This document shows, piece by piece, positions 1 through 64,000 of a DNA stretch of 64,000 nucleotides. Numbering within the stretch: the stretch's first letter is position 1; the number at the start of each line of letters is the position of its first letter. Both the position numbers and the translations under genes were made by a program. This DNA is from Curtobacterium sp. MCJR17_055 (GTDB lineage Bacteria > Actinomycetota > Actinomycetes > Actinomycetales > Microbacteriaceae). The notes below the pieces were generated by a model. The model did no database searches. It saw only the letters and a list, made by a program, of their open reading frames with translations, and had not been told where the DNA came from. Where the stretch lies: contig NZ_QKLF01000002.1 in NCBI RefSeq assembly GCF_003224335.1, positions 558,001-622,000 on the forward strand, in the 5' to 3' direction.

Positions 1-414
1 CAGGTCCTCGCACGCGATCTTGTCCCGCGAGTACTGCCAGTACGGGTTCTTCAGCGGCGTCGACTCCGTCACCGGCAGGTGCGTCGGCGGGGTCTGGTAC
101 GCCGAGGCCGAGCTGATGAAGACGTACTGCCTGGTCTTCCCGGCGAACAGGTCGATGTCGGCCTGCACCTGGTCGGGCGTGAACGCCACGAAGTCCGCCA
201 CGACGTCGAACGTGCGGTCGCCGAGCGCCGACGCGACGGCGTCGCGGTCCGACACGTCGGCCTGGAGGCGCGTCACCGCGTCCGGGAGCGCCCGCTTCTC
301 CGTCGTGCCCCGGTTGAGCACGCTGACGTCGAAGCCCTGGTCCACCGCCTCGCGGACGCAGGCGGCGCTGATGACGCCGCTCCCGCCGATGAACAGCACA
401 CTGGGTCCGGTCAT
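1..414 (-). CDS. NAD-dependent epimerase/dehydratase, partial (3' end outside window)
   Basis: An open frame runs from ATG at 414 off the left edge, about 138 codons. The N-terminus is a Rossmann strand with a dinucleotide loop GGSGVIS, a variant of the GGxGxxG of extended SDRs. Near residues 126-131 a YSRDK stretch matches the YxxxK catalytic pair, after a VFISSASAY strand that carries the usual catalytic Ser. These are hallmarks of extended short-chain dehydrogenases acting on nucleotide sugars or isoflavone-like substrates. The substrate cannot be told because the C-terminal part is missing. The family call is firm; the exact role is unknown. Confidence 0.8.
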   Translation of the reverse strand, partial: MTGPSVLFIGGSGVISAACVREAVDQGFDVSVLNRGTTEKRALPDAVTRLQADVSDRDAVASALGDRTFDVVADFVAFTPDQVQADIDLFAGKTRQYVFISSASAYQTPPTHLPVTESTPLKNPYWQYSRDKIACEDL

Positions 415-473
415 GGATGCTCCCTTGCTCCCGGCGGTGCATCCGCGCACCGCGTCCCTTGCGATCCTGCACC

Positions 474-1147
474 TCAGGGGCTGGGGCGGGCGTCGAGGAC
501 CGCGGGGAGGCTCGTCGTCGCGGACGCCCACTCGGCGGCGATCGGGCTGACCCAGCGGAGCAGTTCGATCGCGTAGTCGTGGTCCCGGCGAAGGTCTCGC
601 TGGTGGATCGGCTCGTGGTGAGCCGCGCGGTTGCGGACGAAGTGCAGTTGCTGCAGCCGGCGTTTCACCTCGTTCCTCCGGGATCGGAGATCAGCGGGTC
701 CGTACGGGAAGGCCCGGTGGAGATCCGGGACCCAGAGGGACGTGTGGTATCTGGACTCGACGAGGTAGCGCCAGAAGCCGAAGGTCAACTCAGCGACAAC
801 GCGCCCGTGTGCTTCCTCCCTGCGGGTACCGCGCGCGGCCCGCACACGAGCCTTCGCGAGATCCGCTCGGCCGTGCGAGTCCAAGGGCACCGAGTCGAAC
901 CAGAGGTCGCCCTCCGTTCCACGGCGAGCCGCCCAGGCACGTAACTCCCGGTCGAGCGAATTCGACACAGGACCTCGACCATCCCGGTGAGTTCCATCAC
1001 GCTCGCTGCGGCACGCATGTTCCACTCGTACAACCGCAGCGCTCCTCCACGTGAGTCCATGGATCGCTCGTAGGAGGACAAGCGCGCCGCGGTGAGGAGT
1101 TCGGCGAGCACGCGGTGATCCTGCGGCCGTAGACGTCCTTCCGTCAT
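474..1147 (-). pseudogene. Abi-like (abortive infection) protein, single-base frameshift
   Basis: Start ATG at 1147 is preceded by a GGAGGGG ribosome site. The first frame gives a helical N-terminus ending VMELTGMVEVLCR; the reading then continues in the next frame with NSLDRELRAW and runs to a stop at 474. One missing A in the GAATTC around 963-968 would restore a continuous protein of about 225 residues. The pattern MELTGMVEVLLRN(S/A)LDRELRAW is typical of the actinobacterial Abi-like family, related to phage abortive-infection proteins and HEPN-like folds. The C-terminal part has RNRAAHHEP, a candidate RxxxxH-type HEPN site. It is either a recent inactivation or a sequencing error. Confidence 0.7.
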
Positions 1148-1349
1148 CGTTCCCCTCCGGTGTAGCATCCCCTTGAAGACCCCGGAACGATCCCTGGCCC
1201 CGGCCACATCGCCGGGGTTTCGTCGTGTCCGGCCGCCACTGATACTTCAGCGTACTGGTGTGTGGGCCGCTGCAGAGGCGGTTCACCCGCTGAGGACTAC
1301 CGTCACGGGCGGTGCCGCACCGAAGCGGCCACGACAGGAGTGACAGCAC

Positions 1350-2360
1350 ATGGAGTACCGCTACCCCGGCAACTCGGGCCTCAAGGTCTCCGAGATCACG
1401 TACGGCAACTGGCTCACCCACGCCTCCCAGGTCGAGAACGACGCGGCGATCGCCTGCGTCAAGGCCGCCCTCGAGGTCGGCATCTCGACGTTCGACACCG
1501 CGGACGTCTACGCCAACACCGGCGCCGAGACCGTCCTCGGTGAAGCGCTGAAGGGCGAGCGCCGCCAGTCGCTCGAGATCGCCACGAAGGTCTTCGGGCC
1601 GACCGGTCCCAAGGGCCACAACGACACCGGGCTGTCGCGCAAGCACATCCTCGAGTCGATCGACGGCTCCCTCGGCCGCCTGCAGACCGACTACGTCGAC
1701 CTGTACCAGGCGCACCGCTTCGACCACGAGACGCCGCTCGAGGAGACGATGCAGGCGTTCGCCGACATCGTGCGCCAGGGCAAGGTCCTGTACGTCGGCG
1801 TCTCCGAGTGGACGGCCGACCAGCTCCGTGCCGGTGCCGCACTGGCGAAGGACCTCGGGTTCCAGCTCATCTCGAACCAGCCGCAGTACTCCGCGCTGTG
1901 GCGGGTCATCGAGGAGGAGGTCGTCCCCACCTCGAAGGAGCTCGGCATCTCGCAGATCGTCTGGTCGCCGATCGCGCAGGGCGTCCTGACGGGCAAGTAC
2001 CAGCCCGGGCAGCCGCTGCCCGAGGGCTCGCGCGCCACCGACGACAAGGGCGGCGCGAAGATGATCGAGCGCTTCATGAACGACGAGGTCCTCTCGGCCG
2101 TGCAGGAGCTCAAGCCGATCGCCGACGAACTGGGTCTCTCGATGGCGCAGCTCGCCGTGGCGTGGGTCCTGCAGAACGAGAACGTGGCGTCGGCGATCAT
2201 CGGCGCTTCGCGACCGGAGCAGGTGCACGACAACGCCGGCGCTGCCGGGGTGCAGATCCCGGCCGAGCTGATGAGCCGCATCGACGACGCCCTCGGTGGT
2301 GTCGTCGAGCGCGACCCGGCGAAGACGAACGACAGCAGCCCGAAGACCCGCGAGGCGTAG
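1350..2360 (+). CDS. Aldo/keto reductase
   Basis: This 336-residue NADPH-dependent (alpha/beta)8-barrel oxidoreductase belongs to the subgroup resembling voltage-gated K+ channel beta subunits. The catalytic tetrad is visible: Asp49 and Tyr54 in FDTADVY, Lys80 in IATKVF, His122 in YQAHRFD. An AGGAG site lies 9 nt before the ATG. The gene stands alone and ends before a strong hairpin at 2401. Its likely role is detoxifying reduction of aldehydes or ketones; the physiological substrate is unknown. Confidence 0.9.
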   Translation: MEYRYPGNSGLKVSEITYGNWLTHASQVENDAAIACVKAALEVGISTFDTADVYANTGAETVLGEALKGERRQSLEIATKVFGPTGPKGHNDTGLSRKHILESIDGSLGRLQTDYVDLYQAHRFDHETPLEETMQAFADIVRQGKVLYVGVSEWTADQLRAGAALAKDLGFQLISNQPQYSALWRVIEEEVVPTSKELGISQIVWSPIAQGVLTGKYQPGQPLPEGSRATDDKGGAKMIERFMNDEVLSAVQELKPIADELGLSMAQLAVAWVLQNENVASAIIGASRPEQVHDNAGAAGVQIPAELMSRIDDALGGVVERDPAKTNDSSPKTREA

Positions 2361-2400
2361 GCCGCGCTGCCCGGCCGGGAGGAGCCTCCTGGCCGACGCC

Positions 2401-2460
2401 GCACAACAGAAAGCGGCTCGAACCGTGGATCCCCGCGGTTCGAGCCGCGTCCTGTTGTGC
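2401..2460. terminator. Large hairpin between aldo/keto reductase and tRNA cluster
   Basis: Two nested stems: outer GCACAACAG/CTGTTGTGC and inner GCGGCTCGAACCG/CGGTTCGAGCCGC around a short loop. It lies just after the reductase stop, between convergent transcription units, so it probably terminates in both directions. Confidence 0.7.
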
Positions 2461-2534
2461 GGGGACGATCCGAACCGCGACCGCGAACCGAACCGCGACC
2501 GCGACCGCGGGCTGGCCGGCCCCACCAACGCAAA

Positions 2535-2562
2535 AGAGCCCCTCACTCTCGTGAGGGGCTCT
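2535..2562 (-). terminator. Rho-independent terminator of the tRNA cluster
   Basis: A 12-bp stem AGAGCCCCTCAC with a four-base loop is followed, on the minus strand, by TTTTG. This is one of the few classical U-tract terminators in the window. It lies directly downstream of tRNA-Phe. Confidence 0.85.
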
Positions 2563-2568
2563 TCACCG

Positions 2569-2641
2569 TGGCTGGACGCGGCGTCGATCCGCGGACCTTT
2601 CGATTTTCAGTCGAACGCTCTACCAACTGAGCTACCCAGCC
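2569..2641 (-). tRNA. tRNA-Phe (GAA)
   Basis: The minus strand folds to a cloverleaf with acceptor GGCTGGG, D-arm TAGCTCAG, anticodon loop CTGAAAA (anticodon GAA) and a T-arm with the GATCGACGC-type loop. It is 73 nt with no encoded CCA. It is last of three tandem tRNA genes, 4 nt after tRNA-Asp. Confidence 0.93.
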
Positions 2642-2645
2642 GTGG

Positions 2646-2719
2646 CGACCCTGACGGGACTTGAACCCGCGACCTCCGCCGTGACAGGGCGGCACGCTAA
2701 CCAACTGCGCTACAGGGCC
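2646..2719 (-). tRNA. tRNA-Asp (GTC)
   Basis: Acceptor GGCCCTG pairs with CAGGGTC, the anticodon stem is CCGCC/GGCGG and the loop CTGTCAC gives anticodon GTC. The T-arm contains GGGTTCAAGTCCC. It is 74 nt with no encoded CCA. Confidence 0.93.
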
Positions 2720-2790
2720 ATGTGGAATTGCTGTTATTGCTGATCTTGCTCGGTTTCGTTCTGTTCTGCTTGCTGTCCCCCGATGAGGAG

Positions 2791-2863
2791 TGACCCCAAC
2801 GGGATTCGAACCCGTGCTGCCGCCGTGAAAGGGCGGTGTCCTAGGCCACTAAACGATGGGGCC
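2791..2863 (-). tRNA. tRNA-Glu (TTC)
   Basis: Acceptor GGCCCCA, anticodon loop CTTTCAC (anticodon TTC) and T-arm GGGTTCGAATCCC. It is 73 nt and first in the tandem Glu-Asp-Phe transcription unit. Confidence 0.93.
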
Positions 2864-3193
2864 GCAAGCAGTGCATCGCGCTACCGATGGACAAGCATAC
2901 GGACGGTCGGCCCTCTTGCCAAATCGAGCCCGTCCGACGCCGTCCTTCGGCGTGTCGCGGGTGTTCCCGCACGTCCGAGCGTGCTGACTCCCGCACCGCT
3001 CAGGACGTGCACCTCGACGGACCTTCAGCAAGCGAGCCGAGCGGTGTCCCACGGTGACGCCCGCCGCGGTGGAACCATCGACAGCGGCCACTCACCCCTC
3101 CACGGGGGTGTCCCCGGGCTCGGTCGTGTTGTTACTGTTGCGTTTGTTGACAGTGTGACGCACGCCGCACCGCACCGTTACGAGATCGAGACC
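2864..3193. promoter_or_regulatory. 330-bp intergenic region with promoter for the cell-wall hydrolase pair
   Basis: This is a divergent spacer between the tRNA cluster and the secreted hydrolase genes. Most of it shows no coding character. At 3128-3160 there is an AT-richer patch with repeated GTT triplets and a perfect TTGACA (3147-3152). On the minus strand the same patch reads GTCACACTGTCAACA, resembling a tandem GTCACA repeat. I see no confident -10. Confidence 0.35.
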
Positions 3194-4495
3194 ATGACGA
3201 CATCCTCATCGCCCGCTCGCCCCCGCCGCCGCTTCGTCGCCGCCGGGGTGTCCGTCGTCCTCGCGGCCGGAGCCCTCGTGGCACTCGTGCCGAGCGGCGC
3301 CGCTTCCGCCGCGAGCTACCCGAGCTGGGACGACGTGCAGGCCGCCAAGCAGTCGCAGGCCGCACAGTCCGAGAAGGTCTCCGAGATCAAGGGCCTCATC
3401 GCCCAGCTCGAGTCCGCGTCCGCCGCCAAGGAGAAGGCCGCCGCTGCTGCCGGGACGGCCTACCAGGACGCCCAGACGGAGTACGACCGCAAGGCGCTCG
3501 AGCAGCGGAAGCTCCAGGCCCAGGCGGACGAGGCGGCCAAGACGGCTTCCGCGTCCGAGGCGCAGGCGGGACAGCTCGCCGCGCAGCTCGGCCGCTCGAA
3601 CGCCGAGGACGTCACCACGGACCTCCTCACGAAGCCCTCGGCCTCCGGCGACCTGCTGTACGAACTCGGCGCCATGTCGAAGCTCACCGAACAGGCCGAC
3701 GGCATCTACTCCGAGGCGAGCCAGGACCGCGGCACCGCGCAGGCGCTGGCCGACAAGTCGAAGGTCGCCGAGGACGCCCTCGGTGACCTCGCCGACGAGG
3801 CCCAGGCGAAGATGCGTGCTGCGCAGGACGCGGCCGACCAGGCGCAGGCCGCGGTCGCCGCCCAGCAGGCGAACCAGGACCGCCTGGAGGCCCAGCTCGC
3901 CGCCCTGACGTCGAAGACCGAGACGACGCAGGCCCAGTACGAGAAGGGCGTCCGCGCCGAGAAGGCGCGGCAGGCCCGCCTGGCGGCGGCCCGCGCCGCG
4001 GCGGCTGCCGAAGCGGCGAAGGCACTACCGCCGGCCGCGACGGCCGGAGTGCCCGCACCCGCGACCGGGAACGTCCCCGCGGCCTCGTCCGGGTGGGTCC
4101 GGCCCGCCGCCGGCTACCAGTCGAGCCCGTACGGCCTGCGCGTCGACCCGTACACGCACGTCTACACACTGCACGCGGGCGTCGACCTGGCCCCGGCCTG
4201 CTACTCGCCCATCTACGCAGCGGCATCCGGCACGGTGACCTTCGCGGGGAACGGCGGCGGGTACGGCAACGAGGTCATCCTCGACAACGGCGGCGGCATC
4301 TCGACGGCCTACGGGCACATCGTCGACGGCGGGATCATGGTCTCCTCCGGGCAGCACGTCACAGCCGGCCAGCAGATCGCCCAGGTCGGTTCGACCGGCT
4401 GGTCGACCGGCTGCCACCTGCACTTCGAGACCCGGGTGAACGGCGCAGCCGTCGACCCCGTCCCCTTCATGGCAGCGCGGGGGATCTCGGTATGA
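3194..4495 (+). CDS. Secreted M23 (LytM-type) peptidoglycan endopeptidase with coiled coil
   Basis: The 433-residue product begins MTTSSSPARPRRRF, then a hydrophobic segment ending near ASA: a Sec signal peptide. Residues about 40-285 are Ala/Gln/Glu/Lys-rich coiled coil, as in EnvC/NlpD-like regulators. A spacer leads to a C-terminal M23 domain with metal ligands in HAGVDL and HLHFE and the conserved YGLRVDP and YGHI segments. Such enzymes cut peptide cross-links in the cell wall, often during septation. The first half is homologous to that of the next gene (PSWDDVQAAK, DLLYELGAMSKL). An in-frame start farther upstream would lack a signal peptide, so ATG 3194 is preferred. Confidence 0.88.
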   Translation: MTTSSSPARPRRRFVAAGVSVVLAAGALVALVPSGAASAASYPSWDDVQAAKQSQAAQSEKVSEIKGLIAQLESASAAKEKAAAAAGTAYQDAQTEYDRKALEQRKLQAQADEAAKTASASEAQAGQLAAQLGRSNAEDVTTDLLTKPSASGDLLYELGAMSKLTEQADGIYSEASQDRGTAQALADKSKVAEDALGDLADEAQAKMRAAQDAADQAQAAVAAQQANQDRLEAQLAALTSKTETTQAQYEKGVRAEKARQARLAAARAAAAAEAAKALPPAATAGVPAPATGNVPAASSGWVRPAAGYQSSPYGLRVDPYTHVYTLHAGVDLAPACYSPIYAAASGTVTFAGNGGGYGNEVILDNGGGISTAYGHIVDGGIMVSSGQHVTAGQQIAQVGSTGWSTGCHLHFETRVNGAAVDPVPFMAARGISV

Positions 4496-4525
4496 GCACG
4501 AGCACTGCCAGGAGGCACTGACCCG

Positions 4526-5992
4526 ATGAAGAAGCCTGCACGTTCCCTGGTCTGCGGGATCGCCACCGTCTCGATGCTCAGCCTCGGGCTGTCCGTCGCG
4601 GTCGCCGTCCCCGCCCAGGCCGCACCGTCCGCTCCGTCGTGGAAGGACGTGCAGGCGGCGAAGGACGACCAGGCGGAGCAGCAGCGCACCGTCGACGCGC
4701 TCACCGCCCGGATGGCGACGCTGCAGGACCGGGTGGACCGCACCGGTGCGACCGTGCAGGAGGCCGGGCAGACGTACGCCCTGGCGGCCTCCCGGCAGCA
4801 GCAGGCGAAGGACACGCTCGACGGCCTCACCGCGGAGTCGGAGCGGGCGAAGGCCGCGGCGGACGAGTCGGCCGGTCAGGTCGCGGCGCTCGTCGTCGAG
4901 CTGTCCCGGTCGGGTGGCGGTGACCTGTCGACCTCGATGCTCGTCGACTCGCGTGACGTCGACGACCTGCTCTACCAGGTCGGCACGATGTCACACCTGT
5001 CGGAGCGATCGGCCACCGTGCTCGAGCGAGCACAGGCCGACCGCCGCACGGTCGACTCCCTCGCGGCGCAGCAGCGTCAGGCGACGAAGGCCCTCACGGA
5101 CGCCACGGACGCCACGAAGGACGCCTTCGACGCCGCGAACGACGTCGCCGCCGACGCGCAGTCGGCGCTGCAGGCCGGCCAGGAGGCACAGGACGAGGTG
5201 CTCGAGCAGCTCGCCTTCCTCAAGGGCACGACGGTCGCGACCGAGCAGGCGTACTGGTCGGCGAAGCAGGCCGAGCAGGCGGAGATCGAGCTCGCGGCGC
5301 AGGCGAAGCGGGCGGCGGCGCGTCCGACCCGGCCGGGTGCTGCCCGTCCCGCGGCGGAGACCGGCGCCGACGGTGCGGCCGCCGGTGGGGGGAACGCCAC
5401 GGGGTCGACGCCGTCGAGGAACCCGGCGAACCCGTCCGTCCCGGCACCGGCAGCACCGAAGCCCGCAGCCCCGAAGCCGGCAGCTCCGAAGCCCGCAGCC
5501 CCGAGGCCCGCCGCACCGGCCCCGCAGCCGGCGGCGCCGAAGCCCGCCCCCGCTCCTGCGCCCGCGCCGGCTCCGGCACCCAAGCCCGTGAGCAGTCCGT
5601 CGAAGGCCGCCGGCGCGATCGCGTACGCCCGCGGGCAGCTCGGCAAGCCGTACTCGATGGGCGGCGCCGGGCCGAACTCGTGGGACTGCTCGGGCCTCGT
5701 GATGATGGCCTACAACTCGCAGGGCATCGCGACCGGTGGCCACAACGTGGTCTGGCAATACAACTACTTCGGCTCGATCGGCCGACTCGTGCCGCTGTCG
5801 CAGCGTCAGCCCGGCGACATCCTGTTCTACTCGCACACCGGTACCGCTGCCGGCGGCTACCACGACTCGATCTACACGGGCGGCGGCATGATGGTCGAGG
5901 CCGCGAACCCCCGGGTCGGTGTGGTCGAGCGGCCGATCTGGCTGCCGGGCGACCTGCTGCCCTACGTGGCGCGGCCCTCCGGCGCGGTCTGA
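4526..5992 (+). CDS. Secreted NlpC/P60 (C40) peptidoglycan hydrolase, RipA/RipC-like
   Basis: This 488-residue protein has a signal peptide (KKPARSL, then a hydrophobic core ending AQA), a coiled-coil region to about 260, a long Ala/Pro/Lys-rich linker (about 300-355) and a C-terminal NlpC/P60 domain. The catalytic Cys is in WDCSGL and the His in HDSIYTGG, where most relatives have HVAIY. It lies 30 bp behind the M23 gene with AGGAGG 10 nt before the ATG, so the two are co-transcribed. It should cleave the gamma-D-Glu-diaminoacid bond in stem peptides. The N-terminal half is a paralogue of its neighbour's. Confidence 0.9.
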   Translation: MKKPARSLVCGIATVSMLSLGLSVAVAVPAQAAPSAPSWKDVQAAKDDQAEQQRTVDALTARMATLQDRVDRTGATVQEAGQTYALAASRQQQAKDTLDGLTAESERAKAAADESAGQVAALVVELSRSGGGDLSTSMLVDSRDVDDLLYQVGTMSHLSERSATVLERAQADRRTVDSLAAQQRQATKALTDATDATKDAFDAANDVAADAQSALQAGQEAQDEVLEQLAFLKGTTVATEQAYWSAKQAEQAEIELAAQAKRAAARPTRPGAARPAAETGADGAAAGGGNATGSTPSRNPANPSVPAPAAPKPAAPKPAAPKPAAPRPAAPAPQPAAPKPAPAPAPAPAPAPKPVSSPSKAAGAIAYARGQLGKPYSMGGAGPNSWDCSGLVMMAYNSQGIATGGHNVVWQYNYFGSIGRLVPLSQRQPGDILFYSHTGTAAGGYHDSIYTGGGMMVEAANPRVGVVERPIWLPGDLLPYVARPSGAV

Positions 5993-6038
5993 CGCGAGCC
6001 GACCCGGAACACTGCCGCGGAACGCGCCCCACAACGAA

Positions 6039-6068
6039 CAACGCGCCCCGTCGGAACGGGGCGCGTTG
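6039..6068. terminator. Bidirectional hairpin terminator
   Basis: A perfect 12-bp stem CAACGCGCCCCG/CGGGGCGCGTTG with a six-base loop, between the convergent hydrolase and ppa genes. Confidence 0.75.
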
Positions 6069-6095
6069 TGCGTTGCGGGGCGCGAGGCCCCGGCG

Positions 6096-6587
6096 TCAGT
6101 GACCAGTCGGCACGTACGCGGCCTGGCCGGCCTGCACGATGGCCTCGGCCTCGGCGGCGTCGCCCCAGCCCTCGGCCTTGACCCACTTGTTCGGCTCGAG
6201 GTCCTTGTAGCGCTCGAAGAAGTGCGCGATCTCGGCCTTGGTCTGCTCCGGGACGTCCGCGATGTCCTGGATGTGCGCCCAGCGCGGGTCCTTCGCGGGG
6301 ACGACGAGGACCTTCTCGTCCTTGCCGGCCTCGTCGCTCATCTTGAAGACGCCGACCGGGCGGACCTTGACGCCCACACCGGGGAAGGTCGGGAACTCGA
6401 GGAGCAGCAGCGCGTCCACGGGGTCGCCGTCGTCGGCCAGGGTCTTCTCGAAGAAGCCGTAGTCCGTCGGGTAGACGAACGAGGTGAAGAGCACGCGGTC
6501 CAGGTACACGCGACCGGTCTCGTGGTCGACCTCGTACTTGTTGCGGCTGCCCTTGGGGATCTCGACGACGACGTCGTACGCGGCCAT
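6096..6587 (-). CDS. ppa: Inorganic pyrophosphatase
   Basis: This 163-residue family I soluble pyrophosphatase hydrolyses PPi to two Pi, which drives biosynthetic reactions. Hallmarks: the [11 protein letters not shown] active-site segment, DYGF, and [10 protein letters not shown] with its Mg-binding aspartates, plus [15 protein letters not shown] lies 7 nt before ATG 6587. It is divergent from tilS; the shared spacer holds a TAACGTTA palindrome in which -10 hexamers of both directions can overlap. Confidence 0.96.
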
Positions 6588-6653
6588 GTGCACTCCTTGG
6601 TTCTTCCGGTGGTGGTCTGTCGGCCGTCGGGACGGCCCGGCTAACGTTACCGG

Positions 6654-7691
6654 GTGAACACTCCGCGCCCCCGGCTGGACCCCGCGGTCGCCGAGATCCG
6701 GCGGTCCGTCCGGTCCCTTCTCGAACGCGCCCGGGCCGACGGCACCGTCGCGTCGGGTGACCTCGTGCTCGTCGCCCTGAGCGGTGGCCCGGACTCGCTC
6801 GCGCTCGCGGCCGCCACCGCGTTCGAGGCGCCGAAGCAGGACCTCCGTGCCGGTGCCGTCGTCGTCGACCACGCGCTCCAGGCGGGGTCCGAGGCGGTGG
6901 CGGGACGGGCCTCCCGGCAGGCCGCCGAGCTGGGACTCGACCCGGTGAGGGTCCGCCGGGTCACCGTCGGCTCCGACGGCGGTCCGGAGGGCGCCGCCCG
7001 CGAGGCCCGCCACGCGGCCCTCACCGAGGCCGCGGTCGCCACCGGGTCACCCCTCGTGCTCCTCGGGCACACGCTCGACGACCAGGCCGAGACGGTGCTG
7101 CTCGGCCTGCTGCGCGGCAGCGGACCGGACAGCCTGTCCGGGATGGCGCCGTTGACCGTCCGCACCGCGGGGCCCGCGTACGGACGTCCGCTCCTCGGGG
7201 TCCGGCGGCACGTGACCCGGCAGGCCTGCGCCGCGTCCGGCCTGGTGCCGTGGGACGACCCGCAGAACAACGACCCGACGTACGCCCGCGTGCGGGTGCG
7301 GACCGCGCTGATGCCCGTGCTCGAACGCGAGCTCGGGGCCGGCGTCCCGGAGGCGTTGGCGCGCACGGCCGACCAGCTCCGCGAGGACGCCGCGGCGCTC
7401 GACCACTTCGCCGAGGAGATGGCCGAGGACCTCGCCGAGCACTCCGAGGCGGGGATCTCGCTGTCCGTCCCCGAGCTGGCCGCGAACCCCCCGGCGCTCC
7501 GGCAGCGGCTGGTCCGGCTCGCGGTGGAGGGCGAGTTCGGGGTGACGCTGTCCCGGGCGCAGACGCTCGAGGTGTGCCGGCTCGTGACCGACTGGCGCGG
7601 GCAGGGGCCGATCGACCTCCCCGGCGTCCGGGCCATCCGGTCCGGTGAGCGGGTGTCCTTCGCCGCCAGGGAGCCCCACCCGGGCGGTTAG
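6654..7691 (+). CDS. tilS: tRNA(Ile)-lysidine synthetase
   Basis: This 345-residue N-type ATP pyrophosphatase converts the wobble C of tRNA-Ile(CAU) to lysidine so that it reads AUA. The PP-loop SGGPDS is at about residues 43-48. [19 protein letters not shown] and the GMAP motif are typical of TilS. The GTG start is fixed by a TAACGT hexamer at 6642-6647 ending 6 nt upstream, which points to a leaderless mRNA. It is followed by hpt, the usual actinobacterial order tilS-hpt-ftsH. Confidence 0.95.
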
Positions 7692-7700
7692 GGTGGTGTG

Positions 7701-8252
7701 GTGGAACTCTCCGACGTGCAGGCAGACCTCTCCGAAGTGCTCTTCACCCCCGAGCAGATCGACGACAAGATCGCCGAGCTCGCCGCAGCGGTGGACCGTG
7801 ACTACGCCGGGCGCGACCCGCTGCTCGTCGGCGTGCTGAAGGGCGCGGTCATGGTCATGGCCGACTTCTCCCGCCACCTCAAGATGCAGGCGCGGATGGA
7901 CTGGATGGCCGTGTCCTCCTACGGCTCCGGCACGAAGTCGTCCGGCGTGGTGCGGATCCTCAAGGACCTCGACACCGACCTGCACGGCCGTGACGTCATC
8001 ATCGTCGAGGACATCATCGACTCCGGCCTGACGCTGTCCTGGCTCAAGCAGAACCTCGAGTCCCGCGGGGCCGCGAGCGTCGAGATCGTCGCGCTGCTCC
8101 GCAAGCCCGAGGCCGCCAAGGTCGAGGTCGACGTCAAGTACGCCGGGTTCGAGATCCCGGACGCCTTCGTCGTCGGGTTCGGTCTCGACTACGACGAGCG
8201 CTACCGCAACCTGCGCGGCATCGGCGTCCTCGCGCCGCACGTCTACTCCTGA
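7701..8252 (+). CDS. hpt: Hypoxanthine phosphoribosyltransferase
   Basis: This 183-residue purine salvage enzyme transfers ribose-5-phosphate from PRPP to hypoxanthine or guanine. The PRPP-binding motif [14 protein letters not shown] is near residues 98-111, with VGVLKGA upstream and the [11 protein letters not shown] flexible loop. Two GTG codons are possible (7698 and 7701). I chose 7701 because a TAGGGT hexamer at 7689-7694, overlapping the tilS stop, ends exactly 6 nt before it, as at other leaderless genes here. Confidence 0.94.
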
Positions 8253-8370
8253 CAGGCGAGCGGGAGTTCGCCCGCAGAGGACACCCATTCTCGCCACAGA
8301 GTCACCGCCGTATGCTGACTCGCACGCACTTCAGGCAGAGAAAGGTGTCGGGCCGTCGGGCCCGGATCAC

Positions 8371-10359
<1,989 letters not shown>

Positions 10360-10365
10360 GCCGGC

Positions 10366-11328
10366 ATGACGGACCTGCCGACGAGACGGTCGCGTCGGCT
10401 CGCCGAGGTGAGTCGAGCGCGCGAAGCAGCAGCAGGACCGGCGACGGTCGCGATCGACCTCCGAGCACCCTCCCCGGTGCCGGAGGTCGTGACCGGCCGT
10501 CGCCGCGACCGCTCCACCGGGGACGCCACCCGTGTGATGGGCATCCTCAACGTGACGCCCGACTCGTTCAGCGACGGCGGCCTGCACCTGGCCGTCGACG
10601 CGGCGCTGGAGCACGCCCGGACCCTCGTCGCGACCGGTGCCGACCTCGTCGACGTCGGCGGTGAGTCCACCCGGCCCGGGGCCGAGCGGGTCCCTGCCGA
10701 GGTCGAACAGCAGCGTGTGCTGCCGGTCGTGCAGCAGCTCGTCGCCGAGGGCGTCGCGGTGAGCGTCGACACCATGAACGCCAGCACCGCTGAACGGGCG
10801 GTCGACCTCGGTGCCGTCATCGTCAACGACGTCTCGGGCGGACTCGCCGACCCGGACATGGTCCACGTCGTCGCGGACTCCGGCGTCGGCTACGTCGTCA
10901 TGCACTGGCGCGGCCACAGCGACCGGATGCACCGGAACGCCGAGTACACGCACGCGGTCGAGGAGGTGCGGCGCGAGGTGGAGATGCGCGTCGCGGAGCT
11001 CATCGTCCTCGGCGTCCGCCAGGAGCAGGTCGTCATCGACCCGGGTCTCGGCTTCGCCAAGCAGGGGCGGCACAACTGGGAGATCCTGGCGGGCTACGAC
11101 CGCTTCGCCTCGATCGGGCTCCCGGTGCTCGTCGCCGCGTCGCGGAAGCGGTTCCTCGACGGCGTGGGCAGTCCGGCCGGGGCGCCACCGGCCGAGCGCG
11201 ACCTGGCCACGGCGGCGATCAGCCTGCTCGCGGCCGAACGCGGCGCATGGGGCGTCCGCGTGCACGACCCGGCGCCGACCCGCGCCGTACTCGACGTCTG
11301 GGACGCCTGGAGGGCAGCTCGATCATGA
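10366..11328 (+). CDS. folP: Dihydropteroate synthase
   Basis: This enzyme condenses 6-hydroxymethyl-dihydropterin pyrophosphate with p-aminobenzoate in folate synthesis. MGILNVTPDSFSDGG and GGESTRPGA are the family signatures, followed by SVDTMNA, VNDVSGG and the C-terminal SRKRF. From ATG 10366 the protein has about 56 extra residues before the first barrel strand; a GTG at 10489 would give a length nearer the norm but its GGAGG is too close. The gene follows ftsH by only 6 bp, where folE is often found in relatives; folE is not in this window. Confidence 0.93.
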   Translation: MTDLPTRRSRRLAEVSRAREAAAGPATVAIDLRAPSPVPEVVTGRRRDRSTGDATRVMGILNVTPDSFSDGGLHLAVDAALEHARTLVATGADLVDVGGESTRPGAERVPAEVEQQRVLPVVQQLVAEGVAVSVDTMNASTAERAVDLGAVIVNDVSGGLADPDMVHVVADSGVGYVVMHWRGHSDRMHRNAEYTHAVEEVRREVEMRVAELIVLGVRQEQVVIDPGLGFAKQGRHNWEILAGYDRFASIGLPVLVAASRKRFLDGVGSPAGAPPAERDLATAAISLLAAERGAWGVRVHDPAPTRAVLDVWDAWRAARS

Positions 11329-11717
11329 GGGACACCATCCGCCTCGTCGGGGTCCGCGCACGCGGCAACCACGGGGTCTTCGAGCACGAACGCGCCGACG
11401 GGCAGGACTTCGTCGTCGACGTCGCGGTCGAGGTCGACGCCACCGCGGCCGCCGACTCGGACGACCTCGCCGAGACCGTGCACTACGGGGTGCTCGCCGA
11501 GCAGGTCGTCGCCGAGATCGAACGCGACCCGGTCGACCTCATCGAGACCCTGGCCGAGCGCATCGCCGCGGCCGTCCTGACGCACCGGGCGGCCCTGGCG
11601 ACCGAGGTCACCGTGCACAAGCCGCAGGCTCCCATTCCGGTGCCCTTCACGGACGTGTCGGTCACGATCCGTCGGGAGCGCACGAGCGCTGCCGACGGGA
11701 CCGAGGAAGAGGAATGA
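11325..11717 (+). CDS. folB: Dihydroneopterin aldolase
   Basis: This 130-residue folate enzyme converts 7,8-dihydroneopterin to 6-hydroxymethyl-dihydropterin and glycolaldehyde. Features: GVRARGNHGVFEHER, the TVHYG segment, LIETLAERIA and the conserved catalytic-site KPQAPI. The ATG overlaps the folP stop (ATGA) and an AGGG-rich site precedes it, so translation is coupled. Confidence 0.95.
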   Translation: MRDTIRLVGVRARGNHGVFEHERADGQDFVVDVAVEVDATAAADSDDLAETVHYGVLAEQVVAEIERDPVDLIETLAERIAAAVLTHRAALATEVTVHKPQAPIPVPFTDVSVTIRRERTSAADGTEEEE

Positions 11718-12250
11718 CGCGCGTCGTCATCGCCCTCGGCGCCAACCTCGGCGACCGGGGGAGCACCCTCCGCGCCGCCGCGCGAGCGATCGCCGCGCTG
11801 CCCGGGGTCCGTCCGGTGGCGTCGAGCTCCGAGGTCGAGTCCGTCGCCGTGACCCTCGACGGTCCGGACGCGGCGAAGCCCCGCTACCGGAACGCGGTCG
11901 TGGTCGTCGACACCGACCTCGAGCCGGACGAGCTCCTCGACGCCCTGCACGGCATCGAGGACGAGCACGGCCGGACGCGGGAGGTCCGGTGGGGCGACCG
12001 GACGCTCGACCTCGACGTCATCGCGGTCGACGACCGGCACATCGACACCGCGACGCTCACCGTGCCGCACCCCCGGGCGCACGAGCGCGCGTTCGTCCTC
12101 GCGCCGTGGGCGGACGCCGACCCGGACGCGATCCTGCCCGGGCGCGGACCCGTCGTGGCGCTGCTCGCAGCCCTCGGCGACGACACCGAGCGGGTCGACG
12201 AGCCGCGGCTGTTCGACGCGATCGCGCCGGCGGCGGGAGCCGCCTCGTGA
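11714..12250 (+). CDS. folK: 2-amino-4-hydroxy-6-hydroxymethyldihydropteridine pyrophosphokinase
   Basis: This 178-residue HPPK transfers pyrophosphate from ATP to hydroxymethyl-dihydropterin, making the folP substrate. It has the opening ALGANLGDRG, then RYRNAVV, the RTREVRWGDRTLDLDVI core with Mg-binding Asp residues, and the TVPHPRAHERAFVLAPW signature. It overlaps folB by ATGA and its own stop overlaps the next GTG. Confidence 0.95.
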   Translation: MTRVVIALGANLGDRGSTLRAAARAIAALPGVRPVASSSEVESVAVTLDGPDAAKPRYRNAVVVVDTDLEPDELLDALHGIEDEHGRTREVRWGDRTLDLDVIAVDDRHIDTATLTVPHPRAHERAFVLAPWADADPDAILPGRGPVVALLAALGDDTERVDEPRLFDAIAPAAGAAS

Positions 12251-12723
12251 AGCCGACGCGGGCCTCCACGCTGGTCAGCGTCGCGATCGTCGCCGCGGTC
12301 GCCGGGTTCGCCCTCGACACCGCCCTGACCGCACGGCAGTCCCCGACGCTCCTCATGTCGGTGCCCCTCGGCCTGACGCTCGCGTTCATCGGCATCGCGC
12401 TGCTGTTCATGGCCGCGCCGATCCGTCGGCAGACCCGGGGCCGCGCCGAGCGACGGGTCGACCCGATGTACGCGACCCGCGTGGTGTTCCTCGCGAAGGC
12501 CTCGAGCATCTGCGGTGCGCTGTTCGGCGCGTTCGCCCTCGGACTGCTCGTGTACCTCCTGACCCGGTCGGTCCTGCCTTCGCTAGGCTCGACCCTGCCG
12601 AACGCGGTGGCGTTCGGCGGCGGGATCGTGCTCACCGTGTGCGCCCTCGTCGCCGAGCGGATGTGCATCGCGCCGCCCCCGGACGAGGACGACCACGACG
12701 GGCGGGGCGCCACCACGGCCTGA
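12247..12723 (+). CDS. DUF3180 membrane protein
   Basis: A 158-residue protein with four predicted TM helices (about 8-28, 37-58, 80-103, 118-140). An RQTRGRAERRVDPMYATRVV loop follows the second helix, and the tail is acidic. DUF3180 proteins follow folK in many Actinobacteria; the function is unknown. Its GTG overlaps the folK stop (GTGA), so it is the last gene of the translationally coupled fol operon. Confidence 0.85.
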   Translation: MKPTRASTLVSVAIVAAVAGFALDTALTARQSPTLLMSVPLGLTLAFIGIALLFMAAPIRRQTRGRAERRVDPMYATRVVFLAKASSICGALFGAFALGLLVYLLTRSVLPSLGSTLPNAVAFGGGIVLTVCALVAERMCIAPPPDEDDHDGRGATTA

Positions 12724-12773
12724 CCGGTGCTGCCGGTCGACGAGGACCGATCCCCGCAGACCAGGAGACCCCG

Positions 12774-13295
12774 ATGCCGCTCGAACGCCTCGACGAGACC
12801 GGACTGGGTCTGCACGACGTCACGTGGACCCGGGTCTCCGCGAAGCTGGTCTGGACCGACCTCGTCGGGACCGTCCTGGTCGGCGGTGTCGTCACGGCGG
12901 GGCTCGTGCTCCTCGGCGTCGCGAGCGGTGGCACGGGCGGCACGGCGGGCCTCGTCTGGTTCGTCCTCGGCGCCGTCGTCGCCGTCGTCACGCTCGTCAC
13001 CGCCGTCCTCACCCCGCGCCGCATCCGGTCCATCGGGTACGCGCTGCGCGAGGACGACCTGGTGCTGCGTCGCGGGCTGATGTGGCAGCGCTTCACGGCC
13101 GTGCCCTACGGTCGGCTGCAGCTCGTCGACGTGAACCGGGGCCCGCTCGACCGGGCGCTCGGGATGAGCGAGCTGAAGTTCGTCACCGCGGCGGCCTCGT
13201 CGAACATCCGGATCCCGGGCATCCCCGCGAGTCAGGCCGACGAGCTGCGCGACCGCCTCGTCGAACTCGCCGAGTCCCGTCGCGCGGGGCTGTAG
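12774..13295 (+). CDS. PH-domain (bPH2/DUF304) membrane protein, YdbS-like
   Basis: 173 residues with two TM helices (about 25-45 and 52-75), then a bacterial PH-like domain starting at the RRIRSIGYALREDDLVLRRG segment with the PYGRLQLVDVNRGPLDR core typical of DUF304. AGGAG is 8 nt before ATG 12774. Members often act in pairs with a longer multi-PH partner, which is the next gene. The role is unknown; membrane-surface binding is inferred from the fold. Confidence 0.85.
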   Translation: MPLERLDETGLGLHDVTWTRVSAKLVWTDLVGTVLVGGVVTAGLVLLGVASGGTGGTAGLVWFVLGAVVAVVTLVTAVLTPRRIRSIGYALREDDLVLRRGLMWQRFTAVPYGRLQLVDVNRGPLDRALGMSELKFVTAAASSNIRIPGIPASQADELRDRLVELAESRRAGL

Positions 13296-13301
13296 GCCGT
13301 C

Positions 13302-15119
13302 GTGACGTTCCGACCCGAGGCCCCGATTCCCGCGCCGCCCCGCAAGGGCGACGCGGCAGCGGCTGCGCCCCTCACCGACGGCGAGTGGCACCGCCTGCAC
13401 CCGCTCACCCCGCTGCTCAAGGGCGGCATCTTCCTGGTCGTCATCCTCGGCTACGTCCTCAACAACCTGCGCGACCAGATCGTCGAGGTGTTCATCCCGG
13501 GCGAGGGCGGCCCGCAGGAGGACGGGGACCCCGTCCGCTACGTCTACGAACACGGCGTGGTCGGCTGGGTGCTGCTCGGGATCGCGGTCCTGTTGCTCGT
13601 GCTCATCGGGCTGTTCCACCTGTCCTGGCGCATGCACGAGTTCCGCGTCACGGGCGAGATCGTCGAGGTGCGCTCGGGCGTCGTGTTCCGCACGCACCGC
13701 AAGGCCCGGCTCGACCGCATCCAGGGCATCAACATCTCGCGGCCGCTCATCCCGCGGCTGTTCGGCACCGCCAAGCTCGAGGTGGCGCAGGCCGGCAACG
13801 ACGCCAACGTGCAGCTCGCGTACCTGGGGGCGAAGGCCGCGGACGACCTCCGGCAGCGCATCCTCGTCCTCGCCTCGGGCGCGAAGGACCCGGCACGCGA
13901 CCCGCGGGCCGCTGCCGCCGCTGGCAGCGGGGTGTACGGGCGCGTGGGGGAGTTCCTGGCGCCCGAGCTCGACCCCGAGGCCGTGCACGCGACCCGGGTC
14001 GTGCGGGTGCACCCCGGACGGCTCATCGCGTCGATGCTGCTCTCCGGCACGACGGTCGTCATCCTGCTGCTCGTCGTGGCGATCATCGTGAGCATCAGCC
14101 TGACCGGGCAGTACTTCCTGCTCGTGTCGCTGTTCCCGGCGGTCATCGGCGCGGGCGGCTATTACGTCCGCAAGTTCTCGAAGTCGCTCCGGTACACGAT
14201 CGCGGAGACCCGGGACGGCATCCGGATCGGCTTCGGGCTGTTCTCCACCTCGAACGAGACGCTGCCGCCTGGTCGCATCCACGCCGTGAGCGTCGCCCAG
14301 CCGCTGCTCTGGCGCCCCTTCGGCTGGTGGGACATCCGCATCAACCGGGCGACGAACGCCGGCAACGGCGCGACGACGAACCAGCAGGCCTCGTCGATCG
14401 TGCTGCCCGTCGGCACCGCGGCCGACGTCCGTCAGGTGCTCGAGATCATCCTGCCGGAGCTCGTCGGCGCGGCGGTCGTCGGACCGGCGGCGTCGATGGA
14501 GCGGTTGCGCGAGGGGTCGGCCGAGGCCGTGGGTGTCGTCGACGACAGCCTCACGACGACGGGCGACCAGGGCGGTTTCGTCCACTCGCCCCGTCGCGGC
14601 CGGTGGCTGCGCCCGTTCTCCGCGTCGCGCAACGGCTACCGCTTCGTGCCCGGAGCCGTGCTGCTCCGGCTCGGTGCCGTCTGGCGCTCGCTCGTCGTGG
14701 TCCCGCTGCCGCGCGTGCAGAGCGTCAAGGTGACGCAGGGACCGCTCGAGCGCGCGCTGCGCGTCGCGTCGGTGCACGTGCACACGGTCTCCGGTCCGGT
14801 GTCCGCCCGCGTCGGGGCGCTCGACGCCGGTGACGCGCAGCGGCTCTGGTCCGGCACGACCGAGCGCGCGGTCGAGGCGGCGGCCGCCGACACCTCGCAC
14901 CGCTGGCGGGACGGCCAGGAGGCCCACCCCACCGCCGACACGTCGGCGCACGGTCCCGAGGTGGCCGGATCGCACGCGCCCGGATCGCACGCGCCCGGGC
15001 CGCACGTGACCGAGCCGGACGGCGGGGGCCAGGCCGTCGGCGGACCGGCACCCGCGTGGCTGACGCAGGACGGGCCTCCCGGCTGGCACACCGTCCCGTG
15101 GCCGGGAGCCCTGCGATGA
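13302..15119 (+). CDS. Multi-PH-domain membrane protein, YdbT-like
   Basis: 605 residues with TM segments near 44-62, 85-105 and 245-295, and three bPH2 cores (RKARLDRIQGINISRPLIPR, LPPGRIHAVSVAQPLLWRPF, LPRVQSVKVTQGPLERALR). The last about 70 residues are low complexity with a short His/Gly/Pro repeat (GSHAPGSHAPG). GTG 13302 lies 6 bp after the partner gene, so the two form one unit. Confidence 0.85.
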   Translation: MTFRPEAPIPAPPRKGDAAAAAPLTDGEWHRLHPLTPLLKGGIFLVVILGYVLNNLRDQIVEVFIPGEGGPQEDGDPVRYVYEHGVVGWVLLGIAVLLLVLIGLFHLSWRMHEFRVTGEIVEVRSGVVFRTHRKARLDRIQGINISRPLIPRLFGTAKLEVAQAGNDANVQLAYLGAKAADDLRQRILVLASGAKDPARDPRAAAAAGSGVYGRVGEFLAPELDPEAVHATRVVRVHPGRLIASMLLSGTTVVILLLVVAIIVSISLTGQYFLLVSLFPAVIGAGGYYVRKFSKSLRYTIAETRDGIRIGFGLFSTSNETLPPGRIHAVSVAQPLLWRPFGWWDIRINRATNAGNGATTNQQASSIVLPVGTAADVRQVLEIILPELVGAAVVGPAASMERLREGSAEAVGVVDDSLTTTGDQGGFVHSPRRGRWLRPFSASRNGYRFVPGAVLLRLGAVWRSLVVVPLPRVQSVKVTQGPLERALRVASVHVHTVSGPVSARVGALDAGDAQRLWSGTTERAVEAAAADTSHRWRDGQEAHPTADTSAHGPEVAGSHAPGSHAPGPHVTEPDGGGQAVGGPAPAWLTQDGPPGWHTVPWPGALR

Positions 15120-15808
15120 GGGCCGGGCGTCTCGGTGTCGGCATCATCGGCGCCGGACGGGTCGGCCCCGTGCTCGGAGCCGCCCTGGCGAACGCCGAGC
15201 ACGCCGTCGTCGGGATCACCGCCGTCTCCGAAGCCGGACGCGACCGCGCCGAGGCGATGCTCCCCGGGGCGCCGGTGCTCGGCACGCCGGAGCTCGTCGA
15301 GCGCAGCGAACTCGTGCTCCTCGCCGTGCCGGACGATCAGCTGCCGTCACTCGTGCAGGGTCTGGCGGACGCGGGCATCTGGCAGCCGGGTCAGCTCGTG
15401 GTGCACACCAGCCCGGACCACGGGGTCGACGTCCTCGCCCCGGCGATGCGCGCCGGGGCGATCCCGCTCGCGATCCACCCCGCGATGGCGTTCACCGGGA
15501 CCAGCGTGGACCTCGCCCGGCTCCGGGACGCGTACTGCGCCGTGACCGCGCCGGCGCCGGTGCTCCCCATCGCGCAGGCCCTCGTCGTGGAGATGGGTGC
15601 CGAGCCGTTCGTCGTCGCCGAGCGGGACCGACCCGCGTACGCCGACGGGGTGCGCGCGGCGGTGAGCTTCTCGACGGCGATCATCGACCAGTCCGTCGGC
15701 GCGCTGGCGGGCATCGGCGTGGAACACCCCGGGCGGGTGCTCGGCGCGCTCGTGCGCTCGGCCGTCGACAACGCGCTGACCGCGGCCGACGGGCAGTCGA
15801 CGCTCTGA
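15116..15808 (+). CDS. Rossmann-like and DUF2520 domain protein
   Basis: 230 residues. The N-terminal Rossmann fold has [16 protein letters not shown]. The C-terminal DUF2520 domain, of the 6-phosphogluconate-dehydrogenase-like C-terminal type, has IHPAMAFTG and an all-helical end. Relatives are commonly next to panC (pantothenate synthesis) and lysS; panC is absent here and lysS follows. ATG overlaps the preceding stop. The function is an NAD(P)-dependent oxidoreductase by fold only. Confidence 0.85.
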
Positions 15809-15881
15809 GGGACGGCGGGGGGAGCGCAGCCGGGCGGGTAGCATCGACGCGATCCCCCACGACCTCCGGAGCCGCACCAGC

Positions 15882-17426
15882 ATGACCGACGAGACCGCCC
15901 CCGCACGCACCGACACCGCGGCCGAGACCGCGGTCGCCGACGCCGCCGCACTGGCCGAGCAGGAGACGAGCGAGCAGCGTCAGGTCCGACTCGACAAGCG
16001 CGCGCGACTCCTGGCGTCCGGAGTCGACGCCTACCCGGCCGAGCTGCCGATCACGACGACGATCCCGGCCGTCCGCGAGCAGTACGCGCACCTGGAGACC
16101 GGCGAGGAGACCCAGGACGTGGTCGGCGTCGCCGGGCGCGTCGTGTTCTCCCGGAACACCGGCAAGCTCTGCTTCGCCACACTGCAGGCGGGTGACGGCT
16201 CCCGAATCCAGGCGATGGTCTCCCTGGCCGAGGTCGGCGACGAGTCGTTGGCCCGCTGGAAGGAGTTCGTCGACCTCGGGGACCACGTGTTCGTGCACGG
16301 CCGCGTCATCTCCTCGCGTCGTGGCGAGCTGAGCATCATGGTCGACGAGTGGGCGATCGCGGCGAAGGCGATCCTGCCACTGCCGAACCTGCACAACGAG
16401 CTGAACGAGGAGACCCGGGTCCGGCAGCGGTACCTCGACCTCATCGTGCGCGAGGACGCGCGGAAGACCGTGCGGGCCCGCGCCGCCGTGATGTCGTCGC
16501 TCCGCCAGACCTTCACGTCGCACGAGTACCTCGAGGTCGAGACCCCGATGCTGCAGACCCAGCACGGCGGCGCCTCGGCCCGACCCTTCGTCACGCACTC
16601 GAACGCCTTCGACACCGAGCTGTACCTGCGCATCGCGCCCGAGCTGTTCCTCAAGCGTGCGGTCGTCGGCGGCATCGACCGGGTGTTCGAGATCAACCGC
16701 AACTTCCGGAACGAGGGCGCCGACTCGTCGCACTCGCCGGAGTTCGCGATGGTCGAGGCGTACCAGGCGTACGGCGACTACGAGCAGATGGCCGACCTGA
16801 CCCAGGAGCTCGTGCAGAACGCCGCTCGTGCGGTCACGGGCGGACCGCTCGTCGTGACGCTGCCCGACGGCACCGAGTACGACCTCGGTGGTGAGTGGGC
16901 GCGCATGGACATGTACGGCTCGCTGTCCGAGGCCGCCGGTCGGGAGATCACCCCGGAGACCCCGCTGTCCGAGCTGCAGGCGCTCGCCGAGGCCGAGGGC
17001 GTCGAGGTCGCGCACGCCACCCACGGCAAGTACGTCGAGGAGCTCTGGGAGCACTTCAACTCGGACGCGCTGTACGCGCCGACGTTCGTGATGAACTTCC
17101 CGGTCGACACCTCGCCGCTGACCCGGCAGCACCGGACCCGTCCGGGCGTCGTCGAGAAGTGGGACCTCTACGTCCGCGGGTTCGAACTCGCGACGGCCTA
17201 CTCCGAGCTCGTCGACCCGGTCGTGCAGCGGGAGCGCTTCGTCGAGCAGGCCCGACTGGCCGCGGGCGGTGACCCGGAGGCGATGCGCGTCGACGAGGAG
17301 TTCCTCCGTGCGCTCGAGCACGCGATGCCGCCGTCGGGCGGCATGGGCATGGGTGTCGACCGGCTGCTCATGGCCGTCACCGGCCTCGGCATCCGCGAGA
17401 CCATCCTCTTCCCGCTGGTGAAGTAG
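15882..17426 (+). CDS. lysS: Lysyl-tRNA synthetase, class II
   Basis: 514 residues. An Ala/Glu-rich N-terminal extension of about 40 residues precedes the OB-fold anticodon-binding domain (residues about 80-190, with [18 protein letters not shown]), then the class II catalytic core with motif 2 around [11 protein letters not shown] and HSPEF and motif 3 [11 protein letters not shown]. It charges tRNA-Lys. TAGCAT near 15838-15843 is a probable -10, and a CCGGAG ribosome site lies before the ATG. Confidence 0.97.
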
Positions 17427-17441
17427 GCCCGACCCCGCGGA

Positions 17442-17478
17442 GGAGGCCCGGTCTGCGTCGGACGCAGGCCGGACCTCC
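17442..17478 (+). terminator. Imperfect hairpin after lysS
   Basis: GGAGG, then CCCGG and CTGCGTC pair with the downstream ACGCAG, CCGG and CCTCC with small mismatches. It lies 16 bp past the lysS stop. Confidence 0.5.
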
Positions 17479-17503
17479 CGACCGGGCGGGGTACCATGAA
17501 CGC

Positions 17504-17707
17504 GTGCCGAATGGACTCGTGAGTGGGATCGTCTTCGCCCTGACCCCGACCGTCCTGCTCGGGCTCATCTTCTGGTTCATCATGCGCGCGATCATCCGCG
17601 CCGACCGCACCGAGCGCACCGCCTACGCGAAGATCGAGGCGGAGGAGCGCGCCCGCTTCGAGCGCGAGCGCGGCACCGCCTCCGCGGCCCCCACGAGCGC
17701 CGAGTAG
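17504..17707 (+). CDS. Small single-pass membrane protein
   Basis: 67 residues with one TM helix (about 8-30, LVSGIVFALTPTVLLGLIFW), then a charged helix (RADRTERTAYAKIEAEERAR) facing the cytoplasm. The GTG start is supported by TACCAT at 17492-17497 ending 6 nt upstream (leaderless). Similar short proteins sit behind lysS in related genomes, as far as I recall. No function is known. Confidence 0.75.
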   Translation: MPNGLVSGIVFALTPTVLLGLIFWFIMRAIIRADRTERTAYAKIEAEERARFERERGTASAAPTSAE

Positions 17708-17801
17708 TCCCGACCGACTCGGCGGAGTCGCTCGGTCCCCGCACGGCACCGGCCGGTGTCCTGCCGGTCACCCGTCGTTCACGCCGTCGTCGCCGTGCGG
17801 T

Positions 17802-17948
17802 GTGAGCATCGTCGGCATGTCCATCCTGCAGCCCTCCGCATCCCGCAGCCTCGTCGGCGACATCGAGAGCGAGTACGACGAGTTCGACCGCGACGCCGAC
17901 CTCGAGGTCTCGAAGGCCAGGGACGGGTGGCTCGAACCGTCCTGGTGA
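17802..17948 (+). CDS. Small hypothetical protein (43-48 residues)
   Basis: A short open frame from GTG 17802 or ATG 17817 to TGA at 17946-17948. Codons are almost all G/C-ending, as in neighbouring real genes, and the product is ordered and acidic: SLVGDIESEYDEFDRDADLE, then a WLEPSW end. No ribosome site is seen. A strong hairpin follows 20 bp later, as expected for an independent small gene between the lysS region and the sigma factor. No family recognised. Confidence 0.5.
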   Translation: MSIVGMSILQPSASRSLVGDIESEYDEFDRDADLEVSKARDGWLEPSW

Positions 17949-18290
17949 CACCGCCGCGACATCCTCTTCGGGGTACGTCGACCGGATCCCCCGATCCGGC
18001 ACGACGTACCCCGTTCCCGTTGTCCGGATGGCGTTGCACCCCGGGGTACAGGTGTCCCCCTCGGCGCTCAGCGGGAGTTTCACCCGTGTGATTCCGCGCC
18101 GATCGGCGTCGTGGCGGGGATCGAGGGCGGGACCACGGGGCCGGGACGGAGCACCGCCCGGTTGTCCCCCGGTCATGAACCACGGAGATCCCTGGGAATC
18201 GATCCAGCGGGTTTGTGGGGTACAGCCCCCGACCGCCAAACTCGGTCTCAGCCCACGAAGGACCATCCGTCACAGGCAGGGAGAGTCACC
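17949..18290 (+). promoter_or_regulatory. Leader region of the sigma factor gene (no gene seen)
   Basis: The region begins with the hairpin at 17969-18013. The rest, about 280 bp, has no convincing frame; all frames give repetitive Arg/Ser/Pro text. It contains several G- and C-runs able to pair (GGGGTACA with GTGTCCCC near 18038-18059) and ends in a GGGAGAG ribosome site. The length suggests a long regulated 5' leader. Confidence 0.4.
17969..18013 (+). terminator. Nested hairpin terminator
   Basis: Outer stem CGGGGTACGTCG/CGACGTACCCCG and inner stem CCGGATC/GATCCGG, 20 bp after the small gene stop. Confidence 0.65.
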
Positions 18291-19343
18291 ATGGCGATCG
18301 CAACGGCCGCACCCAGCACCACCTCGCGCCGCACCAAGAAGGCAGCGACCAAGACCACCTCCGCCGAGGTCACCACCCTCGACACCGTCGCCGAGGTCGA
18401 GGCCGACGAGCAGCTCGCCGGCGTCCGCGGCGCATCGGTCGACCAGGTCGGCGACTACCTCCGCCACATCGGCCGGCTCGCCCTCCTCACCGCCGAGGAA
18501 GAGGCGGACATCGCCCGCCGCATCGAGGTCGGCCTGTTCGCCGAGGAGAAGCTGCACAACGAGCCGGGTCTCGAGAAGTCCCTCGAGCGTGAGCTGCGCT
18601 GGCTCGTCCGCGACGGTGAGCGCGCCAAGGAGCGGATGATCACCTCGAACCTCCGCCTGGTCGTGAGCATCGCGAAGCGCTACTCGCAGCGCGGCCTGCC
18701 GTTCATGGACGTCATCCAGGAGGGCAACCTCGGGCTGGTCCGTGCGGTCGAGAAGTTCGACTTCACGCAGGGCTACAAGTTCTCGACCTACGCCACCTGG
18801 TGGATCCGCCAGGCGATCTCGCGTGGTCTCGCCGACAAGGCACGCACGATCCGCATCCCGGTGCACACGGTCGAGCTGATCAACAAGATCTCGCGCACCG
18901 AGCGCGACCTGACCGTCGACCTCGGCCGCGCGCCGATGCCCGACGAGGTCGCCGCCGAGCTGAGCATGAGCGTCGAGGAACTCGTCGACCTCAAGGGCCG
19001 CTCGCACGAGCCGGTCTCGATCCACACCGTCGTCGGTGACTCCGACGACAGCGAACTCGGTGACTTCATCGAGGACGAGGACGCCGCGAGCCCGAACGAG
19101 CTCACCGAGACGACGCTCCTGCACCGCGACATCCGCTCCATCGTCGCCGAGCTGCCGAGCGACGAGGCCAACGTCATCCGCATGCGCTACGGCCTGGACG
19201 ACGACAAGCCGATGACGCTCGACGAGATCTCGAAGATCGTGCACACGACCCGTCAGGCCGTGAGCCGTGTCGAGTCGCGCGCCAAGCTGCGCCTGTTCGC
19301 CAAGGCGGTCTCGCAGGACATGCAGCTGTACCTGACCGAGTAG
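18291..19343 (+). CDS. RNA polymerase sigma-70 factor, primary-like (SigB/HrdB group)
   Basis: 350 residues. A Thr/Lys/Ala-rich start leads to region 1.2 (DQVGDYLRHIGRLALLTAEE), region 2 (MITSNLRLVVSIAKRYSQRG, the core-binding and -10 region FSTYATWWIRQAISR), region 3 and region 4.2 with TLDEISKIVHTTRQAVSRVE and a final AKLRLF. All promoter-recognition regions are intact. At about 350 residues it lacks the long region 1.1 of most SigA proteins and resembles Corynebacterium SigB-type group 2 factors. ATG 18291 has GGGAGAG before it. Whether it is the only principal sigma factor cannot be judged from this window. Confidence 0.9.
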   Translation: MAIATAAPSTTSRRTKKAATKTTSAEVTTLDTVAEVEADEQLAGVRGASVDQVGDYLRHIGRLALLTAEEEADIARRIEVGLFAEEKLHNEPGLEKSLERELRWLVRDGERAKERMITSNLRLVVSIAKRYSQRGLPFMDVIQEGNLGLVRAVEKFDFTQGYKFSTYATWWIRQAISRGLADKARTIRIPVHTVELINKISRTERDLTVDLGRAPMPDEVAAELSMSVEELVDLKGRSHEPVSIHTVVGDSDDSELGDFIEDEDAASPNELTETTLLHRDIRSIVAELPSDEANVIRMRYGLDDDKPMTLDEISKIVHTTRQAVSRVESRAKLRLFAKAVSQDMQLYLTE

Positions 19344-19428
19344 GTCAGCAGACTCCGGTCGGCCCGTACGGGTCGGCCAGGGGATCCGGGTCGGTCCGTG
19401 GGAAGACGATCCGTGGGGTGATGGGATG

Positions 19429-19458
19429 AGGCCCGTCCGGTGCGAACCGGACGGGCCT
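19429..19458. terminator. Bidirectional hairpin terminator
   Basis: Perfect 12-bp stem AGGCCCGTCCGG/CCGGACGGGCCT with a six-base loop, between the convergent sigma factor and NAD kinase genes. Confidence 0.75.
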
Positions 19459-19521
19459 TCCGTCGTCCCCGGGACGCGCGACCGGGACGCGCCGGGGACG
19501 GGCCGGGAGGCGCGGACCGCG

Positions 19522-20454
19522 TCAGTCCTCGGTCTCGCGTCGCAGCTTCTGCCGCAGGTCGTGCGGGATGAGCTCGATGAGCTGGTCCGGCCGCAGCGGC
19601 AGGTCCAGGAGGCCGAGCTTGAGCCGTCCGGTCCGACCGTGCCGTTCCGCGTCGAGCCGAACCACGCTGCCGGCGTCCTTGCGCAGCCGCACCTCGAGCT
19701 GCGCGCCGGTCGCGACCTCGCCGACGACCAACCCGTCGACCTCGAGCGCCGCGCTGCGGGTGCCCTCGGCGATGTCGAACCGGTAGCGCTCACGGGCGGC
19801 GAGCACCACCGAGCGGTCGATCCCCGCCATCGGGGCCACCGGCGTGACGACGGAGCCCGACAGTGCGGGGGACAGGACCGGGCCGCCCGCGGCGTAGTTG
19901 TAGGCGGTGGACCCGGCGGGCGTCGCCGCGACGACGGCGTCCGCGCGGTAGTACCCGTACATGAGCCCGCCGACGCTGAGGTCCGCGGACACCTGACCGG
20001 CACCGGGGCGGCGGACGATCGTGATGTCGTTGAACGCCAGGTAGTCGGTCCGGGCACCACCCCAGGAGAGCCGGGCCTCGAGGGCGTGGTGCGGTTCGAG
20101 CTGGTACTGCCCGGCCGAGAGCCGTTCGAGCGCGGCCTCGAGCTCGGGCGGCTCGATCTCCACCAGGAACCCGACGTTGCCGTAGTTGACGCCGAGCACC
20201 GGCACGGGCCGACGGGCGACGAGCCGCATCGCGCCCAGCATCGTGCCGTCCCCACCGAGCGCGACGACGAGGTCGACCCGGTCGGTGAACTCGTCGTCGT
20301 CCACGACGTCGATGTCGCTCCGGAGCCGAGCGGCGTCGATGCTCCGCGCCATGAGCCGGCCCGCGCCGGACGCGTTCCAGCGGTCCAGGATGTCGACGGA
20401 CTCCTGGACGTTCTTCGACGGGTGGACGACGAGGCCGACGACGGGCTGCTCCAT
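19522..20454 (-). CDS. nadK: NAD kinase
   Basis: 310 residues. ATP-dependent phosphorylation of NAD to NADP. The GGDGT motif is at residues 67-71, followed by an NYGNVGFLVE segment (most relatives have NHGRVGFLAE), then ATPAGSTAYN, where TPTGSTAY is usual, and the glycine-rich GGPVLSP. The variants are conservative. A minus-strand TACGAT (20467-20462) ends 7 nt before ATG 20454, so the mRNA is probably leaderless. nadK usually lies with tlyA and recN in Actinobacteria, so this may be a second copy. Confidence 0.88.
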   Translation of the reverse strand: MEQPVVGLVVHPSKNVQESVDILDRWNASGAGRLMARSIDAARLRSDIDVVDDDEFTDRVDLVVALGGDGTMLGAMRLVARRPVPVLGVNYGNVGFLVEIEPPELEAALERLSAGQYQLEPHHALEARLSWGGARTDYLAFNDITIVRRPGAGQVSADLSVGGLMYGYYRADAVVAATPAGSTAYNYAAGGPVLSPALSGSVVTPVAPMAGIDRSVVLAARERYRFDIAEGTRSAALEVDGLVVGEVATGAQLEVRLRKDAGSVVRLDAERHGRTGRLKLGLLDLPLRPDQLIELIPHDLRQKLRRETED

Positions 20455-20569
20455 GGTGCGGATCGTACCCGGCGGCGGTCCGGAATCGTCGGGCGGGCCT
20501 GCCTGCGGGACCCGTCCGCGGGAGCCGGGGCGGGCCTCCCGGCAGGGCCGGTGCGCCGCACGCACCGAG

Positions 20570-20587
20570 GTCACGCCCACGGCGAAC
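20570..20587 (+). promoter_or_regulatory. Candidate ClgR operator upstream of clpC
   Basis: CGC-CCACG-GCG-AAC at 20574-20587 fits the ClgR consensus known from Corynebacterium (CGCYNANRGCGWWS) at every defined position, with one mismatch in the flanking WNNW. The centre lies about 50 bp before the likely transcription start set by TAGTCT at 20616-20621, a good place for an activator. ClgR activates clp genes in Actinobacteria. Confidence 0.6.
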
Positions 20588-20615
20588 AGGGGCAGCCCTG
20601 ACGGGGAGCGCTGGT

Positions 20616-20621
20616 TAGTCT
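20616..20621 (+). promoter_or_regulatory. -10 hexamer of clpC promoter
   Basis: TAGTCT lies 75 bp before the clpC ATG. The leader between them contains a stem CCGGACTC/GAGTCCGG and an AGGGAGAG ribosome site. Confidence 0.5.
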
Positions 20622-20691
20622 CGATGTACGTGACCGGACTCACACGAGTCCGGCTGTCGGCCCCCGTCCCAGCGGGGCCAAGGGAGAGCAC

Positions 20692-23214
<2,523 letters not shown>

Positions 23215-23233
23215 TCAGCCCAGGCACGTCACA

Positions 23234-23273
23234 GACGGGAGGCCCGGTACCAGCTGGTACCGGGCCTCCCGTC
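23234..23273. terminator. 40-bp perfect palindrome (repeat family copy 1)
   Basis: GACGGGAGGCCCGGTACC, AGCT, then its exact complement. An identical 40-mer is found at 44885-44924 and 57743-57782. It lies 20 bp after clpC and convergent to the SRPBCC gene. Confidence 0.8.
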
Positions 23274-23297
23274 CGTGTGGGAGCAGAGTCCGGACAT

Positions 23298-23337
23298 GAC
23301 AGGAGGCGCGGTACCGAGCGGTACCGCGCCTCCTGTC
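23298..23337. terminator. 40-bp palindrome, variant copy
   Basis: GACAGGAGGCGCGGTACC, GAGC, then its exact complement. It is the same length and design as the preceding palindrome with changed bases matched on both arms. It serves the opposite (minus) gene. Confidence 0.75.
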
Positions 23338-23354
23338 AGCGCTGCGGGTGCGTC

Positions 23355-23807
23355 CTACGCCTGGACGTCACCGCGCCAGCCGTCGGCCGTGGGGGCCGCC
23401 TCGACGCGCTCCTTGTAGTTCTGCAGGTCCTTCTTGACGGCGTGGCCGCCGACGCCGACCGCGGATCCGAGCTTCTCGAGGATGCCCGAGGGCTCCCAGT
23501 CGATCTGCACGGTGACGCGGGTCTCGGCGTCCGAGAGCTTGTGGAAGGTGACGACACCGGCGTGCTCGGTCTCGCCGTCCTTGACGGTCCACGCGACGCG
23601 CTCGTCCGGGTGCTGCTCGGTGATGAGGGCGCGGAACGAACGCTCCTGGCCGGCGACCTTGACGGTCCAGTCGGTGGTGGTGTCGTCGACCTGGACGATC
23701 TTCTCGACCTCGTCCAGGAACGTGGGGAACTCCTCGAAGCGGGTCCACTGGTCGTAAGCCGCACGCACGGGGACGTTGACGTCGACGGTCTCGATGATCT
23801 GGGGCAT
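23355..23807 (-). CDS. SRPBCC (polyketide cyclase/dehydrase-like) protein
   Basis: 150 residues with the START-like helix-grip pattern: an initial ETVDVNVPVRAAYDQWTRFEEFPTFLDEVEKI, several beta strands (VAWTVKDGE, TRVTVQIDWEP) and a long C-terminal helix. Members bind hydrophobic ligands; this COG5637-like subgroup has no fixed function. AGGAGG is 8 nt before ATG 23807. Confidence 0.85.
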   Translation of the reverse strand: MPQIIETVDVNVPVRAAYDQWTRFEEFPTFLDEVEKIVQVDDTTTDWTVKVAGQERSFRALITEQHPDERVAWTVKDGETEHAGVVTFHKLSDAETRVTVQIDWEPSGILEKLGSAVGVGGHAVKKDLQNYKERVEAAPTADGWRGDVQA

Positions 23808-23932
23808 TGGTGCTCCTCCTGCTCGTCGTACTGGTGTACCTGGGACGGTAGGCCGGTGCGGCTGTGGGACGTCCCGGTGTGTGTCCCCCGATGACGCGCC
23901 CCGATCGTCGCCCGCGCCGTAGGCTGTGGCGG

Positions 23933-24475
23933 ATGACTGAGCACGGACGGCATGCGTTCTCCGAACGGGACGAGCACGGGATCCTGGTGCGCCCCGCGTT
24001 GGCGTCCGACGTCCCGCACATCCAGCGGCTCATCGCGCCGTACGTCGACCGGCGGATCCTGCTCGGCAAGGAGAACGTCGTCCTGTACGGCTCGATCCAG
24101 CAGTTCCGGATCGCCGAGGGACCGGACGGCGTGCCGATCGGCTGCGGAGCCCTCGCGGTGTTCTGGGACGACATCGCCGAGGTCCGCACACTCGCGCTCG
24201 ACCAGGACTGGATCCACAAGCGGGTCGGCCACCGCATGCTCGAAGCGCTCGAACACGACGCCCGGGAGCTCGGCATCGCGCGGATCTTCTGTCTGACCTT
24301 CGAGGTCGACTTCTTCGCGAAGCACGGGTACCTCGAGATCGGCGAGACCGTCGTCCCGCCCGAGGTGTACGCCGAACTCGTCCGCTCGTCGGACGAAGGG
24401 GTAGCGGAGTTCCTCGACCTCGCCCGGGTCAAGCCGAACACCCTCGGCAACACCCGCATGCTGAAGATCCTCTGA
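23933..24475 (+). CDS. Amino-acid N-acetyltransferase (GNAT; ArgA-like)
   Basis: 180 residues with the GNAT fold. IGCGALAVFWDDIAEVRTLALD is the beta4-alpha3 region and KRVGHRMLEALEHDA occupies the acetyl-CoA loop. FCLTFEVDFFAKHGYLEIGE is diagnostic of short bacterial N-acetylglutamate synthases, first step of arginine synthesis. The acetyl-CoA loop is usually RGxGxG; here it is KRVGHR, less glycine-rich. TAGGCT at 23920-23925 ends 7 nt before the ATG. The gene is alone, away from other arg genes. Confidence 0.8.
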   Translation: MTEHGRHAFSERDEHGILVRPALASDVPHIQRLIAPYVDRRILLGKENVVLYGSIQQFRIAEGPDGVPIGCGALAVFWDDIAEVRTLALDQDWIHKRVGHRMLEALEHDARELGIARIFCLTFEVDFFAKHGYLEIGETVVPPEVYAELVRSSDEGVAEFLDLARVKPNTLGNTRMLKIL

Positions 24476-24539
24476 CGGCTCCGCCCCTGCCTCGGCGGGG
24501 GTCCCCGACACGTGCCGTGCAGGTGTCTACCCTGCGCGC

Positions 24540-25226
24540 ATGTCGTCGATCCGCCACCCCGTCGGTCCCGAGCGCCCCGGGGTCTACTGGCGCCGCCGCG
24601 CCCTCGTGCTCGGGGTGGTCCTGCTCGTCGTGGTCGTCGTCGTCCTCATCGTCGTCGGACGGGGGAACGGGGCTCCCGGTGCGGGGCCGACCGCATCCCC
24701 GTCCGCGTCGTCCGCCGCCCCTGGCGCGGGCGTGACGCCGGCCGCTGGAGCGCCGTCCGCCCCGTCGTCGTCGGCTGCGGCGTCGTCCGCTCCGGCGTCG
24801 TCCGCTCCGGCGCGGAAGGACGGAGCGGCGTGCGCCGAGGACCAGATCACGCTGACGCCCGTCGTCGACGAGCGCGTCTACGCGGCCACCGACGACCCGC
24901 AGATCGCCATGACCATCGAGAACACCGGGTCGAACTCCTGCCACATGGACCTCGGGTCCGCGCAGCAGGTGCTCACCATCACGTCCGGCACCGAGCAGTA
25001 CTGGACGTCGAAGGACTGCCAGACCGGTGGGACGAACCAGGACGTCACGCTCAAGGCCGGTCAGGAGCTCACGACGCCGGCGATCACCTGGGACCGCACC
25101 CGGTCGTCGGCCACGACGTGCGACGCCGCACGGGCGGCCGTGCCGGCGGGCGGGGCCAGCTACCACCTGCAGGTCACGGTGGGGGAGATCGAGTCGGCGG
25201 AGTCGGTGCAGTTCGTGCTGGAGTGA
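24540..25226 (+). CDS. Membrane-anchored DUF4232-like protein
   Basis: 228 residues: basic N-terminus, one TM helix of mostly Val/Leu (about 22-41), an Ala/Ser/Pro linker (about 45-95) and an extracytoplasmic beta-rich domain from CAEDQITLTPVVDE onward, with four Cys that could form two disulfides. The domain resembles DUF4232 of actinobacterial lipoproteins. TACCCT at 24528-24533 ends 6 nt before ATG 24540. Function unknown. Confidence 0.75.
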   Translation: MSSIRHPVGPERPGVYWRRRALVLGVVLLVVVVVVLIVVGRGNGAPGAGPTASPSASSAAPGAGVTPAAGAPSAPSSSAAASSAPASSAPARKDGAACAEDQITLTPVVDERVYAATDDPQIAMTIENTGSNSCHMDLGSAQQVLTITSGTEQYWTSKDCQTGGTNQDVTLKAGQELTTPAITWDRTRSSATTCDAARAAVPAGGASYHLQVTVGEIESAESVQFVLE

Positions 25227-25254
25227 CGCAGCCGGTCGTCGCACGCTGGTGGGT

Positions 25255-25312
25255 GCCGGGCGTCGGTGGGACGACGAAGCGCCGGGCGTCGGTGGGACGA
25301 CGAAGCGCCGGG
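25255..25312. repeat. 26-bp tandem direct repeat, 2.2 copies
   Basis: The unit beginning GCCGGGCGTCGGTGGGACGA repeats exactly at 25255 and 25281, with a third partial copy that forms the left arm of the terminator at 25304. It lies between the convergent DUF4232 and cspA genes; probably a slip duplication. Confidence 0.75.
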
Positions 25313-25341
25313 CCGGAGGATTGCTCCTCCGACCCGGCGCT
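25304..25341. terminator. Hairpin terminator of cspA
   Basis: A 17-bp stem AGCGCCGGG(C/T)CGGAGGA with a four-base loop, 15 bp past the cspA stop and convergent to the DUF4232 gene. Confidence 0.75.
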
Positions 25342-25355
25342 CACGATGACCGAGG

Positions 25356-25562
25356 TCAGCCGATGACGGTGATGTTCTCCGCCTGCGGGCCCTTGCGGCC
25401 TTCGGTGATCTCGAATTCGACCTTCTGGTTCTCCTCGAGCGACTTGTAGCCGTTGCCACCGATCGCGGAGAAGTGGGCGAAGACGTCAGCGCTGCCGTCG
25501 TCCGGCGCAATGAAGCCGAAGCCCTTTTCGTTGTTGAACCACTTGACAGTTCCAGTTGCCAT
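25356..25562 (-). CDS. cspA: Cold-shock protein
   Basis: 68-residue single-stranded nucleic-acid binding OB-fold. RNP1 KGFGFI and RNP2 VFAHFS are intact, with the [18 protein letters not shown] start. AAGGAA precedes ATG 25562. The DNA upstream, to 25684, is AT-richer and non-coding, probably a cold-regulated 5' leader. Confidence 0.95.
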
Positions 25563-25684
25563 TTCGGCGTTCCTTACTTTCTTACGTGCGCGGCGAGAGA
25601 ATTCCACCACCGCGGGTTTCGACGACGTTGCCATCGAGTTGTGTGCGGCACCCGGCATCGAGCGGGGCGACGGAGATCAGAGGT

Positions 25685-26791
25685 TCAGTGCAATCGGTAG
25701 GCACTGACCATCGGGCAGGTGAACGGGTCGCGCGCTGCGAGACCGACCCGGTTGAGGTACCGGACGACGATCCCGTAGGAGCGGAAGATCGTGGTCTCCG
25801 TGTACGGGACCCCGTGCTGTTCGCAGTGCTCACGCACGAGGGCCTTCGCACGACGCAGGTTGGGCCGCGCCATGCTCGGGAACAGGTGGTGCTCCGCCTG
25901 GTGGTTGAGGCCACCGAGCAGGTGGTCCACCCACACGCCACCAGTGATGTTACGGGAAGTCCGGACCTGGCGCGAGAAGAAATCGATCTTGGCACCTTCG
26001 GCGATGACCGGCATGCCCTTGTGGTTGGGTGCGAACGACCCGCCCATCATCACGCCGAAGACCGCCATCTGGACGCCGAGGAAGGCGAACCCGATGCCGA
26101 GTGGCATCACGGCGAACACGAACCAGGCCAGCAGGGCGAAGCGCGCGAGGAGCAGGACGGCCTCGAACCGGCGCTCCTGCGGGGTGCCCTTCGCCGCCTT
26201 GCCGGTGACGACCGCGCGGATCGAGAGCCAGTGCAGGTTGGCGCCCTCGAGGGTCAGGAGCGGGAAGAACGCCCAGCCCTGGACCATCGCGAGGCGGCGG
26301 AGGAGTCCGCGACGCTCGACGGCGTCCTCCTCGATGAACACGACGCCGTCCGGCGCGATGTCCGGGTCCTTGCCGATGGTGTTCGGGTTGCCGTGGTGGC
26401 GGTTGTGCTTGTTCATCCACCACGAGTAGGACAGGCCGACGACGAAGACGCCGAGCCAGCGACCCGCGTGGTCGTTCCACTTGCGCGAGGCGAAGATCTG
26501 GCGGTGCGCGGCCTCGTGCGAGAGGAACGCGAACTGCGTGAAGAGGACACCGAGCACCGCGGCCGGGATGAGCTGGAACCAGGAGGCCCCGAGCATGACG
26601 GACACGACGAAGGTCGCGGCGGTGAGGACGGTCAGGACACTGAAGACGGCCCAGTAGAAGCCGACACGGCGTTCCAGCAGGCCTTCGGTGCGGACCCGCT
26701 CGAGCAGGTCCTTGTACGTCGACGTCGGTGTCGGCGCTCCCGGGGTCCGGGCGGTGGTCGGTCGGTAGAGGGTGGGCGATGGTGCCGGCAT
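25685..26791 (-). CDS. Membrane fatty acid desaturase
   Basis: 368-residue di-iron acyl desaturase. The three histidine boxes are present: HEAAH, HNRHH and HQAEHH. Hydrophobic pairs lie around 50-90 and 195-235. It has the front-end/delta-5 to delta-9 type layout of cyanobacterial DesA-like and actinobacterial enzymes; regiospecificity cannot be read. Next to cspA (same strand, downstream of it), which suits a role in membrane fluidity at low temperature. ATG 26791 has GGGGAAG 9 nt upstream. Confidence 0.9.
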   Translation of the reverse strand: MPAPSPTLYRPTTARTPGAPTPTSTYKDLLERVRTEGLLERRVGFYWAVFSVLTVLTAATFVVSVMLGASWFQLIPAAVLGVLFTQFAFLSHEAAHRQIFASRKWNDHAGRWLGVFVVGLSYSWWMNKHNRHHGNPNTIGKDPDIAPDGVVFIEEDAVERRGLLRRLAMVQGWAFFPLLTLEGANLHWLSIRAVVTGKAAKGTPQERRFEAVLLLARFALLAWFVFAVMPLGIGFAFLGVQMAVFGVMMGGSFAPNHKGMPVIAEGAKIDFFSRQVRTSRNITGGVWVDHLLGGLNHQAEHHLFPSMARPNLRRAKALVREHCEQHGVPYTETTIFRSYGIVVRYLNRVGLAARDPFTCPMVSAYRLH

Positions 26792-26985
26792 GGAAGCTGC
26801 TTCCCCATCAGGAACAGCCCTTCGGCCGTACAACGAGAGTTCCCGCGATTGCGATTGCTCCGAAGCTAGTGGCGTTGGCTGAGTTCTCACCCCGAGGGGT
26901 GGCCTGAGTGCGCCTACAGGATCATCGCGGGCTGGACTCCGATCATCGCGGCGTAACGTCACGACCATCGACGAAGGGCTGGGCC

Positions 26986-27273
26986 ATGAAGTACCTCATC
27001 TACGGGGTCGCCTCGGTCATGACGAGCGACGAGGCGGCGTACGCCGTACTGGACTACGCGACGGCGCTCGCGCAGTCCGGACTCGCGGACCGGGTGGACG
27101 TCCCGTCGGTCGACGACTACGGCATGGCCGCCACGTCGAGCTTCGTCCTCGCGCCGGCGATCGGTGTGCTGGTCCAGTCAGCACCGGACGACGAGCTGGC
27201 ACCGGAGACCGACGCCTTCACCGCCGACCTGCGGTGCCGCACCCACGCCGTCCAGGCGGGTCGCGCCTCCTGA
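26986..27273 (+). CDS. Small conserved hypothetical protein, paralogue A
   Basis: 95 residues, MKYLIYGVASVMTSDEAAYA opening, alternating strands and helices, acidic. It is clearly related to the 111-residue protein at 45629 (shared [38 protein letters not shown] patterns). TAACGT at 26954-26959 is a likely -10. No function assigned. Confidence 0.75.
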   Translation: MKYLIYGVASVMTSDEAAYAVLDYATALAQSGLADRVDVPSVDDYGMAATSSFVLAPAIGVLVQSAPDDELAPETDAFTADLRCRTHAVQAGRAS

Positions 27274-27316
27274 GCGGACGCCCCGCGGGCAGCGTCGGGC
27301 TGCTTGACTAGGGGTG

Positions 27317-27700
27317 ATGGCACAGAAGGAACAGCGCTTCCGGAGCGAACAGCTCGAGGAGGCCCTCGCGAAGCAGGACGTGGCCGCGGTCGCGTACGCC
27401 CTGCGCAACGACATCGTGATCGTCCCGCGGCTCGTCACCGGGAAGAAGGACATGCAGGTCCGGGTGTTCGGCCGGGAAGGGTCGGACAAGCGCATCCTGC
27501 TGCTGTTCTCGTCGGCGGACGCCTACACCGCGATGGTGCCGGGGGAGAAGCTCCGGCAGGTCATGGTCTACGACGCCGAGCGGCTCGAGGAGTTCCTGGC
27601 CGCGCACCTCGACTCCCTCGAAGGCGTGTTCTTCGACATCGCCGGTCCGCACACCATGCAGGCCGAACCCGCCGACCTGCTCGCGGCACTGCGCGCGTAA
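27317..27700 (+). CDS. SseB N-terminal-domain-like protein
   Basis: 127 residues, starting MAQKEQRFRSEQLEEALAKQ, then LVTGKKDMQVRVFGREG, ILLLFSSADAYTAM and LDSLEGVFFDIAGPHTMQ. This resembles the SseB N-terminal domain family found in Actinobacteria, whose role is unclear. GTG 27314 is an alternative start 3 nt upstream. It is followed 46 bp later by the VanZ gene. Confidence 0.6.
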   Translation: MAQKEQRFRSEQLEEALAKQDVAAVAYALRNDIVIVPRLVTGKKDMQVRVFGREGSDKRILLLFSSADAYTAMVPGEKLRQVMVYDAERLEEFLAAHLDSLEGVFFDIAGPHTMQAEPADLLAALRA

Positions 27701-27746
27701 CGACCGGTCCCGTACCGGACCCGGTCCCTCCGGATAGCGTCGGTCC

Positions 27747-28862
27747 ATGGGATCGATCGTGCCCGGCGTCATCGCCTTCGCCCTCGGCACCGTGCTCGCC
27801 GTCGCCGGGCTGGTCCCGTGGGCCGCGCGCGAGTACCGGCGACACGGGAAGCTCGGCGTCCGACGCGGCCTGCTCGCGTTCGGGACGCTCGTCTACGCGC
27901 TCGCGCTCGTGACCTACACGCTCCTCCCGCTGCCAGACGACATCGCCGCCGTCTGCCGTGCCGATCCCCAGCCGCAGCTCCGGCCGTTCACCTTCGTCGG
28001 TGACATCGCCCGCGAGGGCGGCATCACCGGCCCGCGGTCCCTGCTCGGGAACCCCGCCGTGGCGCAGGTGCTCCTCAATGTGCTGCTGTTCGTCCCGCTC
28101 GGTGCGCTCGTCCGGCACGCGGTGCTCCGCCGCCGACTCGTCGTGGGCCTCCTCGTCGGCGGTGCCGCGGGCTTCGTGCTGTCGCTGCTCATCGAGTTCA
28201 CGCAGCTCACCGGCGACTGGTTCCTGTACCCGTGCGCCTACCGTTTGTTCGACGTCGACGACCTCATCGCGAACACCGCGGGCGCCCTGCTCGGCACGCT
28301 CTTCGCACCCGTCGTCGGCTTGCTCGCCGGATCGGCGCGGACGACGGAGGAGGCCCGGGTGCCGCGACCGGTCACGGCCGGCCGGCGGTTCTTCGGCATC
28401 CTCGCCGACGTCCTGGCCATCTGGTTCACGACGGGCCTGCTCACGTCGGTCACCTCGGTCGGCCTCGCGCTGCTCGGGGTGCCGGACGGCGGGCCGCTCG
28501 CCGTCGGTCTCGGCATCGTCGCCGCCGTCACCGCGCCCGCGCTGCAGCTCGTCATCGTCCTGGTGTCGGGGCGGACCTTCGGTGAGCACGTCGTGCGGCT
28601 CCGACCGGTGCCCGTCCCGGGAGGCGCGGCTCGGCTGGTGCGGTGGGCGCTCGGCTCCGGCGGGTGGTCGGCGCTCACCGCCAGCGGGCTGCCGTTCTCC
28701 GGCTTGATCGCGTTCGCGCTCGCGGTGGCAGCGGTCATCGGCGTGTGGGCGACGCGGGACCGGCGTGGGTTCGCCTCCGCCGTCGCGGGCACCGGGATCG
28801 AGGACGACGTGGACACCGAGGTGCCCGCCGCCGAAGTGGTCGCCGGCGACCAGCGACCGTGA
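27747..28862 (+). CDS. VanZ-like and RDD-like multi-pass membrane protein
   Basis: 371 residues. Residues 1-195 form a VanZ domain with the signatures LNVLLFVPLGALVR, SLLIEFTQ and FDVDDLIANTAGALLG and about five TM helices. The second half has RRFFGILADVLAIW and FGEHVVRLRPV, resembling an RDD domain with four more helices. VanZ is linked to low-level teicoplanin resistance in enterococci; in Actinobacteria its function is unknown. TAGCGT at 27735-27740 ends 6 nt before the ATG (leaderless). Confidence 0.8.
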   Translation: MGSIVPGVIAFALGTVLAVAGLVPWAAREYRRHGKLGVRRGLLAFGTLVYALALVTYTLLPLPDDIAAVCRADPQPQLRPFTFVGDIAREGGITGPRSLLGNPAVAQVLLNVLLFVPLGALVRHAVLRRRLVVGLLVGGAAGFVLSLLIEFTQLTGDWFLYPCAYRLFDVDDLIANTAGALLGTLFAPVVGLLAGSARTTEEARVPRPVTAGRRFFGILADVLAIWFTTGLLTSVTSVGLALLGVPDGGPLAVGLGIVAAVTAPALQLVIVLVSGRTFGEHVVRLRPVPVPGGAARLVRWALGSGGWSALTASGLPFSGLIAFALAVAAVIGVWATRDRRGFASAVAGTGIEDDVDTEVPAAEVVAGDQRP

Positions 28863-28884
28863 CGGCGTCGGTTCTCTCGCGCGG

Positions 28885-30246
28885 TCAGAAGGCGGCGTCG
28901 AGCTCGCGTTCCCGCGGGGACTTCGTCATCGAGAACGCGACCCGCAGGGCTTCCCGGAGGTGTTCCGCGTCGGCTCCGAGGACCGTCGTGAAGCCGAGTC
29001 GTCCAGCCTCTGCCACGCGCTGTTTCGCGCCGGTCGCCGTCCGGATCTCGCCGGCGAGGCTGATCTCGCCCACGGCAGCGAGCGTGTGCGGGTACGGGCG
29101 GTCACGGGCCGCACTCGCGAGCGCCAATACGATGGCGAGGTCGGCGCCGGGTTCGGTGAGCTTCATACCGCCGACGGTCGAGACGTAGACGTCGGCGTCC
29201 GAGAGCTTGATGCCGGCTCGTCGTTCCAGCACCGCGAGGAGCATGGCCACACGGGATGCGTCCACCCCGTTCACGACGCGACGCGGCTGCGGTGCCGAAC
29301 TGGGGACCACGAGGGCCTGGATCTCGACCGGCAGCGCCCGCCGTCCCTCCATCGCCACCGTGATGCACGTGCCGGACACCGGGGCGCCGTTGCGGGACAT
29401 GAAGAGGCCGCTTGGGTCGGGTACCTCGTGGATGCCGTCGCCCGCCATGTCGAAGCAGCCGACCTCGTCCGTCGGTCCGAAGCGGTTCTTCAGAGCCCGG
29501 ACGAACCGGAGTGCGGTCTGGCGGTCACCCTCGAACTGGCAGACCACATCGACGAGGTGTTCGAGCAGACGGGGTCCGGCGATCGTGCCGTCCTTCGTGA
29601 CGTGACCCACGATGAGCACCGGGAGCGCCGCCTGCTTCGCCACCCGGATGAGCGTGGAGGCCACCTCGCGCACCTGCGACGTCCCACCGGCGATGCCGTC
29701 GACGGACGCTGACGAGATCGTCTGCACCGAGTCGGCGATGAGCAGGTCCGGCTGCACCTGTTCGATCTGGCCGAGGATGACGCCGAGGTCGACCTCGCTC
29801 GCGAGGAACAGTTCGTCGTGCATGGCGCCGGTGCGTTCCGCGCGGAGGCGCACCTGGTCGACGGACTCCTCCGCACTGACGTAGAGGACGCGTTTGCCCA
29901 TCGAGGCCGCACGGGACGCGACCTCGAGCAGGAGCGTGGACTTGCCGACCCCGGGCTCGCCGCTCAGCAGGACCGCGGCTCCGGGGACGATCCCGCCGCC
30001 GAGCACCCGGTCGAACTCGCCGATGCCGGTCTGCCAGCGCTGCACGGTACCGCCGCGGGCTTCCGTGATCGGCCGGGCGATGCGGCTGCCGGTGACGGCG
30101 ATCGACGCTGTCCCGCGGGTGCTGGCGGTCGCAGCCGACGCGTCCTCCACCGTCCCCCACGACTGGCACTCGCCACAGCGACCGACCCACTTGATGCTGG
30201 TCCACCCGCACTCCGTGCAGCGGAACGAGGACTGGGGACGGGCCAT
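28885..30246 (-). CDS. radA: DNA repair protein RadA
   Basis: 453 residues. N-terminal zinc finger with Cys10, Cys13, Cys24 and Cys27; RecA-like ATPase with Walker A GEPGVGKST (96-104) and the diagnostic KNRFG motif; C-terminal Lon-protease-like domain (VYVSTVGGMKLTEPGADLA). It promotes branch migration in recombinational repair. TAACCT (30258-30253), overlapping the upstream gene stop, ends 6 nt before ATG 30246, giving an internal leaderless promoter. Confidence 0.96.
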   Translation of the reverse strand: MARPQSSFRCTECGWTSIKWVGRCGECQSWGTVEDASAATASTRGTASIAVTGSRIARPITEARGGTVQRWQTGIGEFDRVLGGGIVPGAAVLLSGEPGVGKSTLLLEVASRAASMGKRVLYVSAEESVDQVRLRAERTGAMHDELFLASEVDLGVILGQIEQVQPDLLIADSVQTISSASVDGIAGGTSQVREVASTLIRVAKQAALPVLIVGHVTKDGTIAGPRLLEHLVDVVCQFEGDRQTALRFVRALKNRFGPTDEVGCFDMAGDGIHEVPDPSGLFMSRNGAPVSGTCITVAMEGRRALPVEIQALVVPSSAPQPRRVVNGVDASRVAMLLAVLERRAGIKLSDADVYVSTVGGMKLTEPGADLAIVLALASAARDRPYPHTLAAVGEISLAGEIRTATGAKQRVAEAGRLGFTTVLGADAEHLREALRVAFSMTKSPRERELDAAF

Positions 30247-30255
30247 GGGACGAGG

Positions 30256-31284
30256 TTAGGCGGCTCCGCCGACATCGGTCCGGTCGGCTCGGCAGACATC
30301 GGTCGGTTCGTCGGCTCGGTCGTCGGATCCCTCGTCATCGCGGTCGCCGCTGGCGTGCGGACCCGGCAGCGGGACCGAGCCGGTGACACGCTGACGCAGG
30401 CGGTCGAGTGGATTCGGTCGGTTCGCCGTGTCGAGCGCCGCGGCGTCGTCGGTGTCCTGCTCTGCACGGGCGTGCGCGACGTCGCCGGCCTGGCTCCCGA
30501 GCTCCTCGGCTTCCCGCGCGGAGAGGTACCGACGGATGGCGGCCACTGTGTCCACCCGTGCGTCGACCGCCGGTTCGAAGGCGCTCGCCCAGATCTCGTA
30601 CCCGCGGTCGTTCGGGTGGAACAGGTCGCCGTACGTGTTGAAGAAGGTGCGCCGGATGCCGACACGCTTCGTGATCGCGTGCAGCGGTGCCACGGTCAGA
30701 CCGAGCTCACCCGCGACCCGGTGGATGATCTCGTTCGCGACCGCGACCTTGCGCTCCCGGTCCGGCACGAACATGCACGGGAGTTCCCCGACGATCGCGT
30801 GCGACGGCACGGCTCCGTAGATCGCTCGGATGTTCCGCTCGAACTTGTCCGGGTGGAAGTCCGCGATGTCGTTGGCTCCGATGGACACCGTGCAGACGTC
30901 CGGGCTGTACTGGTGCAGCTTCGGGAGCTGGTGCTGCTTCGCCCCCCACGTCGTCGCACCGGACACGCTGAGGTTCACGACCCGCACCGTCAACCGCGAA
31001 CGGTGTCGGATGCGACGAGCGAGCAGGCCGACGTACCCGCGACCCGGGGCCGTCGCGCCGACCCCCTGCGCCGCGGAGTCGCCGATCGCCACGTAGGTGA
31101 GCTGGCCGTCGTGGTGCAGGCGTTCGCGCCACCAGTCCGCGTGCACGGGGAGCATGTCGACGATCCGCTGGGACGCTGCCCGTTGCCCGCGGATGCCTGC
31201 CCGTGCGCCGATGCCGGCGGCTCCGCTGACGACGGCCGCGCCGACGACGGAGGACAGCAGGGCGACGAGGGTGCGCGTTCTCAT
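30256..31284 (-). CDS. SGNH/GDSL-family hydrolase, secreted
   Basis: 342 residues. Signal or anchor helix at the N-terminus (RTLVALLSSVVGAAVVSG), then block I YVAIGDSAAQG with nucleophile Ser70, Gly in VSGATTWG, Asn in SIGANDI and the C-terminal LFHPNDRGY with Asp and His. These are esterase or lipase signatures; the substrate is unknown. The last about 80 residues are Arg/Asp-rich and probably disordered. A minus-strand TACCGT (31297-31292) ends 7 nt before the ATG. It ends 9 bp before radA. Confidence 0.85.
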   Translation of the reverse strand: MRTRTLVALLSSVVGAAVVSGAAGIGARAGIRGQRAASQRIVDMLPVHADWWRERLHHDGQLTYVAIGDSAAQGVGATAPGRGYVGLLARRIRHRSRLTVRVVNLSVSGATTWGAKQHQLPKLHQYSPDVCTVSIGANDIADFHPDKFERNIRAIYGAVPSHAIVGELPCMFVPDRERKVAVANEIIHRVAGELGLTVAPLHAITKRVGIRRTFFNTYGDLFHPNDRGYEIWASAFEPAVDARVDTVAAIRRYLSAREAEELGSQAGDVAHARAEQDTDDAAALDTANRPNPLDRLRQRVTGSVPLPGPHASGDRDDEGSDDRADEPTDVCRADRTDVGGAA

Positions 31285-31425
31285 GGCGGAGACGGTACGC
31301 GCGGTGCCTCGGTCTACGGCCACGGTCGTGGCGGCTTGGGGAGGAGAAGGCGGACTCAGCCGCATGTGGAGGGGAGGTGCACGGGGTGTCGTCACGGGCC
31401 TCCCGGATCGTGTAAACTCTTTCCC

Positions 31426-31515
31426 GGTACCGTGTCCGAGCGGCCTAAGGAGCATGTCTCGAAAACATGTGTGGGGGCGACTCCACCGTGGGTTCAAATC
31501 CCACCGGTACCGCCA
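31426..31515 (+). tRNA. tRNA-Ser (CGA)
   Basis: Acceptor GGTACCG pairs with CGGTACC, the anticodon loop CTCGAAA gives anticodon CGA, there is a long variable arm and a T-arm GGGTTCAAATCCC. The CCA is encoded (31513-31515). It forms the left border of the accessory island. Confidence 0.93.
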
Positions 31516-31566
31516 CAGGGCCGTTTGTGTTTCTGACCTCAACGGTTTGCGAAACTCAGCCCAAAA

Positions 31567-31598
31567 GAAGAACCCCCGGCTCCGGCCGGGGGTTCTTC
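31567..31598 (+). terminator. Terminator after tRNA-Ser
   Basis: A 14-bp stem GAAGAACCCCCGGC/GCCGGGGGTTCTTC with a four-base loop, 52 bp after the tRNA. Confidence 0.75.
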
Positions 31599-31687
31599 TC
31601 GTTCTCAGGGGTGTTCTGGCGGACGATCGCGGCCGTCAGTGGGCCATTCCGGTCTTGTCCTGCCGTCAGAGGGCTGCGCGCTCGAGT

Positions 31688-32875
31688 TTACGGGCGCGCC
31701 AAAGCACCTCGGACGCCTCTGGAGCGTTTCTGGGCGGTGAAGCGTCCGGGGTGCTGGTGGTGCTTGTTCGGTTCGGAGCGGCGTGCCGGTTTACGTCCGC
31801 TGGGGGGATGAGCTTTACGGGGGTCGGGGTTGGCCTTGCAGTTCGAGCGGTTGAGCCGGTCACGTCGGCGAGGCAGCAGTTCGTGCTTCTGCTTGCGGCG
31901 CTGTGGTGCTCGTCCTTCTTGGGTGCGCTTGTCGAGGATGTAGAGCTGGTGCTCGAACTCGATGATGCGTTTCATGTTCGCGGCGACCATGAGAAGCGCG
32001 AAGGCGAACTGCTGTCCGGCCATACCGCGCATGGGGCGGTGGGAGGACTTGTCGAGTTCGATGTCGTCCTTGACGGTGTCGTTGAGGCTCTCCACGGTGT
32101 TCCGGCCAACCCGGTACGTGCGCCACCACTCCTTGCTGTGCCAGCGAAGCTTCTGCCGGTTCTTGACGTTGTCGCTCGCCTTCACCGTGATGGTGTTCTG
32201 CAGCAGACCCGGTTCTCGGCCGCGAGCTGCGGCATGTCCCGCTCGTAGATTCGCGGCCGGTCCGCTTCTTCAGACGGCTTTGCTTTGGAGCAGTTCACGC
32301 AGGGGGCAGTCGACCGTCGATGACGGTCCCAATGCGGGTCAGACGAACCTCATCTTCGAACCGTCTTTCACGCGGTCGTGCAGGTGCAGCTCGTAGTCCT
32401 CGCGCTAAAGGACCTCTTTCCGGTGCAGCTCTCCGGTGATGGTGCCTTCGTCGAAGTGCTTCCCAGTCGCGAGCAGATGCTTCGCAGTTCCGGCGCAGAA
32501 GAAACGGTCGCCAGCGAAGGGGGCGACGCCGACGCCGTTGCTGATACCGAGTCGCGAGCCGTGCTTGCCGGCGAGGGGCTGGTGGAACTGCTCCATTGTG
32601 AGCTGGCTGTAGCCGGCGTCGAAGACGAGTCGGGTGATGTCGTATCCGCTGTCGAGGAGCGAGTCGACGAGGGCGATGCTGTGCTCGCCGGTGCTTGTTG
32701 GGCGTGCCGGGGCTCGCAGCGCGGATGAGCGGCGGCGGAGCGCCTTCCTTGTCCGCGTAGGGGTCTTCGTGGACGTCCATGATGATGTTCGCCATGAACA
32801 CCATCTCCCAATCGGAGGCTTTGATGTGCCTCCTTCTTCTGCGGCATCGCGGTTCTTTCGGCTCTTCTTATGTGG
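31688..32875 (-). pseudogene. Transposase remnant, 5'-truncated and frameshifted
   Basis: Fragments in different frames read in order as one transposase: HIKASDWEMVFMANIIMDVH, then ALVDSLLDSGYDITRLVFD and FHQPLAGKHGSRLG, then SKMRFV and DCPLRELLQSK, then WHSKEWWRTYRVGRNTVESL and GMAGQQFAFALLMVAANMKR. At least three frame changes and the missing first 150-200 residues make it inactive. The C-terminal pattern is like DDE transposases common in actinobacterial insertion sequences; I cannot name the IS family. No terminal repeats were found. Confidence 0.75.
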
Positions 32876-32893
32876 GAAGAGGTCTGCTTCGAG

Positions 32894-33231
32894 TTAGAGA
32901 ACGGGTTTGTCGACTTCCTTGCCGGTGTACTCGTTCTGCATCGGCAGCTCTTGCTTGGTGTAGCTGTCGTCGATGTGTGCTTTGCGCCCGCCAGGGGCTG
33001 CGCCGGAAGCAGCGCGGTCCTCGGCTCGCCACCGTTGGATGCGCGAAATCACCTTCGACATGTGCACCCGGCTGAGCCACGTCAGCACCAGGTCCGCGTC
33101 GATGAGGGACCGAGCGCCGGCACCTGCTGCACTTCCCTGTCCGTGACTGAGTCGCCGGTGGCCTGGCGCAGCGGGGGCAGGCTCGCGGCGACCTGCGTGT
33201 CCCACATGTTTCCGGAGTCATAGGCGCTCAT
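32894..33231 (-). pseudogene. Frameshifted small gene of unknown family
   Basis: ATG 33231 overlaps the stop of the upstream broken gene (ATGA). The first frame reads GNMWDTQVAASLPPLRQAT; after a one-base shift it continues SLIDADLVLTWLSRVHMSKV to a stop at 32894, about 112 residues if repaired. No homology recognised. It lies directly upstream of the transposase remnant. Confidence 0.45.
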
Positions 33232-33770
33232 CGGAAGTCACCTACGCCGATGGTGGCGGAGGGGTCATTGTGGCCGAGGCCGCGGACCTGCGACATGTTC
33301 GTCTCGTGCGTGATGATTGAGTCGTCCCGCGCTGGCGTGCGGAGCGCCGTCTCGTACTGGCCAAAGACGTCGAAGGAGGCTGCGTCGAGGTAGCGCTGCA
33401 ACGAACTGAGTCCTCCCCCGGCGACAGACAAGACGACGGGGAGAGGGAGGTGGCTGATGATATCCATCAGCAACGCTGCTCATGGGACTCTGCGTCGTCG
33501 GCGGGAGTGCCTTCGATCCGCGCATAAGGTCGACGCCATCGTGTGTGGCGAGCCAGGCGTCAACGAGCGGCACGGTCAGTTTGCCGCGTCGGACGCGTGG
33601 CGGACCCGCTGACGGATGCGGCCACGGGCTGCGACCTCGTATTCGTCCGCCATCGCCCAGACGTGGATTTTCGCGAGCTCATTCGGGTCGTTGTGTGTCC
33701 TCGACGAGGCAGACGTGGACGCAGTGCGGGAGCTGCGACCGAAGACCTTCCAGTCTCCGCGGGCAGAGAA
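33228..33770 (-). pseudogene. Decayed hypothetical gene, several frame changes
   Basis: Three frames read in order: DPNELAKIHVWAMADEYEVA, then PLVDAWLATHDGVDLMRG, then MDIISHLPLPVVLSVAGGGL to the stop at 33228. Each looks protein-like while the other frames do not. The family is not recognised; the first part is Ala/Asp/Glu helix. The ends are approximate. Confidence 0.4.
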
Positions 33771-33788
33771 GTACGCTATCTTGAGCGA

Positions 33789-35012
33789 ATGTCAGTAGCA
33801 GGGGGCGGGGCGCCGCTTAGTGCGCACCGAGTGCAGTATCGGGTCGGGCACGGTGGGTTCCATGCCACTACTGTCGCGCAACTGGGGGTGAGTCCGCTGA
33901 CCTACATCTACGACGTCGGTGCGGCGCCGCGTGTGGGCAAACTTGAATCAGCCATTCGTGACTTGGCGAAGGACCTAGTTGATCGAGGCGTGGCGCGCAT
34001 TGACTTTATCTTCGTATCACATCTCGACGAAGATCATGTGAATAGGTTGCAGTTTCTTGCGAGGGAGATGAGTCGGTCAACGATATCGGTCGGGAGGCTT
34101 GTCATACCCTGGCTCGGACCCGTATCGAGGCTCTTCGGCATGCTCCGACAATCTCATCGAGCAGGGAACGCTGCGAGCATGAGCCTCCTGCAATCTGACG
34201 CAAGCATCGCTGCGTTCGCGGCAAACCTCGGATTCGCGGAAGTTCTCTTGGTGCAAGACGGCCTCAACGCAGCCGACCCGGACGTTGCTGTTGACCTTGC
34301 CCAGCAGGTAGACGCCGACGGAGCGGTTGTTGCCGCACCAGTACGAACGATCGCCTCGGGAACAGATCTCACTCCGGCAGGTATGCCGTGGATGCTGCTC
34401 GTCACACAACTCACGGTTCCGAAGAAGACCTTGAAAGAGGTGGCGAAGCGGATCAAATCGAAACTGAAGCTCGACGTCAGCCTGGAAGCGGCCCGCCAGA
34501 GCGTGGTCCGGTCGCACGCCCATCGACGCGCTGCTCGCGCCATCATGGAAGAGGTTGCGCATGCTCACGGGATCCCGCGCGGTCGAACGACCATTACCAA
34601 CTGGTCATCAATAAGCCTGTACAGCGGATCTACAAAGCCTCCTGCCAAACACCCTTTTGTTCCGTCGAATCCAGGACACTTCGCACATTCATGCACAGAT
34701 GGATGGGTCCACACGGGGGATTTGCCGCTCAATGTCGGTCTTGTCTGGCATGCATTCGCGGCGGAATGGCATAAGTGGTTGCCGTCGCCCGTTCGGACGT
34801 GCGTGGTGACGGCTCCTCACCACGGATCAATGAACGGCCACAACATAGCGCTGTTCAACCTGTTCAATCCGGATCATGCGGTGTTCACATACGGACTCGA
34901 GAAGGGTTCGACAAGAATCAGGCCGCGGTGGGCAAAGAAGGTTGACCCGACGGGCGCCCTTCATGAGGTGAAAGCCCAGACCGCCGCTCAAGTGTGGGAA
35001 CTATCGAACTGA
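33789..35012 (+). CDS. ComEC-like metallo-beta-lactamase-fold hydrolase
   Basis: 407 residues. The metal-binding motif is SHLDEDH (about residues 77-83, the HxDxDH variant), after the strand IDFIFV; a late TAPHHGSMNGHN (about 342-353) matches the HHGS site of the ComEC/Rec2 MBL domain. It lacks membrane helices, so it is the soluble domain alone. The N-terminus VQYRVGHGGFHATTVAQ may sense a partner. Base composition is lower in GC than the core genes. ATG 33789 was chosen because the upstream extension looks non-coding. Likely a nuclease or phosphodiesterase; this is inference from the fold. Confidence 0.75.
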   Translation: MSVAGGGAPLSAHRVQYRVGHGGFHATTVAQLGVSPLTYIYDVGAAPRVGKLESAIRDLAKDLVDRGVARIDFIFVSHLDEDHVNRLQFLAREMSRSTISVGRLVIPWLGPVSRLFGMLRQSHRAGNAASMSLLQSDASIAAFAANLGFAEVLLVQDGLNAADPDVAVDLAQQVDADGAVVAAPVRTIASGTDLTPAGMPWMLLVTQLTVPKKTLKEVAKRIKSKLKLDVSLEAARQSVVRSHAHRRAARAIMEEVAHAHGIPRGRTTITNWSSISLYSGSTKPPAKHPFVPSNPGHFAHSCTDGWVHTGDLPLNVGLVWHAFAAEWHKWLPSPVRTCVVTAPHHGSMNGHNIALFNLFNPDHAVFTYGLEKGSTRIRPRWAKKVDPTGALHEVKAQTAAQVWELSN

Positions 35013-35200
35013 CGAAGCGTTCTGCGCAACGAGCGTAGGCACCCACCACGAGTCGTTGTTCTGCACTGCGCAGACACGTCGGATGTCCATGCCATCGAGG
35101 CGCGTTGCAGCCGACGCTGGGCTGCTGCGGCGACGTAAGCGCCGGCGATCAATCCGGCCGCGACCAGGACGGTCACCAAGTGGGGAAGAGCTGCCTCCAT
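34988..35200 (-). CDS. Possible small membrane protein antisense to the MBL gene end
   Basis: 70 residues from ATG 35200 with AAGGAG upstream: one TM helix (HLVTVLVAAGLIAGAYVAAA) and then a basic, Arg-rich tail. Its last 25 bp overlap the 3' end of the MBL-fold gene on the other strand. Coding support is modest; it may be chance. Confidence 0.4.
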   Translation of the reverse strand: MEAALPHLVTVLVAAGLIAGAYVAAAAQRRLQRASMAWTSDVSAQCRTTTRGGCLRSLRRTLRQFDSSHT

Positions 35201-35300
35201 CACGTTCGACTCCTTACGCTGACCTTCCAGATGAAGGGTGCTCACAGCAGGAAGAGACCGGCCCGTTGAGGGATACCTGCCCCAACGACAGAATGACCGC

Positions 35301-35597
35301 ATGCCGCGACCCCGACCCGAACCAGCCCGCCACGACACCCAGCAGCAGCTCGGCTGGGAAGTCAGGCTGCGCGATGAGGCGCTCGGGCTGAGCGTCGAGG
35401 CCGTTGCCGCCGCAGTCGGCAGAGACCACCGCGTCGTCCGGGCACTCGAAGACGGAAGAGAGCTGCCATCAGAAAGCCTCTGCGCGGAAAGACTCATCGC
35501 AAGCCGTTACAACGGAGTGGTCGTGGAGAAGGGGCTCGACCGGTACTACCGGTCGTTCCCCGTCCTGACCGCAGCGCCCGACGCCGGCCCACTCTGA
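35301..35597 (+). CDS. Small HTH-like DNA-binding protein
   Basis: 98 residues. VRLRDEALGLSVEAVAAAVG followed by RVVRALEDGRELP has the shape of an XRE-type helix-turn-helix. The N-terminus is Pro/Arg-rich. It may be a regulator of the island; the target is unknown. No ribosome site of note. Confidence 0.5.
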   Translation: MPRPRPEPARHDTQQQLGWEVRLRDEALGLSVEAVAAAVGRDHRVVRALEDGRELPSESLCAERLIASRYNGVVVEKGLDRYYRSFPVLTAAPDAGPL

Positions 35598-35608
35598 CGC
35601 CTCGACGT

Positions 35609-35880
35609 TCATCTCAGAGACGATCTACGACGGCCAACTGATGGCCACAGGAGAGCCGTCTTTGCTTCCTCGAGCTGCGAGAGGCAACAACGCAGACCGG
35701 CGAGTTCACCTTCTTGACATGGCGTTGCAGCGGTAGCGATGCGCAGCTGTGCAATGAACTGTCGGTGAGCACGCAAGTCCTGGAGGAGGACGTCTGCTGC
35801 CGCGAGCAACAGACGAGCGAGGTCGGCGTCCGAGGCGTTCGAGAAGTCGTAGTGCGGCGATGGTCGGTGCGTTCGATGAG
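35609..35880 (-). pseudogene. Possible gene remnant, no start codon
   Basis: One minus-strand frame gives a helical text, YDFSNASDADLARLLLAAAD, LLQDLRAHRQFIAQLRIATA and LSQLEEAKTALLW, down to a stop at 35609. Upstream in frame there is a stop and no ATG or GTG before the text begins. Other frames look random. It may be the end of a deleted gene of the neighbouring operon. Confidence 0.3.
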
Positions 35881-35972
35881 CAATGCAGCTTGTGCGGTGT
35901 TAGCCGTGTGGGGACCGATGCGCGGTGGGGTCCACCGGGCTGAGATGCACGCCGGGGTGGCGGGCCGGTCGG

Positions 35973-36911
35973 TTATCCGAGGGACATTTGCGCGTTCGTG
36001 CGCCGTTCTGAGAGCATCCGCGGGCATCCGAACGCCTCGAAATCGCCGGCGATATGTGTTGCCGGCTCCGGCCGTACTCCCTCCCAACCGCAAGCGTCGG
36101 CTCCGAGCCGCTGCCCTGCGACCAACGCCCTTTCCCAGTCCGGTTCACCTCCTGAGGTGAACAGAGCATCGATGATGCCAGCGGATGTCCAATCGCCGGC
36201 TCCAGCGGAGTCAACAAGAGCTGTTACCGGATGACCCGGAACGTCGGTCCACACGCCGTCGATACGGATTCGTGCGCCAGCCGGTCCGAGGGTCTCAATC
36301 AGGGTCGTCAGGTCCGTCGGCAGCCGCTCAGCGAAGGCAGGGGCGCGCTCGGCGCTGTACTTCACGACGTCAGACACGTCGACCGCCCGGTCGAAAAGCG
36401 CAGGCCGACCCAGTCCGGCCGGTTCGAAGAAGACCAGCGACCCAGCTTCCTTCCACCGACGAGCAAGTTCGATGGTGAAAAGGCTGACTCTGTCGAAGAA
36501 GAAGACGTCGGGAGCGGGCAACTGCTCAACCACCGCCGTAGCGTATGCCACCTCTGACGGCCGGTGCTTGGCGAACCTGGCGCCGCACGCTGGACACGCG
36601 AAGCGCCACGCGTGGTCATCGCGGCGGCGTTCCTGCACGACGATGGGGGTCTTCCACTGGTCAAAAAGCCGCAGCGAATGCGTTCCTACCCCGTCGGCTT
36701 CCAGCGATTCCGCAAGGAAGAGTCCAGCTGGGTCGGTGCCGATGGTTCCTGCCACTTCGGAGTGCCATCCAAGGCGCGCGAGGATTGCGGCCACGTTCAC
36801 CGCCGTGCCGCCCGGAGAGGCGCAGACGCTTCCGTTGATCATCACGTCGACGGCGGCGAAGCCGCTGGTCACGACGGTGTGGGACGTTGCCGGCAACTCG
36901 GAGTAGCTCAT
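35973..36911 (-). CDS. PfkB-family sugar kinase with Cys insertion (operon gene 5)
   Basis: 312 residues of ribokinase-like fold: substrate-binding GGTAVNVAAILARLG near 34-48 and the catalytic-base motif DSAGAGDWTSAG near 234 (GAGD). In the lid region is FACPACGARFAKH (Cys106, Cys109), a zinc-knuckle-like insert I do not know from standard PfkB kinases. ATG 36911 overlaps the preceding TGA by one base. It should phosphorylate a sugar or nucleoside; the substrate is unknown. Last gene of the island operon. Confidence 0.8.
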   Translation of the reverse strand: MSYSELPATSHTVVTSGFAAVDVMINGSVCASPGGTAVNVAAILARLGWHSEVAGTIGTDPAGLFLAESLEADGVGTHSLRLFDQWKTPIVVQERRRDDHAWRFACPACGARFAKHRPSEVAYATAVVEQLPAPDVFFFDRVSLFTIELARRWKEAGSLVFFEPAGLGRPALFDRAVDVSDVVKYSAERAPAFAERLPTDLTTLIETLGPAGARIRIDGVWTDVPGHPVTALVDSAGAGDWTSAGIIDALFTSGGEPDWERALVAGQRLGADACGWEGVRPEPATHIAGDFEAFGCPRMLSERRTNAQMSLG

Positions 36912-38755
36912 CACGTCCCATTCTTCACCTTCGGAGGGACCAGTCTTGTCACCCCGTTAGAAGTGTGCAGCATTCCGACGACATCGAGGAGAGCATCTGG
37001 TCCACGCTGGCCAGACCGGCCAAGCGGCCAGCAACGATCCAGCGCAGGCGAGCACCGGTCGACGCTGACACTCAGCTTTGTTGCCGTGAGTAACGCGAAG
37101 TCGTTACCGCCGGGCGCGCCTTGATCGCCGACGGCCAGCGCGGCTCCGGATCGCTGTTGTAGTTTCCGAAGGAACGGTGCCTTACCGCTGTCAGCTGCAA
37201 CAACATCAACACTGTGGCCGCTAGATACGACCTGTACGGGCGCGTCGAGGAGCTCAACGACAGAGTTCACAATGCTCCGCGCAGCGGCGACGGACGCGCC
37301 GTTCCCGGCGGGCTCGACGCCGACCTGCTGGTGCCCTTGCCGGACGACGATGGCGCCGAGTTCAACAAATGCAGCGAGGGAAGCACAGACTTCTTGAACC
37401 CACGCGGATTCATCTTTTGGCGGGGTCAGCGGCGCGTCGAGCGCCTGCTCCCAAGCGCCGTTGTGTAACCCGAGCTGAACTTGCGAGCGGAGATGCTCCG
37501 GCACCCACGCTTGAAGCGCCGTGTAGAGGCTGCTCCCACGGCCAGAAGCGAACGCAAGCTGAAGGCCGTTCTGTAGGAGTTGCAGAAGGGCGTCCCGGAT
37601 TTCTGCCCGGGGCAACTCGTACCGAGCCGTGGTGTCCACGCACGTGCCGTCGTAGTCCAAGACGATCGTCGTGAACCGCTGGCGCCCTACCCACAGTCGC
37701 CACCGGTCGTACGCTACCCGCACTAGCGGTAGCGCGTCGGACGACGTTGTGCCGATGGCACGTGCCTTCCGCGTGACGGGATTGTCCTCCGGGGTCGGGA
37801 ACAACCGTTTGAACGGAAGATGGTAGAGCTCGCGCCCAAATGCGGGAACCGGCGGCTTGCTGAGCGCCAAATTCTGCGCAGCGGCGCGCAGCGTCGGCGT
37901 CTGCATTGCGGCGGCGAGTAGCTGCAGTGATCCGGCAACGCCTGGTGTAGTCGTTCGAATTCGGACGATCCGGATGGCGCTCGGGACGGTGCGGAGCGTG
38001 CGCTCAGCGATCGCTTCGACTTCCGGAGTGATCAGCGCTAGCACTGCGGCGTGCGATGCGCGCCGCTGCAATCCCACATGCCTTCCATGTGCGAAGTTGC
38101 GGTAGTCGGCAAGCTCTACCGGAGCCAAACCGAGTTCTTCGTATCTGATCTGGATGTCTAACGCCGCCGGGTAACCCCCGGAGCCGTAGAGGACGACCAA
38201 CGGCCCTTCAGAAGTCAGTTCTGGCAGGGCGGGAAGGCTTAATGTGGGGGGAAGGGTGCTTTCGTAGGCGCGTGCGACCACGGTACTCATCGACAGCACG
38301 CTCCCGGTGGCAAGGAACCCGTCCTTGGGTCGGGCGGTCGGTACAGTGATTACGTGCACCCGAAAGCTGTTGAAAGGGGCAGCGAGCTCCGATGGTGAGC
38401 GTGTTGTCAACAGAACGACATGAAGGCCATGAGCGAGAGCGTGACTGACCGCCATTGATGAGTCCGGGTGACGTGCGCGCGCCGAGAACACCACGGCAAT
38501 TGAATCAGTTGGTAATGCTCGGCGCTCGATGAACGCGAGCGGGGAGACGACTTCCGCTGATGCGCCGTTGTCGGAATGTAGCTTCGCTGCGATGGCTGCT
38601 GCGGGCGCGGCGCCTCCGGACGCGATCATGTAGGCATGCCGCGACGACATTAGTCGGCGCAACGTTTTGTCGACTGTCACTGCAGCTGCGAGGCGGTACA
38701 CCTGCGGGAGTTCGCCTGATTCGGCCCGGTAGTCCGCAGTCGGATCAGACGGCAT
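36911..38755 (-). CDS. SIS domain - HAD phosphatase fusion (operon gene 4)
   Basis: 614 residues. The N-terminal about 320 residues are a double SIS domain: IASGGAAPAAAIAAKLHSDN, VVFSARARHPD and ELADYRNFAHGRHVGL, the last like GlmS-type isomerase domains. The C-terminal half is a HAD-IIB (Cof-like) phosphatase: motif I VLDYDGT (about 367-373), motif II FASGRG, motif III Lys in SGKAP, motif IV GDQGAPGGND (about 543-552). It would bind and dephosphorylate a sugar phosphate. It overlaps the upstream gene by 11 bp and the next by one. Confidence 0.8.
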   Translation of the reverse strand: MPSDPTADYRAESGELPQVYRLAAAVTVDKTLRRLMSSRHAYMIASGGAAPAAAIAAKLHSDNGASAEVVSPLAFIERRALPTDSIAVVFSARARHPDSSMAVSHALAHGLHVVLLTTRSPSELAAPFNSFRVHVITVPTARPKDGFLATGSVLSMSTVVARAYESTLPPTLSLPALPELTSEGPLVVLYGSGGYPAALDIQIRYEELGLAPVELADYRNFAHGRHVGLQRRASHAAVLALITPEVEAIAERTLRTVPSAIRIVRIRTTTPGVAGSLQLLAAAMQTPTLRAAAQNLALSKPPVPAFGRELYHLPFKRLFPTPEDNPVTRKARAIGTTSSDALPLVRVAYDRWRLWVGRQRFTTIVLDYDGTCVDTTARYELPRAEIRDALLQLLQNGLQLAFASGRGSSLYTALQAWVPEHLRSQVQLGLHNGAWEQALDAPLTPPKDESAWVQEVCASLAAFVELGAIVVRQGHQQVGVEPAGNGASVAAARSIVNSVVELLDAPVQVVSSGHSVDVVAADSGKAPFLRKLQQRSGAALAVGDQGAPGGNDFALLTATKLSVSVDRCSPALDRCWPLGRSGQRGPDALLDVVGMLHTSNGVTRLVPPKVKNGT

Positions 38756-39812
38756 ACGGTGCTCCTAATAGCCATGCGGTTGAGATATTGACCGTTCGTC
38801 TACCCGGAGGTGCCTCGTGCAGCCGGTACGACATGGGACGGGCATGCGCTAGAGAGAGACCTCGTTCGTGCGCAGCGAGGACGACGCCGAGTCCGAGCAT
38901 CTTGCTCGTATGTTCACTGACGACAACGGCGGTCGACCCGAGCGGACGGAGAGCCTGGCGGTACCGGTCCGCGAGGTTGACCAGCTGACGGTACAGATCG
39001 AAGGGATTGGACTCGCTCGCGTAGAAGACGTTCCGCTGCTCGAGCTGCAGCTCATCGAAAAGGAGTTGCCGATGCTCAAGCAGGAGATCGTCGCCGGTCC
39101 TGGGATCGGTGGCCGGGAACGGGATGACCGCGCACACCTCTTCAGGCTGCAGGAAGGTGCTGAGAGCTTGGACTTCATCGACGGAGCTGCGTCCGAGTAC
39201 GGGGATCCAGATCGTGGTTGCCGCCGTCTCATCGGCACCCGCGAACCCGGGGAGCATCTCGGGTTCGTCGAGCTCGGACGCGATGATCCTGCTGTCCGTG
39301 ACGGGGTCCTCGGATGCGATCGCGAGGAGGTTTCCGGCGAATCGGTTGATGTGCTGACCGGCCTGGGTGAGCAGCAGTTGCAGGATCGCGAACGACACCA
39401 TCGAAGGCAGGCCCGACATGTCCAGCAAGATGGTGTCGTACTGCAGAAGGGCGTAGTCCCGCACGAGGGCCCGGGTGAGCTTTGCGGACTGGCTCGACGG
39501 ATCCGAGGATGTGACTCGTGGAACGAACCGAAGTTGGGATGAGAACAGGTTGCGCAGTTCGTCCTGGTGCGTAGCTGCCACTTGGTCGGCGGTGTCGTGG
39601 GAGCCGGGCGGTGCGAGTTCGAGGGCGAGGACATCTAGGTCGGTGATGCTTTGCGCGACTCGGTGGGGGACGTCGAGCGTACGCGGGTCGAAGCCGGCGC
39701 CGCAGAGCAGCAGTGTTCGGCCGCCCGCTTCCGCGGCGGCGCGCCAGAAGTGGACGGACTCATCGGAACTATCGGCAAAGACGTAGTCAAGCCATCTCAG
39801 ATCAGGAGCCAT
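38745..39812 (-). CDS. Protein of unknown family (operon gene 3)
   Basis: 355 residues from ATG 39812, 4 bp after the ATPase stop; an earlier ATG at 39854 would overlap it. The text is alpha/beta: TLLLCGAGFDPRTLDVP looks like a first Rossmann-type strand and loop, DTILLDMSGLPSMVSFAILQ a second strand and helix, IWIPVLGRSSVDEV and AVIPFPATDPR further ones, and AVVVSEHTSKMLGLGVVLAA a late core element. No family is recognised. Its position between the ATPase and the SIS-HAD protein suggests a required, maybe sensory or enzymatic, part of the system. Confidence 0.75.
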   Translation of the reverse strand: MAPDLRWLDYVFADSSDESVHFWRAAAEAGGRTLLLCGAGFDPRTLDVPHRVAQSITDLDVLALELAPPGSHDTADQVAATHQDELRNLFSSQLRFVPRVTSSDPSSQSAKLTRALVRDYALLQYDTILLDMSGLPSMVSFAILQLLLTQAGQHINRFAGNLLAIASEDPVTDSRIIASELDEPEMLPGFAGADETAATTIWIPVLGRSSVDEVQALSTFLQPEEVCAVIPFPATDPRTGDDLLLEHRQLLFDELQLEQRNVFYASESNPFDLYRQLVNLADRYRQALRPLGSTAVVVSEHTSKMLGLGVVLAAHERGLSLAHARPMSYRLHEAPPGRRTVNISTAWLLGAPYAV

Positions 39813-39816
39813 GGGG

Positions 39817-41811
39817 TTACAGAAGCCGTTCGTCTGGGAGGCTGACGTCGTCATCGATGTCCGGGAGGTGCCCGCCAAGCCGGGCGGCCGCGCGCGTCCA
39901 ACGGTTCAGAGTCCGTGCGACGCTCTGTTCTCGGAACCCGCCTCGTTGCAGCGGTAGCGAGAAATGCGGAAGCAGCATCCGATTGAGATAGAACACTTGG
40001 AAGCGGCTGTTCTTCACTGACTGCGGTTCGGCGGTGGTCTCCAACAAGTTGTTGGCCACTGCTTGGCCAAAGGCGTTTCGAAGGCGCTCCAGGTTGCTGT
40101 CCTGTTGCGGTGCGCGGAACAGGCGCTGCGCTTCTGACCATTCAAGAGCCATGCCGGTCACACCCGGCGCGTATGGCGCGGTCGGCTGATACGTCTCGGC
40201 TCGCCCGCGCTCGGCGATGGAGTACAGCAGAGCTTGCACATCCATGCCGTTGGGTATTCGACGTGGAATAGTGTTCCACATCTCCTTGCTGCCTCGCCGC
40301 ACGCGGACATCCTGTTCAGAGGCAAGTAAATACGGGGAGCGGCCCCGGATCATTAACGCCGAGAGGATGAGGTCGAACTGGTCACCGGCGAGAGCGAGAT
40401 ACTGTTCGATGTTTCTGCTGGATAGTTCCGCAAGGACGTTCGGCCCGAAGTAATAAGGAATATTTTGTTCACGAGCGAGGAATAATTTTGCAGCTGCGCG
40501 GGTGCTGCTGCTTGAAAGCTTATCAGCGCGGTCCGGGTCAAGTTCTTCCACAAAATCGAACAATGTAGGAGCTTGACGGTTCAAGTTCCGTTCAATTAGG
40601 ATTCGTAGCTCGCGAAATCCGACTGCGCGTTCAAGAACCGATTGTGCTTCACCTTGCTCGGTCAAGCGTGCGAGCCATTGCCGATGCTCAGGGTGCGCCT
40701 CGACCGCGGCGGAGGCATCCCGTTCCGCTTCCGCAAGAGCACGTTCCATGAGACCATCCGGGATAGACTCAGTGTTGCTCAAAAGCATCGAGAATAGCTC
40801 ATTCCTGCCCTGTGACAGCAACGGGCGCATCGCTCTGCTGTCAGCGATTGCGGTCATGATCTGCCGCTGCTTGAACGGTCGGTCGAGATGCTTCTCAATC
40901 TCGATGAGGCTGTATTCTCGGCCCTCCGTTCGACCGATCAGCAGTTCATTGAGAGGGACGGCCGACCGTCGTTCCGCAATCCAACGGCCAACTCGCGGTT
41001 CTCGGACGATCAGCGCGTTGTAGAGAGCGGTTCTCTGATCGGGGTCAAGGTCGTGCACGTCATCAAAGAGCAGCACCGGCCGGGCGTGAAGCTCAGAGCC
41101 ATTGATGAAGATTCTTGTCGTTGCGAGGAATTCCAGCGAGAGAAGATCCGGGTGACCGTCGACGCTTTCCCAATCAACTGGCATTAAAGAGCCGAGTAAG
41201 TCCAGAACGGTTCGTTCCTTCTCGCGCAACTGATCGAGGATCTGCTGCCCGTTGAAGGGAGCGTTGTCGATGTTGAAGAGACGTTTTGCGAGTGCCCGTG
41301 CGCGTTCGGTGTCGGGCCCGGCGTTCGGTTGGAACTCGACCGACGAGGCGCCGTCGGGGAAGCGCTGATCAGTCGCCGTGAGAGCTGCTTCGACCGCCCG
41401 CGTCAATATTCGCGCGTCGAGAAGCTTGAAAAAGATCTTCAGAGCACCGGCGCCTTGCGGTCCGAGATCGACGAGGGAACGATAGTCGCGTCCCACACTC
41501 ACCATCAGCCCGAGCAGCTGGGGCCTGCCGTCGCTGAGGACTCCACTGGAATTCAGCGCGGATCGAAGCTCTTCGAGGTGATCATCGCGAGTGGGACTCC
41601 GGAACGCTGCGAGGTTGTCCGGCGTCAGCATCCGAAGCATCGACGTCTTGCCAGCGCCGGGAGCGCTGCGTAAGACGACCAGGCGGTTCCATGCGACCGC
41701 GGCGTCCGGAAGCGCTTCGAGCATTGTGGTGCTGAAGGTGGTGAGGAACCCGGCGCGGTCCCGCTGCATTTCCGTGTAGCGGGATCGGAATGGGTTACCT
41801 GATGGGCTCAT
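39817..41811 (-). CDS. ORC/CDC6-like P-loop ATPase (operon gene 2)
   Basis: 664 residues. Walker A SAPGAGKTS at about 47-55, Walker B VLLFDDVHDLD at about 243-253, followed by a large helical region and a C-terminus that may hold winged-helix folds. The layout fits STAND/ORC-CDC6-like ATPases of bacterial conflict systems. Its ATG 41811 overlaps the stop of the first gene (ATGA), giving coupled translation. A stretch near 40440-40500 is conspicuously AT-rich compared with the core genome. Probably the regulatory or sensor NTPase; the function is inferred. Confidence 0.75.
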   Translation of the reverse strand: MSPSGNPFRSRYTEMQRDRAGFLTTFSTTMLEALPDAAVAWNRLVVLRSAPGAGKTSMLRMLTPDNLAAFRSPTRDDHLEELRSALNSSGVLSDGRPQLLGLMVSVGRDYRSLVDLGPQGAGALKIFFKLLDARILTRAVEAALTATDQRFPDGASSVEFQPNAGPDTERARALAKRLFNIDNAPFNGQQILDQLREKERTVLDLLGSLMPVDWESVDGHPDLLSLEFLATTRIFINGSELHARPVLLFDDVHDLDPDQRTALYNALIVREPRVGRWIAERRSAVPLNELLIGRTEGREYSLIEIEKHLDRPFKQRQIMTAIADSRAMRPLLSQGRNELFSMLLSNTESIPDGLMERALAEAERDASAAVEAHPEHRQWLARLTEQGEAQSVLERAVGFRELRILIERNLNRQAPTLFDFVEELDPDRADKLSSSSTRAAAKLFLAREQNIPYYFGPNVLAELSSRNIEQYLALAGDQFDLILSALMIRGRSPYLLASEQDVRVRRGSKEMWNTIPRRIPNGMDVQALLYSIAERGRAETYQPTAPYAPGVTGMALEWSEAQRLFRAPQQDSNLERLRNAFGQAVANNLLETTAEPQSVKNSRFQVFYLNRMLLPHFSLPLQRGGFREQSVARTLNRWTRAAARLGGHLPDIDDDVSLPDERLL

Positions 41812-42920
41812 GGTCGTCCGGGGTGGTGTCGTTCGTGCCGGGGGAACACGCCGGTCCACGGGCTCGCGTCCGGTGAGCGTTCGGCGTCTGCTCCGTCATC
41901 CTTCCACAGGATCGGCGGTGCGTTGTTCGGCGCGTTGTGATGCAGGACAAGCGGGAGAGCGGAGCCGCCGAATCCGAATCGGAGGTCATCACCCCCGACT
42001 CTCGTGGCGTCAGTAACCCACGTGGCGCGGAAATACCGATCGCACAATGCGAGGAAGTCGCTGTCGCGGGCATCGCTGAGAGGGAACGTTTCGGGGAACG
42101 TGTATGCAGACTTGACTGTGAAACGGTCGGCGTACCCGGCTTCGATGAGTCGGGTCCGCAAGGTAGACTCGGCGTTCTCTGTCATCAGATAAAGCAGACC
42201 CGTGACCTGTACATCATCCGCGACTACGCCCTCGCTGTGCAACAGGTCGACTTGGCGCAGTATCTTCGGAACCTTGCCCTTCCACACGTCATGTTCCTTA
42301 CGTAGCATGGACGCGCCGGAGCCGGAAAAGTCGTCGACGACGAGGACTGACTGGAAGGTTGGCTCCGCCTGCAGACCCTGCTTCTCAAGGGCCTCCTCGA
42401 GCGTCGCCCGCATGTCCTTCGCTTTTTCGGTGTCAATGACGTAGTCGAGGTGGAACTGTTCTGTCGACATGTTGCTCGCCCGCCGGAGGCGATCAAGCCG
42501 CGCGCCGTCACTCATCCCAAGAACCAAGGTCCGCCGCTGCACCGCTTTGAACTCATCCGATGCAGTTATGCGCGCAACCTGCCACAAAGGCAGCCCGAGC
42601 TGCTCTGCTGCTTGTCGGCGGAACCAGGGTCTCAAAAAATCCTGGTATACAGTCGATACAAGATGCTCCATCTCGGCCGCCGAGATGAACACCAGGCGTT
42701 GGAGAACGAACTCGAGCGCCACGGTCCGGTCGCCTCGGTCGAAGCAGTCGAGCCATGTTGCCAAAGACTCGATGAACTTCACACCGGGCATGTAGCCGCC
42801 ATATTCATCGTACTTGGTTCGACTGAGAACCTGCAGCTTTGACAGCAGTTCGCTCAGGCGCTCGAGATCGTGCTCTGATGTCACCTCAGCAAGGACCGTC
42901 TGCGCGAGTGAATTCCGCAC
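41808..42920 (-). CDS. Phosphoribosyltransferase-like protein (operon gene 1)
   Basis: 370 residues from GTG 42920 (GGGG 4 nt upstream); GTG 42947 would add nine. A helical N-terminal region (LERLSELLSKLQVLSRTKYD, then SAAEMEHLVSTVYQDFLRPW) precedes a type I PRTase core with the PRPP loop VLVVDDFSGSGASM at about 191-204. A conserved-looking LPLVLHHNAPNNAPPILW closes the domain. Loop residues for PRPP are intact, so it may transfer or cleave ribose-phosphate. In my memory, proteins with this layout accompany ORC/CDC6-like ATPases in predicted conflict loci. First gene of the operon. Confidence 0.75.
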   Translation of the reverse strand: MRNSLAQTVLAEVTSEHDLERLSELLSKLQVLSRTKYDEYGGYMPGVKFIESLATWLDCFDRGDRTVALEFVLQRLVFISAAEMEHLVSTVYQDFLRPWFRRQAAEQLGLPLWQVARITASDEFKAVQRRTLVLGMSDGARLDRLRRASNMSTEQFHLDYVIDTEKAKDMRATLEEALEKQGLQAEPTFQSVLVVDDFSGSGASMLRKEHDVWKGKVPKILRQVDLLHSEGVVADDVQVTGLLYLMTENAESTLRTRLIEAGYADRFTVKSAYTFPETFPLSDARDSDFLALCDRYFRATWVTDATRVGGDDLRFGFGGSALPLVLHHNAPNNAPPILWKDDGADAERSPDASPWTGVFPRHERHHPGRP

Positions 42921-42961
42921 GCTACCCCGTTCTCGGCGTGATCTCACGCTGACCGAAGGAA

Positions 42962-42967
42962 AGTGTA
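42962..42967 (-). promoter_or_regulatory. Candidate -10 of the five-gene island operon
   Basis: The minus strand reads TACACT here, 14 nt before GTG 42947 and 41 nt before GTG 42920. No clear -35 is seen. Confidence 0.35.
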
Positions 42968-42974
42968 GTGTTCC

Positions 42975-43307
42975 TCAGCTAGTGTCCGCTGGCCCCCATC
43001 GGGGTGGCGTGGGTGCCGTCGGCGCGGAGTCTTGATTTGCCATTCGAACTCCGCTGCGGGCCGGTGCTGCGGGCGTTAGTGGAGACCATCGACTACGGGG
43101 AGCTGGAAGCGTGAACGAACTCTGGCATGGGGGAGCGCCTGGGCGCGAGTGAGGCGAAGTGCTTCTTCCGCCGACGGAGACATCGACGACGTCCTTCTTC
43201 GCTTCGTTCCGTTGCACTGCCGGTCCTCGCTGGCAGCTGGTGAGGAGCAACGGGACGGCGACGAGCAGTGCGACGGTCGCAGCCACTCGGCTGGTGGGTG
43301 TTCTCAT
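42975..43307 (-). pseudogene. Lipoprotein gene start, probably truncated at the island border
   Basis: The product starts with a classical lipoprotein signal: MRTPTSRVAATVALLVAV and lipobox LLTSC, then QRGPAVQRNEAKKDVVDVSV. After about residue 48 the text turns to Ser/Pro/Arg-rich low-quality sequence and runs to a stop at 42975. A true gene seems to be cut and joined to island DNA near 43150. ATG 43307 overlaps the stop of the small gene upstream. Confidence 0.5.
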
Positions 43308-43477
43308 CGAGCCTCCGGTGGATGCAGACTGTCCAGGACTGCGTGCTCGTGGAGTGTCGGCCCCATCGGGATGTGCAGCGTTACGGAGCCACCCTGGCCG
43401 GTCGTGGTGAGCGCGATGTCGTGGAGCGACTCCGTGCCGGGGTCCAGGTGATCAGGTCCCTCCTCGTCGATGTGCAC
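43304..43477 (-). CDS. Small hypothetical protein downstream of the nucleosidase
   Basis: 57 residues from GTG 43477, 5 bp past the nucleosidase stop: DEEGPDHLDPGTESLHDIAL, then GGSVTLHIPMGPTLHEHAVL. G/C-ending codons and the ATGA overlap with the following lipoprotein start suggest a real coupled gene. No family recognised. Confidence 0.45.
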   Translation of the reverse strand: MHIDEEGPDHLDPGTESLHDIALTTTGQGGSVTLHIPMGPTLHEHAVLDSLHPPEAR

Positions 43478-43482
43478 AGACG

Positions 43483-44217
43483 TCAGCCCCCCGGCAGCAC
43501 CGCACCCCGCGCCAACCCCACGACGACCCGGTGCGCAACCCGCGCCGCCCGCGCAGCCGCGTCGTCGAGGTGCTCCCGGAACTCGTCGCCGTCCGGGGCG
43601 CACAGGTCGCTGATGCCGCGGATCGACACGAACGGCATGGCGTGCACGGAGGCGAACTGCGCGATGGCCGCCGACTCCATGTCCACCGCTGCGACCGTCG
43701 GGAAGGTGCGGCGGAGGTCCCGGGCCCGGCCGTCGGTGACGAAGACCTCGCTCGAGCCGATCGACGCCGTGCGGACGACGTCGTCGGTCGGGACCTCGCG
43801 GGCGCGACGGATGAGATCGGCGTCGGCGCCGTACTCGGGAGGCATGCCCGGCACCTGACCGAGCACGTACCCGAATGCGGTGGCATCGGCGTTGAGGTTG
43901 ACGTACAAGTCCCCGACGACGACGTCGCCGAGCTGGACCTCTTGGGCGAGGCCGCCGGCGGTGCCCACGCTGATGACGGGGACGCCGGGGCCGAAGTCGT
44001 GGAAGGCGTGGGCGACGGCAGCGGTCGCGTTCGTGAAGCCGATCCCGCTCCGGCGGACGGCGACCGTGGCGCCGCCGACGTCGAGGAGGTGGTGCTCGTC
44101 GTGGCCGCCGGTCGGGCCGCGGAGGACCGGGCCGCCGCCGAACAGGTCCGTGAACGCCGAGACCTCTTCACTCATCGCGGCGATGACGACGGCCGCGGGT
44201 CGTCGAGTGGCGTCCAC
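43483..44217 (-). CDS. 5'-methylthioadenosine/S-adenosylhomocysteine nucleosidase-like
   Basis: 244 residues. Active-site landmarks of MTA/SAH nucleosidase: Glu in AMSEEVSAF (Glu18, matching Glu12 of E. coli), Met-Glu in DMESAAIAQFA and the catalytic Asp in RGISDL. The first strand AAVVIAAM lies before the internal ATG at 44175, so GTG 44217 (GGGAAG upstream) is the right start. It cleaves the glycosidic bond of MTA/SAH, feeding methionine salvage and S-ribosylhomocysteine formation; specificity within the family is uncertain. Confidence 0.85.
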   Translation of the reverse strand: MDATRRPAAVVIAAMSEEVSAFTDLFGGGPVLRGPTGGHDEHHLLDVGGATVAVRRSGIGFTNATAAVAHAFHDFGPGVPVISVGTAGGLAQEVQLGDVVVGDLYVNLNADATAFGYVLGQVPGMPPEYGADADLIRRAREVPTDDVVRTASIGSSEVFVTDGRARDLRRTFPTVAAVDMESAAIAQFASVHAMPFVSIRGISDLCAPDGDEFREHLDDAAARAARVAHRVVVGLARGAVLPGG

Positions 44218-44337
44218 CCCGCGATCTTCCCACACGGACGGCACGGACCCGGCGAGCGAGCGCGTGAGCGAGCGAGGAGAGGGGTAGGGCGTTCGGGGTA
44301 CTGCCGCAGACCCCCACCGAGATGTGAGGATGTGCGC

Positions 44338-44844
44338 ATGGTGACTGACGGCACTGCTGACGGTTCGGCGATCTCCGGCCCGGCATGGGAGCGCACCGTG
44401 CTGCTCGTCGTGCCGCCGAACGACGTGGACGAGGTGCACGACTCGGTGGACGACCTCTGGCACCGCAACGCCGACCTCGGCCCGGGTGAGCGGATGCGGT
44501 TCGAGACCGCGCTGCTCGAACTCGCCGGGAACGTCATCGAGCACGCCGAGGGGAACGAACGGCTGGTGTGCCAGCTGACGCTGCGGCGGACGTCGACCAC
44601 GCTCGAGGCGGTGCTCAGCGACAGCGGCGCCGAGGTGCAGGTGCCGTTCCGCACCGAGATGCCGGACCCCGAGGAGATGGCCGAGTCCGGCCGCGGGATC
44701 GCGATGATCGAGCTCCTGATGGACGACTTCTCCTACGAGCGGGACCCCGAGGGCAACCGGTGGCGCCTCGTGATGGGACTCCCGGAATCGCTCCAGCGCG
44801 AGCACGACGTCGCGGAGGACACCGGCGGCGACGCCCCGCGCTGA
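44338..44844 (+). CDS. RsbW/SpoIIAB-like anti-sigma factor (HATPase)
   Basis: 168 residues of HATPase_c_2 type. N box ALLELAGNVIEHA, G1 LSDSGAEV (where DxGxG is usual), G2 SGRGIAMI. Such serine kinases bind sigma factors or phosphorylate anti-anti-sigma proteins. No sigma or STAS partner is adjacent, so the target is unknown. GAGGA lies 8 nt before ATG 44338. Confidence 0.82.
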   Translation: MVTDGTADGSAISGPAWERTVLLVVPPNDVDEVHDSVDDLWHRNADLGPGERMRFETALLELAGNVIEHAEGNERLVCQLTLRRTSTTLEAVLSDSGAEVQVPFRTEMPDPEEMAESGRGIAMIELLMDDFSYERDPEGNRWRLVMGLPESLQREHDVAEDTGGDAPR

Positions 44845-44884
44845 CGCGCCTGGTCGCCGGGGCGACGGCGACGACCCGACGACG

Positions 44885-44924
44885 GACGGGAGGCCCGGTA
44901 CCAGCTGGTACCGGGCCTCCCGTC
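44885..44924. terminator. 40-bp perfect palindrome (repeat family copy 2)
   Basis: Identical to 23234-23273, with the stem extended 3 bp each side (44882-44927). Between the convergent anti-sigma and msrA genes. Confidence 0.8.
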
Positions 44925-44948
44925 CGTGGGCTGTGACGGCGCGACCGG

Positions 44949-45470
44949 TCAGGCCGTGGCGGCCGCCTCGCTGCGCTTCGGCAGGACCCAGCCCGGGCGC
45001 ACGAAGTGGCACGTGTACCCGTTCGGGATCTTCTCGAGGTAGTCCTGGTGCTCCTCCTCGGCCTCCCAGAAGGGGCCGGCGGGGGTGACCTCGGTGACGA
45101 CCTTGCCCGGCCACAGACCGGAGGCGTCGACGTCGGCGATGGTGTCGAGGGCGACGTCGCGCTGCTCGTCCGAGGTGAAGAAGACGGCCGAGCGGTAGCT
45201 CATGCCGACGTCGTTGCCCTGGCGGTTCTTCGTCGACGGGTCGTGGATCTGGAAGAAGAACTCGAGGAGCTCACGGTAGGAGATCACCGACGGGTCGAAG
45301 ACGATCTCGACCGCCTCGGCGTGCGTGCCGTGGTTGCGGTAGGTGGCGTTCGGCACGTCGCCGCCCGAGTAGCCGACACGGGTGCTGAGGACTCCCGGTC
45401 GGCGGCGGAGGAGCTGCTGCGCTCCCCAGAAACACCCGCCGGCGAGGATCGCGGTCTCGGTGGTGGTCAT
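44949..45470 (-). CDS. msrA: Peptide methionine sulfoxide reductase MsrA
   Basis: 173 residues. Catalytic Cys13 in GGCFWG; GYSGG, the [13 protein letters not shown] stretch and the FFQIHDPST segment are all canonical. It reduces Met-(S)-sulfoxide in proteins after oxidative damage. ATG 45470 has GGAGG 5 nt upstream; the earlier start would add non-conserved residues. Confidence 0.95.
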
Positions 45471-45628
45471 CGGTACCTCCGTGGTTCGTGACGCTGGCTG
45501 CGACAGTACCCGGTGCAACAGAGGGACGGCTCCGTCTGTTCCATCCGAGCGGATGCCGCGTCGGCCGGGCGGTTGCGTCTCGTGGAGGACCTGAGCCCCG
45601 CCGCACGCGTCGCGCGTTGACTGGGCGG

Positions 45629-45964
45629 ATGAAGGACATCCAGTACGCAGGTCGGGCGATCCGGACGAGCGACGACGCAGCCGACGCCGTCATCCACTAC
45701 GCGGCGGTGCTCGGGGCGAACCGGAAGACCGACACCCTGGACGTCCCGACGGTCGACGAGCAGGGACTGCCGGTCGTCGAGACCCTGCTGATCGGTCCGT
45801 CGAGCCAGATCACCCTGAGCCCGGCACCCGACGACGGACGGGGTGTCGACGTCGACGACTCCGCGTTCGTGGAGCACGTGCACCGGTTGGCGGACATCGC
45901 CGGGCCGGTGCGCCCGGTCCACGAGGACCCGGACGTCCGCCCGGAGGACTACGACTTCGACTGA
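45629..45964 (+). CDS. Small conserved hypothetical protein, paralogue B
   Basis: 111 residues, [20 protein letters not shown] start, strongly acidic tail ([14 protein letters not shown]). Related to the protein at 26986 in the first 80 residues; the tail is extra. No function assigned. GC-ending codons confirm coding. Confidence 0.75.
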
Positions 45965-45986
45965 CCGCGCCCCGTCCGGACCGACG

Positions 45987-47000
45987 TCAGCGGCGCAGCG
46001 TGTTCCGCGGGTACTCGCCGTAGGCGTTCCGGTACGCGGCGGAGAAGCGACCGAGGTGCGCGAACCCCCACCGTCGGGCGATCGTCTGCACGGCCGCGGT
46101 GGTCGGGTCGGCCTGCAGCAGCTCGCGGCGGACCTGCTCGAGGCGCACCTGCAGCAGGTACTGCATGGGCGTCACCCCCAGGTGGCGCTGGAACGCCTCC
46201 TGGGTCGCCCGGACGCTGAGGCCGGCGGCACCGGCGACGTCCGAGACGCTCATCGGCTCGGCGACGTGCTCGTGGACGTACTCGACGGCGGCGCGGAGGC
46301 GTGCGCGTCGGGGCAGGAGCACGGCCGGCGGCAACGTGGTCACGGTCGGCGGGTACATCCGGAGGAACGCACCTGCGGTCCCGCGGACGAGGGTGTGCCA
46401 GAGGAGGGAGTCGACGCCGCCCGTCCGCAGCTCGCGGGAGAGCAGCGCCAGGCTGTTCTTCCACTGCGCCACGGCGGCCGGGTCGAGGGTGCGCAGGTGG
46501 TCGAGGCCGAGGTCCGCGACCTGCCCGGTGTGGAACTGCTCGTCGGCGACCTCGTGCACGACCCGTCGGGACAGGTGCACGACGCGCTGGTCGTAGTCCT
46601 GGTACTCGAACACGAAGTCCCGACAGGTCGGGAAGAGCATCGGCACGTCACCGGTCATCGGCACGCGGTCCTGCAGGACGTCGGGGACGCCCTGCCCCGC
46701 GGTGAGCCACTGGACGATGTACTCGTCGGACGCCGGGATGGCTCCGCGGAGGAACCCGGAGACCTGCGCCCGACGGAGCGTCAGGTCGGCGTCGCCGACC
46801 GCGGTGTAGCGGTAGCGGAAGGGCTGCTCGGTCGCTCGGGCGGACCACTGCCGCCCGGCGTAGAACCCGCTGAGGTCGAGGACCGCTGCGTCGGGTGCAT
46901 GCCCCATGGCCTCGATGCGGACGGTGCTGCGAGGGGCGGTGCCCGTCAGGCCGGGCCGTTCGTCGATCAGTGTCATCGTCGGTCCGATCCTCTCGCTCAT
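45987..47000 (-). CDS. AraC-family transcriptional regulator
   Basis: 337 residues. Two-helix-turn-helix C-terminus with MSVSDVAGAAGLSVRATQEA and the signature RRWGFAHLGRFSAAYRNAYG. The N-terminal about 210 residues resemble AraC-binding-domain-like regulators of the AraC_binding_2 type. ATG 46976 is an alternative start. It is divergent from the acyl-CoA synthetase at 47176, which it may control. It is a paralogue of the regulator at 61104. Confidence 0.85.
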   Translation of the reverse strand: MSERIGPTMTLIDERPGLTGTAPRSTVRIEAMGHAPDAAVLDLSGFYAGRQWSARATEQPFRYRYTAVGDADLTLRRAQVSGFLRGAIPASDEYIVQWLTAGQGVPDVLQDRVPMTGDVPMLFPTCRDFVFEYQDYDQRVVHLSRRVVHEVADEQFHTGQVADLGLDHLRTLDPAAVAQWKNSLALLSRELRTGGVDSLLWHTLVRGTAGAFLRMYPPTVTTLPPAVLLPRRARLRAAVEYVHEHVAEPMSVSDVAGAAGLSVRATQEAFQRHLGVTPMQYLLQVRLEQVRRELLQADPTTAAVQTIARRWGFAHLGRFSAAYRNAYGEYPRNTLRR

Positions 47001-47175
47001 GGTGTCGTGCTGGCCCGGGCGGCCCCGCATCGGAAGCGAGCAGCACACGTTCGGTGCCTCCATGAGCACGTTACGGACCGGGAATCATCCCCGCGAGGGG
47101 TTGATCGCTTCTCCATGCTGTGGTAGTTGGGCGTCGGCCGTGCGCGGACCCACCTCGATGGGGCAAGGTCGGTAC

Positions 47176-48903
47176 ATGCGCACCGAACCCGCCGCCGCCC
47201 TCCGCGCCGCCAGAGACGCCCTCATCGCCGCCCGCACCGACAGCGCTGCGGCGCGCGAGACGTTCCGGTGGCCGGACGTCGGTGCCACGTTCAACTGGGC
47301 GATCGACTGGTTCGACGTCATCGCGGCGGGCAACGACCGGGACGCCCTGGTCATCGTCGAGGAGGACGGGCGCGAGTCGCACACCACCTACGCGGAGATG
47401 TCCGCCCGTTCCGACCGGCTCGCGGCACGGTTCCACGACCTCGGCGTCGCGAAGGGCGACCACGTGCTGCTCATGCTCGACAACCAGCTCGAGCTCTGGG
47501 AGTCGATGCTCGCCGTCATGAAGGCCGGCGCGGTGATCCTCCCGACGTCGACGATGCTCGGCGCCGCGGACCTGCAGGACCGCATCGACCGCGGCCAGGT
47601 CGCACACGTCGTCACCACGCTGCGCGAGACGCCGAAGTACGCGGACCTGACGGGGGACTTCACCCGCATCGTGGTCGGCGGCACCGTGGACGGCTGGACG
47701 ACGTACCCGAGCGACCTCGGCGAACCCGCACCCGCGGGGGAGTGGAAGCCCGAGGCGGTGACGGCGGCCACGGACCCGTGCCTGGTGTACTTCACCTCCG
47801 GGACCACGGACAAGCCGAAGATGGTCGTGCACACGCAGACGTCCTACCCCGTGGGGCACCTGACGACCATGTACTGGATCGGGCTCGAGCCCGGCGACGT
47901 CCACCTGGCGATCAGTTCGCCGGGATGGGGCAAGCACGCGTGGAGCTGCTTCTTCGCGCCGTGGATCGCCGAGGCCACGGTGTTCGTGTACAACCAGGAG
48001 CGCTTCGACCCGGTGGGCCTGCTGCACCAGCTCGAGCAGGCCCAGGTCACGTCCTTCTGCGCCCCGCCGACCGTGTGGCGCCTGCTCATCCAGGCCGACC
48101 TCGGCAGTCGGCCGACCGCCCTCCGCGAGGTCGTCTCGGCCGGCGAACCCCTCAACCCCGAGGTCATCCGGCTCGTCGAGGAGTCCTGGGGCCGCACGAT
48201 CCGCGACGGCTACGGCCAGACCGAGACCACCGCGATCGTCGGCAACGCCCCGGGTGACACCGTGCGGCCCGGCGCGATGGGCCACGGGCTGCCCGGGGTC
48301 GCGATCACGCTCCTCGACCCGGTCACGGGCGAACCCGGCGCCAGCGAGGGCGAGGTCTGCCTCGACCTGACGACGACGCCGGTGAACCTCATGGCCGGGT
48401 ACCTCGGCGCGCCCGAGCGGACCGACGACGCGCTCCGCGGCGGCTTCTTCCACACCGGCGACGTCGCCACCCGGCACGAGGACGGTTCGCTGACGTTCGT
48501 CGGCCGCACCGACGACGTGTTCAAGTCCTCGGACTACAAGGTCTCGCCGTTCGAGGTGGAGAGCGCGCTGCTCCAGCACCCCGCGGTCGCCGAGTCCGCG
48601 GTCGTCCCGGCGCCGCACGAGGAGCGCCTGACCGTGGTGAAGGCGTACGTCACGCTCGCGTCCGGGTGGGAGCCCACCGCCGAGACCGCGCGGGACATCC
48701 TGGCGCACGCCCGCTCCGCGATGCCGGCCTGGCAGCGCGTCCGACGCGTGGAGTTCGGTGCGCTGCCGAAGACCGTGTCGGGCAAGATCCGCCGCGTCGA
48801 ACTGCGCGCCCGCGAACAGGAGGCGTTCGGCGGCCCGCAGCTCGAGGGGGAGTGGCGCGACGAGCAGTTCCCGGGCCTCCGCACCGGGCGTCGCGACGCC
48901 TGA
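47176..48903 (+). CDS. AMP-binding acyl-CoA synthetase (medium-chain/acetyl-CoA type)
   Basis: 575 residues of ANL superfamily. P-loop YFTSGTTDKPKMV, A5 motif YGQTET, A7 FHTGDVA, A8 FVGRTDDVFKSSDYKVSP and A10 lysine in KTVSGKIRR. It activates a carboxylic acid to acyl-AMP and CoA thioester. The SGW/NP-type aromatic segment SSPGWGKHAWSC is typical of MACS-type enzymes. Its ATG is preceded by a 129-bp divergent spacer with the AraC gene. Substrate unknown. Confidence 0.88.
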   Translation: MRTEPAAALRAARDALIAARTDSAAARETFRWPDVGATFNWAIDWFDVIAAGNDRDALVIVEEDGRESHTTYAEMSARSDRLAARFHDLGVAKGDHVLLMLDNQLELWESMLAVMKAGAVILPTSTMLGAADLQDRIDRGQVAHVVTTLRETPKYADLTGDFTRIVVGGTVDGWTTYPSDLGEPAPAGEWKPEAVTAATDPCLVYFTSGTTDKPKMVVHTQTSYPVGHLTTMYWIGLEPGDVHLAISSPGWGKHAWSCFFAPWIAEATVFVYNQERFDPVGLLHQLEQAQVTSFCAPPTVWRLLIQADLGSRPTALREVVSAGEPLNPEVIRLVEESWGRTIRDGYGQTETTAIVGNAPGDTVRPGAMGHGLPGVAITLLDPVTGEPGASEGEVCLDLTTTPVNLMAGYLGAPERTDDALRGGFFHTGDVATRHEDGSLTFVGRTDDVFKSSDYKVSPFEVESALLQHPAVAESAVVPAPHEERLTVVKAYVTLASGWEPTAETARDILAHARSAMPAWQRVRRVEFGALPKTVSGKIRRVELRAREQEAFGGPQLEGEWRDEQFPGLRTGRRDA

Positions 48904-48928
48904 CCCGCGGCGAGTGTGACCGGACGGG

Positions 48929-49438
48929 TCAGGTCCGGTCGGCCCGGCCTCGGTCCGGGAGGCCCGCGGCCTGGTGGCGGCGGAGGGCCCCGGACACGAC
49001 GCGGACCGCGGCGAGCTCCTCGGGCGTGAAGGCGTCGACGAAGACCTGTCGGACCGCGCGGAGGTGGGCGGCCGAGGAGCTCCGGTAGAGCCGGACGCCC
49101 TCGGCGCTCAAGGTCACGGCCGTGCCGCGGGCGTCCGGTCCGACCCGGTCGCGGGTGACGAGGCCGCGTTCCTCCATCCGCCGGAGGTGGTGGGAGAGCC
49201 GGCTGCGTTCCCACCCGACCTCGTCGGCGAGCTCCGCGGAGCGGCGTGTGCGCTCCGGCGCCTCGCTCAGCGCGAGCATCACGCGGTAGTCGCCGTCGGA
49301 GATCCCGGACGCGGACTGGAGCGCCGCGGCGAGCGCACGGCGGACCGCTTCCGACGTCTCGACGTAGTCGCGCCAGGTCGCCAGTTCGTCGACGGTCGGC
49401 GATCGCCGGCCCCGCGTCTGCTGTCCGTCGTCACCCAT
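48929..49438 (-). CDS. MarR-family transcriptional regulator
   Basis: 169 residues with the winged-helix pattern RTRRSAELADEVGWERSRLSHHLRRMEERGLV and the wing DARGTAVTLS. AGGAGG precedes ATG 49438. It is divergent from the luciferase-like monooxygenase, and the spacer carries a perfect palindrome that is probably its operator, so the regulator likely represses both sides. Confidence 0.88.
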   Translation of the reverse strand: MGDDGQQTRGRRSPTVDELATWRDYVETSEAVRRALAAALQSASGISDGDYRVMLALSEAPERTRRSAELADEVGWERSRLSHHLRRMEERGLVTRDRVGPDARGTAVTLSAEGVRLYRSSSAAHLRAVRQVFVDAFTPEELAAVRVVSGALRRHQAAGLPDRGRADRT

Positions 49439-49474
49439 GCGGCCTCCTCTTGACTCCTCGACGGTAGCGGCACA

Positions 49475-49492
49475 TGATTGACACGTCAATCA
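49475..49492. promoter_or_regulatory. Palindromic MarR operator candidate
   Basis: TGATTGA-CACG-TCAATCA, 7-bp arms, contains the TTGAC/GTCAA core common in MarR operators. It lies 37 bp from marR and 32 bp from the monooxygenase start. Confidence 0.6.
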
Positions 49493-49523
49493 CTTGGTTG
49501 AAGCGACAACGAAATGAGGCACC

Positions 49524-50603
49524 ATGCCCGACATCACCTTCGGCCTCGACACGTTCGGCGACGTCCCCACGGACGACGACGGCGCGTTCGTCAGCCACGC
49601 CCGGTCGATCCGGCAGCTCGTCGACGAGGCCGTCATCGCCGACGAACTCGGCGTCGACGTGTTCACGGTCGGGGAGCACCACCGGCCCGAGTACTCCGTG
49701 TCGTCCCCCGAGACCGTGCTCGCCGGTCTCGCCACGGTGACGAAGCGCATCCGCCTCGGGTCGGGCGTCACGGTCCTGTCCTCCGACGACCCCGTCCGCG
49801 TGTTCCAACGCTTCGCGACGGTCGACGCGCTGTCCCGTGGTCGTGCCGAGGTGATCCTCGGCCGCGGGTCCTTCACCGAGTCCTTCCCGTTGTTCGGCCA
49901 CGACCTGGCCGACTACGACGTCCTGTTCGAGGAGAAGATCGAGCTGTTCGCGCAGCTCCTGCGCGAGGAGCCCGTCACCTGGAGCGGGACGACCCGCGCG
50001 CCGCTCGTCGACGCCGACGTCTTCCCGAAGACCGAGCACGGCCTGCGCACCTGGGTCGGCGTCGGCGGGTCTCCGCAGTCGGTCGTGCGGACCGCGCAGT
50101 ACGGGTTCCCGCTCATGCTCGCGATCATCGGCGGGCAGCCCGAGCGCTTCGCGCCGTACCTCGACCTGTACCGCCGGGCCGCCGAGCAGTTCGGCACGAC
50201 GGCGCACCCGGTCGGCATGCACTCGCCCGGCTTCGTCGCCGACACGGACGAGGAGGCCACGGAGCTGTTCTGGCCGCACTACCGGGTCGTCCGCGACCGG
50301 ATCGGCGCCCTGCGCGGGTGGCCGCCGGTGACGCGCGCCGAGTTCGACCGCGAGGTCGCCACCGGCTCGATGTACATCGGCTCGCCGGAGACCGTCGCGC
50401 AGCGGATCGCCCACGCCGTCGACACGATGGGCGTCGGCCGCTTCGACATGATCTACACCTCCGGCGGCCAGTCGATGCGGGCCCGCACCCGAGCCGTCGA
50501 GCTGTACGGCGGCGTCGTCGTCCCGCGGGTGCGCGAACTGCTCGCCGACCGCGGCGACACCGCCCGGACCGAGGACACCGATCGCCAGGAGGCCGCAGCA
50601 TGA
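49524..50603 (+). CDS. Luciferase-like (LLM) flavin-dependent oxidoreductase
   Basis: 359 residues of LLM class: FGLDTFGDVP, EHHRPEYS, SSDDPVRVFQRFATVDALS and GRGSFTES are the usual landmarks. It uses FMNH2 or F420H2 as cofactor. The next gene overlaps by ATGA and is a predicted F420/NADP-type reductase, which points to a paired redox unit, controlled by the divergent MarR gene. Confidence 0.85.
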   Translation: MPDITFGLDTFGDVPTDDDGAFVSHARSIRQLVDEAVIADELGVDVFTVGEHHRPEYSVSSPETVLAGLATVTKRIRLGSGVTVLSSDDPVRVFQRFATVDALSRGRAEVILGRGSFTESFPLFGHDLADYDVLFEEKIELFAQLLREEPVTWSGTTRAPLVDADVFPKTEHGLRTWVGVGGSPQSVVRTAQYGFPLMLAIIGGQPERFAPYLDLYRRAAEQFGTTAHPVGMHSPGFVADTDEEATELFWPHYRVVRDRIGALRGWPPVTRAEFDREVATGSMYIGSPETVAQRIAHAVDTMGVGRFDMIYTSGGQSMRARTRAVELYGGVVVPRVRELLADRGDTARTEDTDRQEAAA

Positions 50604-51316
50604 GCGGCACGGACACCACCGGTACCCAGCCGTTCCGGACCGTCGCGGTCCTCGGCGCCGGGAAGCTCGGGACGGTCCTCGGTCGCCTGCTCGTCAACAC
50701 CGGCCACCGCGTCCTCGTCGCGGGCTCGGGCGACCCGGACCGCATCCGCCTGATCCTGTCCGTCGTGGCACCCGGGACCGAGGCGGTCCGCGCCGCCGAC
50801 GCCGTCGACCAGGCCGACGTCGTCGTGCTCGCCCTGCCGCTCGGACGCCTCGACACGATCCCCGCGGAGCGGCTCCGCGGCACGGTCGTCATCGACGCGA
50901 TGAACCACTGGTGGGAGGTCGACGGGCACCGCCCCGACCTCGAGGACGGCCGCGTGTCGACGAGTGCGCTCGTGCAGCAGCACCTGTCGGGAGCCACCGT
51001 CGTCAAGGCGTTCAACCACATGGGGTACCACGACCTCGACGCCGGCGCGCGTCCCGCGGGCGACCCCGAGCGGAAGGCGATCGCCGTCGCGGGCGACGAC
51101 GAGGCGGCCGTGGCGGCCGTCGCGGCGCTCGTCGACGAGCTCGGCTTCGACGCCGTCGCCGCGGGCTCGCTCAGCGACAGCGTGGCGTTCGAACCGCACG
51201 CCGAGGCCTTCGGGGCGAACGTCCCGGCTCCGGAACTCGTGGCGCTCATCGAGCGCTTCCCGACCACGGACCGGGGGCGGGCCGTCGCGGCGGCGCGGGC
51301 GGGCCTCCCGGCCTGA
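50600..51316 (+). CDS. NADPH-dependent F420 reductase-like protein
   Basis: 238 residues with N-terminal Rossmann GAGKLGTVLGRLL, then AGSGDPDRI and VVVLALPLGRLDTIP; VVKAFNHMGYHD is typical of F420:NADP oxidoreductase-like proteins. Start ATG overlaps the preceding stop with AGGAGG upstream. It may recycle the cofactor of the LLM enzyme; whether the cofactor is F420 or a flavin is not shown. Confidence 0.8.
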   Translation: MSGTDTTGTQPFRTVAVLGAGKLGTVLGRLLVNTGHRVLVAGSGDPDRIRLILSVVAPGTEAVRAADAVDQADVVVLALPLGRLDTIPAERLRGTVVIDAMNHWWEVDGHRPDLEDGRVSTSALVQQHLSGATVVKAFNHMGYHDLDAGARPAGDPERKAIAVAGDDEAAVAAVAALVDELGFDAVAAGSLSDSVAFEPHAEAFGANVPAPELVALIERFPTTDRGRAVAAARAGLPA

Positions 51317-51351
51317 ACCGGCGAGGACCGCCACCGCGTACGGTCGCGTCC

Positions 51352-51519
51352 ATGAGCGACACGACGAACGGAACCGGCCCGGACGACATCTCCGACGAGG
51401 AGGCCCGGCGCACCGAGGAGCTGCCCGACGGCTCCGCCTCGGGGAACGCCACGCAGGACCCGCAGCAGGACAGCGACGTGGACTCCGGCGGGGAGCCGAC
51501 CGAGCCCGAGGAGGGCTGA
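51352..51519 (+). CDS. Small acidic protein (55 residues)
   Basis: MSDTTNGTGPDDISDEEARR start, highly acidic and without hydrophobic core, so likely disordered. TACGGT at 51339-51344 ends 7 nt before the ATG. It resembles in style the 57-residue protein at 57812. Function unknown. Confidence 0.6.
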   Translation: MSDTTNGTGPDDISDEEARRTEELPDGSASGNATQDPQQDSDVDSGGEPTEPEEG

Positions 51520-51522
51520 CCC

Positions 51523-52254
51523 GTGCCGCGGAACCCCGCGGTCCCGGCCCGTGCCACCGGCGTCACCCCACCGGGCGCGGACCGGGGGTTCCGCCTGGCC
51601 CTGCTCGACCGTGGCGCCGACCTGCTGCAGCCGACGGACCCGCTCAAGGGGTTCGACGTCTACGTCGTCGGGTTCCACTGCGTCAAGGGCGAGCCCGACG
51701 TGCAGATGGAGGCCCACCACTACTGCAAGGTCGTGAACGCCGAGATGCTGCAGTGCGTCCTGTTCGACGGCAACACCGCGGACGCGAACCTGATCGGCGT
51801 CGAGTACATCGTCTCCGAGCGGCTGTTCGACGGGCTGCCCGAGGACGAGAAGCCGTCGTGGCACCCGCACAACCACGAGGTCTTCTCCGGCGAGCTCGTC
51901 GCCCCGGGGCTGCCGATCGCGGTCGAGACCGAGCTGATGGGGCACCTCGTCAACTCGTACGGCAAGACCTGGCACACCTGGCACAGCGCCCCGATGGGTG
52001 GGCACGAGGCCGACCCGCTGCCCGTCGGCGACCCGATGCTCATGTGGTCGTTCAACCGCGAGGGCGAGGTGCAGTCCGCGCTGCAGGACGACCGGAACAC
52101 CGCGATGCACACCGACCCCGAGCCGCGGAAGGCCTCGCGGGCGAAGCACCTCGACCGGGCGCACCCGCAGCGTGGCGTCGGCACGATGCGCGACGACTTC
52201 ACCGGCACGACCCCGACGCCGGGCGTCGTGGACGCGGAGGACGGCCGACCCTGA
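51523..52254 (+). CDS. DUF1264 (oil-body-associated-like) protein
   Basis: 243 residues, GTG start 3 bp after the preceding gene. Landmarks: GFDVYVVGFHCVKGEPDVQM, EAHHYCKVVNAEMLQCVLFD, LPEDEKPSWHPHNHEV and TWHTWHSAP. These match the DUF1264 family known from plant oil-body-associated proteins and found widely in bacteria. His-rich. Function unknown. Confidence 0.8.
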   Translation: MPRNPAVPARATGVTPPGADRGFRLALLDRGADLLQPTDPLKGFDVYVVGFHCVKGEPDVQMEAHHYCKVVNAEMLQCVLFDGNTADANLIGVEYIVSERLFDGLPEDEKPSWHPHNHEVFSGELVAPGLPIAVETELMGHLVNSYGKTWHTWHSAPMGGHEADPLPVGDPMLMWSFNREGEVQSALQDDRNTAMHTDPEPRKASRAKHLDRAHPQRGVGTMRDDFTGTTPTPGVVDAEDGRP

Positions 52255-52255
52255 C

Positions 52256-52291
52256 GGTCGCGCCGGCGCCGGCGCCCGCGCCGGCGCGACC
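52256..52291 (+). terminator. GC-rich hairpin after the DUF1264 gene
   Basis: 14-bp stem GGTCGCGCCGGCGC/GCGCCGGCGCGACC with an 8-base loop, 2 bp after the stop. An overlapping second stem GACCGTCCC/GGGACGGTC reaches 52317; the two cannot form together because they share 52288-52291. Confidence 0.6.
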
Positions 52292-52406
52292 GTCCCTGAT
52301 CGGACAGCGGGACGGTCCTCCCAGCCGTGCCGGAGTTCGCTGGCATCCGGTTCCTCGCCCGTCCACCACGGGTGTGCCGGGCCGGTCGACCGGAAGCGGT
52401 GCCCAG

Positions 52407-52865
52407 ATGCTGTCGTTGATCTACTCGAGCGTCGCGACGGACGTGTTCGACGACGATGCCCTCGCGGACCTGCTCACGCAGAGCCGGGACGCGAACGAGC
52501 GGAACGACGTCACCGGCATGCTGCTGTTCCGGAACGGCTATTTCCTGCAGCTGCTCGAGGGTCCCGACGCAGCCGTCCGCGGCAAGATGGCGACGATCAA
52601 GACCGACCCGCGGCACACGAAGGTGACCATGCTGGTCGAGGAGCTCATCGAGGAGCGACAGTTCCCCGGGTGGACGATGGCGTTCGCGCCGACGTCCGAG
52701 GCCGACCTCGACGACGTGCCCGGGTACCGTTCGACCTTCGAGGACGTCGAGGCCGTCTCGACCGAGACGCCGGCACCGGGGGCCGTCTCGTCGGTGGCCT
52801 CGCCGGCGCTCCGCGAGCTCATCCGCTGGTTCGAGGCGCGACCGGACCGCTTCCGAACCGCCTGA
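52407..52865 (+). CDS. BLUF blue-light sensor protein
   Basis: 152 residues. Flavin-binding triad at the spacing of AppA: Tyr6, Asn30 and Gln48 (YFLQLLEG), with NDVTGMLLFRNG. A FAD-binding photoreceptor fold with a short C-terminal helix and no output domain, so it acts through a partner. None is adjacent. Followed by a palindromic terminator. Confidence 0.9.
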   Translation: MLSLIYSSVATDVFDDDALADLLTQSRDANERNDVTGMLLFRNGYFLQLLEGPDAAVRGKMATIKTDPRHTKVTMLVEELIEERQFPGWTMAFAPTSEADLDDVPGYRSTFEDVEAVSTETPAPGAVSSVASPALRELIRWFEARPDRFRTA

Positions 52866-52878
52866 CCGGGCGTGCGCC

Positions 52879-52920
52879 GGACGGGAGGCCCGTGGCGAGC
52901 GTGCCACGGGCCTCCCGTCC
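52879..52920. terminator. Bidirectional palindromic terminator
   Basis: 18-bp stem starting GGACGGGAGGCCCGTGGC with a 6-base loop; the outer arm is shared with the 40-bp family. Between the convergent BLUF and Dabb genes. Confidence 0.75.
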
Positions 52921-52921
52921 G

Positions 52922-53221
52922 TCAGGCAGCCACGTCGAACACGACCACTCGCCCGTTGTGCGCGCCGATGTGGTCGGCGACCGGCTGGTGCGCCGGGTGC
53001 GGCAGGTACGCGTCCCGCGCAGCGGCGTCCCGGAACCTGACGACGAGCATCCAGTCGAAGCCGCCCTCGAGCCCCTCGGGGCTGACGCTCGGGCCGGTCT
53101 CGACGGACACCACGCCGTCGATGCCGGGCAGGTGCTCGTGTGCGAGCGCCGTCGCCCGTTCCGGCACGGCAGTGTCCTCCGTGTCCCACTCCACCAGCAC
53201 GACGTGCACGATCTCGGTCAT
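52922..53221 (-). CDS. Dabb (stress-responsive dimeric alpha/beta barrel) protein
   Basis: 99 residues with IVHVVLVEWD at the start and FDWMLVVRFRDAAARDAYLP and HPAHQPVADHI later, the classic Dabb pattern. GGAGGAGGGG is upstream of ATG 53221. Role unknown; relatives respond to stress or act as cyclases. Confidence 0.85.
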   Translation of the reverse strand: MTEIVHVVLVEWDTEDTAVPERATALAHEHLPGIDGVVSVETGPSVSPEGLEGGFDWMLVVRFRDAAARDAYLPHPAHQPVADHIGAHNGRVVVFDVAA

Positions 53222-53378
53222 CGGCGACCCCTCCTCCACTGCACCACCGGCCGTCCGACGGTGTCCGGACCGAGCCTGCGCCGCGGGGCCTGGACGTACC
53301 CCGGAGCGCCGCCGGACTGGGTGTCCTCGGCACGGCGCGGCCTACCGTCCAGGGCACACCACGACGAGAGGAAACACC

Positions 53379-53735
53379 ATGGCAAGTGGAGTCGCAGCAG
53401 TCTGGGTCCCGGTCAGCGACATGGAGCGCGCGGTCGCGTTCTACCGTGACACCCTCGGTCTCACCGTGCAGGACCAGTCGGAGGACTGGAGCGAGATCGA
53501 TGCCGGTGGGCTCATGATCGGCCTCAACGGGCGCGAGTCGGCCGGCGGGTCGAGTTCCGGCGGCGCGGTCGTCTCGTTCCAGCCCGACGGCAGCATCGAG
53601 GACGAGGTCGCCGCGCTGCGGAGCCGCGGCGCGGACATCCAGGGCGAGATCAGCGAGCACCCGTGGGGCAAGATCATCCCGTTCAAGGACAGCGAGGGCA
53701 ATGACCTGCAGCTGTACACGCCGCCGCAGGGCTGA
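53379..53735 (+). CDS. VOC-family (glyoxalase-like) protein
   Basis: 118 residues, one vicinal-oxygen-chelate module: VWVPVSDMERAVAFYRDTLG at the start and FKDSEGNDLQLYTP at the end. Metal ligands are at typical positions (Glu of SEGND region). Substrate unknown. AGAGGAAA precedes ATG 53379; TACCGT near 53343 is a likely -10. Confidence 0.85.
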   Translation: MASGVAAVWVPVSDMERAVAFYRDTLGLTVQDQSEDWSEIDAGGLMIGLNGRESAGGSSSGGAVVSFQPDGSIEDEVAALRSRGADIQGEISEHPWGKIIPFKDSEGNDLQLYTPPQG

Positions 53736-53748
53736 GCGGCCGCGGACA

Positions 53749-53784
53749 CGACAGAGCCCCCGGGGTGACCCGGGGGCTCTGTCG
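53749..53784. terminator. Bidirectional hairpin terminator
   Basis: 16-bp stem CGACAGAGCCCCCGGG/CCCGGGGGCTCTGTCG with a four-base loop, between convergent genes. Confidence 0.75.
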
Positions 53785-53816
53785 ATGCTGCTGGTGGGGT
53801 GCGTCCGACGCTGGGG

Positions 53817-54281
53817 TCAGCGGGCGGTGCGGGCCCCGGAGCGCGGGAGGACGATGCCGAGGATGATCATCGCGACGGCGAGGATCAGGTGCAGCACGTT
53901 GTCGGCGCTGTTCAGCGGCACGAAGTTCGCGGCGCTGGACATGCCGGCGGTGAAGAGGCCGTAGATGAAGAGCACGGCGTAGATGATGCCGCCGACGAGC
54001 AGGTACTGGCGCGAGAAGCCGAACGAGCGCGCGGCGATCAGGCCGACGATGCCGAACAGCAGGTGGACGATGTTGTGCAGGACGGACACCTGGAACAGGC
54101 CCAGGAGCTGCGCGTTCGAGTCGTTGCCGGCGGCCATCATGCTGCCCATGTCCATGGTCAGGCCGGGGATGAAGCCGGCGATGCCGACGATGAGGAAGAC
54201 GACGCCGAAGACCAGCGCGCCCTTCTGCGTGAGCGTCCGGCCGTAGCCGTGGTCGGTGCGGGTCGATGCGTTGGTGGTCAT
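53817..54281 (-). CDS. DUF4383 membrane protein
   Basis: 154 residues, four TM helices (about 25-45, 60-82, 95-115, 125-147) with HNIVHLLFGIVGLIAARSFG and DNVLHLILAVAMIILG, characteristic of DUF4383. AAGG is upstream of ATG 54281. Function unknown; it may be part of the csoR transcript (same strand, downstream). Confidence 0.85.
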   Translation of the reverse strand: MTTNASTRTDHGYGRTLTQKGALVFGVVFLIVGIAGFIPGLTMDMGSMMAAGNDSNAQLLGLFQVSVLHNIVHLLFGIVGLIAARSFGFSRQYLLVGGIIYAVLFIYGLFTAGMSSAANFVPLNSADNVLHLILAVAMIILGIVLPRSGARTAR

Positions 54282-54397
54282 GAAGGAACCTTTCGTCAGG
54301 AGTCGACGCGGTCGGTTGCCATGCGCCTCGCAGGACATTCGGAGTGGACCAGCAGTCGGTTTGGTGGGAGAACCCAGCAGTACACGGAAAGTGGTCG

Positions 54398-54718
54398 TCA
54401 TGACCGGAGGAGGCGCTTGATGGCCAGGGTCGCCTCCTGGATCTTCTCCTCCGCAGCCGGTCCGCCCTGGGCGACCGCGTCCGTGACGCAGTGGCGCAGG
54501 TGGTCCTCGAGCAGGCCCATCGACACCGCCTGCAGTGCCTTCGTCATCGCGGACACCTGCGTGAGGATGTCGATGCAGTACTCCTCGCCCTCGACCATCC
54601 GCTGGAGTCCGCGCGCCTGGCCCTCGATCCGCCGCAGCCGCGTGAGGTAGTCGTCCTTCGCGGAGATGTAGCCGTGGTGCTGGTGCTCGGTCGTGTCGGA
54701 TGCGGTGGGTTCGGGCAT
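54398..54718 (-). CDS. csoR: Copper-sensing transcriptional repressor CsoR
   Basis: 106 residues. Copper ligands Cys48, His73 and Cys77 have the spacing of M. tuberculosis CsoR (+25, +4), with RLRRIEGQARGLQRM. In the absence of Cu(I) it represses; Cu(I) releases it. It is divergent from copZ-copA and probably binds the palindrome at 54755. Confidence 0.93.
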   Translation of the reverse strand: MPEPTASDTTEHQHHGYISAKDDYLTRLRRIEGQARGLQRMVEGEEYCIDILTQVSAMTKALQAVSMGLLEDHLRHCVTDAVAQGGPAAEEKIQEATLAIKRLLRS

Positions 54719-54754
54719 CGGGAACAGATCCTCGTCGTCGGCGTTACGGTAGTG

Positions 54755-54771
54755 GTACCCCCCTAGGGTAT
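54755..54771. promoter_or_regulatory. CsoR operator candidate
   Basis: GTACCCCCCTAGGGTAT, a G-tract pseudo-palindrome like known CsoR sites (GTACCC..GGGTAT), midway between csoR and copZ. Confidence 0.7.
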
Positions 54772-54807
54772 CCGCCCGATCCGGGGTGCACGACGAGGAG
54801 GACCGCC

Positions 54808-55035
54808 ATGACCGACCAGCAGACCGTCACCTACGGCATTGACGGCATGACCTGCGACCACTGCGTGATGAGCGTCGACGAGGCGTTCCGCGAGCTCCCC
54901 GGGGTCACCGACGTCCGGGTCGACCTGGTGGCCGGCGGCCGGTCCACCGCCACCGTGACGAGCACCGGACCCCTCGACCACGACGCCGTCGGCGCCGCGA
55001 TCGACGAGGCGGGCTACACCCTGGTCGCGCGCTGA
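54808..55035 (+). CDS. copZ: Copper chaperone (HMA domain)
   Basis: 75 residues, one heavy-metal-associated domain with GMTCDHC. GAGGAGG lies 7 nt upstream. It hands Cu(I) to CopA; the stop overlaps the CopA ATG (TGATG). Confidence 0.92.
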   Translation: MTDQQTVTYGIDGMTCDHCVMSVDEAFRELPGVTDVRVDLVAGGRSTATVTSTGPLDHDAVGAAIDEAGYTLVAR

Positions 55036-57254
55036 TGGCGGGCACGACCACGGGCACCCCGGTCGAGCTCGCGATCGAGGGCATGACCTGTGCCTCGTGT
55101 GCGAACCGCATCGAGCGGAAGCTCAACAGGATGCCGGGTGTCTCGGCCACCGTGAACTACGCCACCGAGACGGCCACCGTCTCGCTGCCGGACGGCACCG
55201 CGGTCGACGACGCCATCACGACGGTCGAGCAGGCCGGGTACGGCGCGCGGCTGCCGGAGCCCGAGCAGCCGGACGGCGACGCGCTCGCTCCGCTCCGGCG
55301 TCGCCTGGTCGTCTCCACCGCGCTCGCGGTCCCCGTCGTCGCGCTGTCGATGGTGCCCGCGCTGCAGTTCCCCTGGTGGCAGTGGGTCGCACTCGTGCTC
55401 GCCGCCCCGGTCGCGACCTGGGGCGCCTGGCCGTTCCACCGTGCGGCTGCGCTGAACGCCCGGCACGGTTCGGCGACGATGGACACGCTCGTCAGCCTCG
55501 GCGTCGTCGCCGCCGGGCTCTGGTCGGTCTGGGCGCTGGTGTTCGGCGGCGCCGGTGGACCCGACATGCACATGGCCTTCGCGTTCACGGCGCCCCGGGG
55601 TGCTGCTCCGGAGCCGTACCTCGAGGTCGCCGCCGCCGTGACGGTGTTCCTGCTCGCCGGCCGGTACGCCGAGGGCCGCGCGAAGACCCGGTCCAGCGCG
55701 GCGCTCCGTGCGCTCCTGGCACTCGGCGCGAGCACCGCACGGGTGCTCCGCGACGGCCGGGAGGTCGAGGTGCCGGTCGGGTCGCTCCGTGTCGGCGACC
55801 GGTTCGTCGTCCGCCCGGGGGAGCGCATCGCCACCGACGGCACCGTCGTCGCGGGCACGAGCGCCGTCGACACGAGCGTCATGACCGGGGAGAGCGTCCC
55901 CGTCGAGGTCGGACCCGGTGCCCCCGTCACCGGCGCGACCGTGAACGTCGGCGGCATGCTCACCGTGCAGGCCGTCCGCGTCGGCGCCGACACCGAGCTC
56001 GCGCGGATCGGCAAGCTCGTGACCGAGGCGCAGACCGGCAAGGCCGACGTCCAACGGCTCGCCGACCGCGTCTCCGGCGTGTTCGTCCCCGTCGTGCTCG
56101 GGCTCGCCGCGCTCACCCTCGTCGGGTGGCTGCTGCTCACCGGCGACGTCGAGGCCGCCCTGACCGCCGCCGTCGCCACACTCGTCATCGCCTGCCCCTG
56201 CGCGCTCGGCCTCGCGACGCCGACCGCGCTGCTCGTCGGCACCGGTCGCGGCTCGCAGCTCGGCGTCCTCATCCGCGGGCCGCAGGTCCTCGAGGCCACG
56301 CGGCGGATCGACACCGTGCTGCTCGACAAGACCGGGACCGTCACCACCGGCATCATGCGGGTCACCGAGGTGCTGCCGGCCGACGGCGAGGACCCCGACG
56401 CGGTCCTCCGCGCCGGGGCCGCCGCCGAGTCCGGGTCCGAGCACCCCATCGCCCGGGCCCTGGTCGCCGCGGTCCCCGACGTGGGCAGACCGGAGGCGTT
56501 CACGTCCACCGCGGGTCTGGGCGTGCAGGCCGTCGTCGACGGCGTCCTCGTGCTCGTCGGGCGGCCGACCTGGCTGCGCGACGCGTGGTCCGTCCCGATG
56601 ACCGGCGCGCTCGCCACCGCGGCCGCCGATGCCGAGCGGTCCGGTCGGACGTCGGTCGCCGTCGCCTGGGACGGTCGGATCCGCGGCCTCGTCGTCGTCG
56701 CCGACACGGTCGCGCCGGGTGCCGCCGAAGCCGTCGGGCACCTGCACGAGCTCGGTCTCGAGACCATGCTCCTCACCGGTGACGCCGACGGGGTCGCCCG
56801 GAGCGTCGCCGCACAGGTCGGCATCACCCGCGTCACCGCCGGCGTCCGACCGGAGGACAAGTACCGCATCGTCACCGAGCTGCAGGCCGCGGGCCGGACG
56901 GTCGCCATGGTCGGCGACGGGGTGAACGACGCGGCGGCGCTCGCCGCTGCCGACCTCGGCATCGCCATGGGCACCGGAACCGACGCCGCGGTCGAGGCCG
57001 CGGACATCACCCTCGTGCGCGCCGACCTCCGGGCAGCGGTCGACGCGGTCCGGCTCGCCCGCCGGACCCTCCGGACGATACGCACGAACCTGTTCTGGGC
57101 CTTCGCCTACAACGTCGCCGCGATCCCGCTCGCGATGGCCGGCCTGATGAACCCCGTCATCGCGGGAGCCGCCATGGCACTGTCGTCGGTCTTCGTGCTG
57201 ACGAACAGCCTGCGCCTCCGCCGCTTCCGGTCCGTCGACGGGAGCGCACGGTGA
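55035..57254 (+). CDS. copA: Copper-translocating P-type ATPase
   Basis: 739 residues. One N-terminal HMA domain (GMTCASC at 16-22), eight TM helices, CPC metal-gate (CPCALGLATP at about 386), phosphorylation motif DKTGT (about 432), SEHPIARAL and MVGDGVNDAAAL. P1B-1 ATPase for Cu(I) efflux. Regulated by CsoR; coupled to copZ and to the next gene. Confidence 0.95.
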   Translation: MAGTTTGTPVELAIEGMTCASCANRIERKLNRMPGVSATVNYATETATVSLPDGTAVDDAITTVEQAGYGARLPEPEQPDGDALAPLRRRLVVSTALAVPVVALSMVPALQFPWWQWVALVLAAPVATWGAWPFHRAAALNARHGSATMDTLVSLGVVAAGLWSVWALVFGGAGGPDMHMAFAFTAPRGAAPEPYLEVAAAVTVFLLAGRYAEGRAKTRSSAALRALLALGASTARVLRDGREVEVPVGSLRVGDRFVVRPGERIATDGTVVAGTSAVDTSVMTGESVPVEVGPGAPVTGATVNVGGMLTVQAVRVGADTELARIGKLVTEAQTGKADVQRLADRVSGVFVPVVLGLAALTLVGWLLLTGDVEAALTAAVATLVIACPCALGLATPTALLVGTGRGSQLGVLIRGPQVLEATRRIDTVLLDKTGTVTTGIMRVTEVLPADGEDPDAVLRAGAAAESGSEHPIARALVAAVPDVGRPEAFTSTAGLGVQAVVDGVLVLVGRPTWLRDAWSVPMTGALATAAADAERSGRTSVAVAWDGRIRGLVVVADTVAPGAAEAVGHLHELGLETMLLTGDADGVARSVAAQVGITRVTAGVRPEDKYRIVTELQAAGRTVAMVGDGVNDAAALAAADLGIAMGTGTDAAVEAADITLVRADLRAAVDAVRLARRTLRTIRTNLFWAFAYNVAAIPLAMAGLMNPVIAGAAMALSSVFVLTNSLRLRRFRSVDGSAR

Positions 57255-57706
57255 GCGGGCACGCGCACGGCACGACCACGTGGTCGATGGCCGCCCAGGC
57301 GACGCTGCACTGCCTGACCGGGTGTGCGATCGGCGAGGTCCTCGGCATGGTGATCGGCAGCGCCACCGGTCTGCACAACGCCGGCACCGTGGTGCTGTCG
57401 ATCGTGCTGGCCTTCGTCTTCGGGTACGCGCTCACCATGCGCGGTGTGCTCCGGTCCGGGCTGTCGCTCGGCGCGGCGCTCCGGGTGGCGCTCGCCGCGG
57501 ACACGGTGTCCATCGCCGTCATGGAGGTCGTCGACAACACCGTGGTCGTCGCGATCCCGGGGGCGCTCGACGCGGGGCTCGACCAGTGGCTGTTCTGGGG
57601 CGCCCTGGCGCTGTCGCTCGCGATCGCCTTCGTGGTCACGACGCCGGTGAACCGGGCGCTGATGCGCCGCGGGCTCGGGCACGCGAAGGTGCACGCGCAC
57701 CACTGA
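57251..57706 (+). CDS. DUF4396 membrane protein
   Basis: 151 residues, four TM helices, with a His-rich start (SGHAHGTTTW) and end (GHAKVHAHH) and the HCLTGCAIGEVLGM core of DUF4396, which contains two Cys. GTG overlaps the CopA stop (GTGA). Co-location with csoR-copZ-copA suggests a copper role; the function is unknown. Confidence 0.85.
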   Translation: MSGHAHGTTTWSMAAQATLHCLTGCAIGEVLGMVIGSATGLHNAGTVVLSIVLAFVFGYALTMRGVLRSGLSLGAALRVALAADTVSIAVMEVVDNTVVVAIPGALDAGLDQWLFWGALALSLAIAFVVTTPVNRALMRRGLGHAKVHAHH

Positions 57707-57742
57707 GCGGTGGACATCGCCGACGCGACGGACCACGGAACG

Positions 57743-57782
57743 GACGGGAGGCCCGGTACCAGCTGGTACCGGGCCTCCCGTC
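57743..57782. terminator. 40-bp perfect palindrome (repeat family copy 3)
   Basis: Identical to 23234-23273 and 44885-44924. Between the convergent DUF4396 and small acidic genes. Confidence 0.8.
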
Positions 57783-57811
57783 GTCGTGTGGTCGCGCGTG
57801 CGCCGCGTCGC

Positions 57812-57985
57812 TCAGGCCTCGGAGTCACCCTCGGCGGCGTCGTCCTCTTCGGGGTTGAAGTGCGATGCGTCGCCCACGAACCCGGCCGCGAGGCCCTCGG
57901 GCTCGTTGGGGACCGTGCCGTCGTCGCCCAGGCCGTCCGCCTTCGGCGTGCCCTCGGGGTCGTGCGCCGTGCTGTCGTTGCTCAT
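57812..57985 (-). CDS. Small acidic protein (57 residues)
   Basis: MSNDSTAHDPEGTPKADGLG start, 35% acidic or Gly, no hydrophobic core. GAAGGAG lies 8 nt before ATG 57985 and all codons are G/C-ending, so it is a real gene. Similar style to the protein at 51352. Possibly a conserved stress-related disordered protein. Confidence 0.65.
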   Translation of the reverse strand: MSNDSTAHDPEGTPKADGLGDDGTVPNEPEGLAAGFVGDASHFNPEEDDAAEGDSEA

Positions 57986-58024
57986 CGTGTGCTCCTTCGC
58001 AGTGCTGGCCGGGTGCGACGACCG

Positions 58025-58912
58025 TCAGAAGGCGGGGGTGCCGCCGGCGATCGTGATCGTCGACCCGGACTGGTAGCTCGATTCTGGACTGACGAGGTGG
58101 ACGTACGCCGCACCGAGCTCGGCCGGCTGACCCGGTCGGCCGAAGGGCGACTGCTGCCCGAAGGTCGAGACGGTCTCGGCGTCGTCGGAGCCCGGCTGCA
58201 GCGGGGTCCACACCGGACCGGGCGCGACCGAGTTGACCCGGATGCCCTTCGGTGCGAGCTGCTGGGCGACGGCCTCGGTGAAGAGCTTGATCGCGCCCTT
58301 CGACACCGCGTAGTCGATCTTGTCCGGCGACGGGGTCGATGCCTGGATCGAGCCCGTCGTGACGATCGTCGAGCCGGGCTCGAGGTGCGGCACGGCGGCC
58401 TTCGTCAGCCAGAACAGCGAGTAGATGTTCGTCTTGAAGGTCGAGTCGAACATCGACGTCTCGAGGGTGAGGATGTCGTCGTTGCTGTCCATCCGGCCCG
58501 CGACCATCACGAGCGTGTCGAGTCCGCCGAGCTCGTCGACGCCCTTCTGCACGAGGTCGATGCAGTACTGCTCGTCGGAGATGTCACCCGGGAACAGCAC
58601 GGCCTTGCGGCCCTCGCCCTCGAGCAGGTCGCGGACCTCCTCGGCGTCCTCCTGCTCGTCCGGCAGGTACGACAGGACGAGGTCGGCGCCCTCGCGGGAC
58701 AGCGCGATCGCGGCGGCGCGGCCGATGCCGGAGTCCGCCCCGGTCACGATGCCGCGGAAGCCCTCGAGCCGGCCCTTGCCGACGTAGCTCTCCTCGCCGT
58801 GGTCCGGCTTCGGGTCCATCTTCCACGCGGCCCCCGGCAGCGACTGTTCCTGCTTCGGGAACGGCGGCACCGGGTAGAGGGTGGTCGGGTCCTTCTTCTC
58901 GTACTGGCTCAT
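58025..58912 (-). CDS. SDR-family oxidoreductase (general stress protein 39-like)
   Basis: 295 residues. A 50-residue N-terminal tail (SQYEKKDPTTLYPVPPF, KMDPKPDHGEESYVG) precedes the Rossmann fold TGADSGIGRAAAIALSREGA, catalytic Ser in TTGSIQA and YAVSKGA (Tyr-Lys). The tail and GRPGQPAELG are typical of the B. subtilis YdaD/YhdF-like SDRs. It may act in osmotic or general stress. Confidence 0.88.
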   Translation of the reverse strand: MSQYEKKDPTTLYPVPPFPKQEQSLPGAAWKMDPKPDHGEESYVGKGRLEGFRGIVTGADSGIGRAAAIALSREGADLVLSYLPDEQEDAEEVRDLLEGEGRKAVLFPGDISDEQYCIDLVQKGVDELGGLDTLVMVAGRMDSNDDILTLETSMFDSTFKTNIYSLFWLTKAAVPHLEPGSTIVTTGSIQASTPSPDKIDYAVSKGAIKLFTEAVAQQLAPKGIRVNSVAPGPVWTPLQPGSDDAETVSTFGQQSPFGRPGQPAELGAAYVHLVSPESSYQSGSTITIAGGTPAF

Positions 58913-58947
58913 GGGGGCCACTGTCCTCTCGGTCGGCTGACGGGGCT

Positions 58948-60966
58948 CTAGTGCAGCGCGGTGAACGAGGCGTCGCGGACGAGCAGGGTCGTCGCGTCGC
59001 CGTCCACGGCCTGGTCGGGGTCGCTCGACAGCCCGAGGGTCCAGGTGCCGCCACCCGGACGTTCCGGCAGCGTGAACTCGACGGTCGTCTCCGAGGCGTT
59101 CAGCAGCACCGCGACCGAGTCGTCGCCCTCGCTGAGGACGAGGATCACGGCACGGTTGCCGCCGTCGGTCCAGTCGCCCTCCTCGAAGTCGTTCGCGTCG
59201 GCGCGGAGCACCTGCACGGTCGAGGGGGAGATGCCGGGAGCCGTGCGGTACCACTGCGGGCGCAGGGCGACGTGCTCCTTGCGGAACGCGATCGCGGCGG
59301 TGGTGAAGGCGAGCAGGTCCTGGTCCGCGGCCGCCCAGTCGAACCACGAGATCTCGTCGTCCTGGCAGTACGCGTTGTTGTTGCCGCCCTGCGAGCGGGC
59401 GATCTCGTCACCGCCCAGGATCATCGGCACACCGGCCGAGAGCAGCAGGGTGCCGAGGAAGTTCCGGCGCTGGCGGTTGCGGTAGTCGTTCACGCTCCCG
59501 TCGTCGGTCGGACCTTCGATGCCGCCGTTGAAGGAGGTGTTGTTGCTCTCGCCGTCGTTGTTGTCCTCGCCGTTCGCCTCGTTGTGCTTCTCGGCGTACA
59601 TGGTGAGGTCGGCGAGCGTGAAGCCGTCGTGTGCGGTGATGAAGTCCACCGAGCAGAGCGGGGAACGGCGCGACCCCTCGTAGACGTCCGGGCTGCCGAG
59701 GACGCGAAGCACGGCGTCGCCGAGCGTGCCCTCGTCGCCGCGCCAGTACCCGCGGAGGTCGTCGCGGTACTTCCCGTTCCACTCGGACCAGTCGGCCGGG
59801 AACCCGCCGACCTGGTAGCCCGCGGTGTCCCACGGCTCGGCGATCATCTTCACCTCGCGCAGAACCGGGTCCTGGTGGATGATGTCGAGGAACGCGGAGT
59901 GCTTCTCGGCCGCGCCGTCCTGGCGGGTGAGCGTCGTCGCGAGGTCGAACCGGAAGCCGTCGACGTGCATCTCCTCGACCCAGTACCGGAGCGAGTCGGT
60001 GATGAGCTGCAGCGCGGACGGGTGCGACACGTTGAGGCTGTTGCCCGTGCCGGTGGTGTCGAAGTAGTTCGCCTCGTCGCCCTCGACCAGGCGGTAGTAC
60101 GACTGGTTGTCGATGCCCTTGAAGGACAGCGTCGGGCCCATGTGGTTGCCCTCGGCGGTGTGGTTGTAGACGACGTCGAGGATGACCTCGAGGCCCGCGG
60201 CGTGCAGGGCCTTCACCATCTCCTTGAACTCCGCGACCTGCTGGCCGGCGGTGCCGGAGGCGGCGTACTCGTTGTGCGGGGCGAAGAAGCCGATGCTGTT
60301 GTAGCCCCAGTAGTTCCGGAGGCCCTTGTCCTGCAGGGTGGAGTCCTGCACGAACTGGTGGATCGGCAGCAGTTCGACGGCGGTGACGCCGAGGTCGGTC
60401 AGGTGCTTGATCGCGGCGGGGTGCGCGAGGCCCGCGTACGTGCCGCGGATCTCCTCGGGCACGTCGGGGTGCTGCTTCGTGAAGCCCTTGACGTGCACCT
60501 CGTAGACGATCGTGTCCGCGAACGGGGTGTCGAGGCGGGTGTCGCCCTCCCAGTCGAACGAGCGGTCGGCCACGACGGAGCGGGGCATGGCGGCGGCGGA
60601 GTCGGACTCGTCGATCTGGTCCGGCTCGTTCATGTCGTGGCCGAACAGCTCCTGGCCCCAGGCGTAGTCGCCGTCGATCGCCGTGGCGTACGGATCGAGG
60701 AGGAGCTTGGCCGGGTTGTGGCGCAGGCCGTTCGCCGGGTCCCAGGGGCCGTGCACGCGGAAGCCGTACTTCGTCCCGACGGTCACGTCCGGCACGACGT
60801 CGTGGAAGGTGTAGCCGGTGCGGTTCGTCAGCTCGGTCCGGTGCTCGGTGCCGTCGTCGTCGAAGCGGCAGAACTCGACGCGTTCGGCGGTGCTGGAGAA
60901 GACGGCGACGTTGGCGCCGCCCTCGACGAGGGTGACGCCGAGCGGGTTCCGTGTGGAAGAGGTCAT
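58948..60966 (-). CDS. glgX: Glycogen debranching enzyme GlgX
   Basis: 672 residues of GH13. N-terminal CBM48 (GVTLVEGGANVAVFSSTAE), catalytic Asp in HVDGFRFDLAT, Glu in MIAEPWD and Asp in TAHDGF, with WNGKYRDDLRGYWRG typical of isoamylase/GlgX. It removes alpha-1,6 branches during glycogen breakdown. It ends 36 bp before the SDR gene, same strand. Confidence 0.93.
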   Translation of the reverse strand: MTSSTRNPLGVTLVEGGANVAVFSSTAERVEFCRFDDDGTEHRTELTNRTGYTFHDVVPDVTVGTKYGFRVHGPWDPANGLRHNPAKLLLDPYATAIDGDYAWGQELFGHDMNEPDQIDESDSAAAMPRSVVADRSFDWEGDTRLDTPFADTIVYEVHVKGFTKQHPDVPEEIRGTYAGLAHPAAIKHLTDLGVTAVELLPIHQFVQDSTLQDKGLRNYWGYNSIGFFAPHNEYAASGTAGQQVAEFKEMVKALHAAGLEVILDVVYNHTAEGNHMGPTLSFKGIDNQSYYRLVEGDEANYFDTTGTGNSLNVSHPSALQLITDSLRYWVEEMHVDGFRFDLATTLTRQDGAAEKHSAFLDIIHQDPVLREVKMIAEPWDTAGYQVGGFPADWSEWNGKYRDDLRGYWRGDEGTLGDAVLRVLGSPDVYEGSRRSPLCSVDFITAHDGFTLADLTMYAEKHNEANGEDNNDGESNNTSFNGGIEGPTDDGSVNDYRNRQRRNFLGTLLLSAGVPMILGGDEIARSQGGNNNAYCQDDEISWFDWAAADQDLLAFTTAAIAFRKEHVALRPQWYRTAPGISPSTVQVLRADANDFEEGDWTDGGNRAVILVLSEGDDSVAVLLNASETTVEFTLPERPGGGTWTLGLSSDPDQAVDGDATTLLVRDASFTALH

Positions 60967-61103
60967 GATCCGTTCTACCGGTCGCCGACTGAGCCCGCCG
61001 CCGATCCGCGTACCCCGGGCCCGGGCGTACCGCCCCGTGGCGACGGGCCTGGTCCGGCTCGGGGCCGCTCGCGATCGGTGCACGGGCATGGGAAGATCAG
61101 ATC

Positions 61104-62117
61104 GTGACCCATCTCCACCCGGTACCGGGGAGCCCTGACGGGTTCCGTGCCGTGCGCCTCGAGGGCACCAGTGCGACCCGCCCCGCGGTCCTCGACGACG
61201 CCTACGGCACCGGTGCCGGGATCGGTGACGAGCGGTCCGCCTTCCGGTACACCGGTGCGGGTGACGCCGACCTCACGCTGAGCGGCTCCGCGGTCGAGGG
61301 CCGGCGCTCCGGCACGATGGAGCCGCGACCGACGCACATCCTGTTCTGGATCGGCGACGGCACCGCGACGATCACGGACGAGGACGGCACCCGTGACGTG
61401 GTCCGGCCCGGCCGACCGTTCCTCCTCGCCGCCACCGTCCGCTACCGGTTCGAGGCCGCGACGAGCCGCGTCTCGATGATGCACCTGTCCGACCGGCTGC
61501 TCCGGGCGGCGCTCACCGCGGAGGGCACGCAGGTCGTCGGGCCGCTGCGGTTCCGCCGGACCACCGCGGACGCCGACCTGGCGGAGCTCCGGACCGTGCT
61601 GCAGTCCCTCGGGCGGACGATCACCGACCCGGACGTGGCCGGCAGGCAGCGGGCGGAGTTGAACGCCCGGGTCGCCCGGGTCGTCGTCGGCACCTTCCCG
61701 GTCGACGTGCCGGCGACCACGAGCAGCGAACGCCTGCGGGACGCCCTGACGTACATCCAGGAGCACGCGCACACCGTGGTCACGCTGGCGGACATCGCCG
61801 CCGCCGCGGGGATGAGCGCACGCGGACTCCAGCAGTCCTTCAACCGGTCGGTGGGCGTCTCCCCGCTCTCGCACCTGCGGAACGTCCGGCTCGACGCCGT
61901 GCACGACGAACTCGTGCGCTCGGAGCCGCTCACGGCGTCGGTCGCCGAGGTCGCACGGCGGTGGGGGTTCGCGCACCTGGGTCGGTTCTCCGGCGCGTAC
62001 CGCGACCGCTTCGGCGAGCTGCCGAGTGCGTCCCTGCGTGCCGACCGCGGCGGCAGCGCGGACACCGACGGGGTGGTCGGCACCGGCACCGGCGCCGGCG
62101 CCGGCGCCGGCTCCTGA
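61104..62117 (+). CDS. AraC-family transcriptional regulator
   Basis: 337 residues. C-terminal HTH with VTLADIAAAAGMSARGLQQS and the signature RRWGFAHLGRFSGAYRDRFG. The N-terminus resembles that of the regulator at 45987 (SAFRYTGAGDADLTLSG vs YTAVGDADLTLRR), so they are paralogues. The last about 20 residues are Gly/Ala/Thr repeats from a GGCGCC-rich run. It is divergent from glgX. Confidence 0.85.
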   Translation: MTHLHPVPGSPDGFRAVRLEGTSATRPAVLDDAYGTGAGIGDERSAFRYTGAGDADLTLSGSAVEGRRSGTMEPRPTHILFWIGDGTATITDEDGTRDVVRPGRPFLLAATVRYRFEAATSRVSMMHLSDRLLRAALTAEGTQVVGPLRFRRTTADADLAELRTVLQSLGRTITDPDVAGRQRAELNARVARVVVGTFPVDVPATTSSERLRDALTYIQEHAHTVVTLADIAAAAGMSARGLQQSFNRSVGVSPLSHLRNVRLDAVHDELVRSEPLTASVAEVARRWGFAHLGRFSGAYRDRFGELPSASLRADRGGSADTDGVVGTGTGAGAGAGS

Positions 62118-62205
62118 ACCGGCACCGGCTCCTGGCTGCACCGGAGGCCGGACGCGGTCCGTGTCGACCGGTCCGGTCAGGGCGCGCCGCCCGTCGCCAG
62201 CGCGG

Positions 62206-62979
62206 TCAGGCCCGGTACGCGTCCACCGCCGCCCGCGCTGCTCGGACGACCTCGGCGTCGGTCTCGAAGTGCCCGGCCCCGGTGTCCCCGGCGCCCATCG
62301 GGACGCCCCCGTGCGCGGTGTCGGCGAGGCGCTTGGCGGACAGGTGCACGGCCGCCGCCCCCGTGCCGAGCAGGACCGGGACGTCAGCGGGTGTGACCCC
62401 GGCGCCCGCCATCACCTGCACGTCCCCCGCGACGGCGACCATCCGCGTGATGGTGTCCGCGCCGACGAGTGCGGTCGCCGCGCCGCCCGAGGTGAGGACA
62501 CGGGTGAAGCCGAGGTCACCGAGGCCCGCCGCCGCGGCCACTGGGTCGGCCGCGTGGTCGATCGCCCGGTGCAGGGTGACCTCCGCACCGGGCACTTCCG
62601 ACCGGGCGATGTCGATGAACCGGGCGAGCGTGTCCGTGTCGAGCGTGCGGTCCCGGCGGAGCGCGCCGACGACGACCCCGGCGGCACCGGAGCGGAGGAC
62701 GGCGACGAGCTCCCGCGCCATGAGGTCGACCTCGTCGGGGTCGTGCACGAACCCGCCCGGGCGGCAGCGCACCAGGACGTGCACCGGCGGTCCGACGGCG
62801 ACGGCGGCCTCGACGAGCCCCTGCGAGGGCGTCAAGCCGCCGAGCTCGAGCGCGCTGCACAGCTCGACCCGGTCGGCTCCGGCAGCGCGCGCGATCGTGG
62901 CGCCGGTCGGTGAGGTGACGGCGATCTCGAGTGTCGGTGGCCTGGTCGGCGCCGGGGCCCGGCGGTCGTCGGTGCTCAC
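62206..62979 (-). CDS. cutC: Copper homeostasis protein CutC family
   Basis: 257 residues, TIM-barrel CutC: GADRVELCSALELGGLTPS, VHVLVRCRPGGF, GVVVGALRRDRTLD, VTLHRAIDH and RVLTSGGAATA. The role in copper handling is disputed; human and bacterial CutC were annotated from a genetic link. GTG overlaps the upstream stop by GTGA, so it is coupled to the M81 gene. Confidence 0.85.
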   Translation of the reverse strand: MSTDDRRAPAPTRPPTLEIAVTSPTGATIARAAGADRVELCSALELGGLTPSQGLVEAAVAVGPPVHVLVRCRPGGFVHDPDEVDLMARELVAVLRSGAAGVVVGALRRDRTLDTDTLARFIDIARSEVPGAEVTLHRAIDHAADPVAAAAGLGDLGFTRVLTSGGAATALVGADTITRMVAVAGDVQVMAGAGVTPADVPVLLGTGAAAVHLSAKRLADTAHGGVPMGAGDTGAGHFETDAEVVRAARAAVDAYRA

Positions 62980-64000
62980 GCGTGCACGAGCGGTCGGTCC
63001 GACGCGGGGATGATCCGGGCGTGCAGGTCCGGCGGCTCCGGGAACGTCCGGTCGAAGGGGAACACCGGCCGTTCGATCCGGTGGTGGCCCAGGCGTTCCA
63101 GGTCCTGGTCGACGCCACCGGGCGTGAGCGCGAGCATCCAGTCCGCGGCCATGTCGTACAGCTCGGGTTCGAGGTAGCCGATCTTCACGACGACCAGGTC
63201 GGCGCTCCGCGGGTCGAGGTCCAGGTCGGTGAAGTCGTGCTCGTGGTGGTACGGCTTCCGCAGCTCGGTGAGGACGGCGAAGACGCTGCCGACCTGCAGC
63301 ACGACCTCGGTCCGGGCGTCCCGGTCGCCGTGCTTGACCGCGTGCACGCGTCCGGTCATCGTGAGCGGCCCGGCGTGCAGGTCGTCGACCTCGGCACCGG
63401 CGGTCACGGTGACGGTCGCCCCGACGCCGGCCTCGACGCAGGCGGCGACCGCGGCGGGGCCGGGGACGCTGGCGTAGAGGACGACCGGGCCGTCGGCGCT
63501 CTGGAACTCCTCCCGGGCGAGCAGCTGCGTCAGCCCCCACGTCATGTCGCCCGAGCCGCCGGCGGTCGGGTTGTCGCCGGAGTCGGACACGAAGTACGGA
63601 CGTGCGGCACCGGGGGCGAGGGCGGCGGCCAGGCACTCGTCGAACGTCCCGGTCGGGGCGACGAACGCGAAGTCATCGCGGGCGTCCCAGAACGCCCGGG
63701 CCAGGCGTTCGGCACCGGCGGTGACGGCGGCCTCGTCCCACCCGGTGACGACGGTGACGGCACGGTTCCGCGGCTGGTCCGCCCAGGCGTACCCGACCCA
63801 GATCGCTGCGTCGAGCACGCCGTCGGTCGCCTCGATGTCGGCCACCTGTGCGTAGACGGACGCCGCGGGCTCGATGCGGGTGGAGGTCTTCTCGCCCGGC
63901 AGCAGGACCGGGACCGGGATCCACGCCTTCACCGGGCGTCGAGCTCCGGCCGGGCGGGTGGTGAGCACGTCGACCAGGTTGCGGACCGCGCGCTCCTTCG
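62976..64000 (-). CDS. M81-family metallopeptidase (MlrC-like), partial
   Basis: About 340 residues of the C-terminal part are visible; the gene continues past the right edge. FVSDSGDNPTAGGSGDMTWG and a late VVKIGYLEPELYDMAADWML are characteristic of M81/MlrC (microcystinase C-like) proteins. Likely hydrolyses a small peptide or amide; substrate unknown. Coupled to cutC. Confidence 0.85.
   Translation of the reverse strand, partial: KERAVRNLVDVLTTRPAGARRPVKAWIPVPVLLPGEKTSTRIEPAASVYAQVADIEATDGVLDAAIWVGYAWADQPRNRAVTVVTGWDEAAVTAGAERLARAFWDARDDFAFVAPTGTFDECLAAALAPGAARPYFVSDSGDNPTAGGSGDMTWGLTQLLAREEFQSADGPVVLYASVPGPAAVAACVEAGVGATVTVTAGAEVDDLHAGPLTMTGRVHAVKHGDRDARTEVVLQVGSVFAVLTELRKPYHHEHDFTDLDLDPRSADLVVVKIGYLEPELYDMAADWMLALTPGGVDQDLERLGHHRIERPVFPFDRTFPEPPDLHARIIPASDRPLVHA

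Follow-up and report, generated by a model that had tools for sequence, protein, structure and literature searches.

A mobile five-gene cassette of Curtobacterium joining a PRTase-CE, ORC/CDC6-like ATPase and CARF core to sugar-phosphate enzymes: a candidate defence-type system

CARF proteins have mainly been studied as receptors of messengers made by type III CRISPR systems, and the FrlB/FrlD fructosamine pathway sets a dual-SIS isomerase/deglycase alongside a PfkB kinase. Among the described systems with phosphoribosyltransferases (PRTases), the DprA-PRTase system protects against T7 and lambda, and its authors suggest, in the accessible part of their report, that the PRTase is the effector (PMC9122126); the Ter system is presented, in the available sections of a further paper, with a predicted nucleoside-like metabolite and two PRTases (PMC5512222). 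ORC-Cdc6-type ATPases are found in BREX systems, according to the accessible text of PMC12839542. The core families of the locus described here are already named in family libraries, as Pfam PRTase-CE (PF24390) and ORC-CDC6-like (PF24389), both of which the operon matches above cut-off, and as the PADLOC clade CARF6 (CARF6--CARF_CARF_CARF). For the five-gene set as a whole, neither a published description nor a characterised example of it or of its chemistry was found in a partial coverage of the literature, and comparative-genomics surveys may include it; it is not described in the accessible portions of PMC13092281, PMC9122126, PMC4012209, PMC7159879, PMC12669027, PMC9704534, PMC12839542 and PMC5512222.

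The window, a stretch of 64,000 nucleotides from Curtobacterium sp. MCJR17_055, carries an operon of five overlapping minus-strand genes running from 42947 down to 35973 and encoding, in this order, the PRTase-CE, the ORC/CDC6-like ATPase, a CARF6 protein, a SIS-HAD fusion and a PfkB kinase (Table 1). Direct reading of the sequence bore out the five same-strand genes with ATGA, 4-bp, 11-bp and 1-bp junctions that an earlier note on this DNA had claimed: the ATPase ATG at 41811 lies in an ATGA overlap with the PRTase gene (41811–41808), a 4-bp spacer separates the ATPase stop, ending at 39817, from the CARF ATG, starting at 39812, and the SIS-HAD gene shares 11 bp with the CARF gene (38755–38745) and 1 bp with the PfkB gene (36911). 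The PRPP loop, Walker A/B, SIS-HAD and PfkB GAGD motifs that it had named were likewise found in place, with DDF, APGAGKTS (Walker A), LLFDD, DYDGT, GGND and GAGD all at the expected sites, and the lower GC content that it had noticed is real (0.618 for the operon and 0.623 for the island between 31519 and 43480, against 0.713 for the remaining window).

The island that holds the operon begins directly past a tRNA-Ser gene. Similarity to a congener (locus L085, genome G472) stops at 31518 and returns at 43505; the congener has the same two flanks, separated by about 5 kb of different DNA. The mobile debris of the earlier note comes down to one DDE transposase hit (31688–32185), weak and short of the Pfam cut-off. 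An MBL-fold neighbour (33543–35012) was considered as a sixth cassette gene and rejected, as it has no relatives in 69 loci.

Table 1. Coordinates of the operon genes and of the surrounding island within the window.
Feature	Position	Strand	Basis
tRNA-Ser(CGA), left edge of variable island	31426..31515	+	ARAGORN
Variable island, ~12 kb, contains operon	31519..43504		Comparison with congener, GC drop
PfkB-family kinase, 312 aa	35973..36911	-	PF00294, E 2.7e-17
SIS sugar isomerase/deglycase-like region fused to HAD-IIB phosphatase, 614 aa	36911..38755	-	Pfam HAD, dual-SIS profile match
CARF6 protein, 355 aa	38745..39812	-	PADLOC CARF6 and predicted structure
ORC/CDC6-like AAA+ ATPase, 664 aa	39817..41811	-	PF24389 match, Walker A
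PRTase-CE phosphoribosyltransferase, 379 aa	41808..42947	-	PF24390 match, conserved motifs

The first two proteins are what they had been taken for, both scoring above a Pfam cut-off of 27 bits: the PRTase reaches 71.3 bits against PRTase-CE, and the ATPase 62.1 bits against ORC-CDC6-like, its best stretch spanning profile positions 219–567 of 571. With SDG (146–148), the PRPP-loop DDF..SG (205–211) including the catalytic DD, HNxPNN and FPRxxRH all conserved and a PRTase fold predicted, the former is a putative PRPP-dependent 5-phosphoribosyltransferase acting on a base or amine. In the latter, the Walker A motif lies at 41641–41664 and a Walker B-like LLFDD at 41059–41073, and G52, G54 and K55 are invariant in a 26-row alignment. 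An adjacent PRTase-CE/ORC-CDC6-like pair also occurs in L121 and L122, in comparison with which the window branch scores low (71 bits for the PRTase against 190 in L122; 62 bits for the ATPase against 450 in L121) and has SIS-HAD and PfkB as additional cassette genes at 59 of 68 loci. The PRTase is not a member of NCBIfam DS32_1, a phosphoribosyltransferase-like anti-phage protein, whose cut-off of 250 bits is far from reached by a weak match over its C-terminal part (11.9 bits, E 0.091); it does match PADLOC PRTase_III-A (E 2.6e-19), which by its label belongs to type III-A CRISPR loci, yet its own genome has no Cas10 match.

The operon shares with the DprA-PRTase system, as described in the accessible text of PMC9122126, a PRTase as proposed effector and a partner possibly sensing DNA, and differs from it in that DprA there replaces the ORC-like ATPase and that CARF, SIS-HAD and PfkB are absent, the two PRTases being compared by description. 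An ORC-Cdc6-like AAA+ ATPase is common to the operon and to BREX (available sections of PMC12839542), and a sister branch of the cassette has a methyltransferase, whereas none of the five window proteins matches PglZ, BrxC or a helicase, and a PRTase and a CARF protein are present instead. In Pfam, PADLOC and NCBIfam, none of the five matches a CD-NTase, as in CBASS, or a methyltransferase, as in restriction-modification. The Ter system likewise places PRTases in a conflict setting, and we know of no operon layout common to it and the cassette.

The third gene, which the earlier note had left as unknown, is on family match and predicted fold a stand-alone CARF protein: it has no match in Pfam, matches PADLOC CARF6 (E 3.8e-93), carries the motifs GFDPR, SNPFDLYR and SKMLGLG, and yields an AF2 model (pLDDT 87.6, pTM 0.90) whose best 14 VIA-align rows are Csm6, Cam1, Card1, Sso2081 and Csa3. 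Foldseek ranking of the same model was misleading when used alone (low TM); CARF structures rose to the top when its candidates were aligned by VIA-align. Sequence searches of the PDB with the CARF profile, the PRTase and the PRTase profile returned no believable match. Compared with the CARF6 clade, the protein stands alone, with no recognised effector domain, and no cas gene was recognised in its operon; going by its predicted fold, it may be a nucleotide-binding regulator. The earlier note had missed this identity, as well as the modular structure of the locus and the dual-SIS likeness of the SIS part.

A type III CRISPR accessory role is ruled against by the distribution of Cas10. A search for the Cas10 palm family gave no match in the cassette's own genome and reached E <= 0.001 in 10 of 40 cassette genomes, 4 of them above cut-off; the sample comprised the genomes of 39 of the 68 loci and the own genome, many being metagenome bins and possibly incomplete, and the test errs towards calling Cas10, since the control E. 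coli exceeds the cut-off. The CARF ligand is therefore probably not made by Cas10. The significance of the cassette lies in this CARF protein, tied over long evolutionary distances to a PRTase, an ORC-like ATPase and sugar-phosphate enzymes while just 4 of the 40 genomes have a Cas10 match above cut-off.

The fourth protein scores above the Pfam cut-off for HAD and below that for SIS; E207 and H223 are invariant, and DYDGT and GDxGxxGND are conserved. Its SIS part resembles dual-SIS isomerases/deglycases, with profile positions 19–219 aligning to residues 24–230 of the dual-SIS proteins 8eol and 3hba (E 6e-8), a similarity that reaches beyond one SIS domain; the match to the 3eua deglycase is weak (E 0.028). 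E207 corresponds to the Glu of 3hba in the alignment, and it lies at a distance of 16 from H223, the same spacing that Glu and His, presumably the catalytic residues, have in the KLKE...HG motif of the host GlmS; the H223 match is one of spacing alone, because GlmS aligns with the SIS part only outside the Glu/His region. Unlike these dual-SIS enzymes, the SIS part of the window is fused to a HAD phosphatase and located inside a mobile cassette. The PfkB kinase has an intact GAGD and a CPxC at 36585–36596, many relatives having a C-terminal CxxC; its nearest solved structure is the fructokinase 5ey7 (E 1.1e-26), and its match to the fructoselysine kinase family is weak and far below cut-off.

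Plasmids and distantly related bacteria alike carry the five genes as one unit. All five are present in 59 of the 68 genome loci found via the CARF gene, spread over several phyla, with 6 loci ending at a contig edge and 3 (L008, L040 and L063) lacking partner genes; L043 and L044 carry identical CARF proteins, so the loci are not all independent. The PRTase, ATPase and CARF genes are contiguous in all 58 loci with a counted order (49, 5, 3 and 1). In the plasmid collection, the CARF protein and the ATPase occur in the same 17 records (8 conjugative), the PRTase in these and 2 more, SIS-HAD in 16 of the 17 and 1 other record, and at least 15 of the 17 also have PfkB, counted among the matches listed, which represent 40 of 48 records. 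Many of the remaining PfkB plasmid records are ordinary fructokinase-type kinases. One plasmid copy belongs to Paenarthrobacter aurescens TC1 (L087), and Arthrobacter has another copy of the cassette (L002). The cassette also occurs in a conjugation region, and within the family 2 of 398 genomes carry it, the own genome included. The outcomes that the earlier note had set against its own reading, which finds support in part, did not appear: accidental neighbourhood is ruled out by the repeated occurrence of the five genes together in genomes and on plasmids, and a set conserved as a unit, yet carried by so few genomes of the family, is not what housekeeping paralogues would look like.

What is new here is that the cassette appears to consist of two modules, a core triad and a partner module, as suggested by distance correlations of 0.74–0.84 within the PRTase-ORC-CARF triad, 0.62 between SIS-HAD and PfkB and 0.35–0.59 across modules (500 permutations per pair gave no value above 0.24). 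A sister branch has the triad at 10 loci selected for reading, none of which matches the SIS-HAD or the PfkB profile; a DNA methyltransferase gene adjoins it in 8 of the 10 and was recognised at neither of the remaining 2, and ThyX is found in 2 and dUTPase in 1. At one locus the methyltransferase is on the opposite strand. Judged by gene content at these hand-chosen loci, SIS-HAD and PfkB seem to take the slot held by the methyltransferase. The ten are a choice and no census, since they leave aside most of 148 plasmid records, chiefly Klebsiella, whose matches span no more than about 28% of the ATPase, as well as H72, H74, H75, H77, H82 and H85, which are repeats or close to it; L125 and L127 are counted with an ATPase lacking confirmation by the ATPase profile, and L123 (G628), which ends inside its contig, is not counted. 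Profile-profile comparison connects the PRTases (E 1e-24) and the CARF proteins (E 2.3e-8) of the two branches. Direct search placed a NADAR gene near 9 of the 59 five-gene cassettes, spread over two separate CARF-tree branches, and a NUDIX gene of one type is near 4 of the 59; as no family went beyond 6 of 69 loci when flanking genes were clustered (NADAR reaching 9 by direct search), no transporter accompanies the cassette as a rule.

With its genes conserved as a set, modular and mobile, and with intact catalytic motifs, the cassette is tentatively read here as a mobile defence-type system, in which the PRTase-CE would be the effector, moving 5-phosphoribosyl from PRPP onto a base or amine, the ORC/CDC6-like ATPase the sensor or gate of the core and the CARF protein its nucleotide-binding regulator. 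SIS-HAD and PfkB would provide self-protection by removing or salvaging the phosphoribosyl-type product, so that a leaky PRTase would be harmless to the host; the chemistry and direction proposed for each enzyme are as putative as the defence role and the roles of the modules. NADAR and NUDIX neighbours may assist this self-protection in some lineages; the slot of SIS-HAD and PfkB would go, in the sister branch, to the DNA methyltransferase, at times accompanied by ThyX or dUTPase. It counts against this reading of the cassette that neither phage records nor viral contigs yielded a relative of the CARF protein, that synthesis is a possible role for HAD, SIS and PfkB as well and that three genome loci lack partner genes. 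It is rather doubtful that immunity here works by reversible phosphoribosylation, in which an ORC-like DNA sensor and a CARF receptor would gate PRTase-CE as it writes a phosphoribosyl adduct on a base or amine belonging to either invader or host, and in which erasing the adduct, by deglycation-type chemistry, would fall to SIS-HAD, PfkB and NADAR where the sister branch would use DNA methylation.

A nucleotide ligand, as implied by the fold of the CARF protein, fits a messenger model at least as well as self-protection. In this model, which we regard as possible, if on the unlikely side, PRTase, PfkB, SIS and HAD would together make, and trim, a signal in the form of an unusual nucleotide or ribosyl-phosphate; the ATPase would start synthesis on infection, the CARF protein would receive the signal and NADAR and NUDIX would degrade it. 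The enzyme families do handle phosphorylated sugars or nucleotides, a receptor fold is predicted, and nucleotide production or sensing is proposed for phage and plasmid PRTases in the accessible part of PMC5512222. However, the CARF protein lacks a recognised effector domain, the cassette has no obvious nuclease, pore or NADase, and the sister branch keeps the triad without SIS-HAD or PfkB, which are therefore not needed for the core signal. The methyltransferases, ThyX and dUTPase beside the sister-branch triads would also suit a restriction-like system, in which self DNA is marked, or a nucleotide or sugar pool altered, through SIS-HAD and PfkB, and DNA without the mark is attacked by the core, but this is quite improbable, given that no DNA glycosyltransferase or other DNA-directed transferase was recognised in the five genes and that, among solved structures, the closest relatives act on free sugar phosphates. 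Similarly improbable is a catabolic or housekeeping sugar or nucleoside pathway with no conflict role: PfkB does resemble fructokinases and SIS isomerases/deglycases, whereas the rarity of the cassette in its family, its island at a tRNA gene, its presence on plasmids and in a conjugation region, the membership of an ATPase and a CARF protein, and the lack, as a rule, of an accompanying transporter speak for something else.

The defence-type reading, with a gated PRTase and a protective partner module, concerns a gene set small and portable enough for direct testing. In other genomes, the neighbours of the cassette include Gabija, PglZ, Septu, AbiE, AbiG, SoFic, integrases and relaxases, and a scan of 147 such neighbours gave at least one type II methyltransferase and at least one type II restriction enzyme among the matches listed.

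To assess how far the cassette is conserved, genome contigs were scanned once using the CARF alignment, and partner genes at the 68 loci recovered were scored with profiles derived from the proteins of the window and from relatives of these. By this measure, all five genes (PRTase, ORC/CDC6-like ATPase (ORC), CARF, SIS-HAD fusion, and PfkB kinase) occur together in 59 of the 68 CARF-found loci, a count that excludes the window's own short locus (L001); a contig edge truncates L011, L019, L021, L035, L050, and L065, and the other three (L008, L040, and L063) are either fragmentary or missing partner genes. Gene order was counted in 58 loci, L047 being dropped for its broken ATPase/CARF, and the arrangement SIS-HAD–PRTase–ORC–CARF–PfkB predominates (49/58), followed by SIS-HAD–PfkB–PRTase–ORC–CARF (5/58), the window's own PRTase–ORC–CARF–SIS-HAD–PfkB (3/58), and an order with PfkB reversed (1/58). 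The CARF tree (67 rows) carries nine phylum labels, including Bacteroidota (20), Pseudomonadota (16), Actinomycetota (11), Bacillota (8), Planctomycetota (4), and Nitrososphaerota, the last for a single locus (L010) labelled from sequence-record naming alone; these labels require 12 changes on the tree, the minimum possible being 8, which is not in itself proof of transfer.

The cassette is mobile. In the plasmid collection, one set of 17 records carries both CARF and ORC; PRTase is found in all of these and in two more, and SIS-HAD in 16 of the 17; eight of the 17 CARF-bearing plasmids were typed as conjugative, and in Sulfitobacter the cassette lies within the conjugation region. No CARF relatives were found in the phage records or viral contigs searched. 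The Rhizobium tumorigenes plasmid NZ_CP117256.1 has PRTase, ORC, and CARF in two places each and SIS-HAD in one, and perhaps holds two cassettes of differing type.

In the 3.29-Mb genome containing the window, the operon sits inside a low-GC stretch (GC 0.623 vs 0.713 for the rest of the window), and the CARF gene occurs in two of 398 genomes of the family, this one included. In a congener (G472), the sequence is shared on the left as far as 31518 and again on the right from 43505 onward, the two flanks being separated by approximately 5 kb of different DNA; the tRNA-Ser(CGA) site is variable, that congener carrying other DNA there. No second, directly repeated copy of the tRNA end was found within the window. 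Similarity to ORFs from 30 other genomes of the genus covers portions of the ~108 N-terminal residues of the MBL-fold-like ORF, whose real start is therefore probably further in.

Features of the window and of related loci (PRTase–ORC–CARF triads and a plasmid) with their coordinates
Feature	Record or locus	Coordinates	Strand	Remark
tRNA-Ser(CGA)	window	31426-31515		low-GC stretch starts directly after
MBL-fold-like ORF	window	33543-35012	+	beside operon; LmuA and Lactamase_B matches weak, below cut-off
PfkB kinase	window	35973-36911	-	CPxC pair
SIR2 gene	near triad locus L125	11334-12905
TIR gene	near triad locus L126	1194-2132
Remote PRTase relative	NZ_CP109092.1 (Streptomyces scopuliridis plasmid)	97475-98368		25% identity; ORC and CARF searches without match in the record

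The five genes form two modules. Distance-matrix correlations, all partly raised by common ancestry of the hosts, are 0.74–0.84 within PRTase/ORC/CARF and 0.62 for SIS-HAD against PfkB, with lower values (0.35–0.59) across the modules and permutation maxima of at most 0.24. When 394 genomes of the class were searched with PF24389, 10 exceeded the cut-off, but only four matches were long, the window's own among them; two of the others (L121 and L122) are PRTase–ORC–CARF triads without SIS-HAD or PfkB. Ten such triads were examined, namely these two and eight selected plasmid loci (L124–L131), and the SIS-HAD and PfkB profiles matched in none of them. The window-branch PRTase profile matches all 10; the ATPase was recognized by profile in seven and, through its resemblance to that of L121, in L131; in the remaining two, L127 and L125 (where it is annotated as two pieces), the slot holds a gene of fitting size outside the profile matches; CARF was confirmed by PADLOC in L121 and L122 and by alignment in the other eight. 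A DNA methyltransferase gene adjoins the triad in eight loci (L121, L122, L124, L126, L127, L128, L130, and L131; on the opposite strand in L128), and none was recognized at L125 or L129. ThyX lies beside the triad in two of the 10 loci, once on the opposite strand, and dUTPase in one. The window-type CARF profile by itself did not detect the sister-branch CARFs; in profile–profile comparison, by which the two branches are homologous, PRTase gave E 1e-24 and CARF E 2.3e-8.

Flanking or intervening genes numbered 228, of which 150 were drawn and 147 scanned, three genes of L044 being omitted because its CARF is identical to that of L043. NADAR genes lie near nine of the 59 five-gene loci, on two separate CARF-tree branches, and one NUDIX type lies directly upstream of SIS-HAD in four of the 59 (Pfam confirmed four NADAR and one NUDIX, the remainder being assigned by similarity to those). 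The neighbor families, given as occurrences rather than enrichment and drawn from the top 25 listed in each results table, include Gabija GajA/GajB, PglZ, PtuA, SoFic, AbiE, AbiG, GmrSD, and RloB, along with integrases, relaxases, and ordinary metabolic genes; a Shedu gene lies ~6 kb from the cassette on one Agrobacterium plasmid. Four alphaproteobacterial cassettes (L014, L018, L023, and L027) have an HTH gene between PfkB and PRTase (assigned by clustering in all four and by Pfam in L014 and L018), with an oppositely oriented NADAR gene next to it. AbiE-type genes are inserted between CARF and PfkB in the Bacteroidales loci L051, L059, and L060.

Besides being mobile and made of two modules, the cassette retains its enzyme motifs intact and includes a fold predicted to be that of a nucleotide receptor. 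In the reading we prefer, PRTase would be the effector, the ATPase and CARF would gate it, and SIS-HAD and PfkB would confer protection. This is suggested by the methyltransferase that holds the SIS-HAD/PfkB slot in most sister loci read, by the dual-SIS and PfkB pair FrlB/FrlD, which removes sugar from amines, and by NADAR enzymes, which remove base-linked ADP-ribose. The DprA system also points this way, a PRTase being put forward as its effector (PMC9122126). Nearly as likely is that the enzymes make a nucleotide or ribosyl-phosphate signal received by CARF. The Cas10 palm family was found above the cut-off in four of 40 cassette genomes and at E ≤ 0.001 in 10, a generous test given that the E. 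coli control likewise exceeded the cut-off, and its search of the window's own genome gave no match.

Since the PRTase-CE, ORC-CDC6-like, CARF6, and PRTase_III-A families already stand in Pfam and PADLOC, the core has been predicted before; no account of the five-gene set or of module exchange was found in the literature searched, the likeliest sources lying outside its coverage. Lastly, many PfkB relatives of the window kinase have a C-terminal CxxC, which together with the CPxC pair may constitute an unusual zinc site.
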